Shown here: positions 1-64,000 of the stretch, in pieces
How the letters are laid out: every line of letters begins with the position of its first letter
How positions within the stretch are numbered: the first letter of the stretch is position 1
DNA from: Phytohabitans flavus
GTDB taxonomy: Bacteria > Actinomycetota > Actinomycetes > Mycobacteriales > Micromonosporaceae
Length of the DNA: 64,000 nt
NCBI RefSeq assembly: GCF_011764545.1
Contig: NZ_AP022870.1
Location: 7,570,001-7,634,000 of the forward strand
Direction: 5' to 3'
Made by a program: the position numbers and the translations under genes
The notes under the pieces: generated by a model
The model's input: only the letters and a program-made list of their open reading frames with translations
What the model was told of the DNA's origin: nothing
The model's database searches: none

Positions 1-1422
1 GGGCGGCTCCGCCTTGCGTCGAGGGGCCGGCTCCGCGGGGCGGCGCTGGGCCGGCACGGGTACGTCGAAGAGGGCGTCCGGCTGGTGCGCGTGGCCGCCG
101 CGGGACAGCTCACCGGGCTGGAAGATGGTGATCACGCCATACTCGCCGTCGTACCCGGGGAGTCGCCGCACCTGGCCGCGGCGAAGGCGCCCGATGGCCT
201 CGGCCAGCAGCTCGCCGCCGGCCTGCCCGATGTCGGCCAGGGGTGTGCCGGTGAGGATCCTCAGCTCCGGGCCGAGCGCCGCGACAAGCGTGTTGACCTG
301 CCCGTCTACGGTCTTGGAGCGCGGGCCCACCCCGTTGATCTCGCCGACGATCTGCGGCAGCGAGAGCAGGTGGGTGACCTCCTTGGCGCCCAGGCGCGGC
401 TCGGTGCGGTCGGCCAGGTCCTCGACCCGGCTGAGCACCCCAACGGTCAGCGGCTTGCCGCACTCCGGACAGAGGCCGCCCGCGGCCCGGGTCTGGTCCG
501 GCTGCCAGTTGACGCCGCAGGCGCGGTGGCCGTCGGCGTGGTACTTGCCCTCTTCCGGGAAGAACTCGATCGTGCTGTGCAGCCCATCGCCCGTGCGCAG
601 CGCTTCCCGGATGCCGAAGTAGTCGCGCGGCGCCGTCAGCACGGTCGCCTCGCGGGCCAGGGCGGGCGGCGAGTGGGCGTCCGAGTTGGACACGAGCTGG
701 TACCGGTCCAGGCTGGACACCCGCCAGTTCATCTCCGGGTCGGAGGAGAGCCCGGTCTCCACAGCGAAGATGTTGTCGGCCAGGTCGGCGTAGCAGTCGG
801 CGATAGCGTCGAAGCCCGACTTGGAGCCGAGCGCGGAGAACCACGGGGTCCAGATGTGCGCCGGCACCAGGTATCCGTCCGGGCTCGCCTCCAGCGTGAT
901 CTCCAGCAGGTCACGCGAGTCGAGGCCGAGGATCGGGCGGCCGTCAGCGCCCAGGTTGCCGATCCGCCCGAGCGCGGTGTTGAAGCGGGTCACCGCGTCA
1001 AGGTCGGGCAGGTAGATCAGGTGGTGCACCTTCCGCGTACGGTCGTCGCGCTTGTAGATGGTGGAGATCTCCACGCTCAGCATGAACCGCACCGGGTCGG
1101 CCTCGGCCGCGCTGGCCAGGCGCGGCGGCAGCCGCCGGGCGATGTCGCGCTCGTCCTCAGGGCTGAGCCGGTAGAGGCCCGGCTCGGCGGGGTGCAGCGT
1201 CTCGCGCAGGTGGTCGTACCAGGCAGGGTGGGTGAAGTCACCAGTGCCGAGCACGCTGACGCCTTTGCGCCGGGCCCACCACGCGAGGTTGGGAAGATTC
1301 AGGTCGCGGCTGCAAGCGCGGGAGTACTTCGAGTGAATGTGCAGGTCAACGACGTAGGGGTCGCTGCCGGTCGAGCTGCCCTGAGGTGCAACGCTGAACG
1401 GAGGCACGCCGCATAGTGCCAC
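1..1422 (-). CDS. Endonuclease Q-like PHP-domain protein, 3' end outside window
   Basis: The reading frame stays open to base 1, so the C-terminus is missing; about 474 codons are visible. A PHP-type metal site starts with DLHIHSKYSR near residue 25. A zinc-binding segment (CGVNW, then CPECGK) lies near residues 300-320, and GVGPRSKTVDGQV follows in the C-terminal part. This is the layout of the EndoQ family, whose archaeal members nick DNA 5' of deaminated bases such as uracil and hypoxanthine. It follows moaD on the same strand. The start is uncertain: GTG codons lie at 1467, 1422 and 1407, none with a clear ribosome site. Family assignment is fairly secure; repair function in this organism is inferred. 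Confidence 0.8.
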   Translation of the reverse strand, partial: MALCGVPPFSVAPQGSSTGSDPYVVDLHIHSKYSRACSRDLNLPNLAWWARRKGVSVLGTGDFTHPAWYDHLRETLHPAEPGLYRLSPEDERDIARRLPPRLASAAEADPVRFMLSVEISTIYKRDDRTRKVHHLIYLPDLDAVTRFNTALGRIGNLGADGRPILGLDSRDLLEITLEASPDGYLVPAHIWTPWFSALGSKSGFDAIADCYADLADNIFAVETGLSSDPEMNWRVSSLDRYQLVSNSDAHSPPALAREATVLTAPRDYFGIREALRTGDGLHSTIEFFPEEGKYHADGHRACGVNWQPDQTRAAGGLCPECGKPLTVGVLSRVEDLADRTEPRLGAKEVTHLLSLPQIVGEINGVGPRSKTVDGQVNTLVAALGPELRILTGTPLADIGQAGGELLAEAIGRLRRGQVRRLPGYDGEYGVITIFQPGELSRGGHAHQPDALFDVPVPAQRRPAEPAPRRKAEPP

Positions 1423-1512
1423 GACCGCGTCGCTTGGCGCGCGTTGCCACGCGCGCGTGACGGCCACGACTGGCTGTTCAGCTCTACGAGGGTGACCTGT
1501 GGTGCCGGCGGG

Positions 1513-1766
1513 TCAGCCGCCGGCGAAGGGGGAAGGACGTCGACGGTCACCCCGGCTGGTAGGGCCGCCCGGCGGTCGTGGCAGGCAACGCCGTCGACCA
1601 GGAAGCTGGCCGCCTTGAGTACGCCGCCGAGCCGCTCGCCGCGGCGAGCGGTCAGCTCGGCCGCCAGGTCGTCGAGGCAGAGGCCGGCCGGGGCGGGCTC
1701 CTCGGGTACGCCGGCGGCGGCTCGCGCGCCAGCGAAGTAACGCACGGTAATCGAGTCGCCGGACAT
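1513..1766 (-). CDS. moaD: MoaD/ThiS sulfur-carrier protein, reading frame broken at its C-terminus
   Basis: Small subunit of molybdopterin synthase, a ubiquitin-like carrier whose C-terminal Gly-Gly is thiocarboxylated. It starts ITVRYFAGARAAAG and its ATG lies one base after the moaA stop, so the two are probably translationally coupled. As read, the frame misses the Gly-Gly end and runs on to 1299 into the EndoQ-like gene. Adding one base to the five-base G run at 1528-1532 (plus strand) gives the end VLPPFAGG followed at once by TGA at 1513-1515, giving 84 residues. That exact family ending makes a sequencing or assembly deletion the most likely cause; a true mutation cannot be excluded. 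Confidence 0.8.
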
Positions 1767-1767
1767 G

Positions 1768-2784
1768 TCAACCGCCGATCGCCGACATCGGGCGGGCCGG
1801 CTGGAGGAACGTCGGGTCGTCGATGCCGTGCCCGGCCCGCTTGGCCCACATCGCGGTACGCCAGCGGCGGGCGATCTCCTCGTCGTCGGCGCCACCGCGC
1901 AGGGCGCCCCGGAGGTCCGACTCCTCCCTGGCGAAGAGGCAGTTGCGCACCTGGCCATCGGCGGTCAGCCGGGTGCGGTCGCAGTCGCCGCAGAACGGGC
2001 GGGTCACGCTGCCGATCACGCCGACCTTCGCGGGCCGGCCGTCGGACCCGGTGAAGCCGTCGACGAGCCAGGTCTCGGCCGGTGCCCCGCCCCGCTCGGC
2101 CGGGTCGGGCAGCAGCGTGAACTCCGCCTCCAGCGTGGACAGGATCTCCTTGGCAGTGACCATGCGAATGCGGTCCCAGGCGTGCTGGGCGTCCAGCGGC
2201 ATCTGCTCGATGAACCGCAGCTGGTACCCCTCGGCGAGGGCGAACCGCAACAATGCCGGCGCCTCGTCCTCGTTGATGTCCCGCATCAGCACCGAATTGA
2301 TCTTGACTGGGGCGAGCCCCGCGGCCTGCGCGGCGGCGAGGCCGGCCAGCACGTCGGGCAGGCGCCGCCGGTGGGTCAGCCGGTCGAACCGCTCGGCGTC
2401 CAGCGTGTCCAGTGAGACGTTGACCCGGTCGAGGCCGGCGTCGCGCAGGGGCCGGGCCAGCTTGTCGAGGCCGATCCCGTTGGTGGTGAGCGAGAGGCGG
2501 GGGCGAGGGCTCAGCTCGGCGGCGGCCGTCACGATCTTGGTGAGGCCGGGCCGGATCAGCGGCTCGCCGCCGGTGAAACGCACCTCGTCGACGCCAAGCC
2601 GCTCGACCGCGACCCGGACCAGGCGGATCACCTCGTCGTCGGTGAGCACCAGCGAGTTGGGCAGCCAGGCCAGGCCCTCGGCCGGCATACAGTATGTGCA
2701 GCGTAGGTTGCACCGGTCAGTCAGCGACACCCGCAGGTCGGTCGCCACCCTCCCGTACTGGTCGACGAGACCCGCGGTGGTCAT
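1768..2784 (-). CDS. moaA: GTP 3',8-cyclase MoaA
   Basis: Radical SAM enzyme that, with MoaC, converts GTP to cyclic pyranopterin monophosphate, the first step of molybdenum cofactor synthesis. The N-terminal cluster motif RCNLRCTYCMP (CxxxCxxC) is at about residues 24-34. TGGEPLIRPGL follows, and the C-terminal cluster motif is FCGDCDRTRLTADGQVRNCL. The protein ends in the conserved Gly-Gly that enters the active site. At 338 residues it is full length. The ATG has a TAACGT hexamer six bases upstream, suggesting a leaderless transcript. moaD follows immediately; moaC, moaE and moeA are not in the window. Confidence 0.97.
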   Translation of the reverse strand: MTTAGLVDQYGRVATDLRVSLTDRCNLRCTYCMPAEGLAWLPNSLVLTDDEVIRLVRVAVERLGVDEVRFTGGEPLIRPGLTKIVTAAAELSPRPRLSLTTNGIGLDKLARPLRDAGLDRVNVSLDTLDAERFDRLTHRRRLPDVLAGLAAAQAAGLAPVKINSVLMRDINEDEAPALLRFALAEGYQLRFIEQMPLDAQHAWDRIRMVTAKEILSTLEAEFTLLPDPAERGGAPAETWLVDGFTGSDGRPAKVGVIGSVTRPFCGDCDRTRLTADGQVRNCLFAREESDLRGALRGGADDEEIARRWRTAMWAKRAGHGIDDPTFLQPARPMSAIGG

Positions 2785-2790
2785 CTCTCG

Positions 2791-2796
2791 ACGTTA
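2791..2796 (-). promoter_or_regulatory. -10 element of moaA, leaderless type
   Basis: TAACGT with six bases to the moaA ATG. No clear -35 hexamer was seen. Confidence 0.5.
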
Positions 2797-2801
2797 CCCC
2801 G

Positions 2802-3688
2802 TCAGCCTCGCAGAGCGGCCTCAGCCGTTGTGCGTACAGCAGATCGGTACGCCCCGCCGAACAGTGCGGTGTGGACGAGCATGAGGTGCAGTTGGTGTAC
2901 GGGCACCCGAGCCTCCCAGCCGGCCGCGAGGGGCCACGCGTCCTGGTAGGCGGCGAGCACCCGGTCCAGGTGCGGCACGCCGCCGAAGAGGGCGAGCTGG
3001 GCGAGGTCGGTCTCGCGGTGGCCGCCGTGCGCCGCCGGGTCGACGAGCCAGGCCCGTGCGTCGGCCGCCCACAGCACATTGCCCGGCCACAGGTCGCCGT
3101 GGACGCGGGCGGGCGGCTCGCTCCCGCCGTACCCGTCGATGCGGCTGATCACCTGCTCGACCAGCGCGACCTCGGCCGCGGAGAGCGCGCCGCCGTCGGC
3201 CGACATCCGCAGGTAGGGCACCAGCCGGCGCTCGGCGAACCAGCCCGGCCAAGGGCCGGGCGAAGGGGTGTTGTCCGCGGGCAGCGCGCCGATGAAGCCG
3301 GGCCACTCCGCCCCGAACGCGCCCGCGCCGGCCCGGTGCGTGGCGGCCAGGTCGCGCCCGAGACGATCCGCCGCCTGTGGCGTCGCCGCGCCCGGCTCCA
3401 CCCATTCCAGGGCCAGCATGTCGGGCAGTGCGGCGATCACTTCCGGGACGGGCGCGCCGCCGGCGTCGCGCAGCCACCGCAGCCCTGCGGCCTCCGTTTC
3501 GAAAAACCCATTTGGTACGGGCTGCGCCGCCCCGCCCCACGATTTGGCGAACAGGGATGCGCCGTCGTCGAGCGTGAGCCGGGAGGCGGTGCAGATGCTA
3601 CCCCGGGTACCGGCGTTTCCCGGATGCGCTGATGGGTCAGGAATGCGGGGAGATGCTCTGGATGCGCCCGGAGGTACGCGAGGTCCAT
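2802..3688 (-). CDS. Fructosamine kinase family protein, interrupted near the N-terminus
   Basis: APH-fold small-molecule kinase related to fructosamine/ketosamine-3-kinases, which repair glycated proteins. The catalytic HGDLWPGNVLW and metal-binding LVDPAAHGGHRETDLA motifs are intact in the C-terminal half. The natural N-terminus (MDLAYLRAHPEHLPAF, ATG at 3688) is in one frame and the rest in another. Adding one base to the four-C run at 3601-3604 (plus strand) joins them as ETPVPGGSICTASRLTL, which has the family's expected glycine pair, and gives about 295 residues. As read, an uninterrupted frame from 3749 has an artificial N-terminus. Substrate is unknown; the gene stands alone after moaA. 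Confidence 0.8.
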
Positions 3689-3747
3689 GCCGTCCACTCT
3701 TACCAAGTGGGTGTCGCCACCGGTGTAACAGGGGTAAGCATGACTTC

Positions 3748-4254
3748 ATGGCGGTGACGATCCGGTCGTACCGGCCCGGCGATCACAGCGCCGGCCGGCG
3801 GTTGTGGGTCGAGTTGGCCGAGCGGCACCGGGTGCTCTACAACGACCCCGGCTTCGGCGGCGCCGACCCCGGTGCGGCCTTCGAGGACTATCTGACCCGG
3901 TTGGACCTGTCCGGCATGTGGGTCGCCGACCACGGCGAAGACGGTGTCGTGGGGCTTGTGGGCCTCATCATGAAAGGCCGGGCCGGCGAGGTGGAGCCGG
4001 TCGTGGTGACCGAGTCCCGCCGCGGCCAGGGCATCGGCCGCGCGCTGCTCGAGCATGTCGCGGACGAGGCGCGCCGGCGCGGGCTGACGTCCCTGACGAT
4101 CTCCCCGGAGTCGCGCAATGTGGACGCGATCCGGAGCTTGCACGCGGCTGGGTACGACGTGCTCTCCGCGCTCCAGCTCACGCTCGATCTTGGCCGGCGG
4201 GAGCAGGTCGGGCGCCAGGACATTGATATACATGAGCTTCGATTTAAGTCCTGA
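3748..4254 (+). CDS. GNAT family N-acetyltransferase
   Basis: Single-domain acetyl-CoA-dependent acetyltransferase of 168 residues. The acetyl-CoA loop is ESRRGQGIGRALLEHV (R/Q-x-x-G-x-G/A type), with EVEPVVV before it and AAGYDVLSALQLTL as the C-terminal strand. It is divergent from the fructosamine kinase gene with a 59-base gap. The ATG at 3748 starts the domain exactly (AVTIRSYRPGD); an imperfect -10 (TAAGCA) is seven bases upstream. The substrate cannot be told from sequence. Confidence 0.9.
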   Translation: MAVTIRSYRPGDHSAGRRLWVELAERHRVLYNDPGFGGADPGAAFEDYLTRLDLSGMWVADHGEDGVVGLVGLIMKGRAGEVEPVVVTESRRGQGIGRALLEHVADEARRRGLTSLTISPESRNVDAIRSLHAAGYDVLSALQLTLDLGRREQVGRQDIDIHELRFKS

Positions 4255-4275
4255 GCTGCCCAGCTACTGAGCGTG

Positions 4276-4305
4276 CCTGTGGATAACCCGCGTGTTATCC
4301 ACAGG
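4276..4305. other. Inverted pair of consensus DnaA-box sequences
   Basis: CCTGTGGATAAC at 4276-4287 and its exact complement GTTATCCACAGG at 4294-4305 flank a six-base spacer. Each arm contains a full TTATCCACA DnaA box, in opposite orientations. It lies between the acetyltransferase and DUF4192 genes. It could be a DnaA binding or titration site, an operator, or only a transcription-terminating hairpin; no T-run follows, which weighs against an intrinsic terminator. Confidence 0.6.
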
Positions 4306-4345
4306 GTCTACTGATCTCCCCCTGGTCACCGCCACGCTCCTCCGC

Positions 4346-5371
4346 ATGACTCCGCTTGCCCTCCGGACGCCGGCCGACCTGATCGGCGCGGTCCCGTTCC
4401 TGCTCGGTTTCCATCCGAGCGACAGTGTCGTGGTCGTGGGGCTCCGCGCCCGCCGAGTAGTCTTCGCCGCCCGGGGCGACCTGGATGAGCCGCCCGGCTT
4501 CGTGGAGTACGTGACGTCGGTCGTCATGCGGCAGGACATCGACACAGCCGCGGTCGTGGGCTACGGGCCGGACGAGCAGGCCCGCGAGCCGGTCACCGCC
4601 ATTCGCGGAGCGCTGGAGCGCCATGGCGTCGGTGTGATCGACGCGCTCCGCGTGGCCGACGGGCGCTACTGGTCCTACGCGTGTCCCGGCGAGGGCTGCT
4701 GCCCGCCGGACGGCACGGCGTTCGACCCGGTGGCCAGCCCGGTCGCCGCGGCCGCCACCCACGCCGGCCACGTGGCCCTCCCCGACCGCGAAGCGCTCGT
4801 GCGGCAGATCGAGCCGGTCGGCGGGCCGACCCGCGAGTCGATGCGCCAGGCGACCGACAGCGCCACCGCGCGGCTCGCCGGTCTGCTGGCCGCGTCGCCA
4901 CCGGGCGACCTGCTGGGCAGCCGGGCGCTGCGCCGGCTGGGTGTCGCCGCCGTGCGGCAGGCGATGCGCCGCCACCGCGAGGGCGGCCACCTCACCGACG
5001 ACGAGGTGGCCTGGTTGACGGTGCTGCTTGTGCACCTGCCGATCCGCGACTACGCGTGGGAGCGGGTCAGCGCCGACGAGTGGCACCTTGAGCTCTGGGC
5101 CGACGTGCTGCGCCGGGCCGAGTCCCACCTGGTGCCGGCACCGGCGAGCCTGCTCGCGTTCGCCGCCTGGCGGTGCGGGCAGGGCGCGCTCGCGCTCGCC
5201 GCTGTGGAGCGGGCCAAGGGCGCTGACCCGGCCTACTCGATGGCCCGCCTCCTCGACGACGTGCTGCACCACGGCATCCCGCCCTCTACCCTGGACGGCT
5301 TTCCGGTGCCGGCGCACGCCCGGGCTGGCAGCCGCCGCCCGCGCCGCCGCGCCAGGTCGGATTCGCTATGA
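4346..5371 (+). CDS. DUF4192 domain-containing protein
   Basis: Actinobacterial protein of 341 residues and unknown function. The N-terminus LRTPADLIGAVPFLLGFHPS followed by DSVVVVGL is the family signature. No transmembrane segment or signal peptide is seen. The ATG at 4346 starts the conserved block; an in-frame upstream GTG at 4292 would start inside the DnaA-box inverted repeat and is unlikely. The 3' end overlaps the convergent fdhD gene by six bases. Confidence 0.88.
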   Translation: MTPLALRTPADLIGAVPFLLGFHPSDSVVVVGLRARRVVFAARGDLDEPPGFVEYVTSVVMRQDIDTAAVVGYGPDEQAREPVTAIRGALERHGVGVIDALRVADGRYWSYACPGEGCCPPDGTAFDPVASPVAAAATHAGHVALPDREALVRQIEPVGGPTRESMRQATDSATARLAGLLAASPPGDLLGSRALRRLGVAAVRQAMRRHREGGHLTDDEVAWLTVLLVHLPIRDYAWERVSADEWHLELWADVLRRAESHLVPAPASLLAFAAWRCGQGALALAAVERAKGADPAYSMARLLDDVLHHGIPPSTLDGFPVPAHARAGSRRPRRRARSDSL

Positions 5372-6208
5372 CTTGATCCGGTGGTGACCCGTGTAGACGT
5401 TCATCGTCTCGCCGCGCAGAAAGCCGACCAGCGTCATGCCGGCCTCGGCGGCCAGGTCGGCGGCGAGCGTGCTGGGCGCCGACACCGCGGCGATCACCGG
5501 CAGCCCGGCCATCCACGCCTTCTGGGTCAGCTCGAAGCTGGTCCGCCCGGAGACCAGCAGCACGTGGCCACGCAGCGGCAGCCGCTGCTCCCGGGTCGCC
5601 CAGCCGATCAGCTTGTCGACCGCGTTGTGCCGGCCCACGTCCTCGCGCAGCGTGATCAGCTCGCCCGACGGCGTGAAGAGGCCGGCCGCGTGCAGCCCGC
5701 CGGTGCGTTCGAAGACCCGCTGGGCCGCGCGCAGCCGGTCCGGCAGGGCGGCCAGCACCCGCGCGTCCACCCCGACCGGGTCGCCGGCCACGTCAAACTG
5801 CGACCGGGTGCGGATCGCGTCGATGCTCGCCTTGCCACATACGCCACAGGAGCTGGTGGTGTAGAAGTTGCGGGCCGGGTCGGTGTCCGGGGGCGGCACA
5901 TGGCCGGCGAGCACCACGTCCACGACGTTGTAGGTGTTGGGCGTCTCCGCGCCGGCACAGAGCTGAGCGGTCACCACGTCGCCGGCCTGCCGGATCACGC
6001 CCTCGGTGAGCAGAAACCCGATGGCCAGGTCGAGGTCGTCGCCGGGCGTGCGCATGGTAACCGCGAGCGGGCGCCGGGGCGCCGGCCCGGCCGGCCCGAC
6101 CCGGATCTCCAATGGCTCCTCGGCGGCCAGCGTGTCCCGCCGCTCGACGGTGCCCTGCCCAGCCGTGTCGATCCTGAGGACCGTACGCCGGTCCGTCGCC
6201 CTGCCCAT
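5366..6208 (-). CDS. fdhD: Formate dehydrogenase accessory sulfurtransferase FdhD
   Basis: Transfers sulfur from cysteine desulfurase to the molybdenum cofactor so that formate-dehydrogenase-type enzymes become active. The catalytic CGVCGKASIDAI loop, DVGRHNAVDKLIG and LLVSGRTSFE motifs are all present; at 280 residues it is full length. The ATG at 6208 begins MGRATDRRTVLRIDT. The likely client is the YdeP/FdhF-like oxidoreductase at 7151-9418, with mobA in between on the opposite strand. The gene ends tail-to-tail with DUF4192. Confidence 0.95.
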   Translation of the reverse strand: MGRATDRRTVLRIDTAGQGTVERRDTLAAEEPLEIRVGPAGPAPRRPLAVTMRTPGDDLDLAIGFLLTEGVIRQAGDVVTAQLCAGAETPNTYNVVDVVLAGHVPPPDTDPARNFYTTSSCGVCGKASIDAIRTRSQFDVAGDPVGVDARVLAALPDRLRAAQRVFERTGGLHAAGLFTPSGELITLREDVGRHNAVDKLIGWATREQRLPLRGHVLLVSGRTSFELTQKAWMAGLPVIAAVSAPSTLAADLAAEAGMTLVGFLRGETMNVYTGHHRIKS

Positions 6209-6319
6209 CCCTCCATCTTCCTTGACTCCCCAATTCGTGCCACCTGTTCGCGGATGGCCCATCGCAGCGAGGTCAGCCTCCGAAGCCCTGCACAGAAGCC
6301 GGGGCGGGTGCCTGTCCGT

Positions 6320-6325
6320 TACGGT
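6320..6325 (+). promoter_or_regulatory. -10 element of mobA, leaderless type
   Basis: TACGGT with seven bases to the mobA ATG. Confidence 0.5.
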
Positions 6326-6332
6326 CGGGCAT

Positions 6333-6923
6333 ATGCGGGACTATGCGGCGGTCGTGCTGGCCGGCGGTGCCGGGCGTCGCTTGGGCGGGCCCGCCAAGCC
6401 CGCGCTGCCGGTAGCCGGCCAGAGCATGCTCGACCGCGTGCTGCGCGCCGTGCGGGACGCGGCGCCGGTGGTCGTGGTGGGTGACCAGGCCGTACCCGCC
6501 GGAGTCCTCGCCACCGTCGAAGACCCGCCCGGCTCGGGCCCGGCAGCCGCGACCGCCGCCGGCGTCGCCCGCCTCCCCGAAGACGTGGCCGAGGTGGCAC
6601 TCCTCGCCGCCGACCTACCCTTCCTGACGCCACCCGCGCTCGACCACCTGCGACGCGCGCTCGAAGCATCCACAGTGGACGGCATGCTCTACGTCGACGG
6701 CGACGGTCGCCGCCAGCTCCTCTGCGGCGTCTGGCACACCGCTGCCCTGCGCGCCGCGCTACACCGCCTGGCAGGCGCGCGCGGGCTGGCGGGCGCCTCG
6801 ATGCGGGCGCTCTTCGCGGAGCTGAACGTCGGTACGGTTGCCTGGACCGAGCCGGGCCCACCACCCTGGTTCGACTGCGACACCGACGACGACCTGCGGC
6901 AAGCGGAGGAATGGGCCCGATGA
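6333..6923 (+). CDS. mobA: Molybdenum cofactor guanylyltransferase (MobA-like)
   Basis: Nucleotidyltransferase that attaches GMP to Mo-molybdopterin to make the bis-guanine dinucleotide cofactor used by formate dehydrogenase-type enzymes. It has the N-terminal nucleotide-binding signature VVLAGGAGRRLGG with PAKPALP, and the metal-binding AADLPFLTP. The end reads WFDCDTDDDLRQAEEW, as in MobA. At 196 residues it has typical length. The start is supported by a -10 hexamer seven bases upstream. The stop overlaps the DUF6457 start (ATGA). A related NTP transferase cannot be ruled out, but the neighbours fdhD and a molybdoenzyme support MobA. Confidence 0.88.
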   Translation: MRDYAAVVLAGGAGRRLGGPAKPALPVAGQSMLDRVLRAVRDAAPVVVVGDQAVPAGVLATVEDPPGSGPAAATAAGVARLPEDVAEVALLAADLPFLTPPALDHLRRALEASTVDGMLYVDGDGRRQLLCGVWHTAALRAALHRLAGARGLAGASMRALFAELNVGTVAWTEPGPPPWFDCDTDDDLRQAEEWAR

Positions 6924-7147
6924 CCCTGAACGAATGGACCGCGGCGGCCTGTGCCGAGCTCGGCCTCGACCCGGCCGACGCCAACACCAAGCTGGTGCTC
7001 GACCTCGCCCGTGACGTCGCGCACAACGTGCTGCGCCCGGGTGCGCCGGTCTCCGCCTACCTGCTCGGCCTGGCCGTGGGTCGCGGCGCCGACCCGGCCG
7101 ATGCCGCCGCCCGCCTGACCGCCCTCGCCGAACGCGCCAGGGCCTAG
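6920..7147 (+). CDS. DUF6457 domain-containing small protein
   Basis: A 75-residue, probably helical, soluble protein starting MTLNEWTAAACAELGLDP. It overlaps the mobA stop by four bases (ATGA), and a GGAGGA ribosome site lies nine bases before the ATG at 6920, which favours it over the ATG at 6911. Proteins of this family tend to sit behind mobA in actinobacteria, so a role in molybdenum cofactor handling is plausible but unproven. Confidence 0.82.
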   Translation: MTLNEWTAAACAELGLDPADANTKLVLDLARDVAHNVLRPGAPVSAYLLGLAVGRGADPADAAARLTALAERARA

Positions 7148-7150
7148 GCC

Positions 7151-9418
7151 CTAGACCGGCTCGAGGCGGATGACGATCTGCTTTGAGGTGGGTGTGTTCG
7201 AGCCCTCCGCCGTCGAGTCCAGCGGTACCAGCACGTTCGCCTCCGGGAAGTACGCCGCGGCGCAGCCCCGGGCGGACGGGTAGGCGACCGCGCGGAAGGC
7301 CTTTGCCCGGCGCTCGACCCCGTCCGTCCACTCCGAGACCAGGTCGACCATGTCGCCGTCGGCCATGCCCAGCGCGGCGAGGTCGTCCGGGTTGACGAAC
7401 ACCACGCGCCGGCCCGCCTTGATGCCGCGATAACGGTCGTCCATCCCGTAGATCGTGGTGTTGTACTGGTCGTGGCTGCGTACGGTCTGGAGCAGCAGCC
7501 GGCCCTCGGGCACCCGGATGATCGACAGCGGACCGGCGGTGAAGTGCGCCTTGCCGCTGGGCGTCGGAAACTCCAGCCGGTCACGCGGCGGGTGCGGCAG
7601 CGTGAAGCCGGCCGGTTCGGAGACCTTCGCCTCGAAGTCGTCGAAGCCCGGGACCACCAGCGAGATCACCTTGCGGATGGTGCGGTAGTCGGCCTCGTAC
7701 GCGGCCCACGGCACCGGCGACTCCGGCATGAGCGCGCGGGCCAGGCGGCTGACGATCGCGATCTCGGAGAGCAGGTCGGGGGAGGCGGGGGCGAGGCGGC
7801 CACGGGAGGCGTGTACCGACGACATCGAGTCTTCGACGGTCACGAACTGCTCGCCCGACTCCTGCCGGTCGCGCTCGGTACGGCCCAGGCAGGGCAGGAT
7901 GAGGCTTGTGGCGCCGGGCACCACGTGCGAGCGGTTGAGCTTTGTCGACACGTGCACGGTGAGCGCGCACGAGCGCAGCGCCGCCTCGGACACCGCCGTG
8001 TCCGGGGTGGCCGCCGCGAAGTTGCCGCCCAGCGCCATGAAGACGCGCACGCGGCCGTCGCGCATTGCGCGGAGGGCCTCGACCGTGTCGTACCCCAGGC
8101 GGGTCGGCATCGGCACGCCGAGCAGGTCGCCGGCGGCGGCCAACCACGGCGGCGGCTCGTGCCAGATGCCCATCGTGCGGTCACCCTGCACGTTCGAGTG
8201 GCCGCGCACTGGGCAGAGGCCGGCGCCCGGCTTGCCGAGCATGCCGCGCAGCAGCTGCACGTTGACGAGCTCGCGGATGGTGGCGACCGACTCGCGCTGC
8301 TGGGTCAGGCCCATCGCCCAGCAGACGATCGTCGCGTCCGAGGACGCGAACATCCGGGCCGCGGCCACGATCTCTTCGCGTGAAAGGCCGGTCGCCGCCG
8401 CCACGTCAGCCCAGTCGAGGGTACCGAGAACGGCCGTGTACGACTCAAAACCTGTCGTGTACCGATCCACAAAGGACTGATCCACGGCGGCCCACTCGAC
8501 CAGCAGCGCGCCGATCGCCCGGAAGAGCGCCTGGTCGCCGCCGACCTTGATTTGCAGGAACTGGTCGGCCAGCGGCGTGCCCTTTCCGACGATCCCGCGC
8601 GGCTTCTGCGGGTTGCGGAAGTTGATAAGCCCCGCCTCGGGCATCGGGTTGACGGCCAGGATCTTCGCGCCGCGGCGTTTAGCCTCCTCCAGCGCGGAAA
8701 GCATGCGCGGGTGGTTGGTGCCGGGGTTCTGGCCCACGACGACGAGCAGCTCGGCGCGGTGGATGTCGTCGAGCGTCACCGAGCCCTTGCCGATGCCGAT
8801 CGTGCCGGAGAGCGCGACGCCGGACGACTCGTGGCACATGTTGGAGCAGTCGGGCATGTTGTTCGTGCCGTGCACCCGGGCGAGCAGCTGGTAGAGGAAC
8901 GCCGCCTCGTTGGAGGTGCGGCCGGAGGTGTAGAAGACGGCCTCGTCCGGCTCGGCCTCGCGGAGGTGCGCGGCGGTCAGCGCGAACGCCTCGTCCCAGT
9001 AGATGGGCTCGTAGTGGTCGGAGCCCGGGCGCCGCACCATCGGCGTGGTGAGCCGACCCTGCTGTCCCAACCAGTGGTCGGAACGCTCGGCCAGCTCGGA
9101 GATCGGATGCGCGGCGAAGAACTCGGGCGTGACCCGCCTCAGCGTGGCCTCTTCCGCGACCGCCTTGGCACCGTTTTCGCAGAACTCCGTGTGCGAGCGC
9201 GCCCCCGGACCCGGCTCCGGCCAGGCACAGCCGGGACAGTCGAAGCCGCCGGCCTGATTGACGCGCAGGAGGGTGAGCGCGGTGCGGCGTACCCCCATCT
9301 GAGCAAGCCCGGCGCCCAGCGCGTGGGTGATCCCCGGCAGACCGGCCGCCGTGCGTTTTGGTGCGTCCACCCGCAGGTCACGGTCGCCTGCGTCGTCGCG
9401 GGGTGCCCCTTTCGCCAT
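7151..9418 (-). CDS. FdhF/YdeP family molybdopterin-dependent oxidoreductase
   Basis: Large 755-residue molybdopterin oxidoreductase of the YdeP-like formate-dehydrogenase-alpha group. FDCPGCAWPEP near residue 60 is the group's N-terminal cysteine motif. NNMPDCSNMCHESSGVAL, GQNPGTNHPRML and CPVRGHSNVQGDRTMG are cofactor-binding segments, and the C-terminal molybdopterin dinucleotide domain contains RSHDQYNTTIYG. There is no Tat signal, so it is probably cytoplasmic. No partner electron-transfer subunit is adjacent. The start at 9418 has TATTGT six bases upstream; the frame stays open far beyond it only as an antisense shadow. The physiological substrate is unknown. Confidence 0.93.
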   Translation of the reverse strand: MAKGAPRDDAGDRDLRVDAPKRTAAGLPGITHALGAGLAQMGVRRTALTLLRVNQAGGFDCPGCAWPEPGPGARSHTEFCENGAKAVAEEATLRRVTPEFFAAHPISELAERSDHWLGQQGRLTTPMVRRPGSDHYEPIYWDEAFALTAAHLREAEPDEAVFYTSGRTSNEAAFLYQLLARVHGTNNMPDCSNMCHESSGVALSGTIGIGKGSVTLDDIHRAELLVVVGQNPGTNHPRMLSALEEAKRRGAKILAVNPMPEAGLINFRNPQKPRGIVGKGTPLADQFLQIKVGGDQALFRAIGALLVEWAAVDQSFVDRYTTGFESYTAVLGTLDWADVAAATGLSREEIVAAARMFASSDATIVCWAMGLTQQRESVATIRELVNVQLLRGMLGKPGAGLCPVRGHSNVQGDRTMGIWHEPPPWLAAAGDLLGVPMPTRLGYDTVEALRAMRDGRVRVFMALGGNFAAATPDTAVSEAALRSCALTVHVSTKLNRSHVVPGATSLILPCLGRTERDRQESGEQFVTVEDSMSSVHASRGRLAPASPDLLSEIAIVSRLARALMPESPVPWAAYEADYRTIRKVISLVVPGFDDFEAKVSEPAGFTLPHPPRDRLEFPTPSGKAHFTAGPLSIIRVPEGRLLLQTVRSHDQYNTTIYGMDDRYRGIKAGRRVVFVNPDDLAALGMADGDMVDLVSEWTDGVERRAKAFRAVAYPSARGCAAAYFPEANVLVPLDSTAEGSNTPTSKQIVIRLEPV

Positions 9419-9424
9419 GGCTGC

Positions 9425-9430
9425 ACAATA
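9425..9430 (-). promoter_or_regulatory. -10 element of the YdeP-like gene, leaderless type
   Basis: TATTGT with six bases to the ATG. Confidence 0.45.
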
Positions 9431-9512
9431 ATCCCGTACCGGATGGACGCCCCGTGGGCAGTCCGCGTTCCCAAGCGCTCGGTAGGGTGTGGCTGACGGA
9501 CGGGAGGCGATC

Positions 9513-10592
9513 ATGACCGAGGACCAGGGCAGAGCCGGCATAGGCGGCGAGCGGCAGGCCCAGGAGACAATCCTGCTCGATGAGCCGACAACGGCCGACC
9601 TGCGCTCCAAGGTGACCGAGGCGTGGCGCGAGTTCGCCACCGCGCTGGCGGCCATGCTCGCCAAGCTGCCTTCCGGCGCCAACGTGGAGCTGACCCTCGA
9701 CCCGACCGCGTCCGGCACCGGCGACGCGGTGTACTCGGTGACCGTCGGCGTCGCTGACGAAGGCGGGATCAACGCGCTGGCGGTGGGCAACGCCAGCCTC
9801 CCGCCCGGGTACCGGATGGACCGCGCCGCGGTCGCCAACCTCGTCGAGCTCGGCTGGTCGCCGCCCGGCGTGGTCGAGGGCTCGGGCGACCAGTTCGGCC
9901 TTCGCTCGTCCACGTCGGAGGCCGTCCGCCTCGCCACCGCGATCTCCCGGACCCTGCGCGACGTGTACGGCGCACCGCATCCCGCGTTCCTCGTGTACCT
10001 CGTGCACGACGCCGAGGACGAGCCGCTGCCGGTCGAGCCGCTCGGCACCGCACGCCCCGAGACCCTGCTGGACGAAGAAGAGGTGGCGCTCGCCGAGCGG
10101 GTCGTACGCGGCACCGAGTCCGACGAGGTGATCGCGCTCGACGAGCAGGTCCGCACCGTCGTGGCCGCGATGATGAAGAGCGCGCCCGACCAGCTCCAGG
10201 TCGACTCCGACGGAGACATCGGCATCCGCGCCGGCTCGGCGATGGTGTTCGTCCGGGTCCGCGACAACCCGCCGCTTGTCGACGTCTTCTCGCCGGTGCT
10301 GACCGAGGTGGACCCGACCGAGCAGCTTTACGTCAAGCTGTCCGAGCTCACCAACCGGATGCCGATCGGCCGGCTCTACTGCACCAACGACACTGTGTGG
10401 GCATCGATCCCGGTGTTCGGCCGCAACTTCCAGCCCACCCACCTGATGCTCGCCGTCCAGGTGATGACCGGCCTCGCCGACGAGCTGGACGACCGGCTGC
10501 ACGGCGAGTTCGGCGGCAAGCGCTTCTTCGGCGAGGGTGACAAGCCCGCCCACCGCGATGAGGACGACCACCGCACCGGGATGTACCTCTAA
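9513..10592 (+). CDS. YbjN/TY-Chap domain-containing protein
   Basis: Soluble 359-residue protein with no signal peptide. The first two thirds (AVGNASLPPGYRMDRAAVAN, then LVELGWSPPG) resemble the TY-Chap domain. The last third (DGDIGIRAGSAMVFVRVRDN, VFSPVLTEV) resembles the type III secretion chaperone-like YbjN fold. The ATG at 9513 has GGGAGG a few bases upstream. It is divergent from the YdeP-like gene. Such proteins are common in actinobacteria; their function is not established. Confidence 0.75.
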   Translation: MTEDQGRAGIGGERQAQETILLDEPTTADLRSKVTEAWREFATALAAMLAKLPSGANVELTLDPTASGTGDAVYSVTVGVADEGGINALAVGNASLPPGYRMDRAAVANLVELGWSPPGVVEGSGDQFGLRSSTSEAVRLATAISRTLRDVYGAPHPAFLVYLVHDAEDEPLPVEPLGTARPETLLDEEEVALAERVVRGTESDEVIALDEQVRTVVAAMMKSAPDQLQVDSDGDIGIRAGSAMVFVRVRDNPPLVDVFSPVLTEVDPTEQLYVKLSELTNRMPIGRLYCTNDTVWASIPVFGRNFQPTHLMLAVQVMTGLADELDDRLHGEFGGKRFFGEGDKPAHRDEDDHRTGMYL

Positions 10593-10599
10593 CCAACCG

Positions 10600-10734
10600 C
10601 TAGCGCTTCTCCCGGCGGCAGCGGTCGTCGTCTTCCGGCTCGGGCACGCGGTCGCGCGCCGCGCGGGCCGGGAGGTGGGCGACCGCCCACCCCTTGCGTT
10701 CGGTGGCCGGGTCGCTTCCCAGCGGTGCTGCCAT
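10600..10734 (-). CDS. Small basic protein, 44 residues, coupled to the beta-propeller gene
   Basis: A short frame beginning MAAPLGSDPATERKGWAVAH and ending DDDRCRREKR. Its ATG comes two bases after the beta-propeller stop, and a GGAG ribosome site overlapping the end of that gene is correctly spaced. Third codon positions are almost all G or C, like real genes here. It has no membrane segment or recognised domain; it is rich in Arg, Asp and Glu. It fills what would otherwise be an empty 144-base gap. No function can be proposed. Confidence 0.6.
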   Translation of the reverse strand: MAAPLGSDPATERKGWAVAHLPARAARDRVPEPEDDDRCRREKR

Positions 10735-10736
10735 CA

Positions 10737-12659
10737 CTAACTCCAACTAAGCCAAGCTCGGGTGTCCAAGGTGGACATCTGGGTGGCCATGAGGCCGCTG
10801 TCCGAGACGGTCCACAGCTCGTCGCCGATGACCAGGGAACGGCGAATCATGCCCTGGCCGGGCTGGTTTGACCTGTGCGAGACGGTCCCCACCTCGGAGA
10901 TCGCGGTGTCGCCAACCCGCAGCACAAGCGCGCCTTGACTGCTCCGGTCCCGCTCCCACACCGACAGCGGCATCACCAGCAGGCGCTCCGCCGGCCAGTA
11001 GAGGAAGGCGTGCGGGTCGTACTCGGCCTCCGAGTAGGCGTTTTTCACGTGGTGCTGGGCGAGGCGGGTCGGGCGGTCCAGGTTGGACACGTCGAAGAGC
11101 GAGACCTGGGCGCCCTGCACCCGTCCCTGATCCGATGCCTCCTGGCCGACGCCGATCACGCGGCCCGGCTCGGTGGGATGCAGGTAGGCGGAATAGCCCG
11201 TGATCTTCAGCTCTCCCGCCACCCGCGGCTTGGCTGGGACGGAGAGGTCCACTGTGTACAGCGGGTCGGTCTGGCGGAACGTCACCACATACGCGGTGGT
11301 GCCGGCGAAGCGTACGGCGTAGATGCGCTCGCCCTTGCCCAGCCCGGTGATCTTTCCGACCTCGGGCATCGACTCGCCGGCCAGCCGCAGCACGTACACA
11401 GTCGAGCTGGACTTCGGCGACGCGCCCCAGGTACGCCCGCTGGTGGTGGCCACGCGCAGGTGACCGTCCCATTCGGACATCGCGTACTGGTTGATCAGCC
11501 ACCCCTGCACCGAGCCGGCGCCGACGTACACCGGGCGGCCGGACTGCGAGATGTCGAAGCGGTAGATCTCGGTGACCTCGTCCTCCGGCTTGGGCTCCCT
11601 GTCGCTCTGCTGGAGCCGGGGCATCACCCGCCACCGCTGGTCGTTGGCGACGTAGAGGCTGGCGCCGTTGCTGTACACGGTGTCGCCATCGGCGACCACG
11701 CCGACCGGGTCGCCGTCGCCGAGGCTGTCCGTGCCGAGGTCGAAGCTGAGCACGGTGACCATCGAGGTGCCGGAGTACGTGGCCGGGCGCGAGTAGCGAT
11801 CGCAGCCGACCAGGCCCTTCGAGGTCTTACCGCCGGTGGTGACCGTGTACCTCGGGAACCAGTCCTCCGCCGTCGCCTTGTCGATGACCCGCTGGTTGGC
11901 GATCAGCCGCTGCTTGTCGGTGCCGTGCTCCCGGTACGGGAATTCGAGACGCGGGGACGAGCGCACCACGACCCGGGCAGTCCCGCCGATCTGGCGCGCG
12001 TCCACCAGACCGCCGTCCAGCTCGTAGTCACTGATTTTCTTGGGTGCACCGGAAAGGTTCACGAGCAGGAGCCGCGCACCCGAGGTGCCGGCCGGGCCAG
12101 CGACATCCGCGCGGCTGGCATACCCGCCGCCGCGGATCAGCACCAGCGCACGGTCGCCGTGCAGCAGCAGTGTGCCGTCGCCCCAGCGCACCTGATCGCG
12201 GTCGCCGCTGGTGGCCAGGTCGAGCTCACCGGTGAGCTTGCGGGAGGCAGCGTCGACCACGCGCAGGACGCCCTGCTGGATCGTCACGATCCGCCGCCCG
12301 TCGGTCTTGACCAGGTCCGGCTCGTCGACGCCGGCCTCATGAGTGTTGGTACCGGAGTAGCTGGGTGCCTTGTTCACCGCGCTCGATCCGGCGGCGGTGT
12401 CCTGCGCGGCAGCCCGCTCGGCGAGGGGTACGGCACCGCCACCGAAGCCGTACGGCCCCACGTACTCCTTGGCCGCCTTCTTCATCCGCTCCAGGCCGTC
12501 GGCGCAGGAGTCAAAGGCGACGAGCTTGAACTGCCCAGCGGGCACGACAGGGTCGCGCGGAGCGGGCGGGCTCGCTGGGTCCCCTGAGGACGTACACCCG
12601 GCGAGGGCGACAAGCAGCGCGAGCGGCACGCCCGCGGCGACCGCGAGTCTCGGTGTCAT
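10737..12659 (-). CDS. Beta-propeller domain lipoprotein
   Basis: A 640-residue secreted lipoprotein. The ATG at 12659 begins a signal peptide ending in lipobox LVALAGC. A proline/serine-rich linker precedes the domain, whose entry motif YSGTNTHEAGVDEPDLVKTD is typical of the Beta_propel family. Repeated strand patterns such as DPVGVVADGDTVYSNGASLY and ERIYAVRFAGTTAYVVTFRQ run to the end. It is anchored outside the cell; its role is unknown. A 44-residue gene follows directly. Confidence 0.9.
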   Translation of the reverse strand: MTPRLAVAAGVPLALLVALAGCTSSGDPASPPAPRDPVVPAGQFKLVAFDSCADGLERMKKAAKEYVGPYGFGGGAVPLAERAAAQDTAAGSSAVNKAPSYSGTNTHEAGVDEPDLVKTDGRRIVTIQQGVLRVVDAASRKLTGELDLATSGDRDQVRWGDGTLLLHGDRALVLIRGGGYASRADVAGPAGTSGARLLLVNLSGAPKKISDYELDGGLVDARQIGGTARVVVRSSPRLEFPYREHGTDKQRLIANQRVIDKATAEDWFPRYTVTTGGKTSKGLVGCDRYSRPATYSGTSMVTVLSFDLGTDSLGDGDPVGVVADGDTVYSNGASLYVANDQRWRVMPRLQQSDREPKPEDEVTEIYRFDISQSGRPVYVGAGSVQGWLINQYAMSEWDGHLRVATTSGRTWGASPKSSSTVYVLRLAGESMPEVGKITGLGKGERIYAVRFAGTTAYVVTFRQTDPLYTVDLSVPAKPRVAGELKITGYSAYLHPTEPGRVIGVGQEASDQGRVQGAQVSLFDVSNLDRPTRLAQHHVKNAYSEAEYDPHAFLYWPAERLLVMPLSVWERDRSSQGALVLRVGDTAISEVGTVSHRSNQPGQGMIRRSLVIGDELWTVSDSGLMATQMSTLDTRAWLSWS

Positions 12660-12711
12660 GCCGACTTTGACGCCGCGTTCGCGGGAGCCGTTCCCAGCGA
12701 CTCGGCGCGCG

Positions 12712-13191
12712 TCAGCTCGGCGCGGCAACCACCGTGGGGGAGTCGACAAGCCGGGAGAGGACGATCGTGCTGCGGGTCGAGGTCACGAACGGCTGGGCGC
12801 GCAGCCGCTCCAGCGCGTCCTCCAGGTGCGCGATGTCCGCCGCCCGCAGGTGGACCATCGCGTCCGCCTCACCGGACACCGTGTACGCGCCGACCACCTC
12901 GGGGAGGCGCCGCACGGCGGATCCGATCTGGGCCGGCGTGGTGCGCCCGGCGCAGAAGAGCTCCACGAACGCCTCGGTGGTCCAACCCACCGCGGCCGGG
13001 TCGATGACCGCCGTGAATCCCCGGATCACGCCGGCCGCGCGGAGCCGGTCGACCCGCCGCTTGACCGCCGGGGCGGAGAGGGAGACACGAGCGCCGATGT
13101 CGGCGTACGAGGCGCGAGCATCGGCGACAAGGGACGCAATGATTCGCTGGTCTACGTCGTCGATCTGCAACGTTCCGCCTCTCCGACGCAT
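12712..13191 (-). CDS. Lrp/AsnC family transcriptional regulator
   Basis: A 159-residue regulator with an N-terminal winged helix-turn-helix (IDDVDQRIIASLVADARAS, SAPAVKRRVDRLRAAGVI) and a C-terminal RAM ligand-binding domain (VVGAYTVSGEADAMVHLRAA). It is divergent from ddaH with only 46 bases between starts. This arrangement suggests that it controls ddaH and senses arginine, citrulline or ornithine, as Lrp-type regulators often do for the neighbouring catabolic gene. A TTG at 13170 is an alternative start. Confidence 0.93.
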   Translation of the reverse strand: MRRRGGTLQIDDVDQRIIASLVADARASYADIGARVSLSAPAVKRRVDRLRAAGVIRGFTAVIDPAAVGWTTEAFVELFCAGRTTPAQIGSAVRRLPEVVGAYTVSGEADAMVHLRAADIAHLEDALERLRAQPFVTSTRSTIVLSRLVDSPTVVAAPS

Positions 13192-13225
13192 GACTTTCGG
13201 CTGTCACCAAAACATGCAGCGTACC

Positions 13226-13231
13226 TACTCT
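13226..13231 (+). promoter_or_regulatory. -10 element of ddaH, leaderless type
   Basis: TACTCT with six bases to the GTG at 13238. It lies in the 46-base divergent Lrp/ddaH control region, where Lrp binding is likely. Confidence 0.5.
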
Positions 13232-13237
13232 TTGTGC

Positions 13238-14062
13238 GTGAGCCAGCAGCGCATGCCGCGAAACCGGACATATCTCATGTGCCCACCCGAGCACTACGAG
13301 GTGTCGTACGCGATCAACCCGTGGATGGACACCGCCACCCCGGTCGACACCGAACTCGCGCTCAAGCAGTGGGAGCGGCTTCGGGAGACCCTGAGCGGCC
13401 TCGGGCACAAGGTGCACGTGCTCGCGTCTGAGCCATTCCTGCCCGACATGGTGTACGCGGCGAACGGCGCCTTCACGGTCGACGGCGTCGCCTATGGGGC
13501 CCGCTTCAAGTACGCCCAGCGCACCGCCGAGGCGACCGCGCACCGGGCGTTCTACGAGGCCGGCGGATGGGAGTTCCGCTCGCCCACCCAGACAAACGAG
13601 GGCGAGGGCGACTTCGCGTACCTGCCAGCGGCGTACGGCGGCCTGATCCTCGCCGGGTACGGCTTCCGCACCGAGCCGGCGGCGCACGCCGAGGCGCAGG
13701 ACGTCCTCGGCCGCCCGGTGGTCTCGCTGCGCCTTGTCGACCCGCGCTTCTACCACCTCGACACCGCCCTGGCCGCGCTGGACGACCGTAGCGTGACGTA
13801 CTTTCCGGCTGCTTTCTCGACGGCGTCCCAGCGGGTGCTGCGCCAACTCTTCCCGGACGCGGTGCTGGCCGACGAGGCGGACGCGCACGCGTTCGGGCTC
13901 AACCTGGTCAGCGACGGTCGCAACGTCGTACTCAACAGTGAGGCCACCGGCATGGCCCGCAAGGTCGAGGCGGCCGGCTACACACCGGTACTTGTCGAGC
14001 TCTCCGAGCTGAAGAAGGGCGGCGGCAGCGTCAAGTGCTGCGTCGCCGAGCTCCGGCCCTGA
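13238..14062 (+). CDS. ddaH: Dimethylargininase / arginine-handling amidinohydrolase
   Basis: Guanidino-modifying enzyme that hydrolyses N-omega-methylated arginines to citrulline and methylamines. It shows TYLMCPPEHYEVSYAINPWM at the N-terminus, DMVYAANGAF, the EGEGDFAYL substrate loop, the catalytic His in RFYHLDTALA and the catalytic Cys in SVKCCVAEL near the end. It is 274 residues from GTG 13238, chosen because a -10 hexamer lies six bases upstream; ATG 13253 is the alternative. It probably forms a regulatory unit with the divergent Lrp gene. Whether the natural substrate is dimethylarginine or another guanidino compound is not visible. Confidence 0.9.
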   Translation: MSQQRMPRNRTYLMCPPEHYEVSYAINPWMDTATPVDTELALKQWERLRETLSGLGHKVHVLASEPFLPDMVYAANGAFTVDGVAYGARFKYAQRTAEATAHRAFYEAGGWEFRSPTQTNEGEGDFAYLPAAYGGLILAGYGFRTEPAAHAEAQDVLGRPVVSLRLVDPRFYHLDTALAALDDRSVTYFPAAFSTASQRVLRQLFPDAVLADEADAHAFGLNLVSDGRNVVLNSEATGMARKVEAAGYTPVLVELSELKKGGGSVKCCVAELRP

Positions 14063-14068
14063 GCTTTT

Positions 14069-14098
14069 CGCGGGGGCTGCCCTCGGGCGGCCCCCGCG
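14069..14098. terminator. Bidirectional hairpin between ddaH and the solute-binding gene
   Basis: CGCGGGGGC at 14069-14077 pairs with GCCCCCGCG at 14090-14098; an inner GCCC/GGGC extends the stem. It sits between converging genes. No T-run. Confidence 0.65.
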
Positions 14099-14105
14099 AC
14101 CTCGG

Positions 14106-15290
14106 CTAGCCGAGTGTGGCCAGCTCGCTCAGCAGTACGTTCGACAGGACCTGGCCGTCGAGCCGCACCTCGCGCAGGTACCACTTCTGCTGCGGCGTAC
14201 GCGGCTGGTTGAACTGCCAGGTGCCGCGCGGGCTGTCGACCTGGCCGACCCGGCCGAGCATCAGGTTGATCTGCTGCGCGGTCGGGCTCCCGCCGCACAG
14301 CCGGATCGCCCGGTCGAGCACCTGCGCCGCGTCGTACGACGCCATGGCGGACGCCGAGGGCAGCAGGTCGTGCTCGCGCTGGTACGCCGTGGCGAAGAGG
14401 CGGTTGGCCGCGTTGTTGAGGTCGGCCGAGTAGTTCATCGCGGTGAAGATGCCCTCGGCATCCTCACCCATGTCCTGGAGCGCGGTGCCCTCGGTAAACC
14501 CGCCGGGCGCGTAGATCTTGGCGTTCAGCCCCTCGGACCGGTACTCCTTCACGAACTCGACCGCCGCGGGGCCGGTGTAGAACGCATACACCACGTCGGC
14601 GTCGCTCGACTTCAGCTCGTCCAGCGTCGGCAGGAAGAAGTCCTTGTCGGGCGCGACCGCCGCGTCGGTCCAGAGCGTCTGGATCAGCCGCGCGTCCGTG
14701 GCGCCGAACGCCTGCCGGAACTTGTCGACCGCGTCCCGGCCGGTGTCGTCGGTGGGTGCCACCACGGCCACCCGCTGGCTCCGGGGTACGACGCCGGTGA
14801 GGTAGCCACCCAGTGCCTGGCTCGGGTCACTGTCGACGAACGAGGCGGACCAGATGTAGAGCACGCCCTGGAGGCTGCCGGGCACGCCGTTGGTGGCGAG
14901 GAGGGGGACGGTGGCGCCCTCGATCGTGTCCCGCACGCTGGGGAGCGCGGCCGATCCGGCCACGCCGGTGAGCGCGAGCACGCTCTGCTGGAGGAGGTTG
15001 TCGACAGCGGTCTTGAGGCCCTGGGCTTCGTCAGCCGTCACCAACTGGACGGGGTGGCCGCCAAGCCGGTTCTGGTTGAGCTGGAGGTAGAGCTGGAAGC
15101 CGTGGACGAGGTCGTCGCCGATCACCTTGAGCGGGCCGGTCAGCGGCGCCACCAGCCCGATCCGGACGGGGTCGTCGCTCAGCTGCGGCTCGCTGTCGGC
15201 GCTGTCCTCGGAGCCGCACGCGGCGGCGACGCCGGCCGCGCCGAGCGCCGCGAGGAGTTTCAGCGCCTGCCGGCGGTCTATCTGGGGCAC
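14106..15290 (-). CDS. ABC transporter solute-binding lipoprotein, branched-chain amino acid type
   Basis: A 394-residue type I periplasmic-binding-fold protein (Leu/Ile/Val-binding family). It starts at GTG 15290 after an AAAGGG ribosome site. The N-terminus has a twin-arginine-like DRRQALKLLAALGAAG followed by lipobox AAAC, so it is an exported lipoprotein. VRIGLVAPLTGPLKVIGDD opens the domain. No permease or ATPase genes adjoin it, so it either serves a transporter encoded elsewhere or acts as a sensor. The ligand is unknown. Confidence 0.87.
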   Translation of the reverse strand: MPQIDRRQALKLLAALGAAGVAAACGSEDSADSEPQLSDDPVRIGLVAPLTGPLKVIGDDLVHGFQLYLQLNQNRLGGHPVQLVTADEAQGLKTAVDNLLQQSVLALTGVAGSAALPSVRDTIEGATVPLLATNGVPGSLQGVLYIWSASFVDSDPSQALGGYLTGVVPRSQRVAVVAPTDDTGRDAVDKFRQAFGATDARLIQTLWTDAAVAPDKDFFLPTLDELKSSDADVVYAFYTGPAAVEFVKEYRSEGLNAKIYAPGGFTEGTALQDMGEDAEGIFTAMNYSADLNNAANRLFATAYQREHDLLPSASAMASYDAAQVLDRAIRLCGGSPTAQQINLMLGRVGQVDSPRGTWQFNQPRTPQQKWYLREVRLDGQVLSNVLLSELATLG

Positions 15291-15417
15291 GGTCACCCTT
15301 TCCCATGGTCGGGGGCCGGATCGCGGCCCACTCGGCTGTCTACCCGGTTCGCGACGCTGCGTCAATGAACCTTTTTCAACCCGGGACCCAGAGCACGCAC
15401 CGGCCGAGGCAGGTTGA

Positions 15418-16191
15418 TCATGGGTGCATTGACTGCAATGCGTTCTTTACGACCGGCCAGGCGCTCGACTGCGGGTCGATGAGGGCGAAATGCTCGGTAT
15501 CGGGTAGCTCGATGAGTGAAACATTGCCGCCGCCGGCGCGGGCGTTCGCTGTGTACTTGCGGCTGATCTCCACGGGCACATGACGGTCCTGTAGGCCGTG
15601 AATAATCACGCTGCGTACACCGGGTGGTGTACGAGAGGAAGGATCGGCTTCCGCGTACCGGTCCGGCACCTCGCTCGGGCCGCCGCCGAGCAGCGCCTCC
15701 ACCGCGCCGCGGTCGAGGTCGAGCCGATGCGCCTCGGCCAGGTCGGCGACCGGTGCGAGGGCCACGACACCCAGGACGGGCGTGGGCGCGGTCAGCGCGT
15801 ACCAGAGCGCCAGATGGCCGCCGGCCGAGTGGCCGAGCAGCAGCGGCGGTGCCCACGCCAGGCCCAACAGTTGCGGCACCGCCGTCACGCCGGCCACCAC
15901 ATCGGCGAAGGTGCCCGGCCAGCCGCCACCCGGCTGTCCGGTCCGGCGGTACTCGAGCTGTGCCACGGGGTAACCCGAAGCGGCCAGGTCGGCGGCGAGC
16001 GGCGCCGTGTGTGATCGATCCCACTCCGCCCGCCAGAAGCCGCCGTGGACCACGATGACCAGGGGCCGGGCCTTGGCACCCGGGGGCGGCATCCGCACGT
16101 CCGCGATCTGGTCGGGGTGGTCGCCGTACCGCACGGTGGTGTCCGGCGGAGGGGTCGGGCGGTGGAGTACGCCGCGGGGGTCGCTGGGCAT
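15418..16191 (-). CDS. Alpha/beta hydrolase
   Basis: A 257-residue serine hydrolase. HGGFWRAEWD is the oxyanion-hole HGG motif, GHSAGGHLALW carries the nucleophile Ser, HGLQDRHVPVE contains the acidic residue region and DTEHFALIDP supplies the catalytic His. This pattern is close to the BD-FAE/kynurenine-formamidase-like and esterase groups. It has no signal peptide, so it is cytoplasmic. A TAGCGT hexamer lies six bases before the ATG. Confidence 0.88.
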   Translation of the reverse strand: MPSDPRGVLHRPTPPPDTTVRYGDHPDQIADVRMPPPGAKARPLVIVVHGGFWRAEWDRSHTAPLAADLAASGYPVAQLEYRRTGQPGGGWPGTFADVVAGVTAVPQLLGLAWAPPLLLGHSAGGHLALWYALTAPTPVLGVVALAPVADLAEAHRLDLDRGAVEALLGGGPSEVPDRYAEADPSSRTPPGVRSVIIHGLQDRHVPVEISRKYTANARAGGGNVSLIELPDTEHFALIDPQSSAWPVVKNALQSMHP

Positions 16192-16197
16192 GCCGAG

Positions 16198-16203
16198 ACG
16201 CTA
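16198..16203 (-). promoter_or_regulatory. -10 element of the alpha/beta hydrolase gene, leaderless type
   Basis: TAGCGT with six bases to the ATG at 16191. Confidence 0.45.
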
Positions 16204-16263
16204 TCCCGGGCACTTCCCCCACCGGTGCCCGCCTGCCTCGGGCCCTGCGCGAAGATGGACGGC

Positions 16264-16845
16264 ATGACCGAAGCAGCCCGTAACCCGGAAGAGGCTGGCC
16301 CGGGGACCGTCGTGGTGGTGGGTCCGGACGGACGTCCGCTAGGCACCGTCGACACCGACACACAGGCCGATGGCGAAGACCCGTCGCGCCTGATCGAGCA
16401 GCCGGCGAAGGTCATGCGCATCGGCAGCATGATCAAGCAGCTGCTCGAAGAGGTGAAGGCGGCACCCCTCGACGAGGCCAGCCGCAGCCGGCTCCGCGAG
16501 ATCCACAAGCGTTCGATCACCGAGCTTGAGGACGGCCTGGCGCCCGAGCTGCGCGAGGAGCTGGAGCGGCTGTCGCTGCCGTTCGAAGACGGCGTGACGC
16601 CCAGCGAGGGAGAGCTGCGGGTCGCTCAGGCCCAACTGGTCGGCTGGCTGGAAGGGCTCTTCCACGGCATCCAGGCCGCGCTGGTGGCCCAGCAGATGGC
16701 CGCCCGGCTCCAGCTGGAGCAGATGCGCGGCGGCGGTCGACCCGCACTGCCCGCGGTGCCCGGTGGCCTGATGCCTGGCATGCCCGGCGGCGGCCAGCAG
16801 CCCCAGCAGCAGGGCGAAGGCAACCGCACCGGCCAGTACCTATAG
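16264..16845 (+). CDS. bpa: Bacterial proteasome activator Bpa
   Basis: ATP-independent ring-forming activator (Bpa/PafE) that opens the actinobacterial 20S proteasome. PAKVMRIGSMIKQLLEEVKA begins the four-helix bundle; ITELEDGLAPELREELERL and QAALVAQQMAARLQLEQMR follow. A Gly/Pro/Gln-rich tail ends in GQYL, the gate-opening motif that docks in proteasome alpha-ring pockets. At 193 residues it has normal length. The ATG at 16264 is preferred; ATG 16255 would add three residues. No proteasome genes are in the window. Confidence 0.94.
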   Translation: MTEAARNPEEAGPGTVVVVGPDGRPLGTVDTDTQADGEDPSRLIEQPAKVMRIGSMIKQLLEEVKAAPLDEASRSRLREIHKRSITELEDGLAPELREELERLSLPFEDGVTPSEGELRVAQAQLVGWLEGLFHGIQAALVAQQMAARLQLEQMRGGGRPALPAVPGGLMPGMPGGGQQPQQQGEGNRTGQYL

Positions 16846-16851
16846 GTCCCT

Positions 16852-17664
16852 CTAGGTCTCCAGCTCGAAGAGCTTTTCGAGGTACGCGGCGACGCCATCC
16901 TCGTCGTTCGACAGCGTCACGTCGTCGGCGATCTCCCGTACGGCGGGGTGGGCGTTCGCCACGGCGACCGCGCGTCCGGCCCAGGTCAGCATCGGCACGT
17001 CGTTGGGCATGTCGCCGAACGCCACGACCTCGGCCGGATCGATGCCGCGCTGCTCGCAAAACCAGGCCAGGCCGGCCGCCTTCGTCACGCCGGCCGCGGA
17101 GATCTCGATGAGACCGCTGTACGACGAGTGGGTCGCCTCGGCCAGCCCGCTGATCGCTGCGGCGACGATCTGTACGAACACGTCCGGGTCACGCCGCCCG
17201 GCCCGCACCAGCAGCTTCACCGCCGGTACCGAGGCCACCTCCTCGGGTGTGAGGAGCATCCGGATCGCCGGCTCGGGCTCCCACAGCACCGGCCACTCGG
17301 CGTCGTGGCGGAACTGCCGCCCGTCTTCCACCTCGACGGCGAACATCGCGCCGGGCACCTCGGCCCGCAGCCGCCGGGTCACCTCGGCGAGCAGATCAGG
17401 GGCGAGTGGATCGGCGCGCAGGACGCGATCGGCGGCCGGGTCGTAGACCACCGCACCGTTGGCGCAGACCGCCGGGAGCGGCTCGTGCAGCTGGTCGTAC
17501 ACCTGGTGGAGCCACCGCACCGGACGGCCGGTGACCAGCACGACCACCGTGCCTCGCGCGGCGATCCGGGCCAGCACCCCCGCGGTGCGCGGGCTGAGCG
17601 AGCGGTCCTGACGCACCAGCGTCCCGTCGAGGTCGGTGGCGACCAGACGCGGCAACTCTCCCAT
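16852..17664 (-). CDS. HAD hydrolase, Cof-type
   Basis: Cof-type HAD phosphatase of 270 residues. It has DLDGTLVRQD (motif I, nucleophile Asp), VLVTGRPVRW (motif II) and FGDMPNDVPMLTWAG (motif IV). Its first codon overlaps the stop of the upstream HAD gene (ATGA), so the two are coupled. The tails of bpa and this gene nearly touch. The substrate is unknown; Cof-type enzymes act on sugar phosphates and other small phosphoesters. Confidence 0.93.
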   Translation of the reverse strand: MGELPRLVATDLDGTLVRQDRSLSPRTAGVLARIAARGTVVVLVTGRPVRWLHQVYDQLHEPLPAVCANGAVVYDPAADRVLRADPLAPDLLAEVTRRLRAEVPGAMFAVEVEDGRQFRHDAEWPVLWEPEPAIRMLLTPEEVASVPAVKLLVRAGRRDPDVFVQIVAAAISGLAEATHSSYSGLIEISAAGVTKAAGLAWFCEQRGIDPAEVVAFGDMPNDVPMLTWAGRAVAVANAHPAVREIADDVTLSNDEDGVAAYLEKLFELET

Positions 17665-18485
17665 CAGCGGGACAGTAGTCGATCGAGGTAGACCGCTACG
17701 CCGTCGTCGTCGTTCCGCAAGGTCACCTCGTCGGCCAGGCGGCGGACCGTCGGGTGGGCGTTGGAGACCGCGACCCGGCCCCAGCCGGCCCACTCGAACA
17801 TCGGCACATCGTTGGGCATGTCGCCGAAGACCAGCACCTCGGCCGGGTCGACACCGAGCAGGTCGGCCACCACCGAGAGGCCGGTGGCCTTGTCGACGCC
17901 GGGCGCGCAGATCTCCACGAAGCCGAGGCCGGCCTGCGTCACGGACGCCTGGTCCGGCCGCATGACCTCGCGGGCGGTAGCCAGGAGCGTGTCGACGTCG
18001 TGGTTTGCGGTCCGCGCGAACGCCTTGATCACGTCGCCGCTCAGGCAGTCGGCGCGGGTCCGCTCCTCGAACCGGTCGGGGTAGCGCCAGGCGGGGTCGA
18101 AGTCGCCCCACAGCGGCGAGTCCGGGCCGTCGAGCGCCTCCACCATCACGGTCAGCGGCCCGACCCTCGCCTCGAGCTCCGTGATCAGCTTGGCCAGCAC
18201 CGCGCCGGAGAGACGCTCGTCACGCAGCACCACCGGGCCGGCCGGATCGGTCTGGTCGATCACCCGACCACCGCCGGCCATCACCAGGTAGTCGGCCGCC
18301 CGGATGTCGTTACGAGTCAGCTCGGCGAGCCGCGGTCCGCGCCCCGTCGCACCCACGATCGGAATGCCGGCCGCCCGGACCCGGTCGAGCACCTGATGGG
18401 TGAACTCGGACACGGTGTCATCGCTGCGCACCAGCGTGCCGTCGAGGTCAGTGGCGATGAGCTTTGGCAGTCCCGGGCGGGGCAT
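17664..18485 (-). CDS. HAD hydrolase, Cof-type, paralogue of its neighbour
   Basis: A 273-residue Cof-type HAD phosphatase with DLDGTLVRSDD, GATGRGPRLAEL and FGDMPNDVPMFEWAG. It shares the whole plan of the following gene, including HPTVRRLADEVTLRNDDDGV against HPAVREIADDVTLSNDEDGV, so the pair arose by tandem duplication. The ATG at 18485 has GGAGGG a few bases upstream, a stronger ribosome site than most genes here. The cap region differs between the two, which suggests different substrates. Confidence 0.93.
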   Translation of the reverse strand: MPRPGLPKLIATDLDGTLVRSDDTVSEFTHQVLDRVRAAGIPIVGATGRGPRLAELTRNDIRAADYLVMAGGGRVIDQTDPAGPVVLRDERLSGAVLAKLITELEARVGPLTVMVEALDGPDSPLWGDFDPAWRYPDRFEERTRADCLSGDVIKAFARTANHDVDTLLATAREVMRPDQASVTQAGLGFVEICAPGVDKATGLSVVADLLGVDPAEVLVFGDMPNDVPMFEWAGWGRVAVSNAHPTVRRLADEVTLRNDDDGVAVYLDRLLSR

Positions 18486-18606
18486 GGTCCCTCCTCACCC
18501 GGCCGGACCAGGGCAGCGAGTCCGCTCCAGCACCGGCGGGGGAGCAACCGTACCTCACGGACCGCGACTCAACCATGACTTCCGTGCGACGCGACGATGT
18601 ACAAGG

Positions 18607-19887
18607 TCAGGCGTTAGGTCGATCACCACGCGCGACCGGTTCGAGTACGTCGCGGCCGCCCAGGAAGGGCTGAAGGGCCTTGGGCACACGCACCGAGCCG
18701 TCCGGCTGCTGGTGGTTTTCCAGGATCGGGATGAGCCAGCGGGTCGTCGCGAGCGTGCCGTTGAGCGTCGCGGCGGTCTGGGTCTTGCCCTCCGCGTCGC
18801 GGTAGCGGACGCCGAGCCGGCGGGCCTGGAACGTGGTGCAGTTGGACGTGGAGGTCACCTCGCGGTAGCGGCCCTGCGACGGCACCCACGCCTCGCAGTC
18901 GTACTTGCGCGCCGCGCTCGTGCCCAGGTCGCCGGCGGCCACGTCGATCACGCGGTAGGGCACCTCGACCTTGGCCAGCATCTCCTCCTGCCAGGCCAGC
19001 AGCCGCAGGTGCTCGTCGTGCGCCTCCTCCGGCCGGCAGTAGGTGAACATCTCCACCTTGTCGAACTGGTGCACGCGCAGGATCCCGCGCACGTCCTTGC
19101 CGTGCGATCCGGCCTCCCGGCGGAAGCAGGTCGACCACCCCGCGTACCGGACGGGGTGCTCAAGGTCGAGGATCTCGCCCGAGTGGTACGCCGCCAGCGG
19201 CGCCTCGCTCGTGCCGACCAGGAAGAGGTCGTCGGCCTCGAGCCGGTAGACCTCGCTGGCGTGGGCGCCGAGAAAGCCGGTGCCCTCCATCGACTCCGGC
19301 TTGAGCAGCACGGGCGGGATCGCCGGCGTCAAGCCGTACTCCACCGCCTGGGCGATCGCCATCTGGAGCAGGCCGAGCTCCAGCAGCGCGCCCACGCCGG
19401 TGAGGAAGTAGAAGCGGCTGCCGGAGACCTTGGCGCCGCGTTCCATATCGATCGCGCGTAGCCCCTCGCCCAGCTCCAGGTGGTCGCGCGGGCTGTCGAT
19501 GTCGGGCTTCTGGCCGACCTCGCGCAGCACCACGAAGTCGTCCTCGCCGCCGGGCGGCGCGCCCTCCTCCACGAGGTTGGGCACGGCCAACTGCGCCATA
19601 CGCAGCGCCGTCTCGGCCCGGCTGGCGGCCGTCTCGGCCACCTTCACCTCGGCCGAGAGCTCCTTGGTACGGGCCAGCAGCGCGGTCTTCTCATCGCCCT
19701 TGGCCTGGGAGACCTGCTTGCCTAGCACCTTCTGCTCGGCGCGCAGCGTCTCGAAGGCCTGCACCGCCGCGCGGCGCTCCTCGTCGGCGCGCAGCAGCTC
19801 GTCGACCACGGACTCGGACTCGCCACGGACACGCTGGCTGGCACGGACGGCGTCGGGATCGTCGCGAAGCAGGCGGAGGTCAATCAC
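18607..19887 (-). CDS. serS: Seryl-tRNA synthetase
   Basis: Class II aminoacyl-tRNA synthetase of 426 residues. The N-terminal coiled-coil tRNA-binding arm spans about residues 1-110. Class II motifs follow: the motif 2 loop with [35 protein letters not shown], and motif 3 with [19 protein letters not shown]. The protein begins [18 protein letters not shown] from GTG 19887; there is no ribosome site, but TAGGCT lies eight bases upstream, indicating a leaderless transcript. Confidence 0.98.
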
Positions 19888-19895
19888 GAAATATA

Positions 19896-19901
19896 AGCCT
19901 A
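19896..19901 (-). promoter_or_regulatory. -10 element of serS, leaderless type
   Basis: TAGGCT with eight bases to the serS GTG. Confidence 0.5.
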
Positions 19902-20207
19902 CGTGCTTGGAGCATCCCGTTTTCCGTCGGGCGCGGCCGCCCTTGCATCCGTCATCGGGACGAAAGGTGCGGTGGGCGCGACGGTGAGGTCGGCCGGCGG
20001 CGGGAGGTCGCTGTCGAGGTCCTCCGCCTCCTGCCCAGCGCGGGGTCGCCGCCACGGCCAGTCCACCGGGTCGGCCGCCTCAGCCTGCGGCGCGGGCTCG
20101 TAGCCGGCGCCCGCCGCGGCTGGCTGTGCGGGCGGTGTTGGCATGAGGCGGCCGGACAGGTACAGGGCGATAGCGAACCCGGCGATGCCGACGAACGCCA
20201 TGGTCAC
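19899..20207 (-). CDS. Membrane protein fragment or small coupled membrane protein
   Basis: A 102-residue frame from GTG 20207 (or ATG 20201). One transmembrane helix ([19 protein letters not shown]) is followed by a Pro/Ala/Asp-rich cytoplasmic tail. The GTG overlaps the TGA of the upstream membrane-protein gene (GTGA), so it may be a translationally coupled separate gene. Alternatively it is the fourth helix and tail of that same protein: one extra base near the CCC at 20213-20215 would fuse the two as [15 protein letters not shown]. No function is recognised. Confidence 0.5.
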
Positions 20208-20725
20208 CCGCGCCCATACGTCAGCTCGTAGGCCGGGCCCTGTGACCCGATGAAGAAGTCGGCCGCCGCGAGGGCCGCGCTGTTTTCGTCGAGCCAGACG
20301 ACCATGCTGATCAGGACCGCGCCCGAGATGCCCGCGGCGGTCAGGCCGAGAATCCGCAGCTGGTCGCGCATTGCCGGGCGACCAAAGAGGATCAGGCTCG
20401 TGCACGCCACGAGCAGGAAGATCCCGATGAGGTACCCGGCTGCGTAGCCGCCAAGGTCGGGAAGGCTGGCGGTGGTCGGCTGTGGTACGGGTCCGAAGAG
20501 GTCCGACGGGGTGAAGGTGGTGGTCTGCCACTCGCCGATCAGCGAGGCGAAGATGGCGACCGCACTCAGGCCGGCGATGACCGGCACGAGCCGCCAGTCT
20601 CGCCGCACGGCCGTGAGGACCTGCGCGGCCCGTGGACGCTTGGCGGCCGGCTCGTCGTCGCCGAACTCCACGACCGCCGGCTCGTCGAGCCGCGCGCCGA
20701 TATCCGCCTGTGGCTCCTGCGACAT
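20204..20725 (-). CDS. Integral membrane protein of unknown function
   Basis: A 173-residue protein with a charged cytoplasmic N-terminus (AAKRPRAAQVL) and three transmembrane helices: VPVIAGLSAVAIFASLIG, AAGYLIGIFLLVACTSLIL and GLTAAGISGAVLISMVVW. It ends abruptly after a loop (YELTYGRG) at a stop overlapping the next frame. The start lies two bases from the Uma2 stop. The odd helix count and abrupt end fit a frameshifted four-helix protein, but two separate coupled genes are also possible. Confidence 0.6.
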   Translation of the reverse strand: MSQEPQADIGARLDEPAVVEFGDDEPAAKRPRAAQVLTAVRRDWRLVPVIAGLSAVAIFASLIGEWQTTTFTPSDLFGPVPQPTTASLPDLGGYAAGYLIGIFLLVACTSLILFGRPAMRDQLRILGLTAAGISGAVLISMVVWLDENSAALAAADFFIGSQGPAYELTYGRG

Positions 20726-20727
20726 GG

Positions 20728-21249
20728 CTACAGGCTCTCTTTTTCCAACGTGCTCAGCAGTACCACCCGAGCTTCCGCGTAGCGGGCGCCGCCCGCCACA
20801 TGAACGAGCTTGTGCTGGTAGATGACGGGCTCACCGTCGTCGGCCTCCTCGACTCGCCAGTACTCCGGGATACCAGCATCCGCATACACCGCAGGCTTGT
20901 TAACCCGGTCCGCAGCCCGCGAGTCGGGCGAGACCACCTCGACGACCAGCTCGAACTCCCGTGCCGGGTGGTAAGCGACCTGCGGCGCGGGCGGGTCGCG
21001 CAGCACCCCGACATCGCAGTCGTAGATTTCGCCCGGTCCAATGACGATGCCCGCTTCGTGATAGGCGTTCATGCCCTGCGACCTAAGGAGATTCATGACA
21101 CGAAACTCCGCGTCCGAATGCCACGCCCGCATCGCTGCTGCTGACACGATCAGCCTTCCCTCACTTACCTCGTACCGATAGTCGCGGGGAAGGCTCAACA
21201 GCATCTCCGGTGTCCACTCCACAGTCACCGGCAGCTCGATCGTCCGCAT
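20728..21249 (-). CDS. Uma2 family (DUF820) putative endonuclease
   Basis: A 173-residue protein of the PD-(D/E)xK-like Uma2 family. DYRYEVSEGRLIVS carries the N-terminal Glu; YDCDVGVLRDPP and ELVVEVVSPDSRAADRVNK are the conserved Asp and ExVSPxSR motifs. The ATG at 21249 follows an AGGAGAGG ribosome site. Members are very abundant in cyanobacteria and actinobacteria and are annotated as nucleases from fold alone; biological roles are mostly unknown. Confidence 0.9.
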   Translation of the reverse strand: MRTIELPVTVEWTPEMLLSLPRDYRYEVSEGRLIVSAAAMRAWHSDAEFRVMNLLRSQGMNAYHEAGIVIGPGEIYDCDVGVLRDPPAPQVAYHPAREFELVVEVVSPDSRAADRVNKPAVYADAGIPEYWRVEEADDGEPVIYQHKLVHVAGGARYAEARVVLLSTLEKESL

Positions 21250-21289
21250 CGCGCACCTCTCCTGAGCTAGCCCTCACCCAGGATAGGCA

Positions 21290-21766
21290 TCAGTTTCGCT
21301 GGGTGCGGACTGACAACAGGGCAGCGCCGAGTGCCAACATCAGCGGTGCTGCGATGCCGTACCCCACGCCGGGCCCGCGTGTCGCGCGGACGTCGACCAT
21401 CGCGATCCCGCTCATGACCGTGTCCACTGAGGCGCCTGCCGCCCGCGCTCCGACCAGGCTGGCGAGAAACATGCTGGCCACGCCGACCGCGAGCGCGGCC
21501 ACCCCGGCGCCCCGGGCCGCGCTGCCGGTGGCCGCCGCCGCGCCCGCGACCAGGCCGAGTACCCCGAAGAGGGCGAGCACGTACCACCAGCCGAGCTCCA
21601 GTTGGAAGACGGCGATACCACCAGAGTGGTCGAGGTCAGCGCCATCGACGGGTACGTCCACCGCGAGACGGTAGTGCGCCCAGGGGACCGCGAGCGCCAG
21701 CAACGCAAGCACGAACCCGGCCACCACAAGGGCGCAGCCAGCTACCAACGCCACCTTCCGGGTCAT
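21290..21766 (-). CDS. Four-helix membrane protein, unknown function
   Basis: A 158-residue integral membrane protein starting at ATG 21766. Helix 1 is VALVAGCALVVAGFVLALLA, and an outside loop (HYRLAVDVPVDGADLDHSGG) precedes helix 2 (LGWWYVLALFGVLGLVAG). GVAALAVGVASMFLASLVG and GYGIAAPLMLALGAALLSV follow. It is divergent from osmC with a 46-base gap. Nothing in it suggests a known family. Confidence 0.7.
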   Translation of the reverse strand: MTRKVALVAGCALVVAGFVLALLALAVPWAHYRLAVDVPVDGADLDHSGGIAVFQLELGWWYVLALFGVLGLVAGAAAATGSAARGAGVAALAVGVASMFLASLVGARAAGASVDTVMSGIAMVDVRATRGPGVGYGIAAPLMLALGAALLSVRTQRN

Positions 21767-21799
21767 AGCGGGATCGTCGCATCGCGGTGCTGATTGGGC

Positions 21800-21805
21800 T
21801 AGCGT
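21800..21805 (+). promoter_or_regulatory. -10 element of the OsmC gene, leaderless type
   Basis: TAGCGT with seven bases to the ATG. Confidence 0.5.
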
Positions 21806-21812
21806 CGGGCTC

Positions 21813-22241
21813 ATGCCTATCCGCACCGCAGCTGCCCGCTGGCAGGGCAATCTCACCGAGGGTTCCGGCACCATCCGCACTGGTAAGGGCGGATACGAGG
21901 GGAACTATTCATTCAAGTCCCGCTTCGAAGAGGGCGAGGGGACCAACCCCGAGGAGCTCCTCGGCGCCGCCCATGCCGGCTGCTTCTCGATGGCCTTCTC
22001 GAAGGGCCTCGCCGACGCCGGTTTCACGCCGGACTCGGTCGAGACCACGGCTAAGGTCCACCTGGACAAGACCGACGCCGGGTTCACCGTCACCCGCATC
22101 GACCTCGAGACGGTCGGCCAGGTGCCGGGCATCGACGAGGCCGAGTTCCTGAAGATCGCCGAAGGCGCCAAGGCAAACTGCCCCATCTCCCGGGTGCTCT
22201 CGCCCGGCGCCGAGATCACGCTCAACGCCCAGCTGGCCTGA
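21813..22241 (+). CDS. OsmC family peroxiredoxin-like protein
   Basis: A 142-residue OsmC-type thiol peroxidase. The two catalytic cysteines are in AAHAGCFSMAFSKGL and KANCPISRVLS, and the acidic partner is in the NPEELLGAAHAG segment. These homodimers reduce organic hydroperoxides. It is monocistronic: a perfect hairpin terminator follows and a leaderless-type promoter precedes it. Confidence 0.95.
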   Translation: MPIRTAAARWQGNLTEGSGTIRTGKGGYEGNYSFKSRFEEGEGTNPEELLGAAHAGCFSMAFSKGLADAGFTPDSVETTAKVHLDKTDAGFTVTRIDLETVGQVPGIDEAEFLKIAEGAKANCPISRVLSPGAEITLNAQLA

Positions 22242-22255
22242 TCCCTCCGTCTTCC

Positions 22256-22285
22256 CCGACGGCGCCGGCTCTCCGGCGCCGTCGG
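22256..22285 (+). terminator. Intrinsic terminator of the OsmC gene
   Basis: CCGACGGCGCCGG and CCGGCGCCGTCGG form a perfect 13-base-pair stem with loop CTCT, followed by the T-rich TTCTCTCT. Confidence 0.85.
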
Positions 22286-22303
22286 TTCTCTCTGCCGTTC
22301 GGG

Positions 22304-22309
22304 CAGAAT
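22304..22309 (+). promoter_or_regulatory. -10 element of the metallopeptidase gene, leaderless type
   Basis: CAGAAT with seven bases to GTG 22317; a near match to TANNNT. Confidence 0.4.
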
Positions 22310-22316
22310 GGGTCAC

Positions 22317-22670
22317 GTGCCCGTCGAGATGAGCCGGCAGCGGTTCGAGGAGCTAGTCAGCGAGGCCCTCGACGAGGTGCCCGAAGAGCTGCTCGGCCTG
22401 ATGAGCAACGTAGTGATCCTGGTCGAGGACGACCCGCCGCCGGGCGAGCGGGAGCTGCTCGGGGTGTACGAGGGGTACGCGCTCACCCGCCGCGGCTGGG
22501 ACTACGGCGGTGTGCTGCCCGACCGGATCACCATCTACCGCAACCCGACGCTGCGCATCTGCGACACAGAGGACGATGTGGTCGAAGAGGTCGCGGTCAC
22601 GGTGGTGCACGAGATCGCCCACCACTTCGGTATCGATGACGAACGGCTGCACGAGCTGGGTTGGGGCTGA
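22317..22670 (+). CDS. Minimal zincin metallopeptidase family protein
   Basis: A 117-residue protein of the small zincin-like metallopeptidase family (formerly DUF1025). The HExxH zinc motif is in VVHEIAHHFGIDDERL near the C-terminus. The N-terminal helix FEELVSEALDEVPEELLGLM and GVYEGYALTRRG are typical. It has no signal peptide and is probably cytoplasmic. GTG 22317 is chosen for the promoter spacing; ATG 22308 is the alternative. The physiological substrate is unknown. Confidence 0.9.
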   Translation: MPVEMSRQRFEELVSEALDEVPEELLGLMSNVVILVEDDPPPGERELLGVYEGYALTRRGWDYGGVLPDRITIYRNPTLRICDTEDDVVEEVAVTVVHEIAHHFGIDDERLHELGWG

Positions 22671-22701
22671 ACGGCCGAGATCCACTATTGCCCGCGCGGC
22701 T

Positions 22702-22707
22702 TACCCT
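22702..22707 (+). promoter_or_regulatory. -10 element of the AIM24 gene, leaderless type
   Basis: TACCCT with seven bases to the ATG. Confidence 0.5.
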
Positions 22708-22714
22708 CCGAGAC

Positions 22715-23437
22715 ATGCGTAGCGCGTTGTTCTCGGCGGAGAACCTCGAGAAGGAGTCGGCGCAGCCCGGTATGCGGCTGCAGAACTCCAAGATGTTGAA
22801 GATAGAGCTCAATGGCGAGTGCATGGCTCGCGTCGGCGCCATGGTCGCCTACCAGGGCCAGGTCCAGTTCCAGGCGCTCGGCTCCGGCGGCATCGGCAAG
22901 TTTCTCAAGCAGAAGCTGACCGGTGAGGGTGTCCCGCTGATGAAGATGACCGGTCGCGGCGACGTCTTCCTCGCCGACCTCGCGTCGGACGTGCACCTCA
23001 TCGACCTGGAGCCCGGCGACGCCCTGTCTATCAACGGCTCCAGCGTGCTGGCCTTCGACTCGACGCTCCAGTACGACATCCGGATGGTGCAGGGCATGGG
23101 CATGCTCTCCGCCGCCGGCCTGTTCAACTGCGTCTTCACCGGCCAGGGGCGGATCGCGGTGACCACAAAGGGCACCCCGGTCGTGCTCAACGTCGACCAG
23201 CCCACGTTCGTCGACCCGCAGGCCGCTGTGTGCTGGTCGGCCAACCTCCAGACCGGCTACCACCGGGCCGAGCAGATGGGCCTTGGCACGCTGTTGGGGC
23301 GGCGGACGGGTGAGGCGTTCACGATGAGCTTCGCCGGCCAGGGCTTCGTCGTCGTGCAGCCGTCCGAGGAGCCGCCGGTGCAGGGCAGTGGCCAGCAGCA
23401 GAGCAGCGGCGGCCTGGGCGGCCTGCTCGGCGGCTAG
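22715..23437 (+). CDS. AIM24 family protein
   Basis: A 240-residue beta-rich protein of the AIM24/TRAP-like family. Features are MLKIELNGECMARVGAMVAY, GRGDVFLADLASDVHLIDL and AVCWSANLQTGYHRAEQMGL. The C-terminal tail is rich in Gln, Ser and Gly. It has no signal peptide. Eukaryotic AIM24 is a mitochondrial protein affecting cristae; the bacterial role is unknown. Confidence 0.92.
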   Translation: MRSALFSAENLEKESAQPGMRLQNSKMLKIELNGECMARVGAMVAYQGQVQFQALGSGGIGKFLKQKLTGEGVPLMKMTGRGDVFLADLASDVHLIDLEPGDALSINGSSVLAFDSTLQYDIRMVQGMGMLSAAGLFNCVFTGQGRIAVTTKGTPVVLNVDQPTFVDPQAAVCWSANLQTGYHRAEQMGLGTLLGRRTGEAFTMSFAGQGFVVVQPSEEPPVQGSGQQQSSGGLGGLLGG

Positions 23438-23468
23438 CCCGAAGGCGGCCCGCTAGCCCGAAGCGGCC

Positions 23469-23497
23469 CGGCCAGCGGAGCGGCGGCCCGCTGGCCG
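23469..23497. terminator. Hairpin between AIM24 and pheA
   Basis: CGGCCAGCGG at 23469-23478 and CCGCTGGCCG at 23488-23497 form a perfect ten-base-pair stem between converging genes. The surrounding 23438-23510 is a run of repeated GCTAGCCCGAA / GCGGCC-type motifs. Confidence 0.6.
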
Positions 23498-23511
23498 AAT
23501 AAAGCGGCCGG

Positions 23512-24462
23512 CTAGCTCAGCTCGCCCGCGCGGATGCGTGCCAGCCATGCCGCCGCATCGGCATAGTCCACATCGGAGAGACCGGCTGGCGCGGGGACCG
23601 GCCGGTCGTCCTCGACGGCGCGGTGTCGTGGGTACGAGCCGAGGAAGCGGACGTCGGCGCAGACCCGGTGCAGCCCCTGCAGCGCCTCGCCGAGCCGGTC
23701 GTCCGAGACGTGCCCGGTGCAGTCGAGGAAGAACGCATACCGCCCGAGCCGCTCGCCCGTGGGCCGGGACTCGATGCGGGTGAGGTTGATCCCCCGCACG
23801 GCGAGCTCCATGAGCACGGCGAGCAGCGCGCCCACCCGGTCGTGCGAGATGAAGACGGCCAGCGACGTCACGTCGTCGCCGGTCGGTGCGGACAGTGCCG
23901 ATGGCCGGGACACCAGCACGAAGCGGGTGACCGCGTCCGGGTGGTCGGAGATCTTCTCCGCGAGCACGGCCAGCCGGTAGCGATCGGCGCCGATGGGCGC
24001 GCAGATCGACGCGTCGTACTCACCCTCGGCGGCGGCGATGGCGGCGGCCGAGTTGGACAGGACGTCGACCACGGTGGCATCGGGCAGGTGCGTGCGCAGC
24101 CAGCCCCGGCACTGGGCGGAGGCCTGCGGGTGGGCGGCGACCGTGCGGATCCGGTCGAACGCCACCGGCTCGCGCGCGCCGAGCACGAACTCGACCGGGA
24201 TCACGACCTCACGGGTGATCACGAGCGGCGCCCCGTCGATCAGCTCGTCGAGCGTGACGCCCACCGCGCCGCCGACGGAGTTTTCCAGCGGCACGAGCGC
24301 CGCGTCTGCCTCGCCGGCCCGGATCGCGTCGAGCGCCTCTGGGACGCTGCGCGCCGCCGTACGGATACCGCGCACGGCCGCGGGCAGCGTGAGCAGCGCC
24401 TGCTCGGTGAACGTGGCCTCGGGACCGAGGAACATGAAGTGGGTGGGTGGCACGCCGGGCAT
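23512..24462 (-). CDS. pheA: Prephenate dehydratase
   Basis: Converts prephenate to phenylpyruvate in phenylalanine synthesis. The catalytic domain runs from FLGPEATFTEQALL to the signature DAVTRFVLVSR (Thr-Arg-Phe). A C-terminal ACT regulatory domain has GINLTRIESRPTGERLGRYA, the phenylalanine-sensing ESRP motif. It is monofunctional, 316 residues, with no chorismate mutase domain. TAGGCT lies seven bases before the ATG at 24462. Confidence 0.97.
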   Translation of the reverse strand: MPGVPPTHFMFLGPEATFTEQALLTLPAAVRGIRTAARSVPEALDAIRAGEADAALVPLENSVGGAVGVTLDELIDGAPLVITREVVIPVEFVLGAREPVAFDRIRTVAAHPQASAQCRGWLRTHLPDATVVDVLSNSAAAIAAAEGEYDASICAPIGADRYRLAVLAEKISDHPDAVTRFVLVSRPSALSAPTGDDVTSLAVFISHDRVGALLAVLMELAVRGINLTRIESRPTGERLGRYAFFLDCTGHVSDDRLGEALQGLHRVCADVRFLGSYPRHRAVEDDRPVPAPAGLSDVDYADAAAWLARIRAGELS

Positions 24463-24469
24463 GCCCCTC

Positions 24470-24475
24470 AGCCTA
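24470..24475 (-). promoter_or_regulatory. -10 element of pheA, leaderless type
   Basis: TAGGCT with seven bases to the pheA ATG. Confidence 0.55.
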
Positions 24476-25036
24476 GACAGTGCCGGGGGCGGGTCCTGCC
24501 TCGCAGGCCACGGTGCGGATGCCGACCGGGGCACTGGTGCGTACCGGGATGTTGCAAACGTTGGTGCCCGCAGTGACGAGCGTCAGCGAGCCGGGCGCGC
24601 CCCGGGTCACCACCAGGAGCGGGTCGCGGTCGGGGACGACGATCACGCTGTACTGCCAGCTGCCGGCACAGAGCGGGGTGTCCGAACGGACCTCGGCCGT
24701 CTCGCCCCGGGGCAGCATGCCCGAGGTGTTTCGGAGCAGCGCCATCACCTGTGTGGCGCTCGGCTGGCCATGGCACAGCACCGCGGTGGTCTCGCCGAAC
24801 GTCGGCGTCGCGCTCGGCCCGCCAGTCGGCGGCAGGTCGGAGGCGACCGGCGGAGGGGAGTCGGTGGGCGGCGCCGTCTTCGGCGAAGGGACCACGCTGC
24901 CAGGCGGGTCACGCAGCTCGGGTGGGAGGCCACAACCCGAGGCCAGGGCGGCGACCGCGAACGCGGCGGCACCGGCACGCACGGCGGCGGTGATCACGGC
25001 GGCACCGCTACGCGCGGCGCGGGCATGGGCAGGCAC
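24473..25036 (-). CDS. Secreted lipoprotein, unknown function
   Basis: A 187-residue protein starting at GTG 25036 with a GAGGAG ribosome site. The signal peptide ends in lipobox ALASGC; a Pro/Ser/Thr-rich linker (residues about 40-80) precedes a compact C-terminal domain with cysteines in VLCHGQ, PLCAGSW, NVCNIPV and VACEAG. Those four cysteines could form two disulphides outside the cell. No family is recognised. Its end is immediately upstream of pheA. Confidence 0.72.
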   Translation of the reverse strand: MPAHARAARSGAAVITAAVRAGAAAFAVAALASGCGLPPELRDPPGSVVPSPKTAPPTDSPPPVASDLPPTGGPSATPTFGETTAVLCHGQPSATQVMALLRNTSGMLPRGETAEVRSDTPLCAGSWQYSVIVVPDRDPLLVVTRGAPGSLTLVTAGTNVCNIPVRTSAPVGIRTVACEAGPAPGTV

Positions 25037-25134
25037 GCGGCTCCTCGAACATCAACGGGCGTCGTTGGACGGCCGGAGCGGCCACGGTCCATAGTAGGGG
25101 GATACGGCCGTTAAATGGCGATCGCGGGTGTGTC

Positions 25135-25593
25135 TCACACTGCGCAGAAGAACGTCAGCGACCCCGACACCTCGCCGCCGTCGTGCAACGGAGTGGCGAT
25201 CGCATCGACGGTGGCCGCCTCGTCCTCGCGCGCTGCCTGGACCCGCAGGAGGCCCCGCGCCAGCCGACCGGACGAGATGGCGAGCATCGGCGGGATCTTT
25301 TCGATCTCGGTGTCGGGCAGCTCGATGCGCGCCTGGGTGAAGTCGACAAGGTGGAGCACGCCCTCGAACAGGCTCTCCCCCACGACGTCGACCGGGCTGC
25401 CCAGGCCGAGCAGCTGGCAGGCCGACTCGGAGATCGCGACGATCGCCATCTCGGGGTCGATCAGCATGCACGGCTCGGCGGCCGCGGCGACGGTGGGCGC
25501 CCAGAGCTCAAGGCTGCCAAGCTGCTCCGGCTGTATTGTCGCGCGGGCTTCCGGCACGAACGCTTCCGAAATGGAGAGTTCGACGTGCGCCAC
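25135..25593 (-). CDS. PAS-like domain protein
   Basis: A 152-residue protein made almost only of a PAS-like fold: EPCMLIDPEMAIVAISESAC, QLLGLGSPVDVVGESLFEGV and a final strand SGSLTFFCAV. It has no kinase, HTH or membrane segment. GTG 25593 has GGAGG six bases before it. It may be a stand-alone sensory or interaction module; ligand and partner are unknown. Confidence 0.7.
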   Translation of the reverse strand: MAHVELSISEAFVPEARATIQPEQLGSLELWAPTVAAAAEPCMLIDPEMAIVAISESACQLLGLGSPVDVVGESLFEGVLHLVDFTQARIELPDTEIEKIPPMLAISSGRLARGLLRVQAAREDEAATVDAIATPLHDGGEVSGSLTFFCAV

Positions 25594-25702
25594 TCCGCGC
25601 CTCCAATACGCTCCGCCGGCCCACCGCTACGCTAACCGGTCTCGGCACTCAACGCCGACCCGATCCTTCCGGCGGGTTTGTCCGGTACGGCTGGCTGGGA
25701 CG

Positions 25703-26359
25703 CTACCGGCGGGAGCCCTTCTTGTCAGCGGCCGTTCGGCCCTCCTCGTACCACCGGTAGTTGGCCGCCGACCGGTACGGAGCGTTTAGCCAGGTGGACG
25801 GGTGACGAGCGACCCGGGAAAGCTTTTCCGCCGTGGCGGGTGTGATCTTCTGCCCACCGGCCACGAGCAGGCGGTCGAGCTCCCGGTGGGTCGCCACGAG
25901 GCAGTCCTTGGGCAGCCCGTACACACTGATCTGGCCCGAACCCACGAAGGTCAGCACGGGGGTGACCGGCACGGTCATGCCGACCGCGGCTGTGAGGGCC
26001 TTGCTCGCACGCTTGGCGTCGCGCCGCGCCTCGGCGAAGTAGGCCGGGCGCTTGCCGTTGATCTGCACCACGTCTCCGGCGATCATCACGCGGGCGCGAC
26101 CGTGGTCGGCGACGGTGACGGCGAAGATGCCGCTCGGGCCGATCGCCAGGAAGCCGGCGCGCTCGTCGCGCGCCCGTCCCTCGACGTCGAGGACGACGGG
26201 CGCGTCATTCCGCGGCCAGTCGACGACGTGCCATGCGGGGCCGAGGTGGTCGAGGCGGGTGAGAGCGCGGGCACCCGCGGCCTCCACACGCCGCGCGTCG
26301 CGCTCGGCGCGCCGCCTGCGGGCCCACTCAAGGGCGGTTGGTCGAACCGCTTCGAGCAT
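25703..26359 (-). CDS. NERD-like (nuclease-related) domain protein
   Basis: A 218-residue basic protein. LGPAWHVVDWPRNDAP then GFLAIGPSGIFAVTVADHGR matches the core strands of NERD-type domains. A basic C-terminal tail (EEGRTAADKKGSRR) follows. The ATG at 26359 is the first good start; the frame is open upstream to a TTG at 26464, but that extension looks non-coding. DNA binding or processing is possible but not shown. Confidence 0.6.
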   Translation of the reverse strand: MLEAVRPTALEWARRRRAERDARRVEAAGARALTRLDHLGPAWHVVDWPRNDAPVVLDVEGRARDERAGFLAIGPSGIFAVTVADHGRARVMIAGDVVQINGKRPAYFAEARRDAKRASKALTAAVGMTVPVTPVLTFVGSGQISVYGLPKDCLVATHRELDRLLVAGGQKITPATAEKLSRVARHPSTWLNAPYRSAANYRWYEEGRTAADKKGSRR

Positions 26360-26599
26360 CGCTGACTGGTCGTCGCTCGTCGGGCCCTGGCCAGCGGGGG
26401 GTAGCGCCCGCTGCGGGGGACAGCACGACGCGCGGGGAAGACGGTCATCGCGGACCTCCGGCAAAAGGTCTCTCTAGTTGTGGTTTCACTACCGTACGTG
26501 GTTGAGCGGGTACTCAAGAAGGAGTGACCGGGAGATGAGTGGGGATGAATGCCGCATTCACGACCCGCCTCTTTTGTCAGATGGTGCTACCTGACTGAC
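26360..26599. other. Intergenic region before arcA
   Basis: Divergent control region of about 240 bases between the NERD-like gene and arcA. The arcA -10 element lies at its right edge. I saw no clear repeat or small gene in it. Confidence 0.4.
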
Positions 26600-26605
26600 T
26601 ACGCT
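26600..26605 (+). promoter_or_regulatory. -10 element of arcA, leaderless type
   Basis: TACGCT with seven bases to the GTG at 26613. Confidence 0.55.
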
Positions 26606-26612
26606 GACCATT

Positions 26613-27812
26613 GTGGCCCATTACGTGGACAGTGAGGTTGGAAGACTCGTCACAGTGCTCCTCCACCGTCCGGGGCCTGAGCTGGCCCGGCTGACCCCGC
26701 GAAACAACGACTCGCTGCTCTTCGACGCGATCCCCTGGGTGGGCCGGGCGCAGGAAGAACACGACGCCTTCGCGGGCGCCCTGCGCGATCGGGGAGTCGA
26801 GGTCCTCTACCTGAGCACGCTGCTTGCCGAGACGCTCGCGATCGACGAGGCGCGGGCCGAGCTGACCGGCTTGGTACTCGCCGACGCGCGGCTGGGCGAC
26901 ACCCTGCGCCGGCGGGTGGCCGACCACCTGAGCTACCTGGACCCGGCGGGACTGTCCGGTGTGCTCATCGCCGGGCTCGCCCACGAGGAGCTGCGCGGCC
27001 GCACCGGAGGGCTGGTCTACACCCTCATGGACACGCACGAGTTCATCATCGACCCGCTGCCCAACCTGCTCTTCACCCGCGACTCGTCGGCGTGGGTACA
27101 GGACCGGGCCGCGGTGACCAGCCTCGCCATGCCGGCCCGGCGGCGGGAGACCACGCTGCTGCACACGATCTACCGGCACCATCCGCGCTTCGCCGGTACC
27201 CAACTCCTGTACGAGCCGGCCCTCGAACCCATCGAGGGTGGCGACGTCCTGCTCCTCGCGCCGGGGGTCGTGGCGGTCGGCGTGGGGGAGCGCACCACCC
27301 CGGCCGGTGCCGAGCGGCTGGCCCGGCAGATCTTCGCCGACGGGTTGGCGCACACGATCCTTGTCGTGCCGATCGCCCAGGAGCGGGCCACCATGCACCT
27401 CGACACGATCGTGACCATGGTCGACGTCGACGCCGTGCTGATGTACCCGAACGTGGCCGGCGCCCTCACCGCGTACACGGTGGTGGCCGGCGACGACGGC
27501 GAGCTACAGGTGGACGGGCCGGCACCGTTCCTGGCAGCGGCGGCCGACGCGATGGACCTCGACGCGCTCCGGGTCATCGACACCGGGCTCGACCCCGTGA
27601 CCGCCGAGCGGGAGCAGTGGGACGACGGCAACAACACGTTGGCCATCCAGCCGCGCCTGTGCGTGGCCTACGAGCGCAACGTGGGTACAAACGCCCAGCT
27701 CGAACGCGCGGGCATCGAGGTGATCCCGATCCCCGGGTCCGAGCTGGGCTCCGGTCGCGGCGGCCCGCGGTGCATGTCCTGCCCGATCGTCCGCGAACCG
27801 CTGAGGCCCTAG
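26613..27812 (+). CDS. arcA: Arginine deiminase
   Basis: Hydrolyses arginine to citrulline and ammonia. It has the full set of motifs: [28 protein letters not shown], the catalytic His in [11 protein letters not shown] and the catalytic Cys in [17 protein letters not shown]. At 399 residues it is full length. GTG 26613 lacks a ribosome site but has a leaderless-type promoter. No arcB, arcC or arcD is next to it, so the downstream ATP-yielding steps are not encoded here. It is the second guanidino-modifying enzyme of the window after ddaH. Confidence 0.96.
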
Positions 27813-27835
27813 CCGCACGGGGCTTAGCCAGCGGC

Positions 27836-28714
27836 TCAGCGCAGGGTCAGCTGGCGGCCCAGCAAGCCCTGCTTGGCGCGTCGAGCGGTCGCGTCGAGCG
27901 GGCTGTCGTCGGCGAGCACGTCGCTGTACCGCTTGGCGAAGTCGGCCAAGGGCGCTTCCCACTCCGCCGCCTCCGGGTCGCGGGGGATGTCCCACACCGG
28001 GACCAGCCGCCCGTGCGCGCGGAACATGCCGGCGAACTTCGTGTTTTCCCCCAGCAGCAGGTCGCCCGCCCCGGCGAGCCGGGCGAGGGCGTTGAGCGCG
28101 GCGTCCTCGTCGTCGGGCAGCACCCAGCGCACGTGCCCCTTCTCGGGGACCCGGCACCAGTACGCCGCCTTCGCCGCCGCCAAACGCACGGTCGGGTAGA
28201 TCGAGGCGTTGGCCCGCTCCAGCGACGCCTTGACGTTGGGGTCGTCGGCGGCGTCGGCGTCCAGCCAGAACTCGAACGTGTCGTGCATGGTCACGTCGAG
28301 CGCGCCGTCGACCAGGATGTCCTGGAGACGGGGCCCCTCGCCGGGCAGGGCGGGCACGGCGACGGTGCCGCCCGGCTCGGTCTCCAGCGCGGAGAGCAGG
28401 GCGACGGCGAGATCGCGGGAGATGTCGCCGGACTGCACGTGGCGCTGGAGCCCGACGAAGACCCGGCCGTCCGGCTTGGTCATCGCCGGCCACGCCATCG
28501 GCAGCACCGTGGCCAGGGTGACGGACCGCTCGCCGTACTTCGTCACCAGCTCGGGGGTCAGCCGCAGGGGCGCTGACGCGGCCGGGACAAGCTCACGCAG
28601 CGCGATCCACTCGGCCTCGTCGGCCAAGCCCTCGAACGGACGGGGTACGAAGATGTCGCGCAGCTTCTGGCGCTTCGGCGCCGCCTCGGCGGAGTTCTTT
28701 CGACGCTTACTCAC
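27836..28714 (-). CDS. DUF5926 family protein
   Basis: A 292-residue actinobacterial protein. It begins with a basic stretch (SKRRKNSAEAAPKRQKLRDI) from GTG 28714 and continues IFVPRPFEGLADEAEWIALR. It has no membrane segments and no catalytic motif I can name. TAGGCT lies eight bases before the GTG. Confidence 0.85.
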   Translation of the reverse strand: MSKRRKNSAEAAPKRQKLRDIFVPRPFEGLADEAEWIALRELVPAASAPLRLTPELVTKYGERSVTLATVLPMAWPAMTKPDGRVFVGLQRHVQSGDISRDLAVALLSALETEPGGTVAVPALPGEGPRLQDILVDGALDVTMHDTFEFWLDADAADDPNVKASLERANASIYPTVRLAAAKAAYWCRVPEKGHVRWVLPDDEDAALNALARLAGAGDLLLGENTKFAGMFRAHGRLVPVWDIPRDPEAAEWEAPLADFAKRYSDVLADDSPLDATARRAKQGLLGRQLTLR

Positions 28715-28722
28715 GGCGGTCC

Positions 28723-28728
28723 AGCCTA
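28723..28728 (-). promoter_or_regulatory. -10 element of the DUF5926 gene, leaderless type
   Basis: TAGGCT with eight bases to GTG 28714. Confidence 0.45.
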
Positions 28729-28767
28729 GGCTCTATGCGCGCGGCGCGGGGGCAAAGGCGCGGGCGG

Positions 28768-29232
28768 TCACGGACTTTCCCGCCGATCGTGGTCGAGGCT
28801 GCCGGACAGCTCGGCCCAGACGCTCTGCCCGAGACCGTCGCGGTCGACGCCCCACCGGTCGGAGAGGGCGGCGACGATGCTGAGCCCGCGCCCGTCGATG
28901 GCGTCCGCCGCGATCGCTCGGATCCGCGGCTGCTCCGTCGCGCCGCCGTCGGTGACCCGCACCTCGACCGTGTCGCGGTCGACCTCCTGGTCGGAGCCCG
29001 CCGGCCGCAGCCGCCAGGCCACTCGGACCACGCCGCCGGGCAGCGGGGTGGCGTGGCGCACGGCATTGCCGACCAACTCGGCCAGCACGGCGACGGCGTC
29101 TGCGAGGAGGGTGGGGTGGACCGCGTTACGAAGCTCGGTGGTGAGGCGTTGGCGGGCGATCCGCGCCCCGCGGGGATGGTGCGGGATGACTACACACCAG
29201 GCTCGCTCGGCCAGTGCCATCGAGACCACCAT
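28768..29232 (-). CDS. RsbW-like ATP-binding protein
   Basis: A 154-residue GHKL ATPase domain. The N box is LAELVGNAVRHATP and the G1 region is VTDGGATEQP...DGRGLSIVAALSD. Members act as anti-sigma factors or Ser/Thr kinases toward anti-sigma antagonists. ATG 29232 has GGAGG upstream. It follows the soluble histidine kinase gene by 18 bases, so the two are probably one operon. No sigma factor or antagonist is nearby. Confidence 0.88.
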   Translation of the reverse strand: MVVSMALAERAWCVVIPHHPRGARIARQRLTTELRNAVHPTLLADAVAVLAELVGNAVRHATPLPGGVVRVAWRLRPAGSDQEVDRDTVEVRVTDGGATEQPRIRAIAADAIDGRGLSIVAALSDRWGVDRDGLGQSVWAELSGSLDHDRRESP

Positions 29233-29250
29233 CGTGCCTCCTGCCCTCAC

Positions 29251-30711
29251 CTATCCGCGCGGGAGTCGCACCTCTGCGACGGTACCGCCCCCTTCGCGGG
29301 GACGGAGGGACACCCACCCGTTTTGTCGCTCGACAATCCTTCTAACGAGATAGAGGCCCAAACCGGTCCCCGGATACCTCCTCCGGTCTCCCTGCTCGCC
29401 CTGCCAGAACCGATCGAACGCCCGCTCGACGTGCTCCGGTCGTACCCCGATGCCGCGATCGCTAACCCGGAAAACCACCGTGCGCTCCTCCGCCTCGGCG
29501 GTCACCTCCACAAAGGTGCCGGGATTCGAGTACTTCTCCGCGTTGGTCGCCAGCTCGGTGAGGACGGTGGTCATGCTCGCCCGGTCGCCATACGCCTTCG
29601 GGAGGTCGTCGGGAAGGTCGAGGGTGAGCCGCCGGCGCGAGTCCGCAGGGAGGGCGACGGCCGCCGTGCGCAGGGCATCCACGAGGTCGAACGGCGTGGG
29701 TGGGGCGCCGCCCACCTGACCGCCGTCGTTGGCCGCGGAGAGCAGGCGGTCGACGAGGCGGGCCAGCTCGCCGGCCCGCAGCCCGATCACGCGGGCGGCC
29801 TCCAGCCGGTCAAGCTCCGAGAGCGAATCCCAGTGATTACTGAGCGTATCCGCGTATCCCTTGATGACGGTCACCGGCGTACGAAGCTCGTGGCTGGTCA
29901 CCGCGACGAAGAGATCGCGGTCGTGGTCGCGCCGGTATTGGTCAGTGGTGTCACGGAAGGTGACCACCCGTGACCCATACGTCCCCGGGAGCTCGCCCGC
30001 CGTGACCTTCAGCCAGCGGCCGTCGTCGAGCCGGTGATCGAGCACCTGGCCGGGGGTCGGCAGCGGGAACGGCAGCCGCTCGCCGAGCATCTTTTCCGCC
30101 GGGAAGCCGGTGACCTGCTCGGCGGTCGGATTCCACAGGCGGATGCGCAGGTCGCGGTCGACCACCGCGAGACCGTCGGCGAGCGCCGCGACCACCGGCC
30201 CGCTGCCGTGCACGGGTAGGCCGGCCTGGTCGCCGTAGAGGTGGGCGATGCAGCTGGCCAGGTAGGTCATCAGGGAGTGGTGCTCGGCGGTCGCGCCGCC
30301 CGCGGCATCGGCGAAATACGCATACAGGCTGCCGATCGTCGCGCCACTGATCTCCGCGCGCGCGTGCATCGCGCGGTGCAGGCCCCGGGCGCGCAGCTGG
30401 AGCGCGAAGCCGGCCTCGAACGCGGTGGCCGTCAGCTCGCTCGACTGCGCGCCGGCCAGCAGTCGCGCGTTTGCCGGGGAGCCCGGATTGACAGGGCGCC
30501 CCAGCGTCCAGTCGGTGGCCCCGCTCGCGGCGATGACCCGGCCGCCGGACGGCCCATACTCCACGAAGGTCATCCCGTCGGCGTGCAGCGCCCGCTGGCC
30601 GAGGCCGAGTAGGTCGCCCACCACAGGCAGGCCGGACACGCCTGACCTGGCCATCTCGACGACGGCAGCCTGGCCGACGATCAGAGCGGCGTAGTCAGGG
30701 CTCGGTGGCAT
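29251..30711 (-). CDS. Cytoplasmic sensor histidine kinase with PAS domain
   Basis: A 486-residue kinase without transmembrane segments. An N-terminal GAF-like region (residues about 20-170) is followed by a PAS domain (GLAVVDRDLRIRLWNPTAEQ). HisKA follows with VAVTSHELRTPVTVIKGYAD (phospho-acceptor His), then HATPase_c with LATNAEKYSNPG, DRGIGVRPE and GTGLGLYLVRRIV. No response regulator is adjacent; the next gene encodes an RsbW-like ATPase. It probably senses an internal signal. Confidence 0.92.
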   Translation of the reverse strand: MPPSPDYAALIVGQAAVVEMARSGVSGLPVVGDLLGLGQRALHADGMTFVEYGPSGGRVIAASGATDWTLGRPVNPGSPANARLLAGAQSSELTATAFEAGFALQLRARGLHRAMHARAEISGATIGSLYAYFADAAGGATAEHHSLMTYLASCIAHLYGDQAGLPVHGSGPVVAALADGLAVVDRDLRIRLWNPTAEQVTGFPAEKMLGERLPFPLPTPGQVLDHRLDDGRWLKVTAGELPGTYGSRVVTFRDTTDQYRRDHDRDLFVAVTSHELRTPVTVIKGYADTLSNHWDSLSELDRLEAARVIGLRAGELARLVDRLLSAANDGGQVGGAPPTPFDLVDALRTAAVALPADSRRRLTLDLPDDLPKAYGDRASMTTVLTELATNAEKYSNPGTFVEVTAEAEERTVVFRVSDRGIGVRPEHVERAFDRFWQGEQGDRRRYPGTGLGLYLVRRIVERQNGWVSLRPREGGGTVAEVRLPRG

Positions 30712-30797
30712 GCCCCGAGTCTGCCCTGTGGGACTCCCGTTTCGCTATCACCGCGCTTTCTCTATCCCACACGGTGTCCGTCCCGGTTTCTGGAGAT

Positions 30798-31133
30798 CTA
30801 CAGCACGCGGGCCGGCTGTCCGCCCTCGCTGACCAGCTCACGGCCGGTGGCGGCCCAGTCCTGCATGCCGCCGTCCAAGTTGCTCACATTTTCCCAGCCG
30901 TTGCCGAGCAGGTAGGCCACCACCTGGCCGGAACGCCCGCCGGAGCGGCAGACGACGACGATGTCGCCGTCGGTGGGCAGCTCGGACAGGCGGGCGGGGA
31001 TGTCCATCATGGGCACGTGGTGGGCGCCGGGTGCGTGGCCGGCCTCCCACTCGTCACGCTCGCGCACGTCGAGCAGGTAGGCGGTGGCGGGGATCTCCGC
31101 CGTGGTCACCGTGGGAATGTGAGGTCCGAACAC
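30798..31133 (-). CDS. Rhodanese-like domain protein
   Basis: A 111-residue single rhodanese domain. The active-site loop is VVVCRSGGRSGQVV, with Cys as the persulfide carrier; YLLDVRERDEWEAGHAPGA is the CH2A motif region. GTG 31133 is chosen because TAGAGT lies seven bases upstream; GTG 31142 is the alternative. It probably transfers sulfur; a partner is not evident. Confidence 0.93.
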   Translation of the reverse strand: MFGPHIPTVTTAEIPATAYLLDVRERDEWEAGHAPGAHHVPMMDIPARLSELPTDGDIVVVCRSGGRSGQVVAYLLGNGWENVSNLDGGMQDWAATGRELVSEGGQPARVL

Positions 31134-31140
31134 AGGCCCC

Positions 31141-31146
31141 ACTCTA
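31141..31146 (-). promoter_or_regulatory. -10 element of the rhodanese gene, leaderless type
   Basis: TAGAGT with seven bases to GTG 31133, just downstream of the first LCP stop. Confidence 0.5.
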
Positions 31147-31147
31147 A

Positions 31148-32056
31148 CTACAGTTTGTTGATCCACTTGGGGTTGGCGTTGGCCCATTGGGGTACCTCCG
31201 CCCGCTTCAGGGCCGCGAAGAGGTCCGGGGCGGGGTCGTCCAGCAGCGCGTACGACGTGCCGCCGACCGTCTCCAGGTGGGCCGGGACCTGGAGGCCCAC
31301 GAGGTCGTCGGCGCGCATGCCGTGCATCGCGAAGATCAGATCCTGGAGCGGTACCCCGTTGGTGTCCACGGTCAGCGACGACCCGACAGTCCGGATCAGC
31401 TGGTCCAGCTTGATCGGGTTGGTGACCATGCCGTTCTCGCCAACCTTCACCACGATGGCCTTGAGCAGCTGCTGCTGGTGCCGCTGCCGGTCGAAGTCGC
31501 CGCCCGGCAGGTCGTACCGCTGGCGGGCGTAGTCCAGCGCCAGCGCGCCGCTCATCTGGTGGCAGCCGAGGTCGAAGACATGGCCGGTGTGGATCGAGCG
31601 GGTCGGCGTGTCGACGCACATCGTCACGCCGCCGAGCAGGTCCACCACCCGCTGGAAGCCGGAGAAGTCGACGATGGCGGCGCCGTCGAAGCTGACGCCG
31701 GTGAGCCCGGTCAGGGTGGCGGAGAGCAGTTGCGTCCGCCCGTACGCGAACGCCGCATTGATCTTGTCGGTGCCGCGGCCCGGGATCTCCACGCGCAGGT
31801 CGCGCGGGATCGAGATCAGATACGCCTTGTCGTGCCCGGCGGGGATGTGTGCGATCACGATGGTGTCCGCCCGCTCCCCGTCCTCCGGGTCGTTCGCCCG
31901 CAGGTCAGTGCCGACCAGGAGGTAGTTGAGCGGCCCATCCGTGGCCGTAGCGCGCTGGCGGGCGGCGTCGTCGAGCAGCCGCTCCTGGGCGACCGAGCGC
32001 TCGTATCGCGATACGAGCACGCGCAGCCCCACGCTGCCCGCCACGGACATCAGCAT
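31148..32056 (-). CDS. LCP family glycopolymer transferase, N-terminus uncertain
   Basis: LytR-CpsA-Psr enzyme that attaches secondary cell-wall polymers to peptidoglycan. The LCP domain shows LNYLLVGTDLRAND, ADTIVIAHIPAGHDKAYLIS, IPRDLRVEIPGRGTDKINAA and ALDYARQRYDLPGGDFDRQR. ATG 32056 falls inside the membrane anchor. The same frame continues upstream through the rest of that helix and a Pro/Gly-rich cytoplasmic segment to a stop near 32200, but that stretch has no ATG, GTG or TTG. CTG 32167 is the best non-standard start; a lost base is another explanation. Confidence 0.88.
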   Translation of the reverse strand: MLMSVAGSVGLRVLVSRYERSVAQERLLDDAARQRATATDGPLNYLLVGTDLRANDPEDGERADTIVIAHIPAGHDKAYLISIPRDLRVEIPGRGTDKINAAFAYGRTQLLSATLTGLTGVSFDGAAIVDFSGFQRVVDLLGGVTMCVDTPTRSIHTGHVFDLGCHQMSGALALDYARQRYDLPGGDFDRQRHQQQLLKAIVVKVGENGMVTNPIKLDQLIRTVGSSLTVDTNGVPLQDLIFAMHGMRADDLVGLQVPAHLETVGGTSYALLDDPAPDLFAALKRAEVPQWANANPKWINKL

Positions 32057-32169
32057 GAGCGCGAGGCCGATACCGATGGCGAGCTTCGCCCAGCCGGGAG
32101 CCGGCGGCCGACCGGGTGGCCCCGGCGCCCCTGGTTCCCGCTCGATCGTCGACGTCGTCCCTCCCAGAC

Positions 32170-32399
32170 CCGGCGGTGGCCGCTAAGCCCAGGCTAGGTC
32201 CGATTTACGGAGAGAGTGCCGATTTCAGCGAACGCCCGCACATCGCGCGCCCGGGTTTGGAGCCCGGGTCGGCCGCGGCGGCGGCCTCACCGCCAGCCGA
32301 GGTTTGGTCGTGAACCGCGCAGGGTGAGGCCGCGGGAGCGACGGTCTGGACCACCGCGGACATCGCGGTAGCTCATATCTCGATCTTGAAATTGATCTT
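32170..32399. other. Intergenic region between two LCP genes
   Basis: About 230 bases. It contains a CCCGGG...CCCGGG inverted repeat at 32250-32268. I saw no credible small gene or clear promoter. Confidence 0.35.
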
Positions 32400-33587
32400 C
32401 TAGGTCTTCGCGGTGAACTGCGGGTTGTTGAGCACGAACTCGGCGAGTCGGCCGTCGCGGACGGCCGCCAGCATCTGCAGAGACTCGTCGGTGAGCTGCT
32501 GGTAGTCGACGCCGCCGACCTTGACCGTATTGAACTTGCCGGCGTTGGTCTTGACGAGCACCAGGTCGTTGGCGGCTACGCCGCGCAGGGTGAAGACGAA
32601 GTCTTCGACCGGGATGCCCTGGGTGTCGAGCACGAACGCCTTGCCCGCCGCCTTGATGACGTCGTTGAGCTTGAGCGGGTTGGTGATCACGCCCTTGCTC
32701 GTCGCCTCCTTGGCGATGGCCTTGATGAGCTGCTGCTGGTGGCGCTGGCGGCCGTAGTCGCCGTCGGAAAGGCCCTTACGGATGCGGGCGTAGTCGAGGG
32801 CGAGCTCGGCGGACATCCGGCGGCACCCCTTCTCGTGCACGACCGGCTTGGCGCCCGGCGGCAGGTCCTGGATGCCGACGCCCTCCTTGTACCAGAGCTT
32901 GTAGATCTTGCCGGTCTTCTTGTCGATGCCCAGGTGGATCGACTCGGCGCGCTCGTCGACGCACATGTTGACGCCGCCCAGCGTCCTGACCACCTTCTCG
33001 AAGCCGGCGAAGTCGATGATCGCCGCGCCGTTGAACTTGATCCCGGTGATCGTGTGCACGGTCTGGGCGAGCGAGTCGACGCCGCGAGCCCGCTTCTCCA
33101 GCTCGGTGCCGGGACCCTGGTAGCCGTACGAGAAGGCGGCGTTGATCTTGTCGGTACCGCCGTTGAAGCCGGTCTTCGAATACGCCGGGATCTCCACCCG
33201 CCAGTCGCGGGGGATCGAGACCAGGTAGGCCTGGTCGTGCGAGGCGGGGATGTGCAGCACGACGATCGTGTCGGCCAGGACGGCCGTCTCGGAGCTGCCC
33301 TTGGGCCGGGCGTCGATGCCGACCAGCAGCATATTGACCGCGCCCTTGATGTCGTTGCCACCGGGCTGGCCGGCCGCGGCCGCGGCACCGCCGAGCAGGT
33401 TGGTGGTCTCGATGTTGGACGTGGCGTTGCCGATGATGACGCGGGCGCTGACGATCGCGGTGCCGCTACCCATCATGAGGACCGCGCCGAAGATGACCGC
33501 CAGGCGCGCCCAGAGCGGATCCCGCCGGCGCTTGCGCGGAGTGGTGACGTCCATCCCGGGGCGCCGCTGCCCGCGCTCCACCTGCAT
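32400..33587 (-). CDS. LCP family glycopolymer transferase
   Basis: A 395-residue LytR-CpsA-Psr protein. A basic cytoplasmic start (PRKRRRDPLWAR) precedes one membrane helix (LAVIFGAVLMMGSGTAIVSA). The LCP domain has VNMLLVGIDARPKG, ADTIVVLHIPASHDQAYLVS, IPRDWRVEIP, GGTDKINAAF and LALDYARIRKGLSDGDYGRQ. An insertion of about 30 residues around CVDERAESIHLGIDKKTGK is longer than in its neighbours. ATG 33554 is an alternative start. A TATCTT hexamer 35 bases upstream suggests a leadered transcript. Confidence 0.94.
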   Translation of the reverse strand: MQVERGQRRPGMDVTTPRKRRRDPLWARLAVIFGAVLMMGSGTAIVSARVIIGNATSNIETTNLLGGAAAAAGQPGGNDIKGAVNMLLVGIDARPKGSSETAVLADTIVVLHIPASHDQAYLVSIPRDWRVEIPAYSKTGFNGGTDKINAAFSYGYQGPGTELEKRARGVDSLAQTVHTITGIKFNGAAIIDFAGFEKVVRTLGGVNMCVDERAESIHLGIDKKTGKIYKLWYKEGVGIQDLPPGAKPVVHEKGCRRMSAELALDYARIRKGLSDGDYGRQRHQQQLIKAIAKEATSKGVITNPLKLNDVIKAAGKAFVLDTQGIPVEDFVFTLRGVAANDLVLVKTNAGKFNTVKVGGVDYQQLTDESLQMLAAVRDGRLAEFVLNNPQFTAKT

Positions 33588-33662
33588 TCTGGGTCCGATC
33601 GCTGGGGGTCAGGTCCAGCCGGCAAGATACAGCCACTGGAGAGATTGAAGGTTAACAGCAGA

Positions 33663-33692
33663 TGGCGTAGCCGGAAAGTTCCGGCTACGCCA
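33663..33692 (-). terminator. Terminator of the third LCP gene
   Basis: TGGCGTAGCCGGAA and TTCCGGCTACGCCA form a perfect 14-base-pair stem with a two-base loop, 15 bases past the LCP stop. Confidence 0.75.
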
Positions 33693-33706
33693 CCGACGGT
33701 TGTCGA

Positions 33707-34944
33707 TCAACTACCCTGCTTGGGTGGCGGCGACACGTTGGCCGCCGCCCATTCCGCCATCTTGTCAGCGGACATCGCCTCGTACAGGGCCAGGGCCTTC
33801 TCCCTGTCGGAGACCACCACCGACTCGCCGTTGATGGTCTCGCTGCCCTTGTGCGGGCTGGTGAAGAACTGGAGGTTTTCGCCGCGCAGGCTGCGGAACT
33901 GGAGGGCCATGTCGACCAACGAGAAGTCCTGGTCCACGGTCACCGCGTCGGTCGTCGCCTTGAGGAACGAGTTGAGCTTCTTCGGGTTGGTCAGCGTGCC
34001 CGTGCTCGCCGCCTTGTCCATCAGCGCCTTCAGGAACTCCTGCTGGTGCCGTACCCGGGCGAAGTCGCCGTCCGGGAACTGCTTGCGCTGGCGGACCCAG
34101 TCGAGGGCCTGGTCGCCGTTCATGTGCCGCACGCCCTTGTGGAAGGTGCGGTACGGCTTGTGGATCGAGGTGACGGTGCGCTCCACCTTGAGGTCGACAC
34201 CGCCGAGCGCGTCGGTGACCTCCTTGAAGCCGCCGAAGTCGATCGCCATCACGTGGTCGATGTGTACGTCGGTGAAGCACTCCACCGTGCGTACGGCCAG
34301 CGGGAGCCCGCCGAACGCGAAGGCCGCGTTGATCTTCCCGCGCTGGCCGCTGTCGCACGCCGCGCCCGCCTCCTTGGGGATGGGCACGTAGAGGTCGCGG
34401 GGCATGGAGACCAGGTACGCCTTGTCGTGGCTGGCCGGGATGTGCATCAGGATGATCGTGTCGGCGCGCCACTCGCTGGCCGAGTCGACCTGGGAGTCGG
34501 GGTCGCGGGAGTCGCTGCCGACCATCAGGATGTTGAGCGTCCCGTCGACCGTCTTGGCCGGCCGGCCGCCGGTCAGGTTCGAAAACGCGTCGGTGCGCTG
34601 TAGGTCGTTGTCGAGGTCGTTGACGTACTTCCACAAGCCCAGGCCGCCCAGCAGGCCGAGCACGAGGACCGCGATGCCGGCGACGAGCGCGATGCGCCGC
34701 CAGCGGGGACGCAGGCGGGGTCGCCGGCCACCGGGGTAGACGGGGCCGCCCGGCCCACCGGGGCCACCCGGGCCGCCAGGCCCCCGGCCGCCGCCGAATC
34801 CCCGGAGCGCACTGGTGCCCGACCGGGGGCAGCCGTGCCCGGCACGTAGGCGCGCCCGGAGATTCGTCCGGAATCGGGCTGGTTCATGCCCGGTACGGAC
34901 GCCCGGCCGGTGCCGCCGCCGTGGGGAGACCTGGTCGCTGTCAT
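33707..34944 (-). CDS. LCP family glycopolymer transferase, interrupted upstream of the anchor
   Basis: Third LytR-CpsA-Psr protein, about 412 residues when restored. The domain shows LNILMVGSDSRDPD, ADTIILMHIPASHDKAYLVS, MPRDLYVPIPKEAG, INAAFAFGG and ALDWVRQRKQFPDGDFARVR; the anchor helix is IALVAGIAVLVLGLLGGLGL. The N-terminus (MTATRSPHGGGTGRAS, ATG 34944) is in another frame. Adding one base to the four-C run at 34800-34803 joins it through VRSGGFGGGRGPGG. The start has TACCCT exactly seven bases upstream, independent support for that frame. As read, an uninterrupted frame from 35116 has an artificial N-terminus. Confidence 0.88.
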
Positions 34945-34951
34945 GTAGTTC

Positions 34952-34957
34952 AGGGTA
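34952..34957 (-). promoter_or_regulatory. -10 element of the third LCP gene, leaderless type
   Basis: TACCCT with seven bases to ATG 34944. Confidence 0.5.
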
Positions 34958-35015
34958 GGTCGGGAACGCTCGCGCGCCGTTAAGCCATCGCCGAGGCGGC
35001 ACAAACCCGGGAGTG

Positions 35016-36017
35016 TCAGCCGACCCGCTGAGCGCTGAGCTTGCCAATCCGCTGGGCGAAGTGCTCGATCGTCCGGCGCAGCCCTTCCTCGACTCCCACT
35101 CGAGGGGCGAAACCAAGGCGGGTACGGGCGAGGGTCAGATCGGGGCGGCGCATCTCCGGGTCGTCGGCGGTGCGCGGCAGGTACGTGACGACGGACTCGC
35201 TGCCGGTCAGTCGGACGATCAGCTCGGCGAGCTCGCGCATCGAGAACTCGTCCTCGGTGCCGCAGTTGATCGGCCCGGTCTCGGTCGAGTCGAGGAGCAT
35301 CAGGATGCCGCGGACGAGGTCGTCGACGTAGCAGATCGAGCGGGTCTGCGTGCCAGTGCCGTGCAGCGTGATCGGCTGGCCGCGCAGCGCCTGCGTGATG
35401 AACGTCGGCACCGCCCGCCCGTCGTCCGGGCGCATCCGCGGCCCATACGTATTGAAGATCCGCACGATGCCCACGTCGACCCCGTGGTGCCGGTGATAGG
35501 CCATCGTGGCCGCCTCGGCGAAGCGCTTTGACTCGTCGTACACACTCCGCACGCCGACCGGGTTGACGTTGCCCCAGTACGACTCGGGCTGGGGGTGCAC
35601 CTTCGGATCGCCATACGCCTCCGAGGTGGAGGCGAGGATGAAGCGGGCGCCGTCCGCCCGCGCGCGGTCGAGCAAATGCAGCGTGGCCTGGGAGCCGACG
35701 CGCAGGATCTCGATCGGCAGCGTGGCGAAGTCGGTCGGGCTGGCTGGCGAGGCCATGTGCAGGATCGCGTCGAAGCGCTGGGCGAGCGCCGGATGGTGGT
35801 CGGGCAGCCCATCGGCAACGTCGGCCTCGACGAGCGTGAAGTCGGGACGCTCGCCCAGGTGGGCCACGTTGTCCTTGGTCCCGGTCACGAAGTTGTCGAC
35901 GGCCACCACCGCGCAGCCGCGCGCCAGCAGCGCGTCGACAAGGTGCGACGGCACAAATCCCGCACCCCCGGTAACGAGGACGCGGTGACCTGCTCCGTAT
36001 CGCGGGACTACGACCAT
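35016..36017 (-). CDS. NAD-dependent nucleotide-sugar epimerase/dehydratase
   Basis: Extended short-chain dehydrogenase of 333 residues. Nucleotide-binding HRVLVTGGAGFVPSHLVDAL has the GGxGFxxS pattern; STSEAYGDP and YDESKRFAEA supply the Ser/Tyr/Lys catalytic set. NTYGPRMRPDDGRAVPTFI and RSICYVDDLVRG are typical of the UDP-glucuronate decarboxylase / dTDP-glucose dehydratase-like group. It makes an activated sugar, plausibly for the polymers handled by the adjacent LCP enzymes. TAGGCT lies seven bases before the ATG. Confidence 0.9.
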   Translation of the reverse strand: MVVVPRYGAGHRVLVTGGAGFVPSHLVDALLARGCAVVAVDNFVTGTKDNVAHLGERPDFTLVEADVADGLPDHHPALAQRFDAILHMASPASPTDFATLPIEILRVGSQATLHLLDRARADGARFILASTSEAYGDPKVHPQPESYWGNVNPVGVRSVYDESKRFAEAATMAYHRHHGVDVGIVRIFNTYGPRMRPDDGRAVPTFITQALRGQPITLHGTGTQTRSICYVDDLVRGILMLLDSTETGPINCGTEDEFSMRELAELIVRLTGSESVVTYLPRTADDPEMRRPDLTLARTRLGFAPRVGVEEGLRRTIEHFAQRIGKLSAQRVG

Positions 36018-36024
36018 GAGCGCA

Positions 36025-36030
36025 AGCCTA
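36025..36030 (-). promoter_or_regulatory. -10 element of the epimerase gene, leaderless type
   Basis: TAGGCT with seven bases to ATG 36017. Confidence 0.55.
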
Positions 36031-36127
36031 CCGATTGATACCTACAGCCTCGCCCCCACGTACCCCGCCCGCGGCCAGCAGAACCCTCCACGCGCCCCCA
36101 AGCGGGCACGGAGGTACCCCAGACAGG

Positions 36128-36168
36128 GACGGACCCGCGCGGCTGTGGGCAGGCCGCGCGGGTCCGTC
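36128..36168 (-). terminator. Terminator downstream of the first symporter operon
   Basis: GACGGACCCGCGCGGC and GCCGCGCGGGTCCGTC form a perfect 16-base-pair stem with a nine-base loop. Confidence 0.75.
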
Positions 36169-36182
36169 AGTGCGCCGGTGGA

Positions 36183-37859
36183 TCAGTGCGCGCCCGCACC
36201 AGTGAGGGAGCGCACCTCCAACTCGGCGTATTTCTGCTCGTCCGTCTCCTTCGAGAGCATCGTGCCGATCCAGCCGCACAGGAAGCCGAACGGGATCGAG
36301 ATGATGCCCGGGTTGTTCAACGGGAACCACTGCCAGTCGGCGGTCTTGAACATCGACGTGGGCGTCCCCGACACGACCGGCGAGAAGAACACGAGCACGA
36401 CCGCGGCGAGCAGGCCGCCGTAGATCGCCCAGGTCGCGCCGGCGGTGTTGAACCTCTTCCAGAAGAGGCTGTACAGGATGGCCGGCAGGTTGCCGGAGGC
36501 GGCCACCGCGAACGCGAGCGCGACGAGGAAGGCCACGTTCAGGCTCTGGGCGAAGAGGGCCAGCACGATCGAGACCGCGCCGATGACGAACGCGGAGATC
36601 CGGGCCACGTTCACCTCCTGCTTTTCGGAGGTCTCGCCCCGTTTGATCACATTGGCGTAGAAGTCGTGCGCGAGGCTCGACGACGACGCGAGTGTCAGGC
36701 CGGCCACCACCGCCAGGATTGTGGCGAAGGCGACCGCGGCTATGACCGCTAGTAATACCGCCCCACCTGTGTCGCCACCGAAGAAGTCCACGCCGAGCGC
36801 CTCGGCGAGCTGCGGTGCCGCGGTGTTGCCGGCGGCGTTCTGGGCGCTGATCGCCTCGCCACCCACGAGCGCCGCGGCGCCGAAGCCGAGCGCGAGGGTG
36901 AAGAGATAGAAGGTACCGATGATGCCGATCGCCCAGAGCACGCTGCGCCGGGCCGCCCGGGCGGTGGGCACCGTGTAGAAGCGGATCAGGATGTGTGGCA
37001 GGCCGGCCGTGCCCAGCACCAGCGCGATGCCGAGCGAGAAAAGGTCGACCTTGTTATAGAAGGTCTGGGTGGCGTTGCCCGCGACTTCCTTGCCGTAATA
37101 GAGGCCGGGCTGGAGGAACGCCTCACCCTTGCCGGACGCGTCGGACGCGGCGCCGAGCAGCGAGGAGAGGTTGAAGTTGAACTTCGCCAGCACAAGCACG
37201 GTCATCAGCGCCGCGCCGCCCATGAGCAGGAACGCCTTGACGATCTGGACGTATGTGGTGCCCTTCATCCCGCCGACCGTGACGTAGATGATCATCAGGG
37301 CGCCGACCAGGACGATAGTGGCGATCTTGGCGGCGTCGGCGTCCATGCCGAGGAACGTCGTGCCGGGCCGGATGCCGAGCAGCAGCGCGACGAGCGCGCC
37401 CGCGCCCACCATCTGGGCGATCAGGTAGAAGATCGACACCGTGATCGTCGAGACGGCGGCCGCCGTACGCACCGGGCGCTGGCGCATCCGGAACGCGAGC
37501 ACGTCCGCCATCGTGTACTTGCCCGAGTTGCGCAGGAGTTCGGCGACCAGGAGCAGCGCGACAAGCCACGCCACCAGGAAGCCGATCGAGTACAGGAAGC
37601 CGTCGTACCCGTACAGCGCGATGAGGCCGGCGATGCCGAGGAACGACGCCGCCGACATGTAGTCGCCGCCGATCGCCATGCCGTTCTGGAAGCCGGAGAA
37701 CGACCGGCCACCGGCGTAGAAGTCGGTCGCCGTCTTGGTCTGGCGGCTCGCCCACACCGTGATCGCGAGCGTCGCGGCCACGAAGACCAGGAAGAGCGTG
37801 ATGGTGAGCGTACGGGCGGTGGAGTCACCGGCCTCGGCCGCGAGGAAGGTGAGGTTCAC
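36183..37859 (-). CDS. Cation/acetate symporter, ActP-like
   Basis: A 558-residue sodium:solute symporter family protein with about 13 membrane helices. NGMAIGGDYMSAASFLGIAG and AGLPHILIRFYTVPTARAAR are family signatures of acetate/monocarboxylate carriers (ActP, MctC). GTG 37859 overlaps the stop of the DUF485 gene (GTGA), so the two are translationally coupled. It probably imports acetate or related monocarboxylates. A strong hairpin terminator follows. Confidence 0.93.
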   Translation of the reverse strand: MNLTFLAAEAGDSTARTLTITLFLVFVAATLAITVWASRQTKTATDFYAGGRSFSGFQNGMAIGGDYMSAASFLGIAGLIALYGYDGFLYSIGFLVAWLVALLLVAELLRNSGKYTMADVLAFRMRQRPVRTAAAVSTITVSIFYLIAQMVGAGALVALLLGIRPGTTFLGMDADAAKIATIVLVGALMIIYVTVGGMKGTTYVQIVKAFLLMGGAALMTVLVLAKFNFNLSSLLGAASDASGKGEAFLQPGLYYGKEVAGNATQTFYNKVDLFSLGIALVLGTAGLPHILIRFYTVPTARAARRSVLWAIGIIGTFYLFTLALGFGAAALVGGEAISAQNAAGNTAAPQLAEALGVDFFGGDTGGAVLLAVIAAVAFATILAVVAGLTLASSSSLAHDFYANVIKRGETSEKQEVNVARISAFVIGAVSIVLALFAQSLNVAFLVALAFAVAASGNLPAILYSLFWKRFNTAGATWAIYGGLLAAVVLVFFSPVVSGTPTSMFKTADWQWFPLNNPGIISIPFGFLCGWIGTMLSKETDEQKYAELEVRSLTGAGAH

Positions 37860-38209
37860 GCGGCCTCTCCCTTCTCGGTCAGCTCGGCCGCGATCTTGTC
37901 GGCGAGCGGGTCGACCTGGCGGGCCGCGAACCGGGAGTACAGCCACGCGATCAGGAACGTGGACACGAACTGGAGCAGGCCGAAGACGAGCGCCACGTTG
38001 ATGTGGCCGACGACCTTTGTGTCCATGAAGCCGCGCGCGTAGGCGGACAGGATCACGTAGAGCGCGTACCAGAGAAAGAACGCCACTGTCATCGGGAAGA
38101 TGAAGCCGCGCAGGGTCTTACGCAGCTTCGCGAAATCCTCCGACTGCTGTACGGCGAGGTACCGCTCCTCTGGCACCGAGGTGGCGGGAGCGGGGGTATC
38201 CGTCGTCAT
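37856..38209 (-). CDS. DUF485 domain membrane protein
   Basis: A 117-residue protein with two membrane helices (FPMTVAFFLWYALYVILSAY and INVALVFGLLQFVSTFLIAW). The signature is SEDFAKLRKTLRGFIFPMTV. DUF485 proteins nearly always precede ActP-type symporters and are thought to assist them. ATG 38209 starts MTTDTPAPATSVPEERYL. Confidence 0.93.
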   Translation of the reverse strand: MTTDTPAPATSVPEERYLAVQQSEDFAKLRKTLRGFIFPMTVAFFLWYALYVILSAYARGFMDTKVVGHINVALVFGLLQFVSTFLIAWLYSRFAARQVDPLADKIAAELTEKGEAA

Positions 38210-38371
38210 GCGAAGTTCACCACCTTCGTAGGCGTAGGCGGGTGTCGGCAGGACGTTAAGAAGGGCGGTACGGATGACGGAACCCGCGATCGCGATCAAG
38301 GTCGTCGATTGCGCCGAACGGTTGTCTGCCTGCGCCGAGTGACGTGGATCACGCCGGTAACCGGTCGGGCC

Positions 38372-38914
38372 CTAACGCAACTCGCGGTACCGCCCACGGA
38401 AGTGGATCAAAGGCGAGTCGTCCGGGCCGACCTCGACCGCCTCGATCGTCGCCTCCACCAGCAGCCCCCAGCCGAACTCGCGCGCGCCATCCAGCCGGCA
38501 GCCGACCCAGGTGCCCACGCCGGCAGGCACCGGCCCGTACGGCGTCTCGGTCCAGTCATCGCCCCGGAAGAGGCCGCCGGGTGCGGGCAGGATGCCGGCG
38601 AAGCGGTCGGCCAGCTGCCTGTGCGCGGCGGCCAGCGGCGCCACCGCGAACCGCTCGGCGGCGCTCGCCGCGGCCCAGAGGTCGGACTCGTCGTCGACGA
38701 TGCCGAGCAGCCGGCCAGGCTCGCCCCCGGCGACGACAGTGGACGAGACGGTGAGGCCGGCGGGGCCGGGAGCGGTCCAGAGCGTCACGGTCGAGGCGAG
38801 GCGACCGCGCAGCTGGCGTACGGGTGAGCGGGCCTGCCCGGGCGTCGCGAAGGGATCGGTGCTGTGGATCTGCGCCCCGGGCTCGGGAAAGCTCACCGAC
38901 CCATCTTCGTTCAT
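38372..38914 (-). CDS. Flavin reductase family protein
   Basis: A 180-residue flavin-reductase-like split-barrel protein: VRQLRGRLASTVTLWTAPGP, AGLTVSSTVVAGGEPGRLLG and HRQLADRFAGILPAPGGLFR match the FMN-binding core. The C-terminal LLVEATIEAVEVGPDDSPLI is usual. Such proteins reduce FMN or FAD with NAD(P)H, often for a partner monooxygenase, but no partner is nearby. Confidence 0.85.
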   Translation of the reverse strand: MNEDGSVSFPEPGAQIHSTDPFATPGQARSPVRQLRGRLASTVTLWTAPGPAGLTVSSTVVAGGEPGRLLGIVDDESDLWAAASAAERFAVAPLAAAHRQLADRFAGILPAPGGLFRGDDWTETPYGPVPAGVGTWVGCRLDGAREFGWGLLVEATIEAVEVGPDDSPLIHFRGRYRELR

Positions 38915-38947
38915 GCACCGTTCCGGCTGTCGTTAACCCCGTCCTCC

Positions 38948-38953
38948 TACCTT
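38948..38953 (+). promoter_or_regulatory. -10 element of the glutamate-type binding-protein gene, leaderless type
   Basis: TACCTT with seven bases to ATG 38961. Confidence 0.5.
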
Positions 38954-38960
38954 GCCGGCC

Positions 38961-39929
38961 ATGAAGGCCAGGATCGGCGCGTCGTTGCTTGTGGTGGCGC
39001 TCCTCGCGGGTTGTGGGTCGGAGCCGGTGGCCGGGCCGATCCAGGAAAAGCTTCCGCCGCCGCGCCCGGTCGGCGTGGAAGACCCCGCGCCGGCATCGAG
39101 CAGCTCGCCCGAGGAAGGTGGGTGTGATCCGCGGGCCAGCTACCGGCCGCGCGGCGAGCGCCCAGCGCCGGGCGCCATGCCGGCCGGCTCGACGATGGCG
39201 AAGATCGCGGCCCGCGGCCACCTGATCATCGGTGTCAGCCAGACCACGTATCTCTTCGGGTACCGCGACCCGGAGTCCGGCGAGATCGTCGGCGTCGACA
39301 TCGACATCGCCAGGGAGATCTCCCGCGCGCTCTTCGGCGACCCGAATAAGATCCGATTCCGATCGATGGCCGCCGCCGAGCGCATTCCCGCGATCAAGGC
39401 GGGCGAGGTCGACATGATCATCCGGACCACCTCCATGAACTGCGAGCGGTGGCGCGAGGTCGCCTTCTCCACCTCTTACTACGAGGCGCAGCAGCGGGTG
39501 CTCGTGCGAAGCGACTCGACGGTGCGCGGGCTCCAAGACCTCGGCGGCAAGAAGGTGTGCGGCGCGGCCGGCAGCTCAGACCTCGCCAACATCGCCGCCG
39601 CGCCCTCCAACCCGATCCCGGTCTCCGCAGTCGAGGTGCTCGACTGCCTGGTGCTGCTCCAGCAGGGACAGGTCGACGCGATCTCCAACGACGACGCCCA
39701 ACTCGCCGGCTTCGTCGCCCAGGACCCCACCACCCGAGTGGTCGGCCCCGCGATCCGCGTCGAGCCCTACGGCATCATGATGTCGCAGTCGACTGTGGAC
39801 CTGATCCGCTTCGTAAACAGCGTGCTCGACCGCATGCGCTCCGACGCCTCACTAGCCGCGATTTACAACAGGTGGCTAACCCCACTAGGCCAGGTCCCCA
39901 AGCCCCCACCAGCCCGCTACCGCGACTGA
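38961..39929 (+). CDS. Amino-acid ABC transporter binding lipoprotein, glutamate type
   Basis: A 322-residue solute-binding protein family 3 member. The signal peptide ends in lipobox ALLAGC, then a Pro-rich linker. The domain shows GHLIIGVSQTTYLFGYRDPE, GVDIDIAREISRALFGDP and DMIIRTTSMNCERWREVAFS. It resembles GluB/GlnH-type binding proteins. No permease or ATPase adjoins it. A cysteine in the linker (EEGGCDPRAS) and paired cysteines (TTSMNCERW, KKVCGAAG, EVLDCLVL) suggest disulphides. Confidence 0.88.
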   Translation: MKARIGASLLVVALLAGCGSEPVAGPIQEKLPPPRPVGVEDPAPASSSSPEEGGCDPRASYRPRGERPAPGAMPAGSTMAKIAARGHLIIGVSQTTYLFGYRDPESGEIVGVDIDIAREISRALFGDPNKIRFRSMAAAERIPAIKAGEVDMIIRTTSMNCERWREVAFSTSYYEAQQRVLVRSDSTVRGLQDLGGKKVCGAAGSSDLANIAAAPSNPIPVSAVEVLDCLVLLQQGQVDAISNDDAQLAGFVAQDPTTRVVGPAIRVEPYGIMMSQSTVDLIRFVNSVLDRMRSDASLAAIYNRWLTPLGQVPKPPPARYRD

Positions 39930-39943
39930 CCTCAGCCCGCCGT

Positions 39944-40005
39944 GTTGATCAGGGAGCTGGTGGGCGTGTCGGTCGGCGCGTCGCTACACAAGGTCCCTGA
40001 TCAAC
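39944..40005. terminator. Long inverted repeat between converging genes
   Basis: GTTGATCAGGGA at 39944-39955 and TCCCTGATCAAC at 39994-40005 are exact complements with a 38-base loop. It is probably a bidirectional terminator; the loop is unusually large. Confidence 0.5.
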
Positions 40006-40015
40006 TGCGGCGGGG

Positions 40016-41677
40016 CTAGCGGTTTGGGCTTACCGCTTGGAGTAGTTCGGGCATTTGGCGGTCGAGCATGTCGCCGACCACGTAGGTGGCCAGCCAGGCG
40101 GCGGCCACGCCGTATGCGATGCCGGCCGGTGCGGCCAGCCACAGCCAGACCGGCGCGCCGCCGACGAGCGCGGTGACCACCACGATCGGGATGGCGACCG
40201 CGGTCGCGCCGATTAGGCCGAGGATGCTGAGCAGGCTCTTCGCCACGCCGGAGCCGGCGTTGATGGCGAATGGGTTGGAGGTCTCGGGCAGCGCATACGC
40301 GCCGTGCAGCGAGACGAAGAGGTTGATCGCGAGCCCCGAGCCGTACGCGGCGCCGAGCGAGCCGAGCATCAGACCGATGTCGGCCGGCTCGCGCAGGAAT
40401 GCGGCCACGATCGCGGCGATCACGAGCAGCAGCGGCCCGAGGTACGTGGTGAACGCCATCAGCCGCGCGCGCAGCTCGACCGCGCCCGGGACGCCGGCCA
40501 CCACGTTGGCCGCGTAGGCGCTGCCGTCGTACCCGAACTGGTTGGCGAGCGAAGCCGCGCCGATCACGCCGACGAAGACCATGGTCAGGCTGATCATGAC
40601 GGGCGAGGTGGAGCCGGAGAGGCCACCCGAGCTGACATTGACCATCACGGGCATGACCACGCCGATCACCGCGAACGTGATCAGGCCGGCCCGTCGGCGC
40701 GCGTCCCGCCACCAGTAACGGGCCTCGCGGGCGGCAAGCGCGCCGTACCTGTTGCGCGGCAGCCACGGCATGCTCCGCGGGAAGAGCTGGTCGACAGCCG
40801 AATCGCTGGTCGCGGCGGCGGCCTTGGCCGGCCCCGCGCTCTCCGCGCCAAGCATCGCGGACTCCAACGTCCGCGACCACCACCACAGCAGCGCGGCCAC
40901 CGTCGCGGCGGTGATGAGGAGCTTCAGGGGTACGGCCCAGGCGCGACCCGCCGCGACGTCGATGCCCATCGTGTACGGCGCGGCCAGCGGGGTCCAGCCG
41001 ATCACCCGAGCGGGGCCGAGCAGCCGCTGCCAGTCCGCGTTCTCCAGGAGGGCGACCACGCCGATCTGTACCGGGCCGATCAGCGCAGCCACGCAGGCGA
41101 GCAGGATCGCGGCCATGTCACGCACCCGGCGGGACCGCAGCATAGTGGCGAACGCGCTGGTCACCGCCCGGCTAGCGACGATGCAAAGGATCAGCCCGGC
41201 GACCGTGCCGACGGCCTGCACCACCGCCGCGACCCACCCGCCGAGCAGCGCGGCCGCGATGACAAGGCCGCTTGTCGCCACTACCGCGGCCAGCGCCGGG
41301 ACACCGATCATCGCGGCGGCCACCAGACCGGTGACGAGCGTGCGGCGGCGTAGCGGCAGCAGCGCGAACCGAGCTGGGTCGAGCGTCTCGTCGACGCCGA
41401 AGAAAACCAGCGGGAGGAGCGCCCAGCCGAGCACGAGCAGCCCGCCGCCGAGCGCCGAGGCCAGCACGGCGGCGTCGACGTTGTCGGTGAAGCCGGGTGC
41501 GGCCAAGAGGAAGAAGGCGCTGGCCGCCCACCACAGCCCGACCGCCAGGCCGAGGACGAAGAGGGCGATCCGCCATGATTTGCCGCGCATGTTGTTGGCC
41601 AGCACGCGCAGCTTGAGCCGGACAAAGAGCGCCGCCGAGGGCTGCCTCAGGGTCGGCTGCTGCTGGGTCAGAGCCAC
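40016..41677 (-). CDS. ABC transporter permease, multi-helix exporter type
   Basis: A 553-residue integral membrane protein with about 12 helices (for example ALFVLGLAVGLWWAASAFFL and GLITFAVIGVVMPVMVNVSS). RYGALAAREARYWWRDARRR is a cytoplasmic loop typical of these permeases. Its ATG overlaps the end of the ATPase gene by ten bases, so the two form one exporter. The substrate is unknown. Confidence 0.88.
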   Translation of the reverse strand: MALTQQQPTLRQPSAALFVRLKLRVLANNMRGKSWRIALFVLGLAVGLWWAASAFFLLAAPGFTDNVDAAVLASALGGGLLVLGWALLPLVFFGVDETLDPARFALLPLRRRTLVTGLVAAAMIGVPALAAVVATSGLVIAAALLGGWVAAVVQAVGTVAGLILCIVASRAVTSAFATMLRSRRVRDMAAILLACVAALIGPVQIGVVALLENADWQRLLGPARVIGWTPLAAPYTMGIDVAAGRAWAVPLKLLITAATVAALLWWWSRTLESAMLGAESAGPAKAAAATSDSAVDQLFPRSMPWLPRNRYGALAAREARYWWRDARRRAGLITFAVIGVVMPVMVNVSSGGLSGSTSPVMISLTMVFVGVIGAASLANQFGYDGSAYAANVVAGVPGAVELRARLMAFTTYLGPLLLVIAAIVAAFLREPADIGLMLGSLGAAYGSGLAINLFVSLHGAYALPETSNPFAINAGSGVAKSLLSILGLIGATAVAIPIVVVTALVGGAPVWLWLAAPAGIAYGVAAAWLATYVVGDMLDRQMPELLQAVSPNR

Positions 41678-42428
41678 GCCAGCTCCTCACCGGTCGCCGT
41701 ACGACCGCCGACCACCTCGACGAACACGTCCTCCAGCGACCTTTCGCCGCGTACCTCGTCCAGCGTGCCGACCCGCTTGATCGTGCCCTCGGCCATGATC
41801 GCGACGTGGGTGCACAGCCGCTCCACGACCTCCATCACGTGACTGGAGAAGATGACCGTGCCGCCGCCCGTCACGTACCTGTGCAGGATGTCGCGGATCC
41901 GCGCGGCGGACACCGGGTCGACCGCCTCGAACGGCTCGTCGAGTACGACCAACCGGGGCGCGTGCAGCAGCGCGCAGGCCAGCCCGATCTTCTTCTTCAT
42001 GCCGGCCGAGTAGTCGACCACCAGCGTGCGGCCGGCGTCCGCCAGAGCGAGCACGTCGAGCAGCTCGCGCGCCCGCTGGTCGACGACCGCGGGGTCCATG
42101 CCGCGGAGCAGCCCGTGGTACGCGAGCAGCTCCGCGCCACTCAGCCGGTCGAAGAGCCGTACGCCGTCGGGAAGCACGCCGAGCAGCGCCTTGGCTCGCA
42201 CCGGATCGGACCACACGTCGTGCCCCAGCACCCAGGCCGTGCCGGCGTCCGGCCGCAGCAAACCCACCGCCATCGAGAGGGTGGTGGTCTTTCCGGCGCC
42301 ATTCGGCCCGAGGAGCCCGTAGAACGAACCGGCCGGCACGTCCAGGTTGACGCCTGCGACCGCCACCTTCGCGTCGAACCGCTTGACCATCCCCGGACCG
42401 CCAGCGCGGCATGCTCTACAGTCGTCAC
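41668..42428 (-). CDS. ABC transporter ATP-binding protein, interrupted near the N-terminus
   Basis: ABC-2-type ATPase of about 253 residues when restored. It has Walker A GPNGAGKTTTLSM, the signature VVDYSAGMKKKIGLA and Walker B RLVVLDEPFEAVDPV. The first uninterrupted ATG (42390) begins MVKRFDAKVAVAG, too short at the N-terminus. One base added to the four-C run at 42391-42394 (plus strand) joins it to VTTVEHAALAVRG from GTG 42428. That GTG has TAACGT exactly seven bases upstream. The signature motif has SAGM in place of SGGQ. The permease gene follows with a ten-base overlap. Confidence 0.9.
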
Positions 42429-42435
42429 CTCTCCG

Positions 42436-42441
42436 ACGTTA
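42436..42441 (-). promoter_or_regulatory. -10 element of the ABC exporter operon, leaderless type
   Basis: TAACGT with seven bases to GTG 42428. Confidence 0.5.
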
Positions 42442-42444
42442 GCC

Positions 42445-44028
42445 CTACCAGGAGATGCGGACCGGGCCGCAGGCCTCCGACCAGGTGTACGTCGACGCGG
42501 GCTGCCCGCCGAGCGCGTGGCGGGCGCGGTCGGTGCCGATGTTCCAGCCGCGCCAGTCGTGATCCCGCTCCAGGTCGCGGGCCACGTCACTGAGCGCGCA
42601 GGAGCGCTGCGTGGCGGGGAGGCGATCCAGCGCGGGCACGGCGTCCGCGGAGAGCCCGGACAGGTACGCCACGTCGATCCGGCCACTGTCCTGGTAGCGG
42701 GCCACGTTGCGGTCGGCGATGAAGTGGTCCGGGTTGAGGACCGCCAGCCCGATCAGCGCCGCCACGCCACTGCCGATCGCGGCCTGGGGGAGCCAGCTCG
42801 CCCGCAGCCGTACGCCGGCGGCCAGCACCATCACGAGTACCGAGCCGAGCCACAGCTCGCAGGCGCTGACAAGTACCCGGAGGCGGGTGAAGCCGTACGC
42901 CTCCTCGTACGTGTGCATCCGGAAGAGCGCGGACGCCACGATCACCAGGCAGAGCGCGGCGAGCCCGCCAAGCAGGACGCGGATCATCAGCCGGTCGCGC
43001 GGGGTGTCGCGCGGTGCCCACCGGGCGGCCAGCGCCAGCACGCCGAGCGCCAGCGCGGTCACCACGAGGAGCTGCCAGAAGCCGCTTCGGGCGTACTCGG
43101 CGTAGGTCAGGCCGGCGGTGCTGAGCACGTGCTCCGCGCCGCCGAAGAGCACCGTGAGCTGCACCGCCACGAACGCGAGGAAGATCGCGTTGAGCACGAC
43201 CAGCGGGAGTGTCCACTCCAGACGGCGCAGGCGCGTCTTGGCCGGCCGCTCCAGCCCAGCGAGGCGGGGTGGGGCGGCGAGCAGGTACGCGCCGCCGAGC
43301 AGGCCCAGGGTGGCGAAGGCGAAGACGTACACCCAGCGGGCGACGGCGGACGCGCTGATCTCCGGCGTCACCCTGCCGACGAGTTCGGCGAAGGCCGCGT
43401 CCGCCGATGCGAACAGTCCACCGAAGACCAGGAGGAGCAGCACCGACACCCCGATGGTGGCGCCGATCCGGGCCCCCGGTCCGCCGCGCTGCTGCCGGGC
43501 CAGGATCGCGGTGCCCCGGGTGACCCAGGGCAGGCCGCGCAGCGCCGCCACCGGCACGGCCACCGAGGTGACCAGCAGCGCCGGAAGGCTGCGGCCGGCG
43601 GTAACCGCGAGCGAGCCGGTCACCGCGGCGGTCAGCAGGCACAGGACGAAGAGCCAGCCGGCGGCGCGCACGGTGCCGACGCTGAGCAGTACCACCGTGG
43701 CGATCGTCCACAGTGGCCGGATGGCGCCCGCCTGGATCGTCGGCGGTACCGCCGGGCCCCGGCCGAGCATGGAGGGATGGGCCCAGCCGCGCAGCGACAG
43801 TGCCGTCAGGGCCGCCGCACCGGCCAGCCCGGCGATCGCCCACCCGACGCCTGGCCGGTCCAGCGGCACGCTCGCGGCGGCGACCAGACCGGCCATCCCC
43901 GTGGCGCCGAGCGCGACCGCGTCAGCCGGTCTGGATGGACCTGGCCAGCGGCTTTCTAGCGCTGTGGGCGGGCGTGGACCGTGTACCGGCCGGAATGGGC
44001 GCATCGGGGGTGCGGTCTGTACTGTCAT
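42445..44028 (-). CDS. DUF4173 domain membrane protein
   Basis: A 527-residue protein with about 12 membrane helices; FRMHTYEEAYGFTRLRVLVS with LNPDHFIADRNVARY is the family core. ATG 44028 has GGAGG a few bases upstream. It lies between a two-component system upstream and an ABC exporter downstream on the same strand, so a shared envelope function is possible. The biochemical role is unknown. Confidence 0.88.
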   Translation of the reverse strand: MTVQTAPPMRPFRPVHGPRPPTALESRWPGPSRPADAVALGATGMAGLVAAASVPLDRPGVGWAIAGLAGAAALTALSLRGWAHPSMLGRGPAVPPTIQAGAIRPLWTIATVVLLSVGTVRAAGWLFVLCLLTAAVTGSLAVTAGRSLPALLVTSVAVPVAALRGLPWVTRGTAILARQQRGGPGARIGATIGVSVLLLLVFGGLFASADAAFAELVGRVTPEISASAVARWVYVFAFATLGLLGGAYLLAAPPRLAGLERPAKTRLRRLEWTLPLVVLNAIFLAFVAVQLTVLFGGAEHVLSTAGLTYAEYARSGFWQLLVVTALALGVLALAARWAPRDTPRDRLMIRVLLGGLAALCLVIVASALFRMHTYEEAYGFTRLRVLVSACELWLGSVLVMVLAAGVRLRASWLPQAAIGSGVAALIGLAVLNPDHFIADRNVARYQDSGRIDVAYLSGLSADAVPALDRLPATQRSCALSDVARDLERDHDWRGWNIGTDRARHALGGQPASTYTWSEACGPVRISW

Positions 44029-44100
44029 CGCTTTCCTCCGGTTTTGGGCAGGGTCCATCGGCCCGGCGCGGTGCGCGAGGGCATGTGTGGTGCTGGAAAG

Positions 44101-45132
44101 TCAGGCGGGCGTGGGGATGGTGACCCTGATGCGGCAGCCGCTCTTCGCCTCAGCGGGCGGGTCGAGCGCGGCGATCGTGCCGCCGTGCATCTCGACTACC
44201 CATTGCGCGATCGCCAGCCCGAGCCCGGTACCCCCGTCGGTGTCGTCCCGCTCCCCGCGGGTGAACCGCTCGAAGACCCGGGCGCGCTGGTGCCGCGGGA
44301 TGCCGTCGCCCTCGTCGAGCACCTCGAAGCGGCAGTGGTCGGCCTCGGGGCGCGCGGTCACGAGCACGGTGCCGCCGGGCGGGCTGTGGCGAGCCGCGTT
44401 GTCGAGCAGGTTGGCGAAGACCTGGCGCAGCCGGTCCGGATCCGCCTGTACGGTGCCGGCCGCCTCGGGCACCCGTACCCGAAAATCAACCTGGCGCCCC
44501 GCCCCGACCGCGGTCACCTCGGCCTCCCGGACCACCTCGTCCAGGAAGTCGGCGATGTCGAGGTCGACCCGGTCGAGCGGCACCACCCCCGCGTCCAGCC
44601 GGGAGAGGTCGAGCAGCTCGGTGACCAGCCGGCCGAGCCGCTCGGACTGGGCCAGTGCGGTGCGCAGGGCCTCGGGGTTGGGCTGCGCGACGCCGTCCAC
44701 CATGTTTTCCAGTAGGCCCTGTAGGGCGGTGATGGGCGTACGCAGCTCGTGCGAGACGTTCGCGATCAGCTCCCGCCGCTGCCGGTCGGCGGCGGCGAGG
44801 TCGGCGGCCATCTGGTTGAACGCCCGCGCCAGCTCGCCCACCTCGTCGCGGGAGGTGGCCCGCACCCGCCGCGTGTAGTCACCGCGCGCCATCGACCGTG
44901 CCGCGGCGGTCATCTCCCGCAGCGGCGAGGTCATGCCGTGGGCCAGGATCTGCGAGGTCACCAGCGCGACGGCGATGGCGGTGAACGACGTCCGGTACGC
45001 GATCCACCCGATCCCCAGCCGAAACACCACGAGCCCGGCAAAACCGGAGCAGACAAGGAGTATGCCCAGCTTGAGCTTGATCGACCGGACCGGGTCGAGC
45101 GGTCGCGGGAGCAGATCCCAAAGCGCGGTCAT
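44101..45132 (-). CDS. Two-component sensor histidine kinase
   Basis: A 343-residue kinase. A short N-terminus with two membrane helices is followed by HAMP (TSPLREMTAAARSMARGDYT), HisKA with ANVSHELRTPITALQGLLEN (phospho-acceptor His), and HATPase_c with NLLDNAARHSPPG, DEGDGIPRHQ and GTGLGLAIAQWVV. The sensor loop is almost absent, suggesting sensing within the membrane or via a partner. Its ATG overlaps the regulator stop (ATGA). Confidence 0.95.
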   Translation of the reverse strand: MTALWDLLPRPLDPVRSIKLKLGILLVCSGFAGLVVFRLGIGWIAYRTSFTAIAVALVTSQILAHGMTSPLREMTAAARSMARGDYTRRVRATSRDEVGELARAFNQMAADLAAADRQRRELIANVSHELRTPITALQGLLENMVDGVAQPNPEALRTALAQSERLGRLVTELLDLSRLDAGVVPLDRVDLDIADFLDEVVREAEVTAVGAGRQVDFRVRVPEAAGTVQADPDRLRQVFANLLDNAARHSPPGGTVLVTARPEADHCRFEVLDEGDGIPRHQRARVFERFTRGERDDTDGGTGLGLAIAQWVVEMHGGTIAALDPPAEAKSGCRIRVTIPTPA

Positions 45133-45815
45133 GGGGCAACCTCCAGTGCGTACCCGACCCCGTGCACAGTGCGGATGAGGTCGCCGCCGAGCTTTCGGCG
45201 CAACGCTTTGACGTGGCTGTCGACGGTACGGGTGCCACCCGCCGCCGCCCACCCCCACACGTCGGCGAGGAGCTGCGCGCGGGGGAGAACGGTCCGTGGC
45301 CGCCCAGCGAGGTGTACCAGCAGGTCGAACTCGGTCGGCGTGAGGTGCGCCTCGACCCCACCCCGCCGTACCCGCCGCTCGGCCTGGTTGATCTCGAGGT
45401 CACCCAGCCGGATCGTGGGCGCGTCCTCTCGCACCGCCGCGGTCGCCCGCTCGAACCGGCGCAGCAGCGCCTGCACCCGCGCGGACAGCTCGCGCATGGA
45501 AAACGGCTTTGTCAGGTAGTCGTCCGCCCCGACGGCCAGCCCGACGAGCAGGTCAGTCTCGTCGTCGCGCGCGGTGAGCATCAGCACGGGTACCGGCCGC
45601 TCCGCCTGGATCCGCCGGCACACCTCCAGCCCGTCGAAGCCGGGCAGCATGACGTCGAGCACGACGAGGTCCGGCCGCATCTGCCGGGCCGCCTCCACGG
45701 CGCCCGGCCCGTCGCCCGCGATCCGCACGGTGAACCCTTCGGCCCGCAGCCGTGCAGCGACAGACTCGGCGATCGTTCGCTCGTCCTCCACCACCAAAAC
45801 CCGCCGCTCGCTCAT
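45129..45815 (-). CDS. OmpR-family response regulator
   Basis: A 228-residue regulator. The receiver has VVEDER, the phospho-acceptor Asp in LVVLDVMLPGFDGLEV, the Thr in LMLTARDDE and the Lys in YLTKPFS. The C-terminal winged-helix DNA-binding domain has LTPTEFDLLVHLAGRPRTVL and RTVDSHVKALRRKLGG. ATG 45815 has TAGAGT seven bases upstream. It is cotranscribed with the overlapping kinase gene. Confidence 0.96.
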   Translation of the reverse strand: MSERRVLVVEDERTIAESVAARLRAEGFTVRIAGDGPGAVEAARQMRPDLVVLDVMLPGFDGLEVCRRIQAERPVPVLMLTARDDETDLLVGLAVGADDYLTKPFSMRELSARVQALLRRFERATAAVREDAPTIRLGDLEINQAERRVRRGGVEAHLTPTEFDLLVHLAGRPRTVLPRAQLLADVWGWAAAGGTRTVDSHVKALRRKLGGDLIRTVHGVGYALEVAP

Positions 45816-45822
45816 GTCCGGC

Positions 45823-45828
45823 ACTCTA
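45823..45828 (-). promoter_or_regulatory. -10 element of the two-component operon, leaderless type
   Basis: TAGAGT with seven bases to ATG 45815. Confidence 0.5.
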
Positions 45829-45895
45829 TGCACCGTCGATGGAGACCTAAGGCGCGAGTTGTGAACGACCTGTGGAGAACCGCGTCAGGCATCGA

Positions 45896-47557
45896 TCAGA
45901 GGCGCAGGGACTCGGGGGCGTGGAGGCGGAGCATCGTCGTACCCACGTCCGGCGGCGTGCGGCGGCGGGTGGCCAACGATACGGCGACCATGACCGCGAA
46001 CGCCAAGGGCACCGTCCACGCGGCAGGCTGGGCGATCAGCGCGGCCGACCACCCGTGCAGCGGCGGGCCGAGGATCGTGACGAGCACCGCGCCGACCGCG
46101 GCACCGCCGCCGGCCAGGATGCCGGCCGCCGCGCCGAGGTCGGTCAGCCGGCGCCACCAGATGCCGAGCACGAGCAGCGGGCAGAAGCTGGATGCGGCGA
46201 CCGCGAAGGCAAGCCCCACCACCTGAGAGACGTCGAGGCTGGCCACGTTGAGCGCGAGCACGACCGGCACCAGGCCGCCGACCAGCGCGGCCACCCGGAA
46301 GTCCCGTACCGAGCCGCGCTGGCCGGGGCCTCGGTCGCCGGCGTGGGCCAGCACGTCGGTGGAGATGACGCCGGCGACGCTGGTGAGCAGGCCGGAGCTG
46401 GACGACAGGAACGCGGCGAACGCGCCCGCCGCGACAAGCGCGGCCAGCATCTGACCCAGCATGCCCGAGCCGAGCACCGCGACCGGCAGCAGCAGCACGA
46501 CCGCGTCGGTCTCGCCGGTTATCAGCAGCTGTGGCGTGTAGACGCGGCCGAGCACGCCGTACAGCGTGGGTAAGAAGTAGAAGAGGCCGACCAGCGCGAG
46601 GACCACCAGCGTGGTGCGGCGGGCGGCGGCGCCGTTGGGGTTGGTGTAGAAGCGCACGAGTACGTGTGGCAGCCCCATCGTGCCGAGGAACGTAGCCAGG
46701 ATCAGGCTGTACGTGCCGAAGAGCCCACCCGCGTCGTTTCCCGGCAACAGCCAGTCCAGGTCGTTAGCGGTGTCCACACCGGACACATGCGGCACCTGGT
46801 CACCTGCCTGGAACGTCAGCTCCTCGCCGGCGCGTACCTCCTGTGTGGACCCGTCGGGGAAGGTGAGGGTCGCATGGTGCTCGACCACGAGGCTTGTCGC
46901 GGCGGGGAAGGTGAGGCCGTCGGACGGTGTCACCGGCGGACGTCCGTCCGCCTGCCAATGCAAAACCATAAATATCACGGGTACGGCGAGCGCCGTGAGC
47001 TTCAGCCAATACTGGAACGCCTGCACGAACGTGATCGCGCGCATACCGCCCAGCGCCACGTTCGCGGTGACGACCACGCCGACGAGGAGCGCGCCGAGCT
47101 CGTAGGGGCCGCCGGCGACGGTGGTCAGCGTCAGCCCCGCGCCTTGGAGCTGCGGCACGAGGTAGAGCCACCCGATGAACACGACGAACGCGGTGGCCAG
47201 CTTGCGAAGGCCGCGCGAGTGCAGCCGTACCTCGCAGAAGTCCGGCAGTGTGAACGCGCCCGAGCGGCGCAGCGGCGCGGCCACGAAGAGCAGCAGCGCG
47301 AGGTATCCGGCGGCGAAGCCCACCGGGTACCAGAGGACGTCGACGCCGTACTTGAGGATGAGCCCGGCGACACCGAGGAACGACGCCGCCGACAGGTACT
47401 CGCCACCGATCGCGGCCGCGTTCCAGGTGGGGCTGACCACGCGCGAGGCGACCAGGAAGTCGGACGTGGTGCGGGCCAGCCTGAGGCCGTAGAAGCCGAT
47501 CGCCAGCGTGGCGAGCGTGACCGCGACGATAGCGGGGACGGTGTACGGGTTGTCCAT
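45896..47557 (-). CDS. Second cation/monocarboxylate symporter, ActP/MctC-like
   Basis: A 553-residue sodium:solute symporter with about 13 helices. NAAAIGGEYLSAASFLGVAG and LGTMGLPHVLVRFYTNPNGA are the family signatures. A hydrophilic loop of about 70 residues (around HHATLTFPDGSTQEVRAGEE) between helices is longer than in the first symporter of the window. ATG 47557 overlaps the stop of its small membrane partner (ATGA). It lies behind lytS/lytTR-type regulator genes that probably control it. Confidence 0.92.
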   Translation of the reverse strand: MDNPYTVPAIVAVTLATLAIGFYGLRLARTTSDFLVASRVVSPTWNAAAIGGEYLSAASFLGVAGLILKYGVDVLWYPVGFAAGYLALLLFVAAPLRRSGAFTLPDFCEVRLHSRGLRKLATAFVVFIGWLYLVPQLQGAGLTLTTVAGGPYELGALLVGVVVTANVALGGMRAITFVQAFQYWLKLTALAVPVIFMVLHWQADGRPPVTPSDGLTFPAATSLVVEHHATLTFPDGSTQEVRAGEELTFQAGDQVPHVSGVDTANDLDWLLPGNDAGGLFGTYSLILATFLGTMGLPHVLVRFYTNPNGAAARRTTLVVLALVGLFYFLPTLYGVLGRVYTPQLLITGETDAVVLLLPVAVLGSGMLGQMLAALVAAGAFAAFLSSSSGLLTSVAGVISTDVLAHAGDRGPGQRGSVRDFRVAALVGGLVPVVLALNVASLDVSQVVGLAFAVAASSFCPLLVLGIWWRRLTDLGAAAGILAGGGAAVGAVLVTILGPPLHGWSAALIAQPAAWTVPLAFAVMVAVSLATRRRTPPDVGTTMLRLHAPESLRL

Positions 47558-47949
47558 CAGCGTTCCGGGCGGCGGACCACGGCGGTGAAGTCCTGCTCGT
47601 TGCGCTCGGCCAGGTAGACGTAGGCCCAGCCGACCGCGACGAGGAACGGAAACGCGACGACGCCGAGCAACACCCACGGCAGGCTGATCCCGACGACCTT
47701 GATGGTGCTGGTGGCCGGCGCGATGGCGAAGAGCAGCGGCAACGCGCCCAGCCCGATGGCCACCACCACGGATAGCCGCAGGGCGAGCGCGAGCTGTGCG
47801 CGCACGAGCCCCCGCACGAGCGCGTCGCCCACCTGGGTCTGCTCGGCGAGCTCCGCCCGAGCCCGATCATGGTCGCGGCGGCGCACCACCTCGGCCAGCA
47901 CGATCCTGGTCCGCTCCGGCGTACCGGCGCCGGTGGTGAGCTGCTCCAT
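47557..47949 (-). CDS. Small two-helix membrane partner of the symporter
   Basis: A 130-residue protein with a charged N-terminal half (EVVRRRDHDRARAELAEQTQ) and two helices (LSVVVAIGLGALPLLFAIA and WVLLGVVAFPFLVAVGWAYV). It plays the position and size role of DUF485 but lacks its signature. The last residues overlap the symporter start. GTG 47964 is an alternative start. Confidence 0.82.
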   Translation of the reverse strand: MEQLTTGAGTPERTRIVLAEVVRRRDHDRARAELAEQTQVGDALVRGLVRAQLALALRLSVVVAIGLGALPLLFAIAPATSTIKVVGISLPWVLLGVVAFPFLVAVGWAYVYLAERNEQDFTAVVRRPER

Positions 47950-47997
47950 GTCCGGCAGTCTCACCCACCACGAGCCGATGTCAAGCGCTGAGGCCTT

Positions 47998-48753
47998 CTA
48001 GCGGTTCCAGTCCTGCTTCGCCGCGCGTACCAGCTTGTCTTTCAGCTCTCGGGTATGGCGGCGGGAGACCGGCAGCTCGGTCTCGTCGACGACCACGACG
48101 TAGCCGGAGCCGGTCAGTCGCAGCTCGGCGATGAGCCGAAGCTGTACCAGGTACGACCGGTGGATACGGACAAACCCGGCATCCGCCCAGCGCTCGGCAA
48201 GCGTGGCCAGCGGCACCCGGACCAGGTGCGAGCCGTCTGCCGTGTGCAGGCGGGCGTAGTCGCCCTGGGCCTCGACCCACCGCACCGCCGAGCGGGGCAG
48301 CATGCGCGTGGTGCCGGCCAGCTCGACCGGGATCGTCGGGTCTTCCTCGGGGCGTGGTGCCGCCGCCGCGCCAGCCGGTACGACGCGTGAGCTGACCACC
48401 CGGCGTAGCGACTCGCCGATCCGCTCCGGCTGTACGGGCTTGCGCACATAGTCCGTAACGCCGAGGTCGAAGGCGTCCACCGCCGCGTCGTCGTAGGCGG
48501 TGACGAACACGATCGCGGGCGGGCGGGCGAAGCGGCGCAGCACGCGGGCCAGCTCCATGCCGTCGAGGCCCGGCATCCGGATGTCCAGGAACACCACGTC
48601 GACATCGGTGTCGCGCAGGACGCGCAGCGCCTCGGTGGCGTCGGAGGCGGTGTGCAGGCGGCCGACGCGCGGGTCCGTGCGCAGCAGGTAGGCGAGCTCG
48701 TCGAGGGCCGGCGGCTCGTCGTCGACGGCCAGGACGCGCAGGAAGGCATTCAC
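47998..48753 (-). CDS. LytTR-family response regulator
   Basis: A 251-residue regulator. The receiver has AVDDEPPALDELAYLL, the phospho-acceptor Asp in VVFLDIRMPGLDGMEL and YVRKPVQPERI. The C-terminal LytTR DNA-binding domain has VRWVEAQGDYARLHTADGSH and FVRIHRSYLVQL. GTG 48753 overlaps the kinase stop (GTGA). It probably regulates the following symporter pair, by analogy with BtsS/BtsR and LytS-type carboxylate sensing; this is inferred from context. Confidence 0.94.
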   Translation of the reverse strand: MNAFLRVLAVDDEPPALDELAYLLRTDPRVGRLHTASDATEALRVLRDTDVDVVFLDIRMPGLDGMELARVLRRFARPPAIVFVTAYDDAAVDAFDLGVTDYVRKPVQPERIGESLRRVVSSRVVPAGAAAAPRPEEDPTIPVELAGTTRMLPRSAVRWVEAQGDYARLHTADGSHLVRVPLATLAERWADAGFVRIHRSYLVQLRLIAELRLTGSGYVVVVDETELPVSRRHTRELKDKLVRAAKQDWNR

Positions 48754-49958
48754 GGGCTCGTCCGGACCGCGGGGTGGAACTTCGGCACTCGCATGCTCAC
48801 CTTCGTACCCGCTCCGAGCCCGGTCTCCACTACCAGGCCGAACTGGTCTCCGAAGACGGAGCGGAGTCTTTCGTCCACATTGGACAACCCAACGTGGCCG
48901 GAGTCGTGGCTGTCGGCCGCCTCGGCGACCCCGGCGACCAGCACTGCCGGATCCATGCCCACGCCGTCGTCCTCGACGGTGATGTGGCACTCGGCGCCGG
49001 CGTCACGGGCCTCGATGCTCACCATACCCACGCCCGGCTTGCGGGACAGGCCATGCCGCACGGCGTTCTCCACCAGCGGCTGGAGGCACAGGAACGGCAG
49101 GCCGACCGGCAGCACCTCCGGCGCGATCTGTAGCCGCACCTGGAGGCGGTCGCCGAAGCGGGCCCGCTCGATGGTCAGGTACCGGTCGATGGAGCGCAGT
49201 TCCTCGGCGAGCGTGGTGAAGTCGCCGTGCGAGCGGAAGGAGTACCGGGTGAACTCGGCGAACTCCAGGATCAGCTCGCGCGCCCGCTCCGGGTCGGTAC
49301 GCACGAACGAGGCGATCGCGGAGAGCGCGTTGTAGACGAAGTGCGGGCTGATCTGGGCGCGGAGTGCGCGTACCTCGGCCCGGGCCAGCATCTCCCGGGA
49401 GGAGTCCAGCTCGGCGAGCGCGAGCTGGGCGCCGGCCCAACGGGCGGTCTCCAGCGTCGCCTGTACGAGCCCGGGTGCCGGCTGGTCGTCGGCGATCGCC
49501 ACGAGCGCGCCGGGTGCCGAGCCGTCGGGGCCGGACATCGGCGCCACCACCGCGCCCCGTACCGGGCAGTCCACCCGGTCGCAGGGGAGCTCGCCGGGAC
49601 CGAGCACGGTGGAGCGGCCGGCAGTGAGCGCCTTCCGGGAGGCGGCGACGAGCTGGGCGGAGTGGTGGGTGCCGCGACCGTCGAGCGCCAGGACCGCCTC
49701 GCCGTCGACTAGCGCCAGGCCGGGCGCTTCGACGAGCGCGCGCAGGTGCCGGATCGCCTTCCCCGCGCTCGCCTGGCTGAGCCCGGTGCGCAGCGAGTCG
49801 GCAGCGAGGCCGGCGGTGTGCAGTACATCGTACGTCGCCCGCTGGGTCGCGGTGGCGATGCTGCGGCGGGCGCGCAGCCGGGCCACTCCCCAGACCGCCG
49901 CCGCCAGCGCGCTGACCAGCGCGACGACGGCGAGCACCGCGGAGAGGTTCGATCCCAC
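48750..49958 (-). CDS. LytS-type sensor histidine kinase
   Basis: A 402-residue kinase of the His_kinase (LytS/YehU) type. One N-terminal membrane helix (AVLAVVALVSALAAAVWGVA) precedes a GAF-like domain that carries cysteines (ELPCDRVDCPVRGAVV). The phospho-acceptor motif is ALRAQISPHFVYNALSAIAS; ATP binding follows in LQPLVENAVRHGLS and DDGVGMDP. GTG 49958 has CAGAAT seven bases upstream. Without the multi-helix sensor of true LytS, the cytoplasmic GAF domain is the likely input. Confidence 0.92.
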   Translation of the reverse strand: MGSNLSAVLAVVALVSALAAAVWGVARLRARRSIATATQRATYDVLHTAGLAADSLRTGLSQASAGKAIRHLRALVEAPGLALVDGEAVLALDGRGTHHSAQLVAASRKALTAGRSTVLGPGELPCDRVDCPVRGAVVAPMSGPDGSAPGALVAIADDQPAPGLVQATLETARWAGAQLALAELDSSREMLARAEVRALRAQISPHFVYNALSAIASFVRTDPERARELILEFAEFTRYSFRSHGDFTTLAEELRSIDRYLTIERARFGDRLQVRLQIAPEVLPVGLPFLCLQPLVENAVRHGLSRKPGVGMVSIEARDAGAECHITVEDDGVGMDPAVLVAGVAEAADSHDSGHVGLSNVDERLRSVFGDQFGLVVETGLGAGTKVSMRVPKFHPAVRTSP

Positions 49959-49965
49959 AGCTTGT

Positions 49966-49971
49966 ATTCTG
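49966..49971 (-). promoter_or_regulatory. -10 element of the LytS-type operon, leaderless type
   Basis: CAGAAT with seven bases to GTG 49958; near match to TANNNT. Confidence 0.4.
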
Positions 49972-49981
49972 CGCGGATCTT

Positions 49982-51538
49982 CTAGTAGGCGCCCTTCCGG
50001 GCGAGCACCACGCCGACCGTGCGCCAGAGGATGCTCAGGTCGTACGCCAGGGACCAGTTGTCCACGTAGTACAGGTCGAGGCGCACCGCCTCGTCCCAGG
50101 AGAGGTCGGAGCGGCCCGAGACCTGCCAAAGGCCGGTGATGCCGGGGCGGACCAGCAGCCGCCGCCGCACGTCGCCGAGGAAGTCACCGTCGTCGGCGGG
50201 GAGCGGGCGGGGGCCGACGAGCGACATTTCGCCCCAGAGCACGTTGATCAGCTGGGGCAGTTCGTCGAGCGAGCTGGCACGCAGGAAGCGGCCGACCGGG
50301 AAGACGCGGGGGTCTTCTCTGATCTTGAAGAGCATGCCGTCGGACTCGTTCTGGTCGACCAGCGAGGCGAGCCGGTCCTCGGCGTCGACGTACATGGTCC
50401 GGAACTTCCAGACCCGGAACGTCCGACCCTCGTGACCGACGCGCGGCTGGCGGAAGAAGACCGGGCCACGGTCGGACAGCTTGATAGCGATCGCGATCGC
50501 GAGGAACACCGGAATCAAGACCAGGAGTCCGAGGCCGGCGGCGATCCGGTCGAGCAGGTTTTTCGCCAGCCAGCCGATACCGGAAAGCGTGGGCTCTTCG
50601 ACGTGCAGCAGCGGCAGGCCCTCGATCGGCCGGATGTGCACGCGCGGGCCGGCGATGTCGGTGAGCTGCGGAGCGACGACAAGGTCGATACCGGTGCCCT
50701 CGAGCTGCCAGGCAAGGCGGCGCAGCTCGCCGGGCTCGGCGCTGGCCGAGCCACACACCGCGATCGTGTCGGCACCGACCTCGCGGACCAGCGTGAGCAC
50801 GTCGCGGCCCGAGTGCACCGGCACCGGAGTCTCGATCCCGCGGGCCGCCGCGTACCCATCGGTGATGTGGATGGCGACCGGCACCAGGCCGGCTGCCGGG
50901 CTGCGGGTGACCGCCGTGTAGACCTCCAGCGTCTCCGGCAGCGTGCCGATGAGCAGCATGCGGTGGCCGGCGTGGCCCGCGCGTTTGCGCACCTGGTGCA
51001 GGACGAACCGGGCCGCGTAGCGGGCGACGAGGATCAGCACCGTGGCGCCGACGAGGGCTGTGGCCACGGTCAGTCGGGATAGGTCGGTCTTGGTGGCGAA
51101 GGCGAGGAACGACACGCTCGCCATGACCGTCACCGAAGCGCGCACCACTCGTTTGAACTCATCGGTACCGAGGCCGAGATAACGGCGGTCGTAGGCGCCA
51201 TTGGCCCAGAGCATGATGAGCCAACCAAGCGGCAGCAGCACGTACGCCACTGTCTGGAACCACGTCTCGTCGGCGTCCTGGAAGCCGGAGACGGCCTGGT
51301 CGTACGCGCTGATGGAGATAAGGCTGGCCAGCGCGGCCGCCGCATAGTCGAGCAGAAGCAGCATCGCCGTGTACGGGCGGTGCCAGCGGGATGCCCGCCT
51401 GCGGGCGCGGGCCCACGCCGAGCGCGGCACACCGTTGTGCGATGGCGGCGTCGGCGTCTGGATCTCGAAGCTGTCGACGTGGCGCACGGTCCTGCTCCGG
51501 CCTGTGTTGGCTACCGGGCGTTGGAGGCTTGTCGTCAC
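49982..51538 (-). CDS. Polyprenyl glycosylphosphotransferase (WbaP/CpsE-like)
   Basis: A 518-residue initiating sugar-phosphate transferase for exopolysaccharide or cell-wall glycan synthesis. Four N-terminal helices (for example LLLDYAAAALASLISISAYD) are followed by a CoA-binding-like domain. The C-terminal catalytic bacterial sugar transferase domain carries FRVWKFRTMYVDAEDRLASL, SLDELPQLINVLWGEMSLVG and GITGLWQVSGRSDLSWDEAV. GTG 51538 (VTTSLQRP) is the likely start; the frame is open to 51601. Confidence 0.94.
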   Translation of the reverse strand: MTTSLQRPVANTGRSRTVRHVDSFEIQTPTPPSHNGVPRSAWARARRRASRWHRPYTAMLLLLDYAAAALASLISISAYDQAVSGFQDADETWFQTVAYVLLPLGWLIMLWANGAYDRRYLGLGTDEFKRVVRASVTVMASVSFLAFATKTDLSRLTVATALVGATVLILVARYAARFVLHQVRKRAGHAGHRMLLIGTLPETLEVYTAVTRSPAAGLVPVAIHITDGYAAARGIETPVPVHSGRDVLTLVREVGADTIAVCGSASAEPGELRRLAWQLEGTGIDLVVAPQLTDIAGPRVHIRPIEGLPLLHVEEPTLSGIGWLAKNLLDRIAAGLGLLVLIPVFLAIAIAIKLSDRGPVFFRQPRVGHEGRTFRVWKFRTMYVDAEDRLASLVDQNESDGMLFKIREDPRVFPVGRFLRASSLDELPQLINVLWGEMSLVGPRPLPADDGDFLGDVRRRLLVRPGITGLWQVSGRSDLSWDEAVRLDLYYVDNWSLAYDLSILWRTVGVVLARKGAY

Positions 51539-51766
51539 CTCACCTACGTCCTCCCGCTTTGCACGTGCCGCCCATGTGCCGTCAGGCTCGGGACTGACCA
51601 CCGCATCAGTCTCCCATGGTCACCGCGGCGGATCGGTGACCGCAGAGACAATACGCCCCACCGTGATCGAATGGGACCATGGACCGGGCCACTATACCGA
51701 GCGTTGTCCACCCGGGATGTGCCCATTGGGTCCGGTTTGCAAAACCGTAGGTCACAGCCACTTCGC

Positions 51767-52639
51767 CTAGCGCACGAGCCGTGACAGTCTGCGATCGGCG
51801 AGTGGCTTCCCGCCGGTCTGACAGGTTGGGCAGTACTGGAGGCTGGAGTCGGCGAACGACACCTCCCGGACCGTGTCGCCACATACCGGGCAGGGCAGCC
51901 CGGTGCGCGCGTGCACCCGCAGACCCGAGCGCTTCTCGCCCTTGAGCTCGGCGGCGCGCTGGCCCACCGAGCGGGTCACCGCGTCGGTCAGGATCTCCCG
52001 GACCGCCGCGTGTAGCCGGGCCATCTGCTCGTCGGTCAGCCGGGTCGTGATCGCGAACGGGGAGAGCTTCGCCGCGTGCAGGATCTCGTCCGAGTAGGCG
52101 TTGCCCACCCCGGCCAGTACCTCCTGGGCGGTCAGCACCCCCTTGAGCTGTCCTTTGCGGCCGCGGATGCGCTCGGCGAACGTGGCCTCGTCGGCGGCCA
52201 GCGCGTCCGGCCCGAGCCGGGAGATGCCCGGCACCAGCGCCGGGTCCTTCACGAGGTAGGCGGCGAGGCTCTTCTTGGTGCCCGCCTCGGTGAGGTCGAA
52301 GCCGGAGCCGTCGTCGAGCCGCACGCGCAGCGCGATCGGACCCTTGCCCGGCTTGAGCGGCGCGCCGCTGTTGAACGAGTCGCGGTAGTGCAGCCAGCCG
52401 GCGCGCGAGAGATGCACGACCAGGTGCAGGTCGGTGTTGGACGCCTCGCCGATGTGGACGTCGAGGAACTTGCCGTACCGGCCGGCGCCGGTGATCTCCA
52501 GTCCGGCGGCCGCGGTCGGCGGCGGGTCGTACGTCTTGAGGGCGCTGAGCGCGACGACCTCGATGCGGTCCACGCGCCGTCCAGCGGCCCGCTCGCGAAG
52601 GTACGCGGCGAGCGCCTCCACCTCGGGCAGCTCAGGCAT
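51767..52639 (-). CDS. Fpg/Nei family DNA glycosylase
   Basis: A 290-residue bifunctional DNA glycosylase/AP lyase. The N-terminus after Met is PELPEVEALAAYL, with Pro2 nucleophile and Glu3; the family Lys is in RYGKFLDV. Helix-two-turn-helix AGVGNAYSDEILHAAKLSP follows. The zinc finger is CPVCGDTVREVSFADSSLQY then CPTC. The end TGGKPLADRRLSRLVR is intact. TACCGT lies seven bases before the ATG. It repairs oxidised bases; whether Fpg- or Nei-type is not clear. Confidence 0.94.
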   Translation of the reverse strand: MPELPEVEALAAYLRERAAGRRVDRIEVVALSALKTYDPPPTAAAGLEITGAGRYGKFLDVHIGEASNTDLHLVVHLSRAGWLHYRDSFNSGAPLKPGKGPIALRVRLDDGSGFDLTEAGTKKSLAAYLVKDPALVPGISRLGPDALAADEATFAERIRGRKGQLKGVLTAQEVLAGVGNAYSDEILHAAKLSPFAITTRLTDEQMARLHAAVREILTDAVTRSVGQRAAELKGEKRSGLRVHARTGLPCPVCGDTVREVSFADSSLQYCPTCQTGGKPLADRRLSRLVR

Positions 52640-52646
52640 GTCACAA

Positions 52647-52652
52647 ACGGTA
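52647..52652 (-). promoter_or_regulatory. -10 element of the Fpg/Nei gene, leaderless type
   Basis: TACCGT with seven bases to ATG 52639. Confidence 0.5.
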
Positions 52653-52672
52653 GCCGGAAATGGCCCGGTCGA

Positions 52673-53122
52673 TCAGAGGCCAAGCAGGTGCAATGCGGCG
52701 AAACCGTCGTCGGCGATGCGGCGGATCAGCCCGTTGTTCAGGTCGCGGTGCTCGTCAAGGACGCTGGCTTCACTCTCCGTAATCCATCGCCACTCGGTGT
52801 GCTTCCCTGGCTCCAGCCGTGGGCGGCCGAGATCGCCGTCGACGCGCACCAGGAAGTCGGTCTCGACGCGCTCGATGCCGTCATCGCCGGTGTACGTGTA
52901 CTCACCGACCGTGCCGAGGACGACCGAGACGGTCCAGCCGGTTTCCTCCTCGACCTCTCGCCGTAGCGCGTCCTCGAGGCCCTCTCCGGCTTCCAGGTGA
53001 CCGCCGACGATGTCCCAGGTGTTGGGAAACAGGCGCCGATCGGGTGACCGGCGCTGGATGAAAATGCGCCCGTCGTCGTCGACGATCAAGGCGCCAGCGC
53101 AGCGTAGAGGCTCCGTGGGCAC
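52673..53122 (-). CDS. NUDIX hydrolase
   Basis: A 149-residue NUDIX pyrophosphatase. The NUDIX box is GGHLEAGEGLEDALRREVEE followed by ETGW, with all catalytic Glu residues. GTG 53122 has TAGATT six bases upstream. It is followed by the Fpg/Nei gene; a role in nucleotide-pool cleaning together with base repair is tempting but not proven. Confidence 0.94.
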   Translation of the reverse strand: MPTEPLRCAGALIVDDDGRIFIQRRSPDRRLFPNTWDIVGGHLEAGEGLEDALRREVEEETGWTVSVVLGTVGEYTYTGDDGIERVETDFLVRVDGDLGRPRLEPGKHTEWRWITESEASVLDEHRDLNNGLIRRIADDGFAALHLLGL

Positions 53123-53128
53123 GGTAAG

Positions 53129-53134
53129 AATCTA
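53129..53134 (-). promoter_or_regulatory. -10 element of the NUDIX gene, leaderless type
   Basis: TAGATT with six bases to GTG 53122. Confidence 0.45.
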
Positions 53135-53229
53135 TCTACCTGACCCGCTTCCGGACAGAACGCAAGTCTTGTAGTTCTGTCTCCGTTCGGGTGACCATGT
53201 CCGTACGGTGCCTTGAGGGGTGATGTGCG

Positions 53230-53622
53230 ATGCGCGTCCGCGATGCCATGTCCAGCCAGGTTCTCGTCGTCGGCCCCGAGCACACGCTGCGCCAGGCCGC
53301 CCAGATGATGGCCACCCGCCGCATCGGATCGGCCGTCGTGATCGACCCCGACTCCGAAGGGGTCGGCATCATGACTGAGCGTGACGTTCTCTACGCCATC
53401 GGCCGGGGCCTCGACCCCGACGTGGAGCACACTTCCGCCCACCTCACCTGGGACGTGGTCTACGCCAGTCCCGACTGGACGCTCGAAGAGGCGGCCGTGG
53501 CGATGGCCCGCGGCGGGTTCCGCCACCTCGTCGTCATGGAGGAGAGCGAGGTGCTGGGGGTGATCTCGGTCCGCGACATCATGCGGGTGTGGGCCGAGCA
53601 GCACACCGCCGCCAACGTCTGA
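53230..53622 (+). CDS. CBS domain-containing protein
   Basis: A 130-residue protein of two tandem CBS domains (a Bateman pair). The repeats are MRVRDAMSSQVLVVGPEHTL with GIMTERDVLYAI, and DWTLEEAAVAMARGGFRHLV with GVISVRDIMRV. Such proteins bind adenine nucleotides. It has no other domain. It is divergent from the NUDIX gene. Confidence 0.93.
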   Translation: MRVRDAMSSQVLVVGPEHTLRQAAQMMATRRIGSAVVIDPDSEGVGIMTERDVLYAIGRGLDPDVEHTSAHLTWDVVYASPDWTLEEAAVAMARGGFRHLVVMEESEVLGVISVRDIMRVWAEQHTAANV

Positions 53623-53715
53623 GGGCGCCGAGGGCCGCCCCGGGTGGCCCGATTTGGCATCCCACGAACGGTCACTTCTCCGTATATCTGTATCGTGAAG
53701 ATCAACTTCGGTCCG

Positions 53716-53721
53716 TACGCT
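53716..53721 (+). promoter_or_regulatory. -10 element of the aminotransferase gene, leaderless type
   Basis: TACGCT with eight bases to ATG 53730. Confidence 0.45.
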
Positions 53722-53729
53722 GTGCAACC

Positions 53730-54824
53730 ATGACCGCCGAGCAGCTGATCTCCTTCGCCCGTGGCGCGCCGTCGCTGGACATCGTCGATGTCGAGGGCCT
53801 CAAGGCCGCCGCCGTCCGCGCGTTCGACGCCGATCCCGGCGGGATCACGGCCTACGGGACATCCGTCGGCTACCCGCCCCTGCGTAAGTGGATCGCCGAC
53901 AAGCACGGCGTCTCCGTCAACCAGGTGCTCGTCACCAACGGCTCGCTCCAGGCCGACGCGTTCCTCTTCGACTACCTCGTCGGGCCGGGCGACGCCGTTG
54001 TCGTGGAGCGGCCGACGTACGACCGCACGCTGCTGAACCTGCGCAAGCGGGGTGGCGAGATCCACGCGGTCACGCTCCAGGAAGACGGCATCGACACCGA
54101 CGAGCTGCGCAAGCTCCTGGAGTCCGGGGTGCGCCCGAAGCTCGCGCACATCATCCCGAACTACCAGAATCCGGCCGGCGTCACGCTCTCCATGGCCAAG
54201 CGCGAGGCGCTGCTCGAGCTCGCCACCGAGCACGAGTTCACGATCTTCGAGGACGACCCGTACGTCGACATCCGCTTCCGCGGCGAGGCGCACCCCTCGA
54301 TGCTGTCGCTCGACGAGACCGGCGTCGTCGTGCACGCCTCCAGCTTCACCAAGACGGTCTGCCCCGGCGTGCGGGTCGGCTACCTCGTCGGGCCGGCACC
54401 GCTGATCGGCGACATCGCCAAGCGGGCCACCAACCTCTACATCTCGCCCGGCATGGTGGCGCAGGCGATCGTGCACCAGTTCTGCGCGTCCGGCGACATC
54501 GACCGCTCGGTCGAGACCGTCCGAGCCGCGCTGGGCGAGCGCGCCCGCGTCCTGGCGACCGCGCTGCGCGAGCACATCCCAGGTGTGCGGTTCACCGAGC
54601 CGGACGGCGGCTACTTCCTCTGGATCGAGCTTCCGGACGACGTACTGGCGGACGACGTCTTCACCGCGGCCGCCGAGCGGGGCGTCGCCGTGGTCAAGGG
54701 CAGTGACTTCCTGCTGGAGGGCGGGGAGCACGCGCTGCGCCTGGCGTACTCCGCCGTGACCGTGGATCAGATCGAGGAAGGCGTACGCCGGCTCGCCGCC
54801 GCGGTCCAGGCCGTCCGAGGCTGA
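53730..54824 (+). CDS. PLP-dependent class I/II aminotransferase
   Basis: A 364-residue fold-type I aminotransferase. ARGAPSLDIVDVEGLKAAAV opens the protein; TNGSLQADAFLFDYLVGPGD, IPNYQNPAGVTLSMAKREAL and EDDPYVDIRF are cofactor contacts. The PLP lysine is in HASSFTKTVCPGVRVGYLVG. It is closest in plan to 2-aminoadipate/LysN-type or valine/alanine aminotransferases without the GntR domain. A hairpin terminator follows. The substrate cannot be fixed. Confidence 0.92.
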   Translation: MTAEQLISFARGAPSLDIVDVEGLKAAAVRAFDADPGGITAYGTSVGYPPLRKWIADKHGVSVNQVLVTNGSLQADAFLFDYLVGPGDAVVVERPTYDRTLLNLRKRGGEIHAVTLQEDGIDTDELRKLLESGVRPKLAHIIPNYQNPAGVTLSMAKREALLELATEHEFTIFEDDPYVDIRFRGEAHPSMLSLDETGVVVHASSFTKTVCPGVRVGYLVGPAPLIGDIAKRATNLYISPGMVAQAIVHQFCASGDIDRSVETVRAALGERARVLATALREHIPGVRFTEPDGGYFLWIELPDDVLADDVFTAAAERGVAVVKGSDFLLEGGEHALRLAYSAVTVDQIEEGVRRLAAAVQAVRG

Positions 54825-54844
54825 TTCGCATCCCAGCAAGACGC

Positions 54845-54877
54845 CGGGGCGCAGCGGAGTGATTCCGCGGCGCCCCG
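54845..54877 (+). terminator. Intrinsic terminator of the aminotransferase gene
   Basis: CGGGGCGC and GCGCCCCG flank an inner GCGGA/TCCGC stem; AATTATTCT follows. Confidence 0.8.
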
Positions 54878-55289
54878 CAATTATTCTGTCGGATTTCCGA
54901 CAATGTGCCATCGTCACCGGCCCGGGGTTCCCCTAGGGCCGGCTAACGGATCACAATGCTGCGAGCAATCGCTATGCGGTTGACCCCATAAGCAAAACCC
55001 CCGCCCCCATCGGCGCCGGGTGGGCCGCTCGCACCCCCCACCCCCGACGCGGCCGGTCCACCTGGCGCCTCAGCCATCAAGCGGTACAGCTCCCTCCCCG
55101 CAAGCAGGGCATCTCTCTCGCCAGGGGCGCCCGCAGGGGCTGGCCGGGCGGATCTTTCGCGAACGCTGCAACGGTCCGGATGGCGACCGGCGGCGCCCAC
55201 GGACGGCTGCATACAACGTCGGTATGCGACCCTCAGGAGCGCGCCGGTCTGAGACGGGCGGGAGCCGTGATGCATAGGAAGATGGATGT
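54878..55289. other. Gene-poor stretch upstream of corA with two hairpins
   Basis: About 410 bases without a convincing gene. It holds a nested inverted repeat at 54917-54942 (CCGGCCC...GGGCCGG around GGGGTTCCCC) and GCATAC/GTATGC at 55209-55227, about 60 bases before corA. A minus-strand frame of 137 codons (54943-55356) covers it but has no supported start and overlaps corA, so I do not call it. The corA promoter or leader should be here. Confidence 0.4.
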
Positions 55290-56438
55290 ATGGCGGATGA
55301 GGGCGCCCCGCGCGCGGACGGGGTAGCGCGGCCACTGGCTCGCACCTGGGCCGCACCCGTTCGGCGAGCGATGACCAAGATGCTGAGCCCGGTCGAGGCG
55401 CCGGCCCGGCGGGAGCACACGCCCCCCTCGGTGCGGAGTTCGATCGTCGACTGCGCCCTCTACATCGATGGCGAGCGCCAGCCCGGCACGTGGCACTACG
55501 CGGAGGCGCTGGCCGCGGCCCGCCGGGAGAAGCAGCGGCACGCGTTCGTCTGGCTGGGGCTGCACGAGCCGGGCGCCGCCGAGATGGCCGACATCGCCGA
55601 GACGTACGGGCTGCACGAGCTCGCCGTCGAGGACGCGGTCAAGGCGGAGCAGCGCCCCAAGCTGGAGCAGTTCGGCGAGGTGAGTTCGCTGGTGCTACGT
55701 ACCGCCCGCTATGTCGGCGAGGGCGAGCTGACCGAGACGTCCGAGGTGGTGGAGACCGGGCAGGTGATGCTCCTGATCGGTCCGGCCTTCGTGATCACCG
55801 TCCGGCACGGCGACGCCTGCCGGCTCACCCCTGTCCGGGCCGACCTGGAGAGCAAGCACGACCTGCTCGCCCAGGGGCCGTGGTCGGTGGCGTACGCGGT
55901 GACCGACCGGGTCGTCGACCTCTACGTGGAGGTGGCCGACCAGGTCGAGGTCGACCTCGACCTGCTGGAGGCGGAGGTCTTCGGCCGCCACTCGCACGGG
56001 CGGATCCAGCGGATCTACCAGATGAAGCGGGAGCTGGTGGAGTTCAAGCGGGCGGTGATGCCGCTCCAACGACCCCTGATCACGCTGACCGCGCAGGTCA
56101 ACCGCGATGTGCCGAAGGAGATCCGGCGCTACTTCCGGGATGTACAGGACCACCTGACCCGTACCGTCGAACAGATCAATTCGTACGACGACCTGCTCAA
56201 CTCGGTGCTCCAGGCGCGGCTGGCACAGGTGACGGTCGATCAAAACAACGACATGCGCAAGATCGCGGCGTGGGCCGCCATCGCCGCCGTGTGGACCGCG
56301 ATCGCCGGCATCTATGGCATGAACTTCACACACATGCCGGAGCTGACCTGGACCTACGGCTATCCCGTGGTGCTGGCGCTGATGCTGAGCATCTCGCTCG
56401 GGCTCTACCGCTTCTTCAGGAAGAACGGCTGGCTCTAG
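55290..56438 (+). CDS. corA: CorA family magnesium/cobalt transporter
   Basis: A 382-residue divalent cation channel subunit. A long cytoplasmic alpha/beta domain is followed by two C-terminal helices; the pore signature YGMNF is in AIAGIYGMNFTHMPELTW between them. The charged C-terminus RFFRKNGWL is typical. ATG 55290 has a GGAAG ribosome site; ATG 55371 is an alternative. A leader of over 400 gene-free bases precedes it. Confidence 0.93.
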   Translation: MADEGAPRADGVARPLARTWAAPVRRAMTKMLSPVEAPARREHTPPSVRSSIVDCALYIDGERQPGTWHYAEALAAARREKQRHAFVWLGLHEPGAAEMADIAETYGLHELAVEDAVKAEQRPKLEQFGEVSSLVLRTARYVGEGELTETSEVVETGQVMLLIGPAFVITVRHGDACRLTPVRADLESKHDLLAQGPWSVAYAVTDRVVDLYVEVADQVEVDLDLLEAEVFGRHSHGRIQRIYQMKRELVEFKRAVMPLQRPLITLTAQVNRDVPKEIRRYFRDVQDHLTRTVEQINSYDDLLNSVLQARLAQVTVDQNNDMRKIAAWAAIAAVWTAIAGIYGMNFTHMPELTWTYGYPVVLALMLSISLGLYRFFRKNGWL

Positions 56439-56449
56439 CTAGGCGCGGA

Positions 56450-56478
56450 CCGGCGGGGCCCCGGACAGGCCCCGCCGG
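56450..56478. terminator. Hairpin between corA and the converging gene
   Basis: CCGGCGGGGCC and GGCCCCGCCGG form a perfect 11-base-pair stem with a seven-base loop. Confidence 0.75.
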
Positions 56479-56484
56479 TAACGG

Positions 56485-57066
56485 TCAGCGACGGCCCTTG
56501 GTCGTGTCGACGACGCCGTCGAGCGTCTCGGAGGCGATCGTCCCGTTCATCGTCGGGTCGACCGTTCCGTCCATCTTCTCGTCGGCGTCGGCAGCGATCG
56601 GCCCCATCGCCTGGCTGGGGTCGTACTCCTGCCACTGCTGAAGCTTGCGACGGCGCATGACCAGCGCGCCCGTCGCACCCATCGCGGCTCCGGCGACCAT
56701 CAGCCCGGCCAGCATCGGCCAACGCCTGCGGGACGTCCGCGACTCCCTCTTGGGAGTGACCGCCCGCATCTTGGCGGCGCCGGCCCGGCCCGCACTGCGC
56801 CCAGCCCGCTTGGTGGTGCGGCCGGCCTCACGAGCGCCCTCCGCCGCGGCTGCGGCCAGCGGCCCGAGCGCCGCCAACGTGGACTCCCACCCGTGTGACG
56901 CGCCATCCCGGACCCGCTGCATGCCATCGGCTGCCTTCGGGCCCATCGTCTCACCTACGCCGCCCGCGGCATGCGTGGCGGCCTGCATGAAGTGATCGAA
57001 ACTCTCGCCCAGCTCAGCCTTGACCAACTGGCTACGCGTCTGGTTGCGCCGCGCAAATCCGAGCAC
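56485..57066 (-). CDS. Single-helix membrane-associated protein, unknown function
   Basis: A 193-residue protein from GTG 57066 with GGAGG upstream. An amphipathic, Ala/Gly-rich N-terminal half includes a basic stretch (RTTKRAGRSAGRAG). One membrane helix (WPMLAGLMVAGAAMGATGAL) follows, then a 55-residue acidic tail. It is divergent from the cyclophilin gene. No family is recognised. Confidence 0.75.
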   Translation of the reverse strand: MLGFARRNQTRSQLVKAELGESFDHFMQAATHAAGGVGETMGPKAADGMQRVRDGASHGWESTLAALGPLAAAAAEGAREAGRTTKRAGRSAGRAGAAKMRAVTPKRESRTSRRRWPMLAGLMVAGAAMGATGALVMRRRKLQQWQEYDPSQAMGPIAADADEKMDGTVDPTMNGTIASETLDGVVDTTKGRR

Positions 57067-57184
57067 CGATACCCACCTCCTCGCCTTTCTACCCAGTCAT
57101 CCTGCCTCTTCGGATGCCTTCGCACTGCCGGAACGGGCACATGGGAGGATCCGCATTGAACTGACCAACAACCGAGGAGTACCC

Positions 57185-57718
57185 GTGGCTGACGCTCTCT
57201 ACGCCACCCTGCACACCAACCACGGCCCTATCAGGTTGGAGCTCTTCCCCAACCACGCGCCGAAGACGGTCGAGAACTTCGTGGGGCTCGCCAAGGGCAC
57301 GAAGGCCTACACCGACCCGACGACGGGGCAGCCGGGCTCGGGGCCGTACTACAACGGCACGCTCTCGCACCGCGTGATCAGCGGCTTCATGGTCCAGATG
57401 GGTGACCCGACCGCCACCGGCCGGGGCGGACCGGGCTACACGTTCCCGGACGAGATCCACCCCGAGCTGTCCTTCGACCGCCCGTACCTGCTGGCCATGG
57501 CGAACGCCGGGCCGGGCATCAACAACGAGGGCACGAACGGCTCGCAGTTCTTCATCACGGTCGGCCCGACGCCGCACCTGAACCGGCGGCACACGATCTT
57601 CGGGCAGGTCGCGGACGAGGCGTCGGCCAAGGTCGTCGACTCGATCGCGAACACTCCGACCGCCGGCGACCGCCCCGTCAACGACGTGGTCATCGAGCGC
57701 GTCGAAATCGAAGGCTGA
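57185..57718 (+). CDS. Peptidyl-prolyl cis-trans isomerase, cyclophilin type
   Basis: A 177-residue cytoplasmic cyclophilin. LSHRVISGFMVQMGDPTATG carries the catalytic Arg-Phe-Gln region; NEGTNGSQFFITVGPTPHLN and HTIFGQVAD complete the active site. It catalyses proline isomerisation during folding. GTG 57185 has GAGGAG five bases upstream; the frame is open upstream but that part overlaps the divergent gene. Confidence 0.95.
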   Translation: MADALYATLHTNHGPIRLELFPNHAPKTVENFVGLAKGTKAYTDPTTGQPGSGPYYNGTLSHRVISGFMVQMGDPTATGRGGPGYTFPDEIHPELSFDRPYLLAMANAGPGINNEGTNGSQFFITVGPTPHLNRRHTIFGQVADEASAKVVDSIANTPTAGDRPVNDVVIERVEIEG

Positions 57719-57722
57719 CAGG

Positions 57723-57728
57723 TACCTT
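57723..57728 (+). promoter_or_regulatory. -10 element of the rhomboid gene, leaderless type
   Basis: TACCTT with seven bases to ATG 57736. Confidence 0.5.
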
Positions 57729-57735
57729 TGCCTCT

Positions 57736-58665
57736 ATGAGTGAGTCTCCCGTGACCGTGCCGGTCTGCTACCGCCACCCGTCGCGCGAGACGTATGTCCG
57801 GTGCGTCCGGTGTGACCGGCCGATTTGCCCGGACTGCATGCGAACGGCCTCCGTCGGGCACCAGTGCCCGGAGTGCGTGGCCGAGGGACGACGCACCCAG
57901 CGACCGGCGCGCACCGCCTTCGGGGGCAGTGCCGCCGGTCGTGAGGGGTACGTCACAAAGGTGCTGATCGGCCTCAACGTCCTGGTGGCGCTGATCGGCG
58001 TCGCCTTGGCCGGTTCGAGTTCGCTCTTCGACGGCGGGCTCTTCACCAGTGGCGGTCGCCTCCAGGCGATCGGCGGGGTGGTGGCCCACTCGGTCACCGT
58101 CAACAACCAGGGCGTGTTCCTGGGCAACATCCCGGGCTTCGGCGACGTCTATCCCGGCGTCGCGGACGGGGCCTACTACCGCCTGATCACGGCGATGTTC
58201 ATCCACTATGGGCTCGTCCACCTCGCGTTGAACATGTGGGCGCTCTGGATGCTCGGCCGCAACCTGGAGGCGGTGCTCGGGCCGCTCCGCTTCCTCGCGC
58301 TCTACCTGCTGGCCGGCCTCGGTGGCAACGTCGCCTGCTACCTGATCACCCCCGACAGCCTCGCCGCCGGCGCGTCCACCGCGGTCTTCGGGCTCTTCGC
58401 GGCGTTCTTCATAGTCCTGCGCAGACTCGGGCGGGACACTTCGGCCGTCATCGGCATCCTCGTGGTCAACATCGTGCTGACCTTCGCCGTGCCTGGGATC
58501 TCGATCGCCGGCCACCTCGGCGGCCTCGTCGTCGGGAGCATTGTCGGTGCCGTCATGGCGTACGCGCCAGCGGCGCGCCGGACACTGGTGCAGGCCGGGG
58601 GCAGCGGGGCGGTGCTCGTGGCGCTCGTGCTCCTAACGCTGCTACAGACGTCCGCCCTCACGTAA
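57736..58665 (+). CDS. Rhomboid family intramembrane serine protease with N-terminal zinc finger
   Basis: A 309-residue protein. The N-terminus holds a B-box-like zinc finger with cysteines in VCYRHPSRETYVRCVRCDRP, ICPDCMRTAS and HQCPEC. Six or seven membrane helices follow. HLALNMWALWMLG is the conserved loop/TM2, the catalytic Ser is in AGASTAVFGLFAA and the catalytic His in SIAGHLGGLVVG. Substrates are unknown. The gene runs 24 bases into the converging PH-domain gene. Confidence 0.95.
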   Translation: MSESPVTVPVCYRHPSRETYVRCVRCDRPICPDCMRTASVGHQCPECVAEGRRTQRPARTAFGGSAAGREGYVTKVLIGLNVLVALIGVALAGSSSLFDGGLFTSGGRLQAIGGVVAHSVTVNNQGVFLGNIPGFGDVYPGVADGAYYRLITAMFIHYGLVHLALNMWALWMLGRNLEAVLGPLRFLALYLLAGLGGNVACYLITPDSLAAGASTAVFGLFAAFFIVLRRLGRDTSAVIGILVVNIVLTFAVPGISIAGHLGGLVVGSIVGAVMAYAPAARRTLVQAGGSGAVLVALVLLTLLQTSALT

Positions 58666-59064
58666 GGGCCCGAGCGCGGCGGCCACCTCAGAGGGCGGCG
58701 CGCCAAGGTCGTACTCGCTGAAGAGGTGTATCGACTCGCCCGCGTCGATCTCCAGTGTCTCGGTGCGGATGCCGCGCCTCGGCCGGGTGTCCACCCGTAC
58801 CCGCTCGATCTGCGACCAGGCCAGGCGACGGCGGCCGGCGAACCCCGCGACAAGCGTGACCCCGTCGGGGTCGGCGGCGAGTCGCACCGGCGCGAGCAGG
58901 TCGCGCGAGGCCCAAATGGCGAGGGCGGCTGCCACGGCGGCGGCCAGCACGAGGCGGACCGCGTCGCCGTCGGCGAAGAGGATGCCGACGGCCAGGAGCG
59001 CGGCGGCCACGGCCAGCTTTGCGGCGGGCACCTTCCGGGGCACACGCCAGGTAAGGGCGTCCAT
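58642..59064 (-). CDS. PH domain-containing membrane protein
   Basis: A 140-residue protein with two adjacent helices (AAKLAVAAALLAVGILF and AVRLVLAAAVAAALAIW) and a C-terminal bacterial PH-like domain (VTLVAGFAGRRRLAWSQIER, VRVDTRPRRGI). Actinobacterial proteins of this plan are common and uncharacterised. Confidence 0.86.
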   Translation of the reverse strand: MDALTWRVPRKVPAAKLAVAAALLAVGILFADGDAVRLVLAAAVAAALAIWASRDLLAPVRLAADPDGVTLVAGFAGRRRLAWSQIERVRVDTRPRRGIRTETLEIDAGESIHLFSEYDLGAPPSEVAAALGPLREGGRL

Positions 59065-59134
59065 GCGCCAATTTTGGCCTGGGCGGCGCGACCGCTCTCG
59101 GACCGGGCGCTACCGGAGAGTAATGTCCATCAGT

Positions 59135-60268
59135 ATGAGGGACGCGGTCATCGTCGGCGCGGTGCGCACCCCGGTCGGGCGGCGCAAGGGCGGCCTTTCC
59201 GAGATCCATCCGGTGGACCTGTCGGCGCACGTGCTGCGCGCTCTCGCCGAGCGCACCGGCCTCGACCCGGCGCACGTCGACGACGTGTTCTGGGGCTGCG
59301 TCTCGCAGATCGGCGAGCAGTCCTGGAATATCGGCCGCAATGCCGTCCTCGGCGCGGGCTGGCCGGAGTCGGTGCCGGGCACCACAATCGACCGCCAATG
59401 CGGCTCCAGCCAGCAGGCCGTGCACTTCGCCGCCGCGACGGTCCTTTCGGGCCAGGCCGACCTCGTCGTGGCCGGCGGCGTCGAGTCGATGACGCGGGTG
59501 CCGATGGGTTCCAGCGCGGCCGGCCAATGGGCGTTCGGCGACGGCGTGCGCGAGCGCTACGGCGACGCCGGCTTCAGCCAGGGCGTCGGCGCCGAGATGA
59601 TCGCCGAGCGGTGGGCTTTCTCCCGGTCGCAGATCGACGAGTACTCGCTGGCCAGCCACCAGAAGGCGGCCGCGGCGCAGGACGCCGGCGCGTTCAAGGC
59701 GGAGATCTCGCCGATCGGGCCGATCGACGCGGACGAGGGCATCCGGCGGGACACCTCGCTGGCGAAGCTTGCCGAGCTGGCCACCCCGTTCAAGGCCGAT
59801 GGTGTGGTCACCGCCGGCTCCGCGTCGCAGATCTCCGACGGCGCCGCCGCGCTCGCCGTCACCACGAGCGACTGGGCACGCGAGCACGGCCTGCGGCCGC
59901 TCGCCCGCGTCCACACCGCGGTGGTCGCCGCCGACGACCCGGTCATCATGCTCACCGCGCCGATCCCGGCCACCGCGAAGGCGCTGCGCCGCGCCGGGCT
60001 GGGCATCGAGGAGATCGGTGTGTACGAGGTGAACGAGGCGTTCGCCCCGGTGCCGCTGGCCTGGCTCGCGGAGACGGAGGCGGATCCCGGGCGGCTCAAC
60101 CCGCGGGGCGGGGCGATCGCGCTGGGCCACCCGCTGGGCGGCTCTGGCGCCCGCATCATGACCACGATGCTCCAGCACATGCGGGACAACGGGATCCGCT
60201 ACGGACTCCAGACCATGTGCGAGGGCGGTGGCATGGCCAACGCAACGATTCTGGAACTTCTACAGTGA
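59135..60268 (+). CDS. Thiolase family acetyl-CoA C-acyltransferase
   Basis: A 377-residue thiolase. The acyl-accepting Cys is in TTIDRQCGSSQQAVHFAA; EVNEAFAPVP, ALGHPLGGSGARIM and the second Cys in TMCEGGGMANATILE complete the active site. MRDAVIVGAVRTPVGRRKGG is the usual N-terminus, so ATG 59135 is chosen; ATG 59123 is four codons upstream. It acts in fatty-acid degradation or acetoacetyl-CoA formation; no partner beta-oxidation genes adjoin it. Confidence 0.95.
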   Translation: MRDAVIVGAVRTPVGRRKGGLSEIHPVDLSAHVLRALAERTGLDPAHVDDVFWGCVSQIGEQSWNIGRNAVLGAGWPESVPGTTIDRQCGSSQQAVHFAAATVLSGQADLVVAGGVESMTRVPMGSSAAGQWAFGDGVRERYGDAGFSQGVGAEMIAERWAFSRSQIDEYSLASHQKAAAAQDAGAFKAEISPIGPIDADEGIRRDTSLAKLAELATPFKADGVVTAGSASQISDGAAALAVTTSDWAREHGLRPLARVHTAVVAADDPVIMLTAPIPATAKALRRAGLGIEEIGVYEVNEAFAPVPLAWLAETEADPGRLNPRGGAIALGHPLGGSGARIMTTMLQHMRDNGIRYGLQTMCEGGGMANATILELLQ

Positions 60269-60399
60269 ACTTTTCTCAACTCGGGCGACGCGGCGTCTGA
60301 CCTGCCCCTTTACCGCAGGCAGGGCGCACCTCGGGGAGGCAGAAAAAGGTTCACCGTGCAACCCGCGTCACATACCGTTAGCAAGTCGTTAAACGCGGC

Positions 60400-60894
60400 A
60401 TGGACGTGTTCTCCCGAACGTTCTTGCCCGCCGCCGCTGAGGCTGGCGTGGCCATCTCCACCGTGAGCCGCCACATGCCCGTCTTCCGACGGTGCGTAGA
60501 GGCCGACGACGCGACGGTCCTGGTCACCCGCTGCCTCCGGCCCGACCGCCCCATGCAGGGCGAGTTTCTGCTGCTGCTGACATACCGGCGCTTGGTGGTG
60601 ACCCAGGAGACCCGTGTGTTCCACCGGCTCCGCCTGCACCTGAACACCGAGCTTCGACACCTCAGCAACGTCACCTGGAATCCGGACCCGCGGGTCGCCG
60701 CGGTGGAGCTCGCCGCCACCGCGGTCGACGGCATCCGCGAAAGGTTCTGGATCAAGACCGGTCACCCAAAGCAGGTCTGGCACCTGGACGCGCTACTCAG
60801 CCACGTCTTCCGTCCCCGTTTGGTGGCCGAGCGCGCCCGGCAGGCACCTCGCGTAACAGCGCTGGAAACGCTGCGCGTGCCGGCTGCCGCCTGA
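60400..60894 (+). CDS. Uncharacterised PH-like protein
   Basis: A 164-residue soluble protein. QGEFLLLLTYRRLVVTQETR followed by LHLNTELRHLSNVTWNPDP resembles bacterial PH-type (YokE-like) folds: a strand-turn-strand with basic residues. No catalytic motif is seen. A TTCACC / 17 bases / TACCGT promoter-like pair lies at 60351-60379, giving a leader of roughly 20-25 bases. Function unknown. Confidence 0.65.
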   Translation: MDVFSRTFLPAAAEAGVAISTVSRHMPVFRRCVEADDATVLVTRCLRPDRPMQGEFLLLLTYRRLVVTQETRVFHRLRLHLNTELRHLSNVTWNPDPRVAAVELAATAVDGIRERFWIKTGHPKQVWHLDALLSHVFRPRLVAERARQAPRVTALETLRVPAAA

Positions 60895-60901
60895 CTGGGC
60901 C

Positions 60902-60933
60902 GGGGCGCCCCGACTCCCCGTGCGGGGCGCCCC
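60902..60933. terminator. Hairpin after the PH-like gene
   Basis: Two copies of the palindrome GGGGCGCCCC at 60902-60911 and 60924-60933 can pair across a 12-base loop. Confidence 0.6.
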
Positions 60934-60999
60934 CGCCCGTACGTTCCTCTAACATTCCGTTGTTTTCCGGCCGCCCGCCCGTCGGACATGATGGGTGCC

Positions 61000-61677
61000 G
61001 TGGAGCCGAAGGGCCTGGTGCTCGTCGTAGAGGACGAGCGAGCCATCGCCGACCTCGTCAGGATGTACCTGGCCAGGGACGGCTTTGGCGTGCACGTCGA
61101 GCACGACGGCACGGCTGGGCTCGCATCGGCACGGCGGCTGCGGCCGGTCGCTTGCGTGCTCGACATCGCGCTGCCCGGCCTGTCCGGCACGGAGGTATGC
61201 CGCCAGCTGCGCGAAGACGGCGACTGGACGCCGGTCATCTTCCTTACCGCCCGCGACGACGAGGTCGACCGGATCGTCGGGCTGGAGCTGGGCGCCGACG
61301 ACTACGTGACCAAGCCGTTCAGCCCGCGCGAGCTTGTCGCCCGGGTACGCGCGGTGCTGCGCCGCACGGCCGGCACGCCCGAGGAGCGGCCGCACACGGT
61401 CGGACCGGTCACGCTCCATCCGGGCCGGCGCTCGGTCACCGTCGACGGCGCACCCGTGCAGCTGACCTCGACCGAGTTCGACCTGCTGGCCCGCCTGATG
61501 GGCCGGCCCGGCCGGGTCTTCACCCGGGAGGAGCTGCTGGCCAGCGTCTGGGGGTACGCGGCGCACACCGGTACCCGGACGGTCGACGTGCACGTGGCGC
61601 AAGTACGCGCCAAGCTGGGCGCCGGCGCGACAGTGCTGCGCACCCACCGGGGCGTCGGGTACGCGGTCGATGCCTGA
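61000..61677 (+). CDS. OmpR-family response regulator
   Basis: A 225-residue regulator. The receiver has VVEDERAIADLVRMYLARDG, the phospho-acceptor Asp in CVLDIALPGLSGTEV and DYVTKPFSPRELVA. The winged helix has LTSTEFDLLARLMGRPGRVF and RTVDVHVAQVRAKLG. GTG 61000 fits the usual domain boundary and has CATGAT seven bases upstream; ATG 60988 is the alternative. Its end overlaps the kinase start by eight bases. Confidence 0.95.
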   Translation: MEPKGLVLVVEDERAIADLVRMYLARDGFGVHVEHDGTAGLASARRLRPVACVLDIALPGLSGTEVCRQLREDGDWTPVIFLTARDDEVDRIVGLELGADDYVTKPFSPRELVARVRAVLRRTAGTPEERPHTVGPVTLHPGRRSVTVDGAPVQLTSTEFDLLARLMGRPGRVFTREELLASVWGYAAHTGTRTVDVHVAQVRAKLGAGATVLRTHRGVGYAVDA

Positions 61678-63061
61678 CCGCCCTGAGCTGACCCAACTGC
61701 TGCCGATCGTCCGGCGCCGCCCCCTCGGGCGTACCCTCACCGCCCGCGCGGTCCTCGCCGCCTGCGCGGTGGCCGTGGTGTCCGTGCTGGTGACCGCCCT
61801 GATCGCGGTGCCCATCGCGGTTCGGGGCGCGGAGCGGCAGGCACGCGACTCGCTCGACCAGCAGGCACAGGTCGCCGCGAAGCTGCTGCGGCCACGCCTC
61901 ACCAGCGGCCGTACCGGCGACGAGGAGCGGCTTGTCCGGCAGCTGCGCACCGAGGAGATCGACGCGTACCTGATCCGGGCCGGCCAGCCCGACCGACCGG
62001 GCCTCCCGCCGCAGATCGTCGCGCGGATCACCGCCGGTCTGAACGTCAACACCCGCCGCCCGATCGACGGCCGTCCGTCGATTGTCGTCGGGCGCGCGCT
62101 CCCCGGCGGCAACGGCATCGTGCTCACCTCGCCCCGGCCGACCGGGCTGTGGCGGCAGGTCGTGGGGATCATCTGGCTGCCCTTGCTCGCTGGGCTCGCG
62201 GCTGGCCTCGGCGCCGGCGTGCTGATCGCCCGCCGCATGGTCCGCCCGATCCGCAACGCGGCCACCGCCGCCGCCCGGCTGCGTGCCGGTGACCGGCGCG
62301 TACGGGTGCCGGTCGAGCCGCCGCAGGAGGCCGCCGACCTGGCGTACGCCCTCAACGACCTCGCCTCCGCCCTGGCCACCAGCGAGGGGCGGCAGCGCGA
62401 GTTCCTGCTGTCGGTCTCGCACGAGCTGCGTACGCCATTGACTGCGATCCGCGGTTACGCCGAGGCGCTCGCCGACGGCGTGGTCGCGGCCGAGGGCGCG
62501 CAGCGGGCCGGCCAGACCATGCTCGCCGAGGCCGAGCACCTCGACCGGCTGGTCAGCGACCTGCTCGCATTGGCCAGACTGGAGGCGGCCGACTTCCCGC
62601 TGGCGCCGGTACGGATCGACCTGGCCGCACTTGTCCGGGAGGCCGCCGAGTCGTGGGGCGGTAGGTGTGCCGCGGCCGGTGTGGTGCTGCGAGTGGAGCT
62701 CCCCGCGTCCGAGGTGCCCGCGTTCAGTGATCCGGGCCGGATCCGGCAGGTGGTCGACGGCCTGTTGGAAAACGCGCTGCGCATCCTGCCGGCCGGCGCG
62801 CCCGTGGTGCTCGCCGCGTGGCCGGCGCCGGCCGGTGCGGTGATCGAGGTGCGCGACGGCGGGCCGGGACTCACCGACGACGACCTCGCCGTGGCGTTCG
62901 AGCGTGGCGCGCTGCGGCAGCGCTACGAGGGGGTACGCAAGGTCGGCAGCGGCCTCGGTCTGGCGCTCGCCGCCGGGCTCGTACGGCGGCTGGGCGGGGC
63001 GATCGAGGCTGGGCACGCGCCCGAGGGAGGCGCCCGATTCACGGTCACCGTTCCTAAATGA
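61670..63061 (+). CDS. Two-component sensor histidine kinase
   Basis: A 463-residue kinase. Helix 1 (VLAACAVAVVSVLVTALIAV), an extracytoplasmic loop of about 110 residues and helix 2 (IIWLPLLAGLAAGLGAGVLI) are followed by HAMP, then HisKA with LLSVSHELRTPLTAIRGYAE. The ATPase domain has GLLENALRILPAG, RDGGPGLTD and GSGLGLALAAGLV; in the N box NALR replaces the usual NAxK/R-H-T. It is coupled to the regulator gene. Confidence 0.95.
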   Translation: MPDRPELTQLLPIVRRRPLGRTLTARAVLAACAVAVVSVLVTALIAVPIAVRGAERQARDSLDQQAQVAAKLLRPRLTSGRTGDEERLVRQLRTEEIDAYLIRAGQPDRPGLPPQIVARITAGLNVNTRRPIDGRPSIVVGRALPGGNGIVLTSPRPTGLWRQVVGIIWLPLLAGLAAGLGAGVLIARRMVRPIRNAATAAARLRAGDRRVRVPVEPPQEAADLAYALNDLASALATSEGRQREFLLSVSHELRTPLTAIRGYAEALADGVVAAEGAQRAGQTMLAEAEHLDRLVSDLLALARLEAADFPLAPVRIDLAALVREAAESWGGRCAAAGVVLRVELPASEVPAFSDPGRIRQVVDGLLENALRILPAGAPVVLAAWPAPAGAVIEVRDGGPGLTDDDLAVAFERGALRQRYEGVRKVGSGLGLALAAGLVRRLGGAIEAGHAPEGGARFTVTVPK

Positions 63062-63180
63062 TCGCTCCCTCGCCGTCGTCGAGGGTGAGCGCAGCGGTCC
63101 CCGCTCGCTCTGGGCCTTCCTTACGAAGCCCGTACACAGGCTTGACGGTCCCCTCGCCGGCCCGGCCGACGATGTTCCAC

Positions 63181-63708
63181 ATGAAACATCTCGGACTGGT
63201 GGTGGCCAGCGGAGTGCTGGCGTTGGGACTTGTGGGGTGCGGCAGCGGGCCGGTACAGGACGCTGGCGAGACCGCGGTCGAGGTAGCGGCGGCCATGGGT
63301 GTGGAGGGCCAGGCGCTGGCGGCGATGGGGCTGGACCCGTCGCCTTCCGCTTCCGCTTCCGGACCTGCTTCTGCTTCCGCGAAGCCCGACCGGAAGGAAC
63401 GGCGCAAGGCCCGCGTCCTGCTGCGGAAGAACACCCTCCACGGTGAGGCGGTCGTGCAGACCAAGGAGGGCACGAAGACGGTCGCCGTCCAGCGCGGCGA
63501 GGTGACCGAGATCGACGACGATTCGGTCACCGTGAAGTCCACTGACGGGTACACGGCGACCTGGAGCTTCGCGGCCGACCTGCACGTGGTGCGGCACTCC
63601 GCGACCGTCCAGCCCGAAGAGATCAAGCCGGGTACCCAGGTCGGCGTCGCGGGTGCCAAGGACGGCGAGAACTACGTCGCCCGGCTGATCGTGGTGCCAC
63701 GCGCCTAG
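63181..63708 (+). CDS. Secreted lipoprotein, unknown function
   Basis: A 175-residue lipoprotein. The signal peptide ends in lipobox GLVGC; a Ser/Ala/Pro-rich linker (about residues 55-70) is followed by a basic segment (KPDRKERRKARVLLRKN). The small beta domain (GEVTEIDDDSVTVKSTDGYT) is like DUF5666-type beta barrels. ATG 63181 is the natural start. It lies behind a two-component system and may be its target or sensor partner. Confidence 0.8.
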   Translation: MKHLGLVVASGVLALGLVGCGSGPVQDAGETAVEVAAAMGVEGQALAAMGLDPSPSASASGPASASAKPDRKERRKARVLLRKNTLHGEAVVQTKEGTKTVAVQRGEVTEIDDDSVTVKSTDGYTATWSFAADLHVVRHSATVQPEEIKPGTQVGVAGAKDGENYVARLIVVPRA

Positions 63709-63719
63709 CGAACCTCGTA

Positions 63720-63753
63720 CGGACTCCCCGGCGGGCGGGGACCGGGGAGTCCG
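63720..63753 (+). terminator. Terminator of the lipoprotein gene
   Basis: CGGACTCCCCGG and CCGGGGAGTCCG form a perfect 12-base-pair stem with a ten-base loop. Confidence 0.75.
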
Positions 63754-63830
63754 ATTCGTACCCATCCGCATGCGCTGAATCTGATCAGGTTAGGCTTGGC
63801 GGGATATCGCAAGCGGCCCGTGGAGACCCC

Positions 63831-64000
63831 GTGAAGCTGTCCATCCTGATGCCGGTCTACAACGAAGAAGATCGCGTGGCGGAGGCCTTGAAGCAGGCGC
63901 TCGCGGTCGACTACCCGTGCGAGATCGAGCTGGTGATTGTCGACGACGGCAGCCGGGACGGCACAGCCGAGGTGCTCGGACGCACCGACGACGCCCGGGT
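63831..64000 (+). CDS. Family 2 glycosyltransferase, 3' end outside window
   Basis: Only the first 56 codons are visible. VKLSILMPVYNEEDRVAEAL and VIVDDGSRDGTAEVLGRTDD are the nucleotide-sugar-binding and DxD-region signatures of GT-A family 2 enzymes, most like dolichyl-/polyprenyl-phosphate mannose synthases. GTG 63831 has a GGAG ribosome site; TAGGCT at 63791-63796 is a possible -10 giving a leader of about 30 bases. Confidence 0.88.
   Translation, partial: MKLSILMPVYNEEDRVAEALKQALAVDYPCEIELVIVDDGSRDGTAEVLGRTDDAR

Follow-up and report, generated by a model that had tools for sequence, protein, structure and literature searches.

Conserved DnaA-type boxes form a probable DnaA-responsive control element upstream of DUF4192 genes in Phytohabitans flavus and other actinobacteria

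A 64-kb stretch of the Phytohabitans flavus chromosome (positions 7,570,001-7,634,000 of a single 9.607-Mb contig; hereafter the window) carries a facing pair of DnaA boxes upstream of a gene encoding a DUF4192 protein. We propose that this site controls the DUF4192 promoter from upstream, and that it is probably bound by DnaA and couples the gene to the initiation of replication. As judged from sequence comparisons, the palindrome in the window is one local version of a DnaA-box promoter that is widely conserved and linked to the gene. Because the boxes are linked to the gene and their spacing is conserved, transcription control by DnaA is preferred to both a datA/DARS-like site and a hairpin. 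These were among the options raised in a preliminary description of this DNA; a third, control of DUF4192, is strongly supported by the conservation of the boxes and by their spacing to the predicted promoter. From this arrangement we infer DnaA binding, leaderless transcription, a direction of control and coupling to the cell cycle at DUF4192.

The preliminary description had reported two exact TTATCCACA boxes that face each other across eight bases within a perfect 12-base inverted repeat, and we confirmed this arrangement (Table 1). The two boxes are the only exact copies of TTATCCACA in the window, with one further site at a single mismatch located at 45871, 41 kb from the pair. The 9,607,004-base genome holds 33 exact copies, compared to 3 for the reversed control, and 114 matches to TTRTCCACA, compared to 18. 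The facing pair is unique in the 9.6-Mb genome, even when the boxes are relaxed and 4-14 bases are allowed between them, and the reversed control pattern of the pair had zero matches genome-wide. Random placement of 33 boxes would be expected to yield approximately 0.0003 exact facing pairs; the facing pair exceeds chance.

Table 1. Features of the DUF4192 upstream region (window positions) and of the ThiF/TOMM-like locus (locus and genome positions).
Feature	Coordinates	Strand	Remarks
Distal DnaA box TTATCCACA	4278-4286	-	Begins 68 bases upstream of the DUF4192 ATG; oriented away from the gene
Proximal DnaA box TTATCCACA	4295-4303	+	Begins 51 bases upstream of the DUF4192 ATG; oriented toward the gene; conserved element
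Perfect 12-base inverted repeat	4276-4305	.	6-base centre; holds both boxes
Inverted-repeat arms	4276-4287 and 4294-4305		CCTGTGGATAAC, centre CCGCGT, GTTATCCACAGG
GNAT acetyltransferase gene	3748-4254	+	Upstream neighbour; stop 21 bases before the inverted repeat
DUF4192 gene, 341 aa	4346-5371	+	PF13830, E 2.6e-86; putative target
Putative -10 element CACGCT (xANNNT)	4333-4338	+	13 bases before the DUF4192 ATG; would imply a leaderless transcript
ThiF/TOMM-like locus, P. flavus (G000)	L102:1-2001 = 6,767,400-6,769,400		735 kb from dnaA

Conservation in relatives had been set beforehand as part of the test on which the reading would stand or fall. We ran it, and the boxes upstream of DUF4192 are conserved. 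In 46 of 59 named DUF4192 loci, the 400 bp upstream contain one or more boxes that match TTATCCACA or TTGTCCACA with one mismatch at most; three of the remaining 13 have almost no upstream DNA and ten are copies that are 43-46% identical. The protein itself shares 90% identity with its P. suffuscus counterpart. Of 150 genomes sampled from the window's family, 146 carry DUF4192 and 147 carry dnaA, and 77 DUF4192 genes of the family lie within 200 kb of dnaA (near copies). A DnaA-type box of the form [TC][TC][AGC]TCCACA was found within 350 bp upstream of 75 of these 77 genes, compared to 3 of 77 when the upstream DNA was reversed. The strict form TTRTCCACA was present in 50, two or more boxes in 67 and a facing box pair in 47, and each of these three patterns had a reversed control of 0. 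By comparison, boxes were found in just 2 of 20 distant or second copies, a control set made up of 10 copies at least 200 kb from dnaA and 10 that were hand-picked from other contigs of near-copy genomes; the two with boxes (G046 and G004) are both approximately 0.3 Mb from dnaA. A count over 41 named loci (of 59; ten copies without boxes, three loci without upstream DNA and five others with boxes were excluded) gave a box density of 7.7 per kb for the 250 bp before DUF4192 and 0.07 per kb elsewhere.

The arrangement of the boxes is more variable than their presence. Thirteen of the 77 near copies, counting the window, carry an exact facing TTATCCACA pair before the gene, with gaps that range from 5 to 29 bases. 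The 8-base gap is found in 22 of the 77, and among these the window alone has an exact proximal box. When the window was aligned with 23 named loci that have an 8-base gap, the proximal box read TCRTCCACA in 23 of the 24 sequences and the distal box read TTRTCCACA in 21; in relatives the proximal box is often TCGTCCACA. The distal box can be absent, in direct orientation, 1 base away or 28-29 bases away. We rejected the idea that the conserved unit is a palindromic operator, because the distal box differs in presence, orientation and gap. The unit that these comparisons identify as conserved is a gene-facing DnaA-type box, not the palindrome.

The gene-facing box is also found at favoured distances from the start codon. 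With the nearest ATG taken as the start, the box begins at -49 to -51 or at -58 to -64 in 65 of 72 near copies; when the start was picked for carrying xANNNT, a choice decided after the nearest-ATG result had been seen, the same two positions accounted for 72 of 72. Five of the 77 (G149, G139, G020, G070 and G067) had no start or no gene-facing box and fall outside this count. The two positions are about one helical turn apart, and the box distances share a helical phase with R 0.81 for 43 distinct values in the family, whose sequences are related by descent. Furthermore, 69 of 76 starts are preceded by xANNNT at -12 to -14, compared to between 0 and 14 of 76 in nine other three-base bins, a pattern that suggests the layout of a leaderless promoter. 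Leaderless promoters are common in actinobacteria. A promoter scan identified neither a -35 consensus nor a sigma-70-type promoter at the site. Separately, a TACNNT-like motif lies just upstream of the box pair (window 4260-4275; alignment positions -13 to -8) in Micromonospora and Phytohabitans; it was rejected as the DUF4192 promoter and is missing from both Dactylosporangium rows of the alignment.

We extended the comparison to 60 hand-picked DUF4192 genes (58 genomes) from other families of the class. A box was present within 450 bp of 42 of these genes, 25 of them with the strict form, compared to 1 of 60 in the reversed control; 18 of the 60 had no box. In 29 of the 42, the box is located at -48 to -51 or -58 to -64 before an xANNNT-carrying start, and in 28 of 42 when the nearest such start is used. 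The other 13 boxed genes are off both positions, and the class set taken alone shows a less marked helical phase (R 0.57 for 20 distinct values). Family f2 belongs to the same order as the window, and two of its genomes carry just TTCTCCACA, at -74. In family f19, 9 of 10 genomes have a box at -48 to -50, and in four of its genomes (G167, G260, G281 and G206) DUF4192 is approximately 1.9-2.4 Mb from dnaA. Across f19 and f20 genomes this distance is approximately 1.5-2.8 Mb, with circular distance assumed for f20. Since the boxes are kept in f19 where DUF4192 is megabases from dnaA, they appear to belong to the gene. Closeness to oriC is a feature of the window's family, and the boxes are, on the evidence of these comparisons, gene-linked and not place-linked.

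The place of the site on the chromosome bears on the alternative that comes closest to surviving, a datA/DARS-like or DnaA-titrating locus near oriC that would store or modulate DnaA, and for which chromosomal place and not the neighbouring gene would matter. A DnaA domain is encoded at 7,503,417-7,503,899 on the same contig, which puts the box pair approximately 70 kb from dnaA and oriC. Thus, the earlier statement that the pair is far from any replication gene is true inside the window but does not hold at the scale of the genome. Copies of TTATCCACA are enriched in this region, with 10 of the 33 within 75 kb compared to 0.5 expected, and with 6 of 26 when copies are counted as separate loci without oriC (binomial P 2.5e-6). 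Both TTATCCACA and TTGTCCACA are present in the P. flavus genome between dnaA and the gene beyond it, which by eye we take to be rpmH. DUF4192 is less than 200 kb from dnaA in 77 of the 87 family copies placed on a dnaA-bearing contig. Of these 77, 60 share one side of dnaA at a distance of 67-100 kb, and 52 of the 60 share the orientation as well; another 11 lie on the opposite side, Dactylosporangium genomes included. These placements drew on the 150 DUF4192 matches listed, out of a larger total, with 87 placed relative to dnaA and 63 unplaced, 10 of which served as controls. The distance of the site from dnaA, the enrichment of TTATCCACA near oriC and the 77 of 87 placements would suit a titrating locus. 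However, the site has two boxes, not a cluster of more than two, and the boxes sit at favoured distances from the start codon, follow the gene even where it is megabases from oriC, and are lacking in second copies on other contigs (ten hand-picked cases). We therefore rejected a role set by place alone, as the enrichment near oriC is real yet the boxes stay with the gene, and we consider the datA/DARS-like reading unlikely.

In the reading that we prefer, control of DUF4192 transcription by DnaA, the protein would occupy both boxes upstream of the gene. The proximal box would lie immediately before the -35 region and keep a constant helical face with respect to the putative leaderless promoter, and from there DnaA would act on RNA polymerase. 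Transcription of DUF4192 would then track the amount or the nucleotide state of DnaA, tying the gene to replication initiation. We consider activation somewhat likelier than repression, because the proximal box is upstream of the predicted core promoter and at two positions one helical turn apart. The TCRTCCACA proximal box is probably weaker than the TTRTCCACA distal box, and on this basis we hypothesize that binding on the promoter side could depend on DnaA-ATP and vary through the cell cycle. The P. flavus DnaA protein has GGRDHTTV in its C-terminal DNA-binding domain, presumably the segment that reads the box, as in other DnaA proteins. DnaA is established as an activator or repressor of promoters (PMC8203912), and domain I of an actinomycete DnaA is reported to form a dimer (PMC13270200), a property that would suit a facing box pair.

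Several features count against DnaA control. E. coli DnaA in vivo favours pairs of boxes that are mostly 2-3 bp apart (PMC11317965), and the pair in the window is facing and 8 bases apart, although the E. coli spacing is a preference and not a general definition. In the 8-base-gap sequences the proximal box is, in all but one of the 24, TCRTCCACA and not the canonical box. The promoter scan gave no -35 consensus or sigma-70-type promoter, 13 of the 42 boxed genes outside the family are off both positions and 18 of the 60 are box-less, the class set has the weaker helical phase, and the conserved boxes of a ThiF-like gene, described below, face away from it. We considered in this light whether the boxes could be read by another transcription factor with a DnaA-box-like site and the same promoter logic. 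Many proximal boxes are TCGTCCACA, and a comparable layout stands before a varied set of other genes, which would fit such a factor. Against this, the boxes in the window and many of those in relatives are exact DnaA boxes, the same as those between dnaA and the presumed rpmH, a DnaA with the presumed box-reading segment is encoded in the genome, and a search of the open-licence literature returned no such factor. We judge this reading to be slightly less probable even than a titrating locus.

Least probable by far is that the site is simply a hairpin, as had been suggested, acting as a terminator of the GNAT gene or as an RNA or DNA structure: as DNA, the window strand has a folding energy of -12 kcal/mol (z -4.5 versus shuffles), and 13 of the 77 near copies, counting the window, have exact facing pairs with 10-15-base arms, but the inner pairs are broken in all 24 of the 8-base-gap sequences except the window, covariation was reached by 243 of 500 shuffles, the scan found no terminator-like site, there was neither a T tract nor support for the stem from compensatory changes, an Rfam search returned no match, and the arms are the boxes themselves, which have gaps of 5-29 bases and in other relatives are direct or single.

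The DUF4192 site resembles several known systems. Like the DnaA-controlled promoters of E. coli nrdA, polA, dnaA and mioC and of B. subtilis sda, it has upstream boxes, usually more than one, that are tied to a putative promoter; as in DnaA-regulated promoters generally, one or more boxes lie in the promoter region and the arrangement is kept with the gene, in 75 of the 77 near copies and in 42 of the 60 genes from other families. It differs from these promoters in that its boxes may be facing, direct or single and stand at two distances related by the helical turn, its start is probably leaderless, its hosts are actinobacteria and its target is uncharacterised. The E. coli DnaA sites described in PMC11317965, mostly pairs 2-3 bp apart, likewise differ from these facing, direct and single boxes. 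The E. coli loci datA, DARS1 and DARS2 share with the site DnaA boxes outside oriC but have more boxes and are not set apart, as this site is, by a conserved spacing to a promoter. The DnaA-box clusters outside oriC in Streptomyces (as cited in PMC4585315) and Bacillus share with it exact boxes outside as well as near oriC in Gram-positive bacteria, and differ from it in that the DUF4192 site has two boxes, is gene-linked and is also found far from oriC. DnaA-controlled promoters are thus already known as a kind; DUF4192 as a target, and its conservation, were not found in the open-licence literature. Genome-wide DnaA binding has been mapped in E. coli (PMC11317965) and in B. subtilis (PMC4447404), and no such map for an actinomycete was found in the open-licence literature. 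A class-wide promoter with DnaA boxes at preferred positions is a directly testable target. Its design could reveal how DnaA acts on RNA polymerase, an action described in PMC11317965 as poorly understood, and a DnaA-box promoter is a clue to the function of DUF4192.

The predicted structure of the DUF4192 protein (pLDDT 87) offers a further view of the gene. A Foldseek search with this model returned RadC as its best match (E 0.009) and nothing at E 0.001 or better. The N-terminal domain aligned to Chlorobium tepidum RadC by VIA-align with Z 10.9 and 2.6 A over 112 residues, and the helical C-terminal half is TPR-like over approximately residues 216-312 (Z up to 6.8, within the range of common helical arrangements). 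A sequence search found no solved relative (best E 0.1), and NCBIfam assigns no family to the protein. The RadC-like fold of the model does not indicate a function. In PMC10494377, Arthrobacter and Paenarthrobacter plasmids are described as carrying DNA repeats 5' of DUF4192, DprA and ParB genes, which offers a hint toward DNA maintenance; nothing beyond this paper was found to name DUF4192 in the open-licence literature.

To look for other genes with upstream boxes, we searched 15 hand-picked genomes for TTATCCACA followed by 26-42 bases, xANNNT, 6 or 7 bases and ATG. The pattern had 23 matches in 13 of the 15 genomes, compared to 2 matches for the control. Six of the 23 were DUF4192 genes, and the others include a gene in three f20 genomes that we take to be YgjP-like (NCBIfam has no family for this protein, L271) and a ThiF/TOMM-like gene, so labelled from a sub-threshold TIGR03882 match of the P. 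flavus copy (Table 1). The ThiF-like gene was matched in 55 of 61 genomes, and in each of the 30 best-matching loci (L294-L323) boxes lie in the 300 bp before the gene, with three in 20 loci, two in 7 and one in 3. These boxes are typically found at approximately -104, -83 and -51, compared to a density of 0.10 per kb elsewhere, and unlike the proximal box of DUF4192 every one of them points away from the gene. The ThiF/TOMM-like gene is a probable second DnaA-controlled promoter by this sequence pattern, and its boxes support a putative regulon, though not one with a single geometry. Taken together, these observations raise the possibility, which we hold tentatively and place a little short of an even chance, of a small conserved actinomycete DnaA regulon with leaderless promoters and helically related boxes that would comprise DUF4192, the ThiF/TOMM-like gene with its other box orientation and a few others, and in which DUF4192, with its RadC-like domain and TPR-like repeats, would be an unrecognised replication or genome-maintenance factor.

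Several further sites in the P. flavus genome (G000) were observed. Six PF00308 hits of equal score (30.6 bits), at 102648, 1094241, 1281135, 1628797, 5543361 and 8260290, are, at a guess, copies of one IstB-type insertion-sequence ATPase. Upstream of gyrA (L097:2810-5332; approximately 7,495,300), TTATCCACA and TTGTCCACA are located 77 and 46 bases before the GTG start. Finally, TTATCCACA is found 60-90 bases before an RcpC/CpaB-like gene that scores below the family cut-off (L101, 6.99 Mb), a WXG100 gene (L105, 7.98 Mb), a ParA-like gene with weak matches (L106, 8.00 Mb) and an HTH-GNAT gene (L107, 8.05 Mb).
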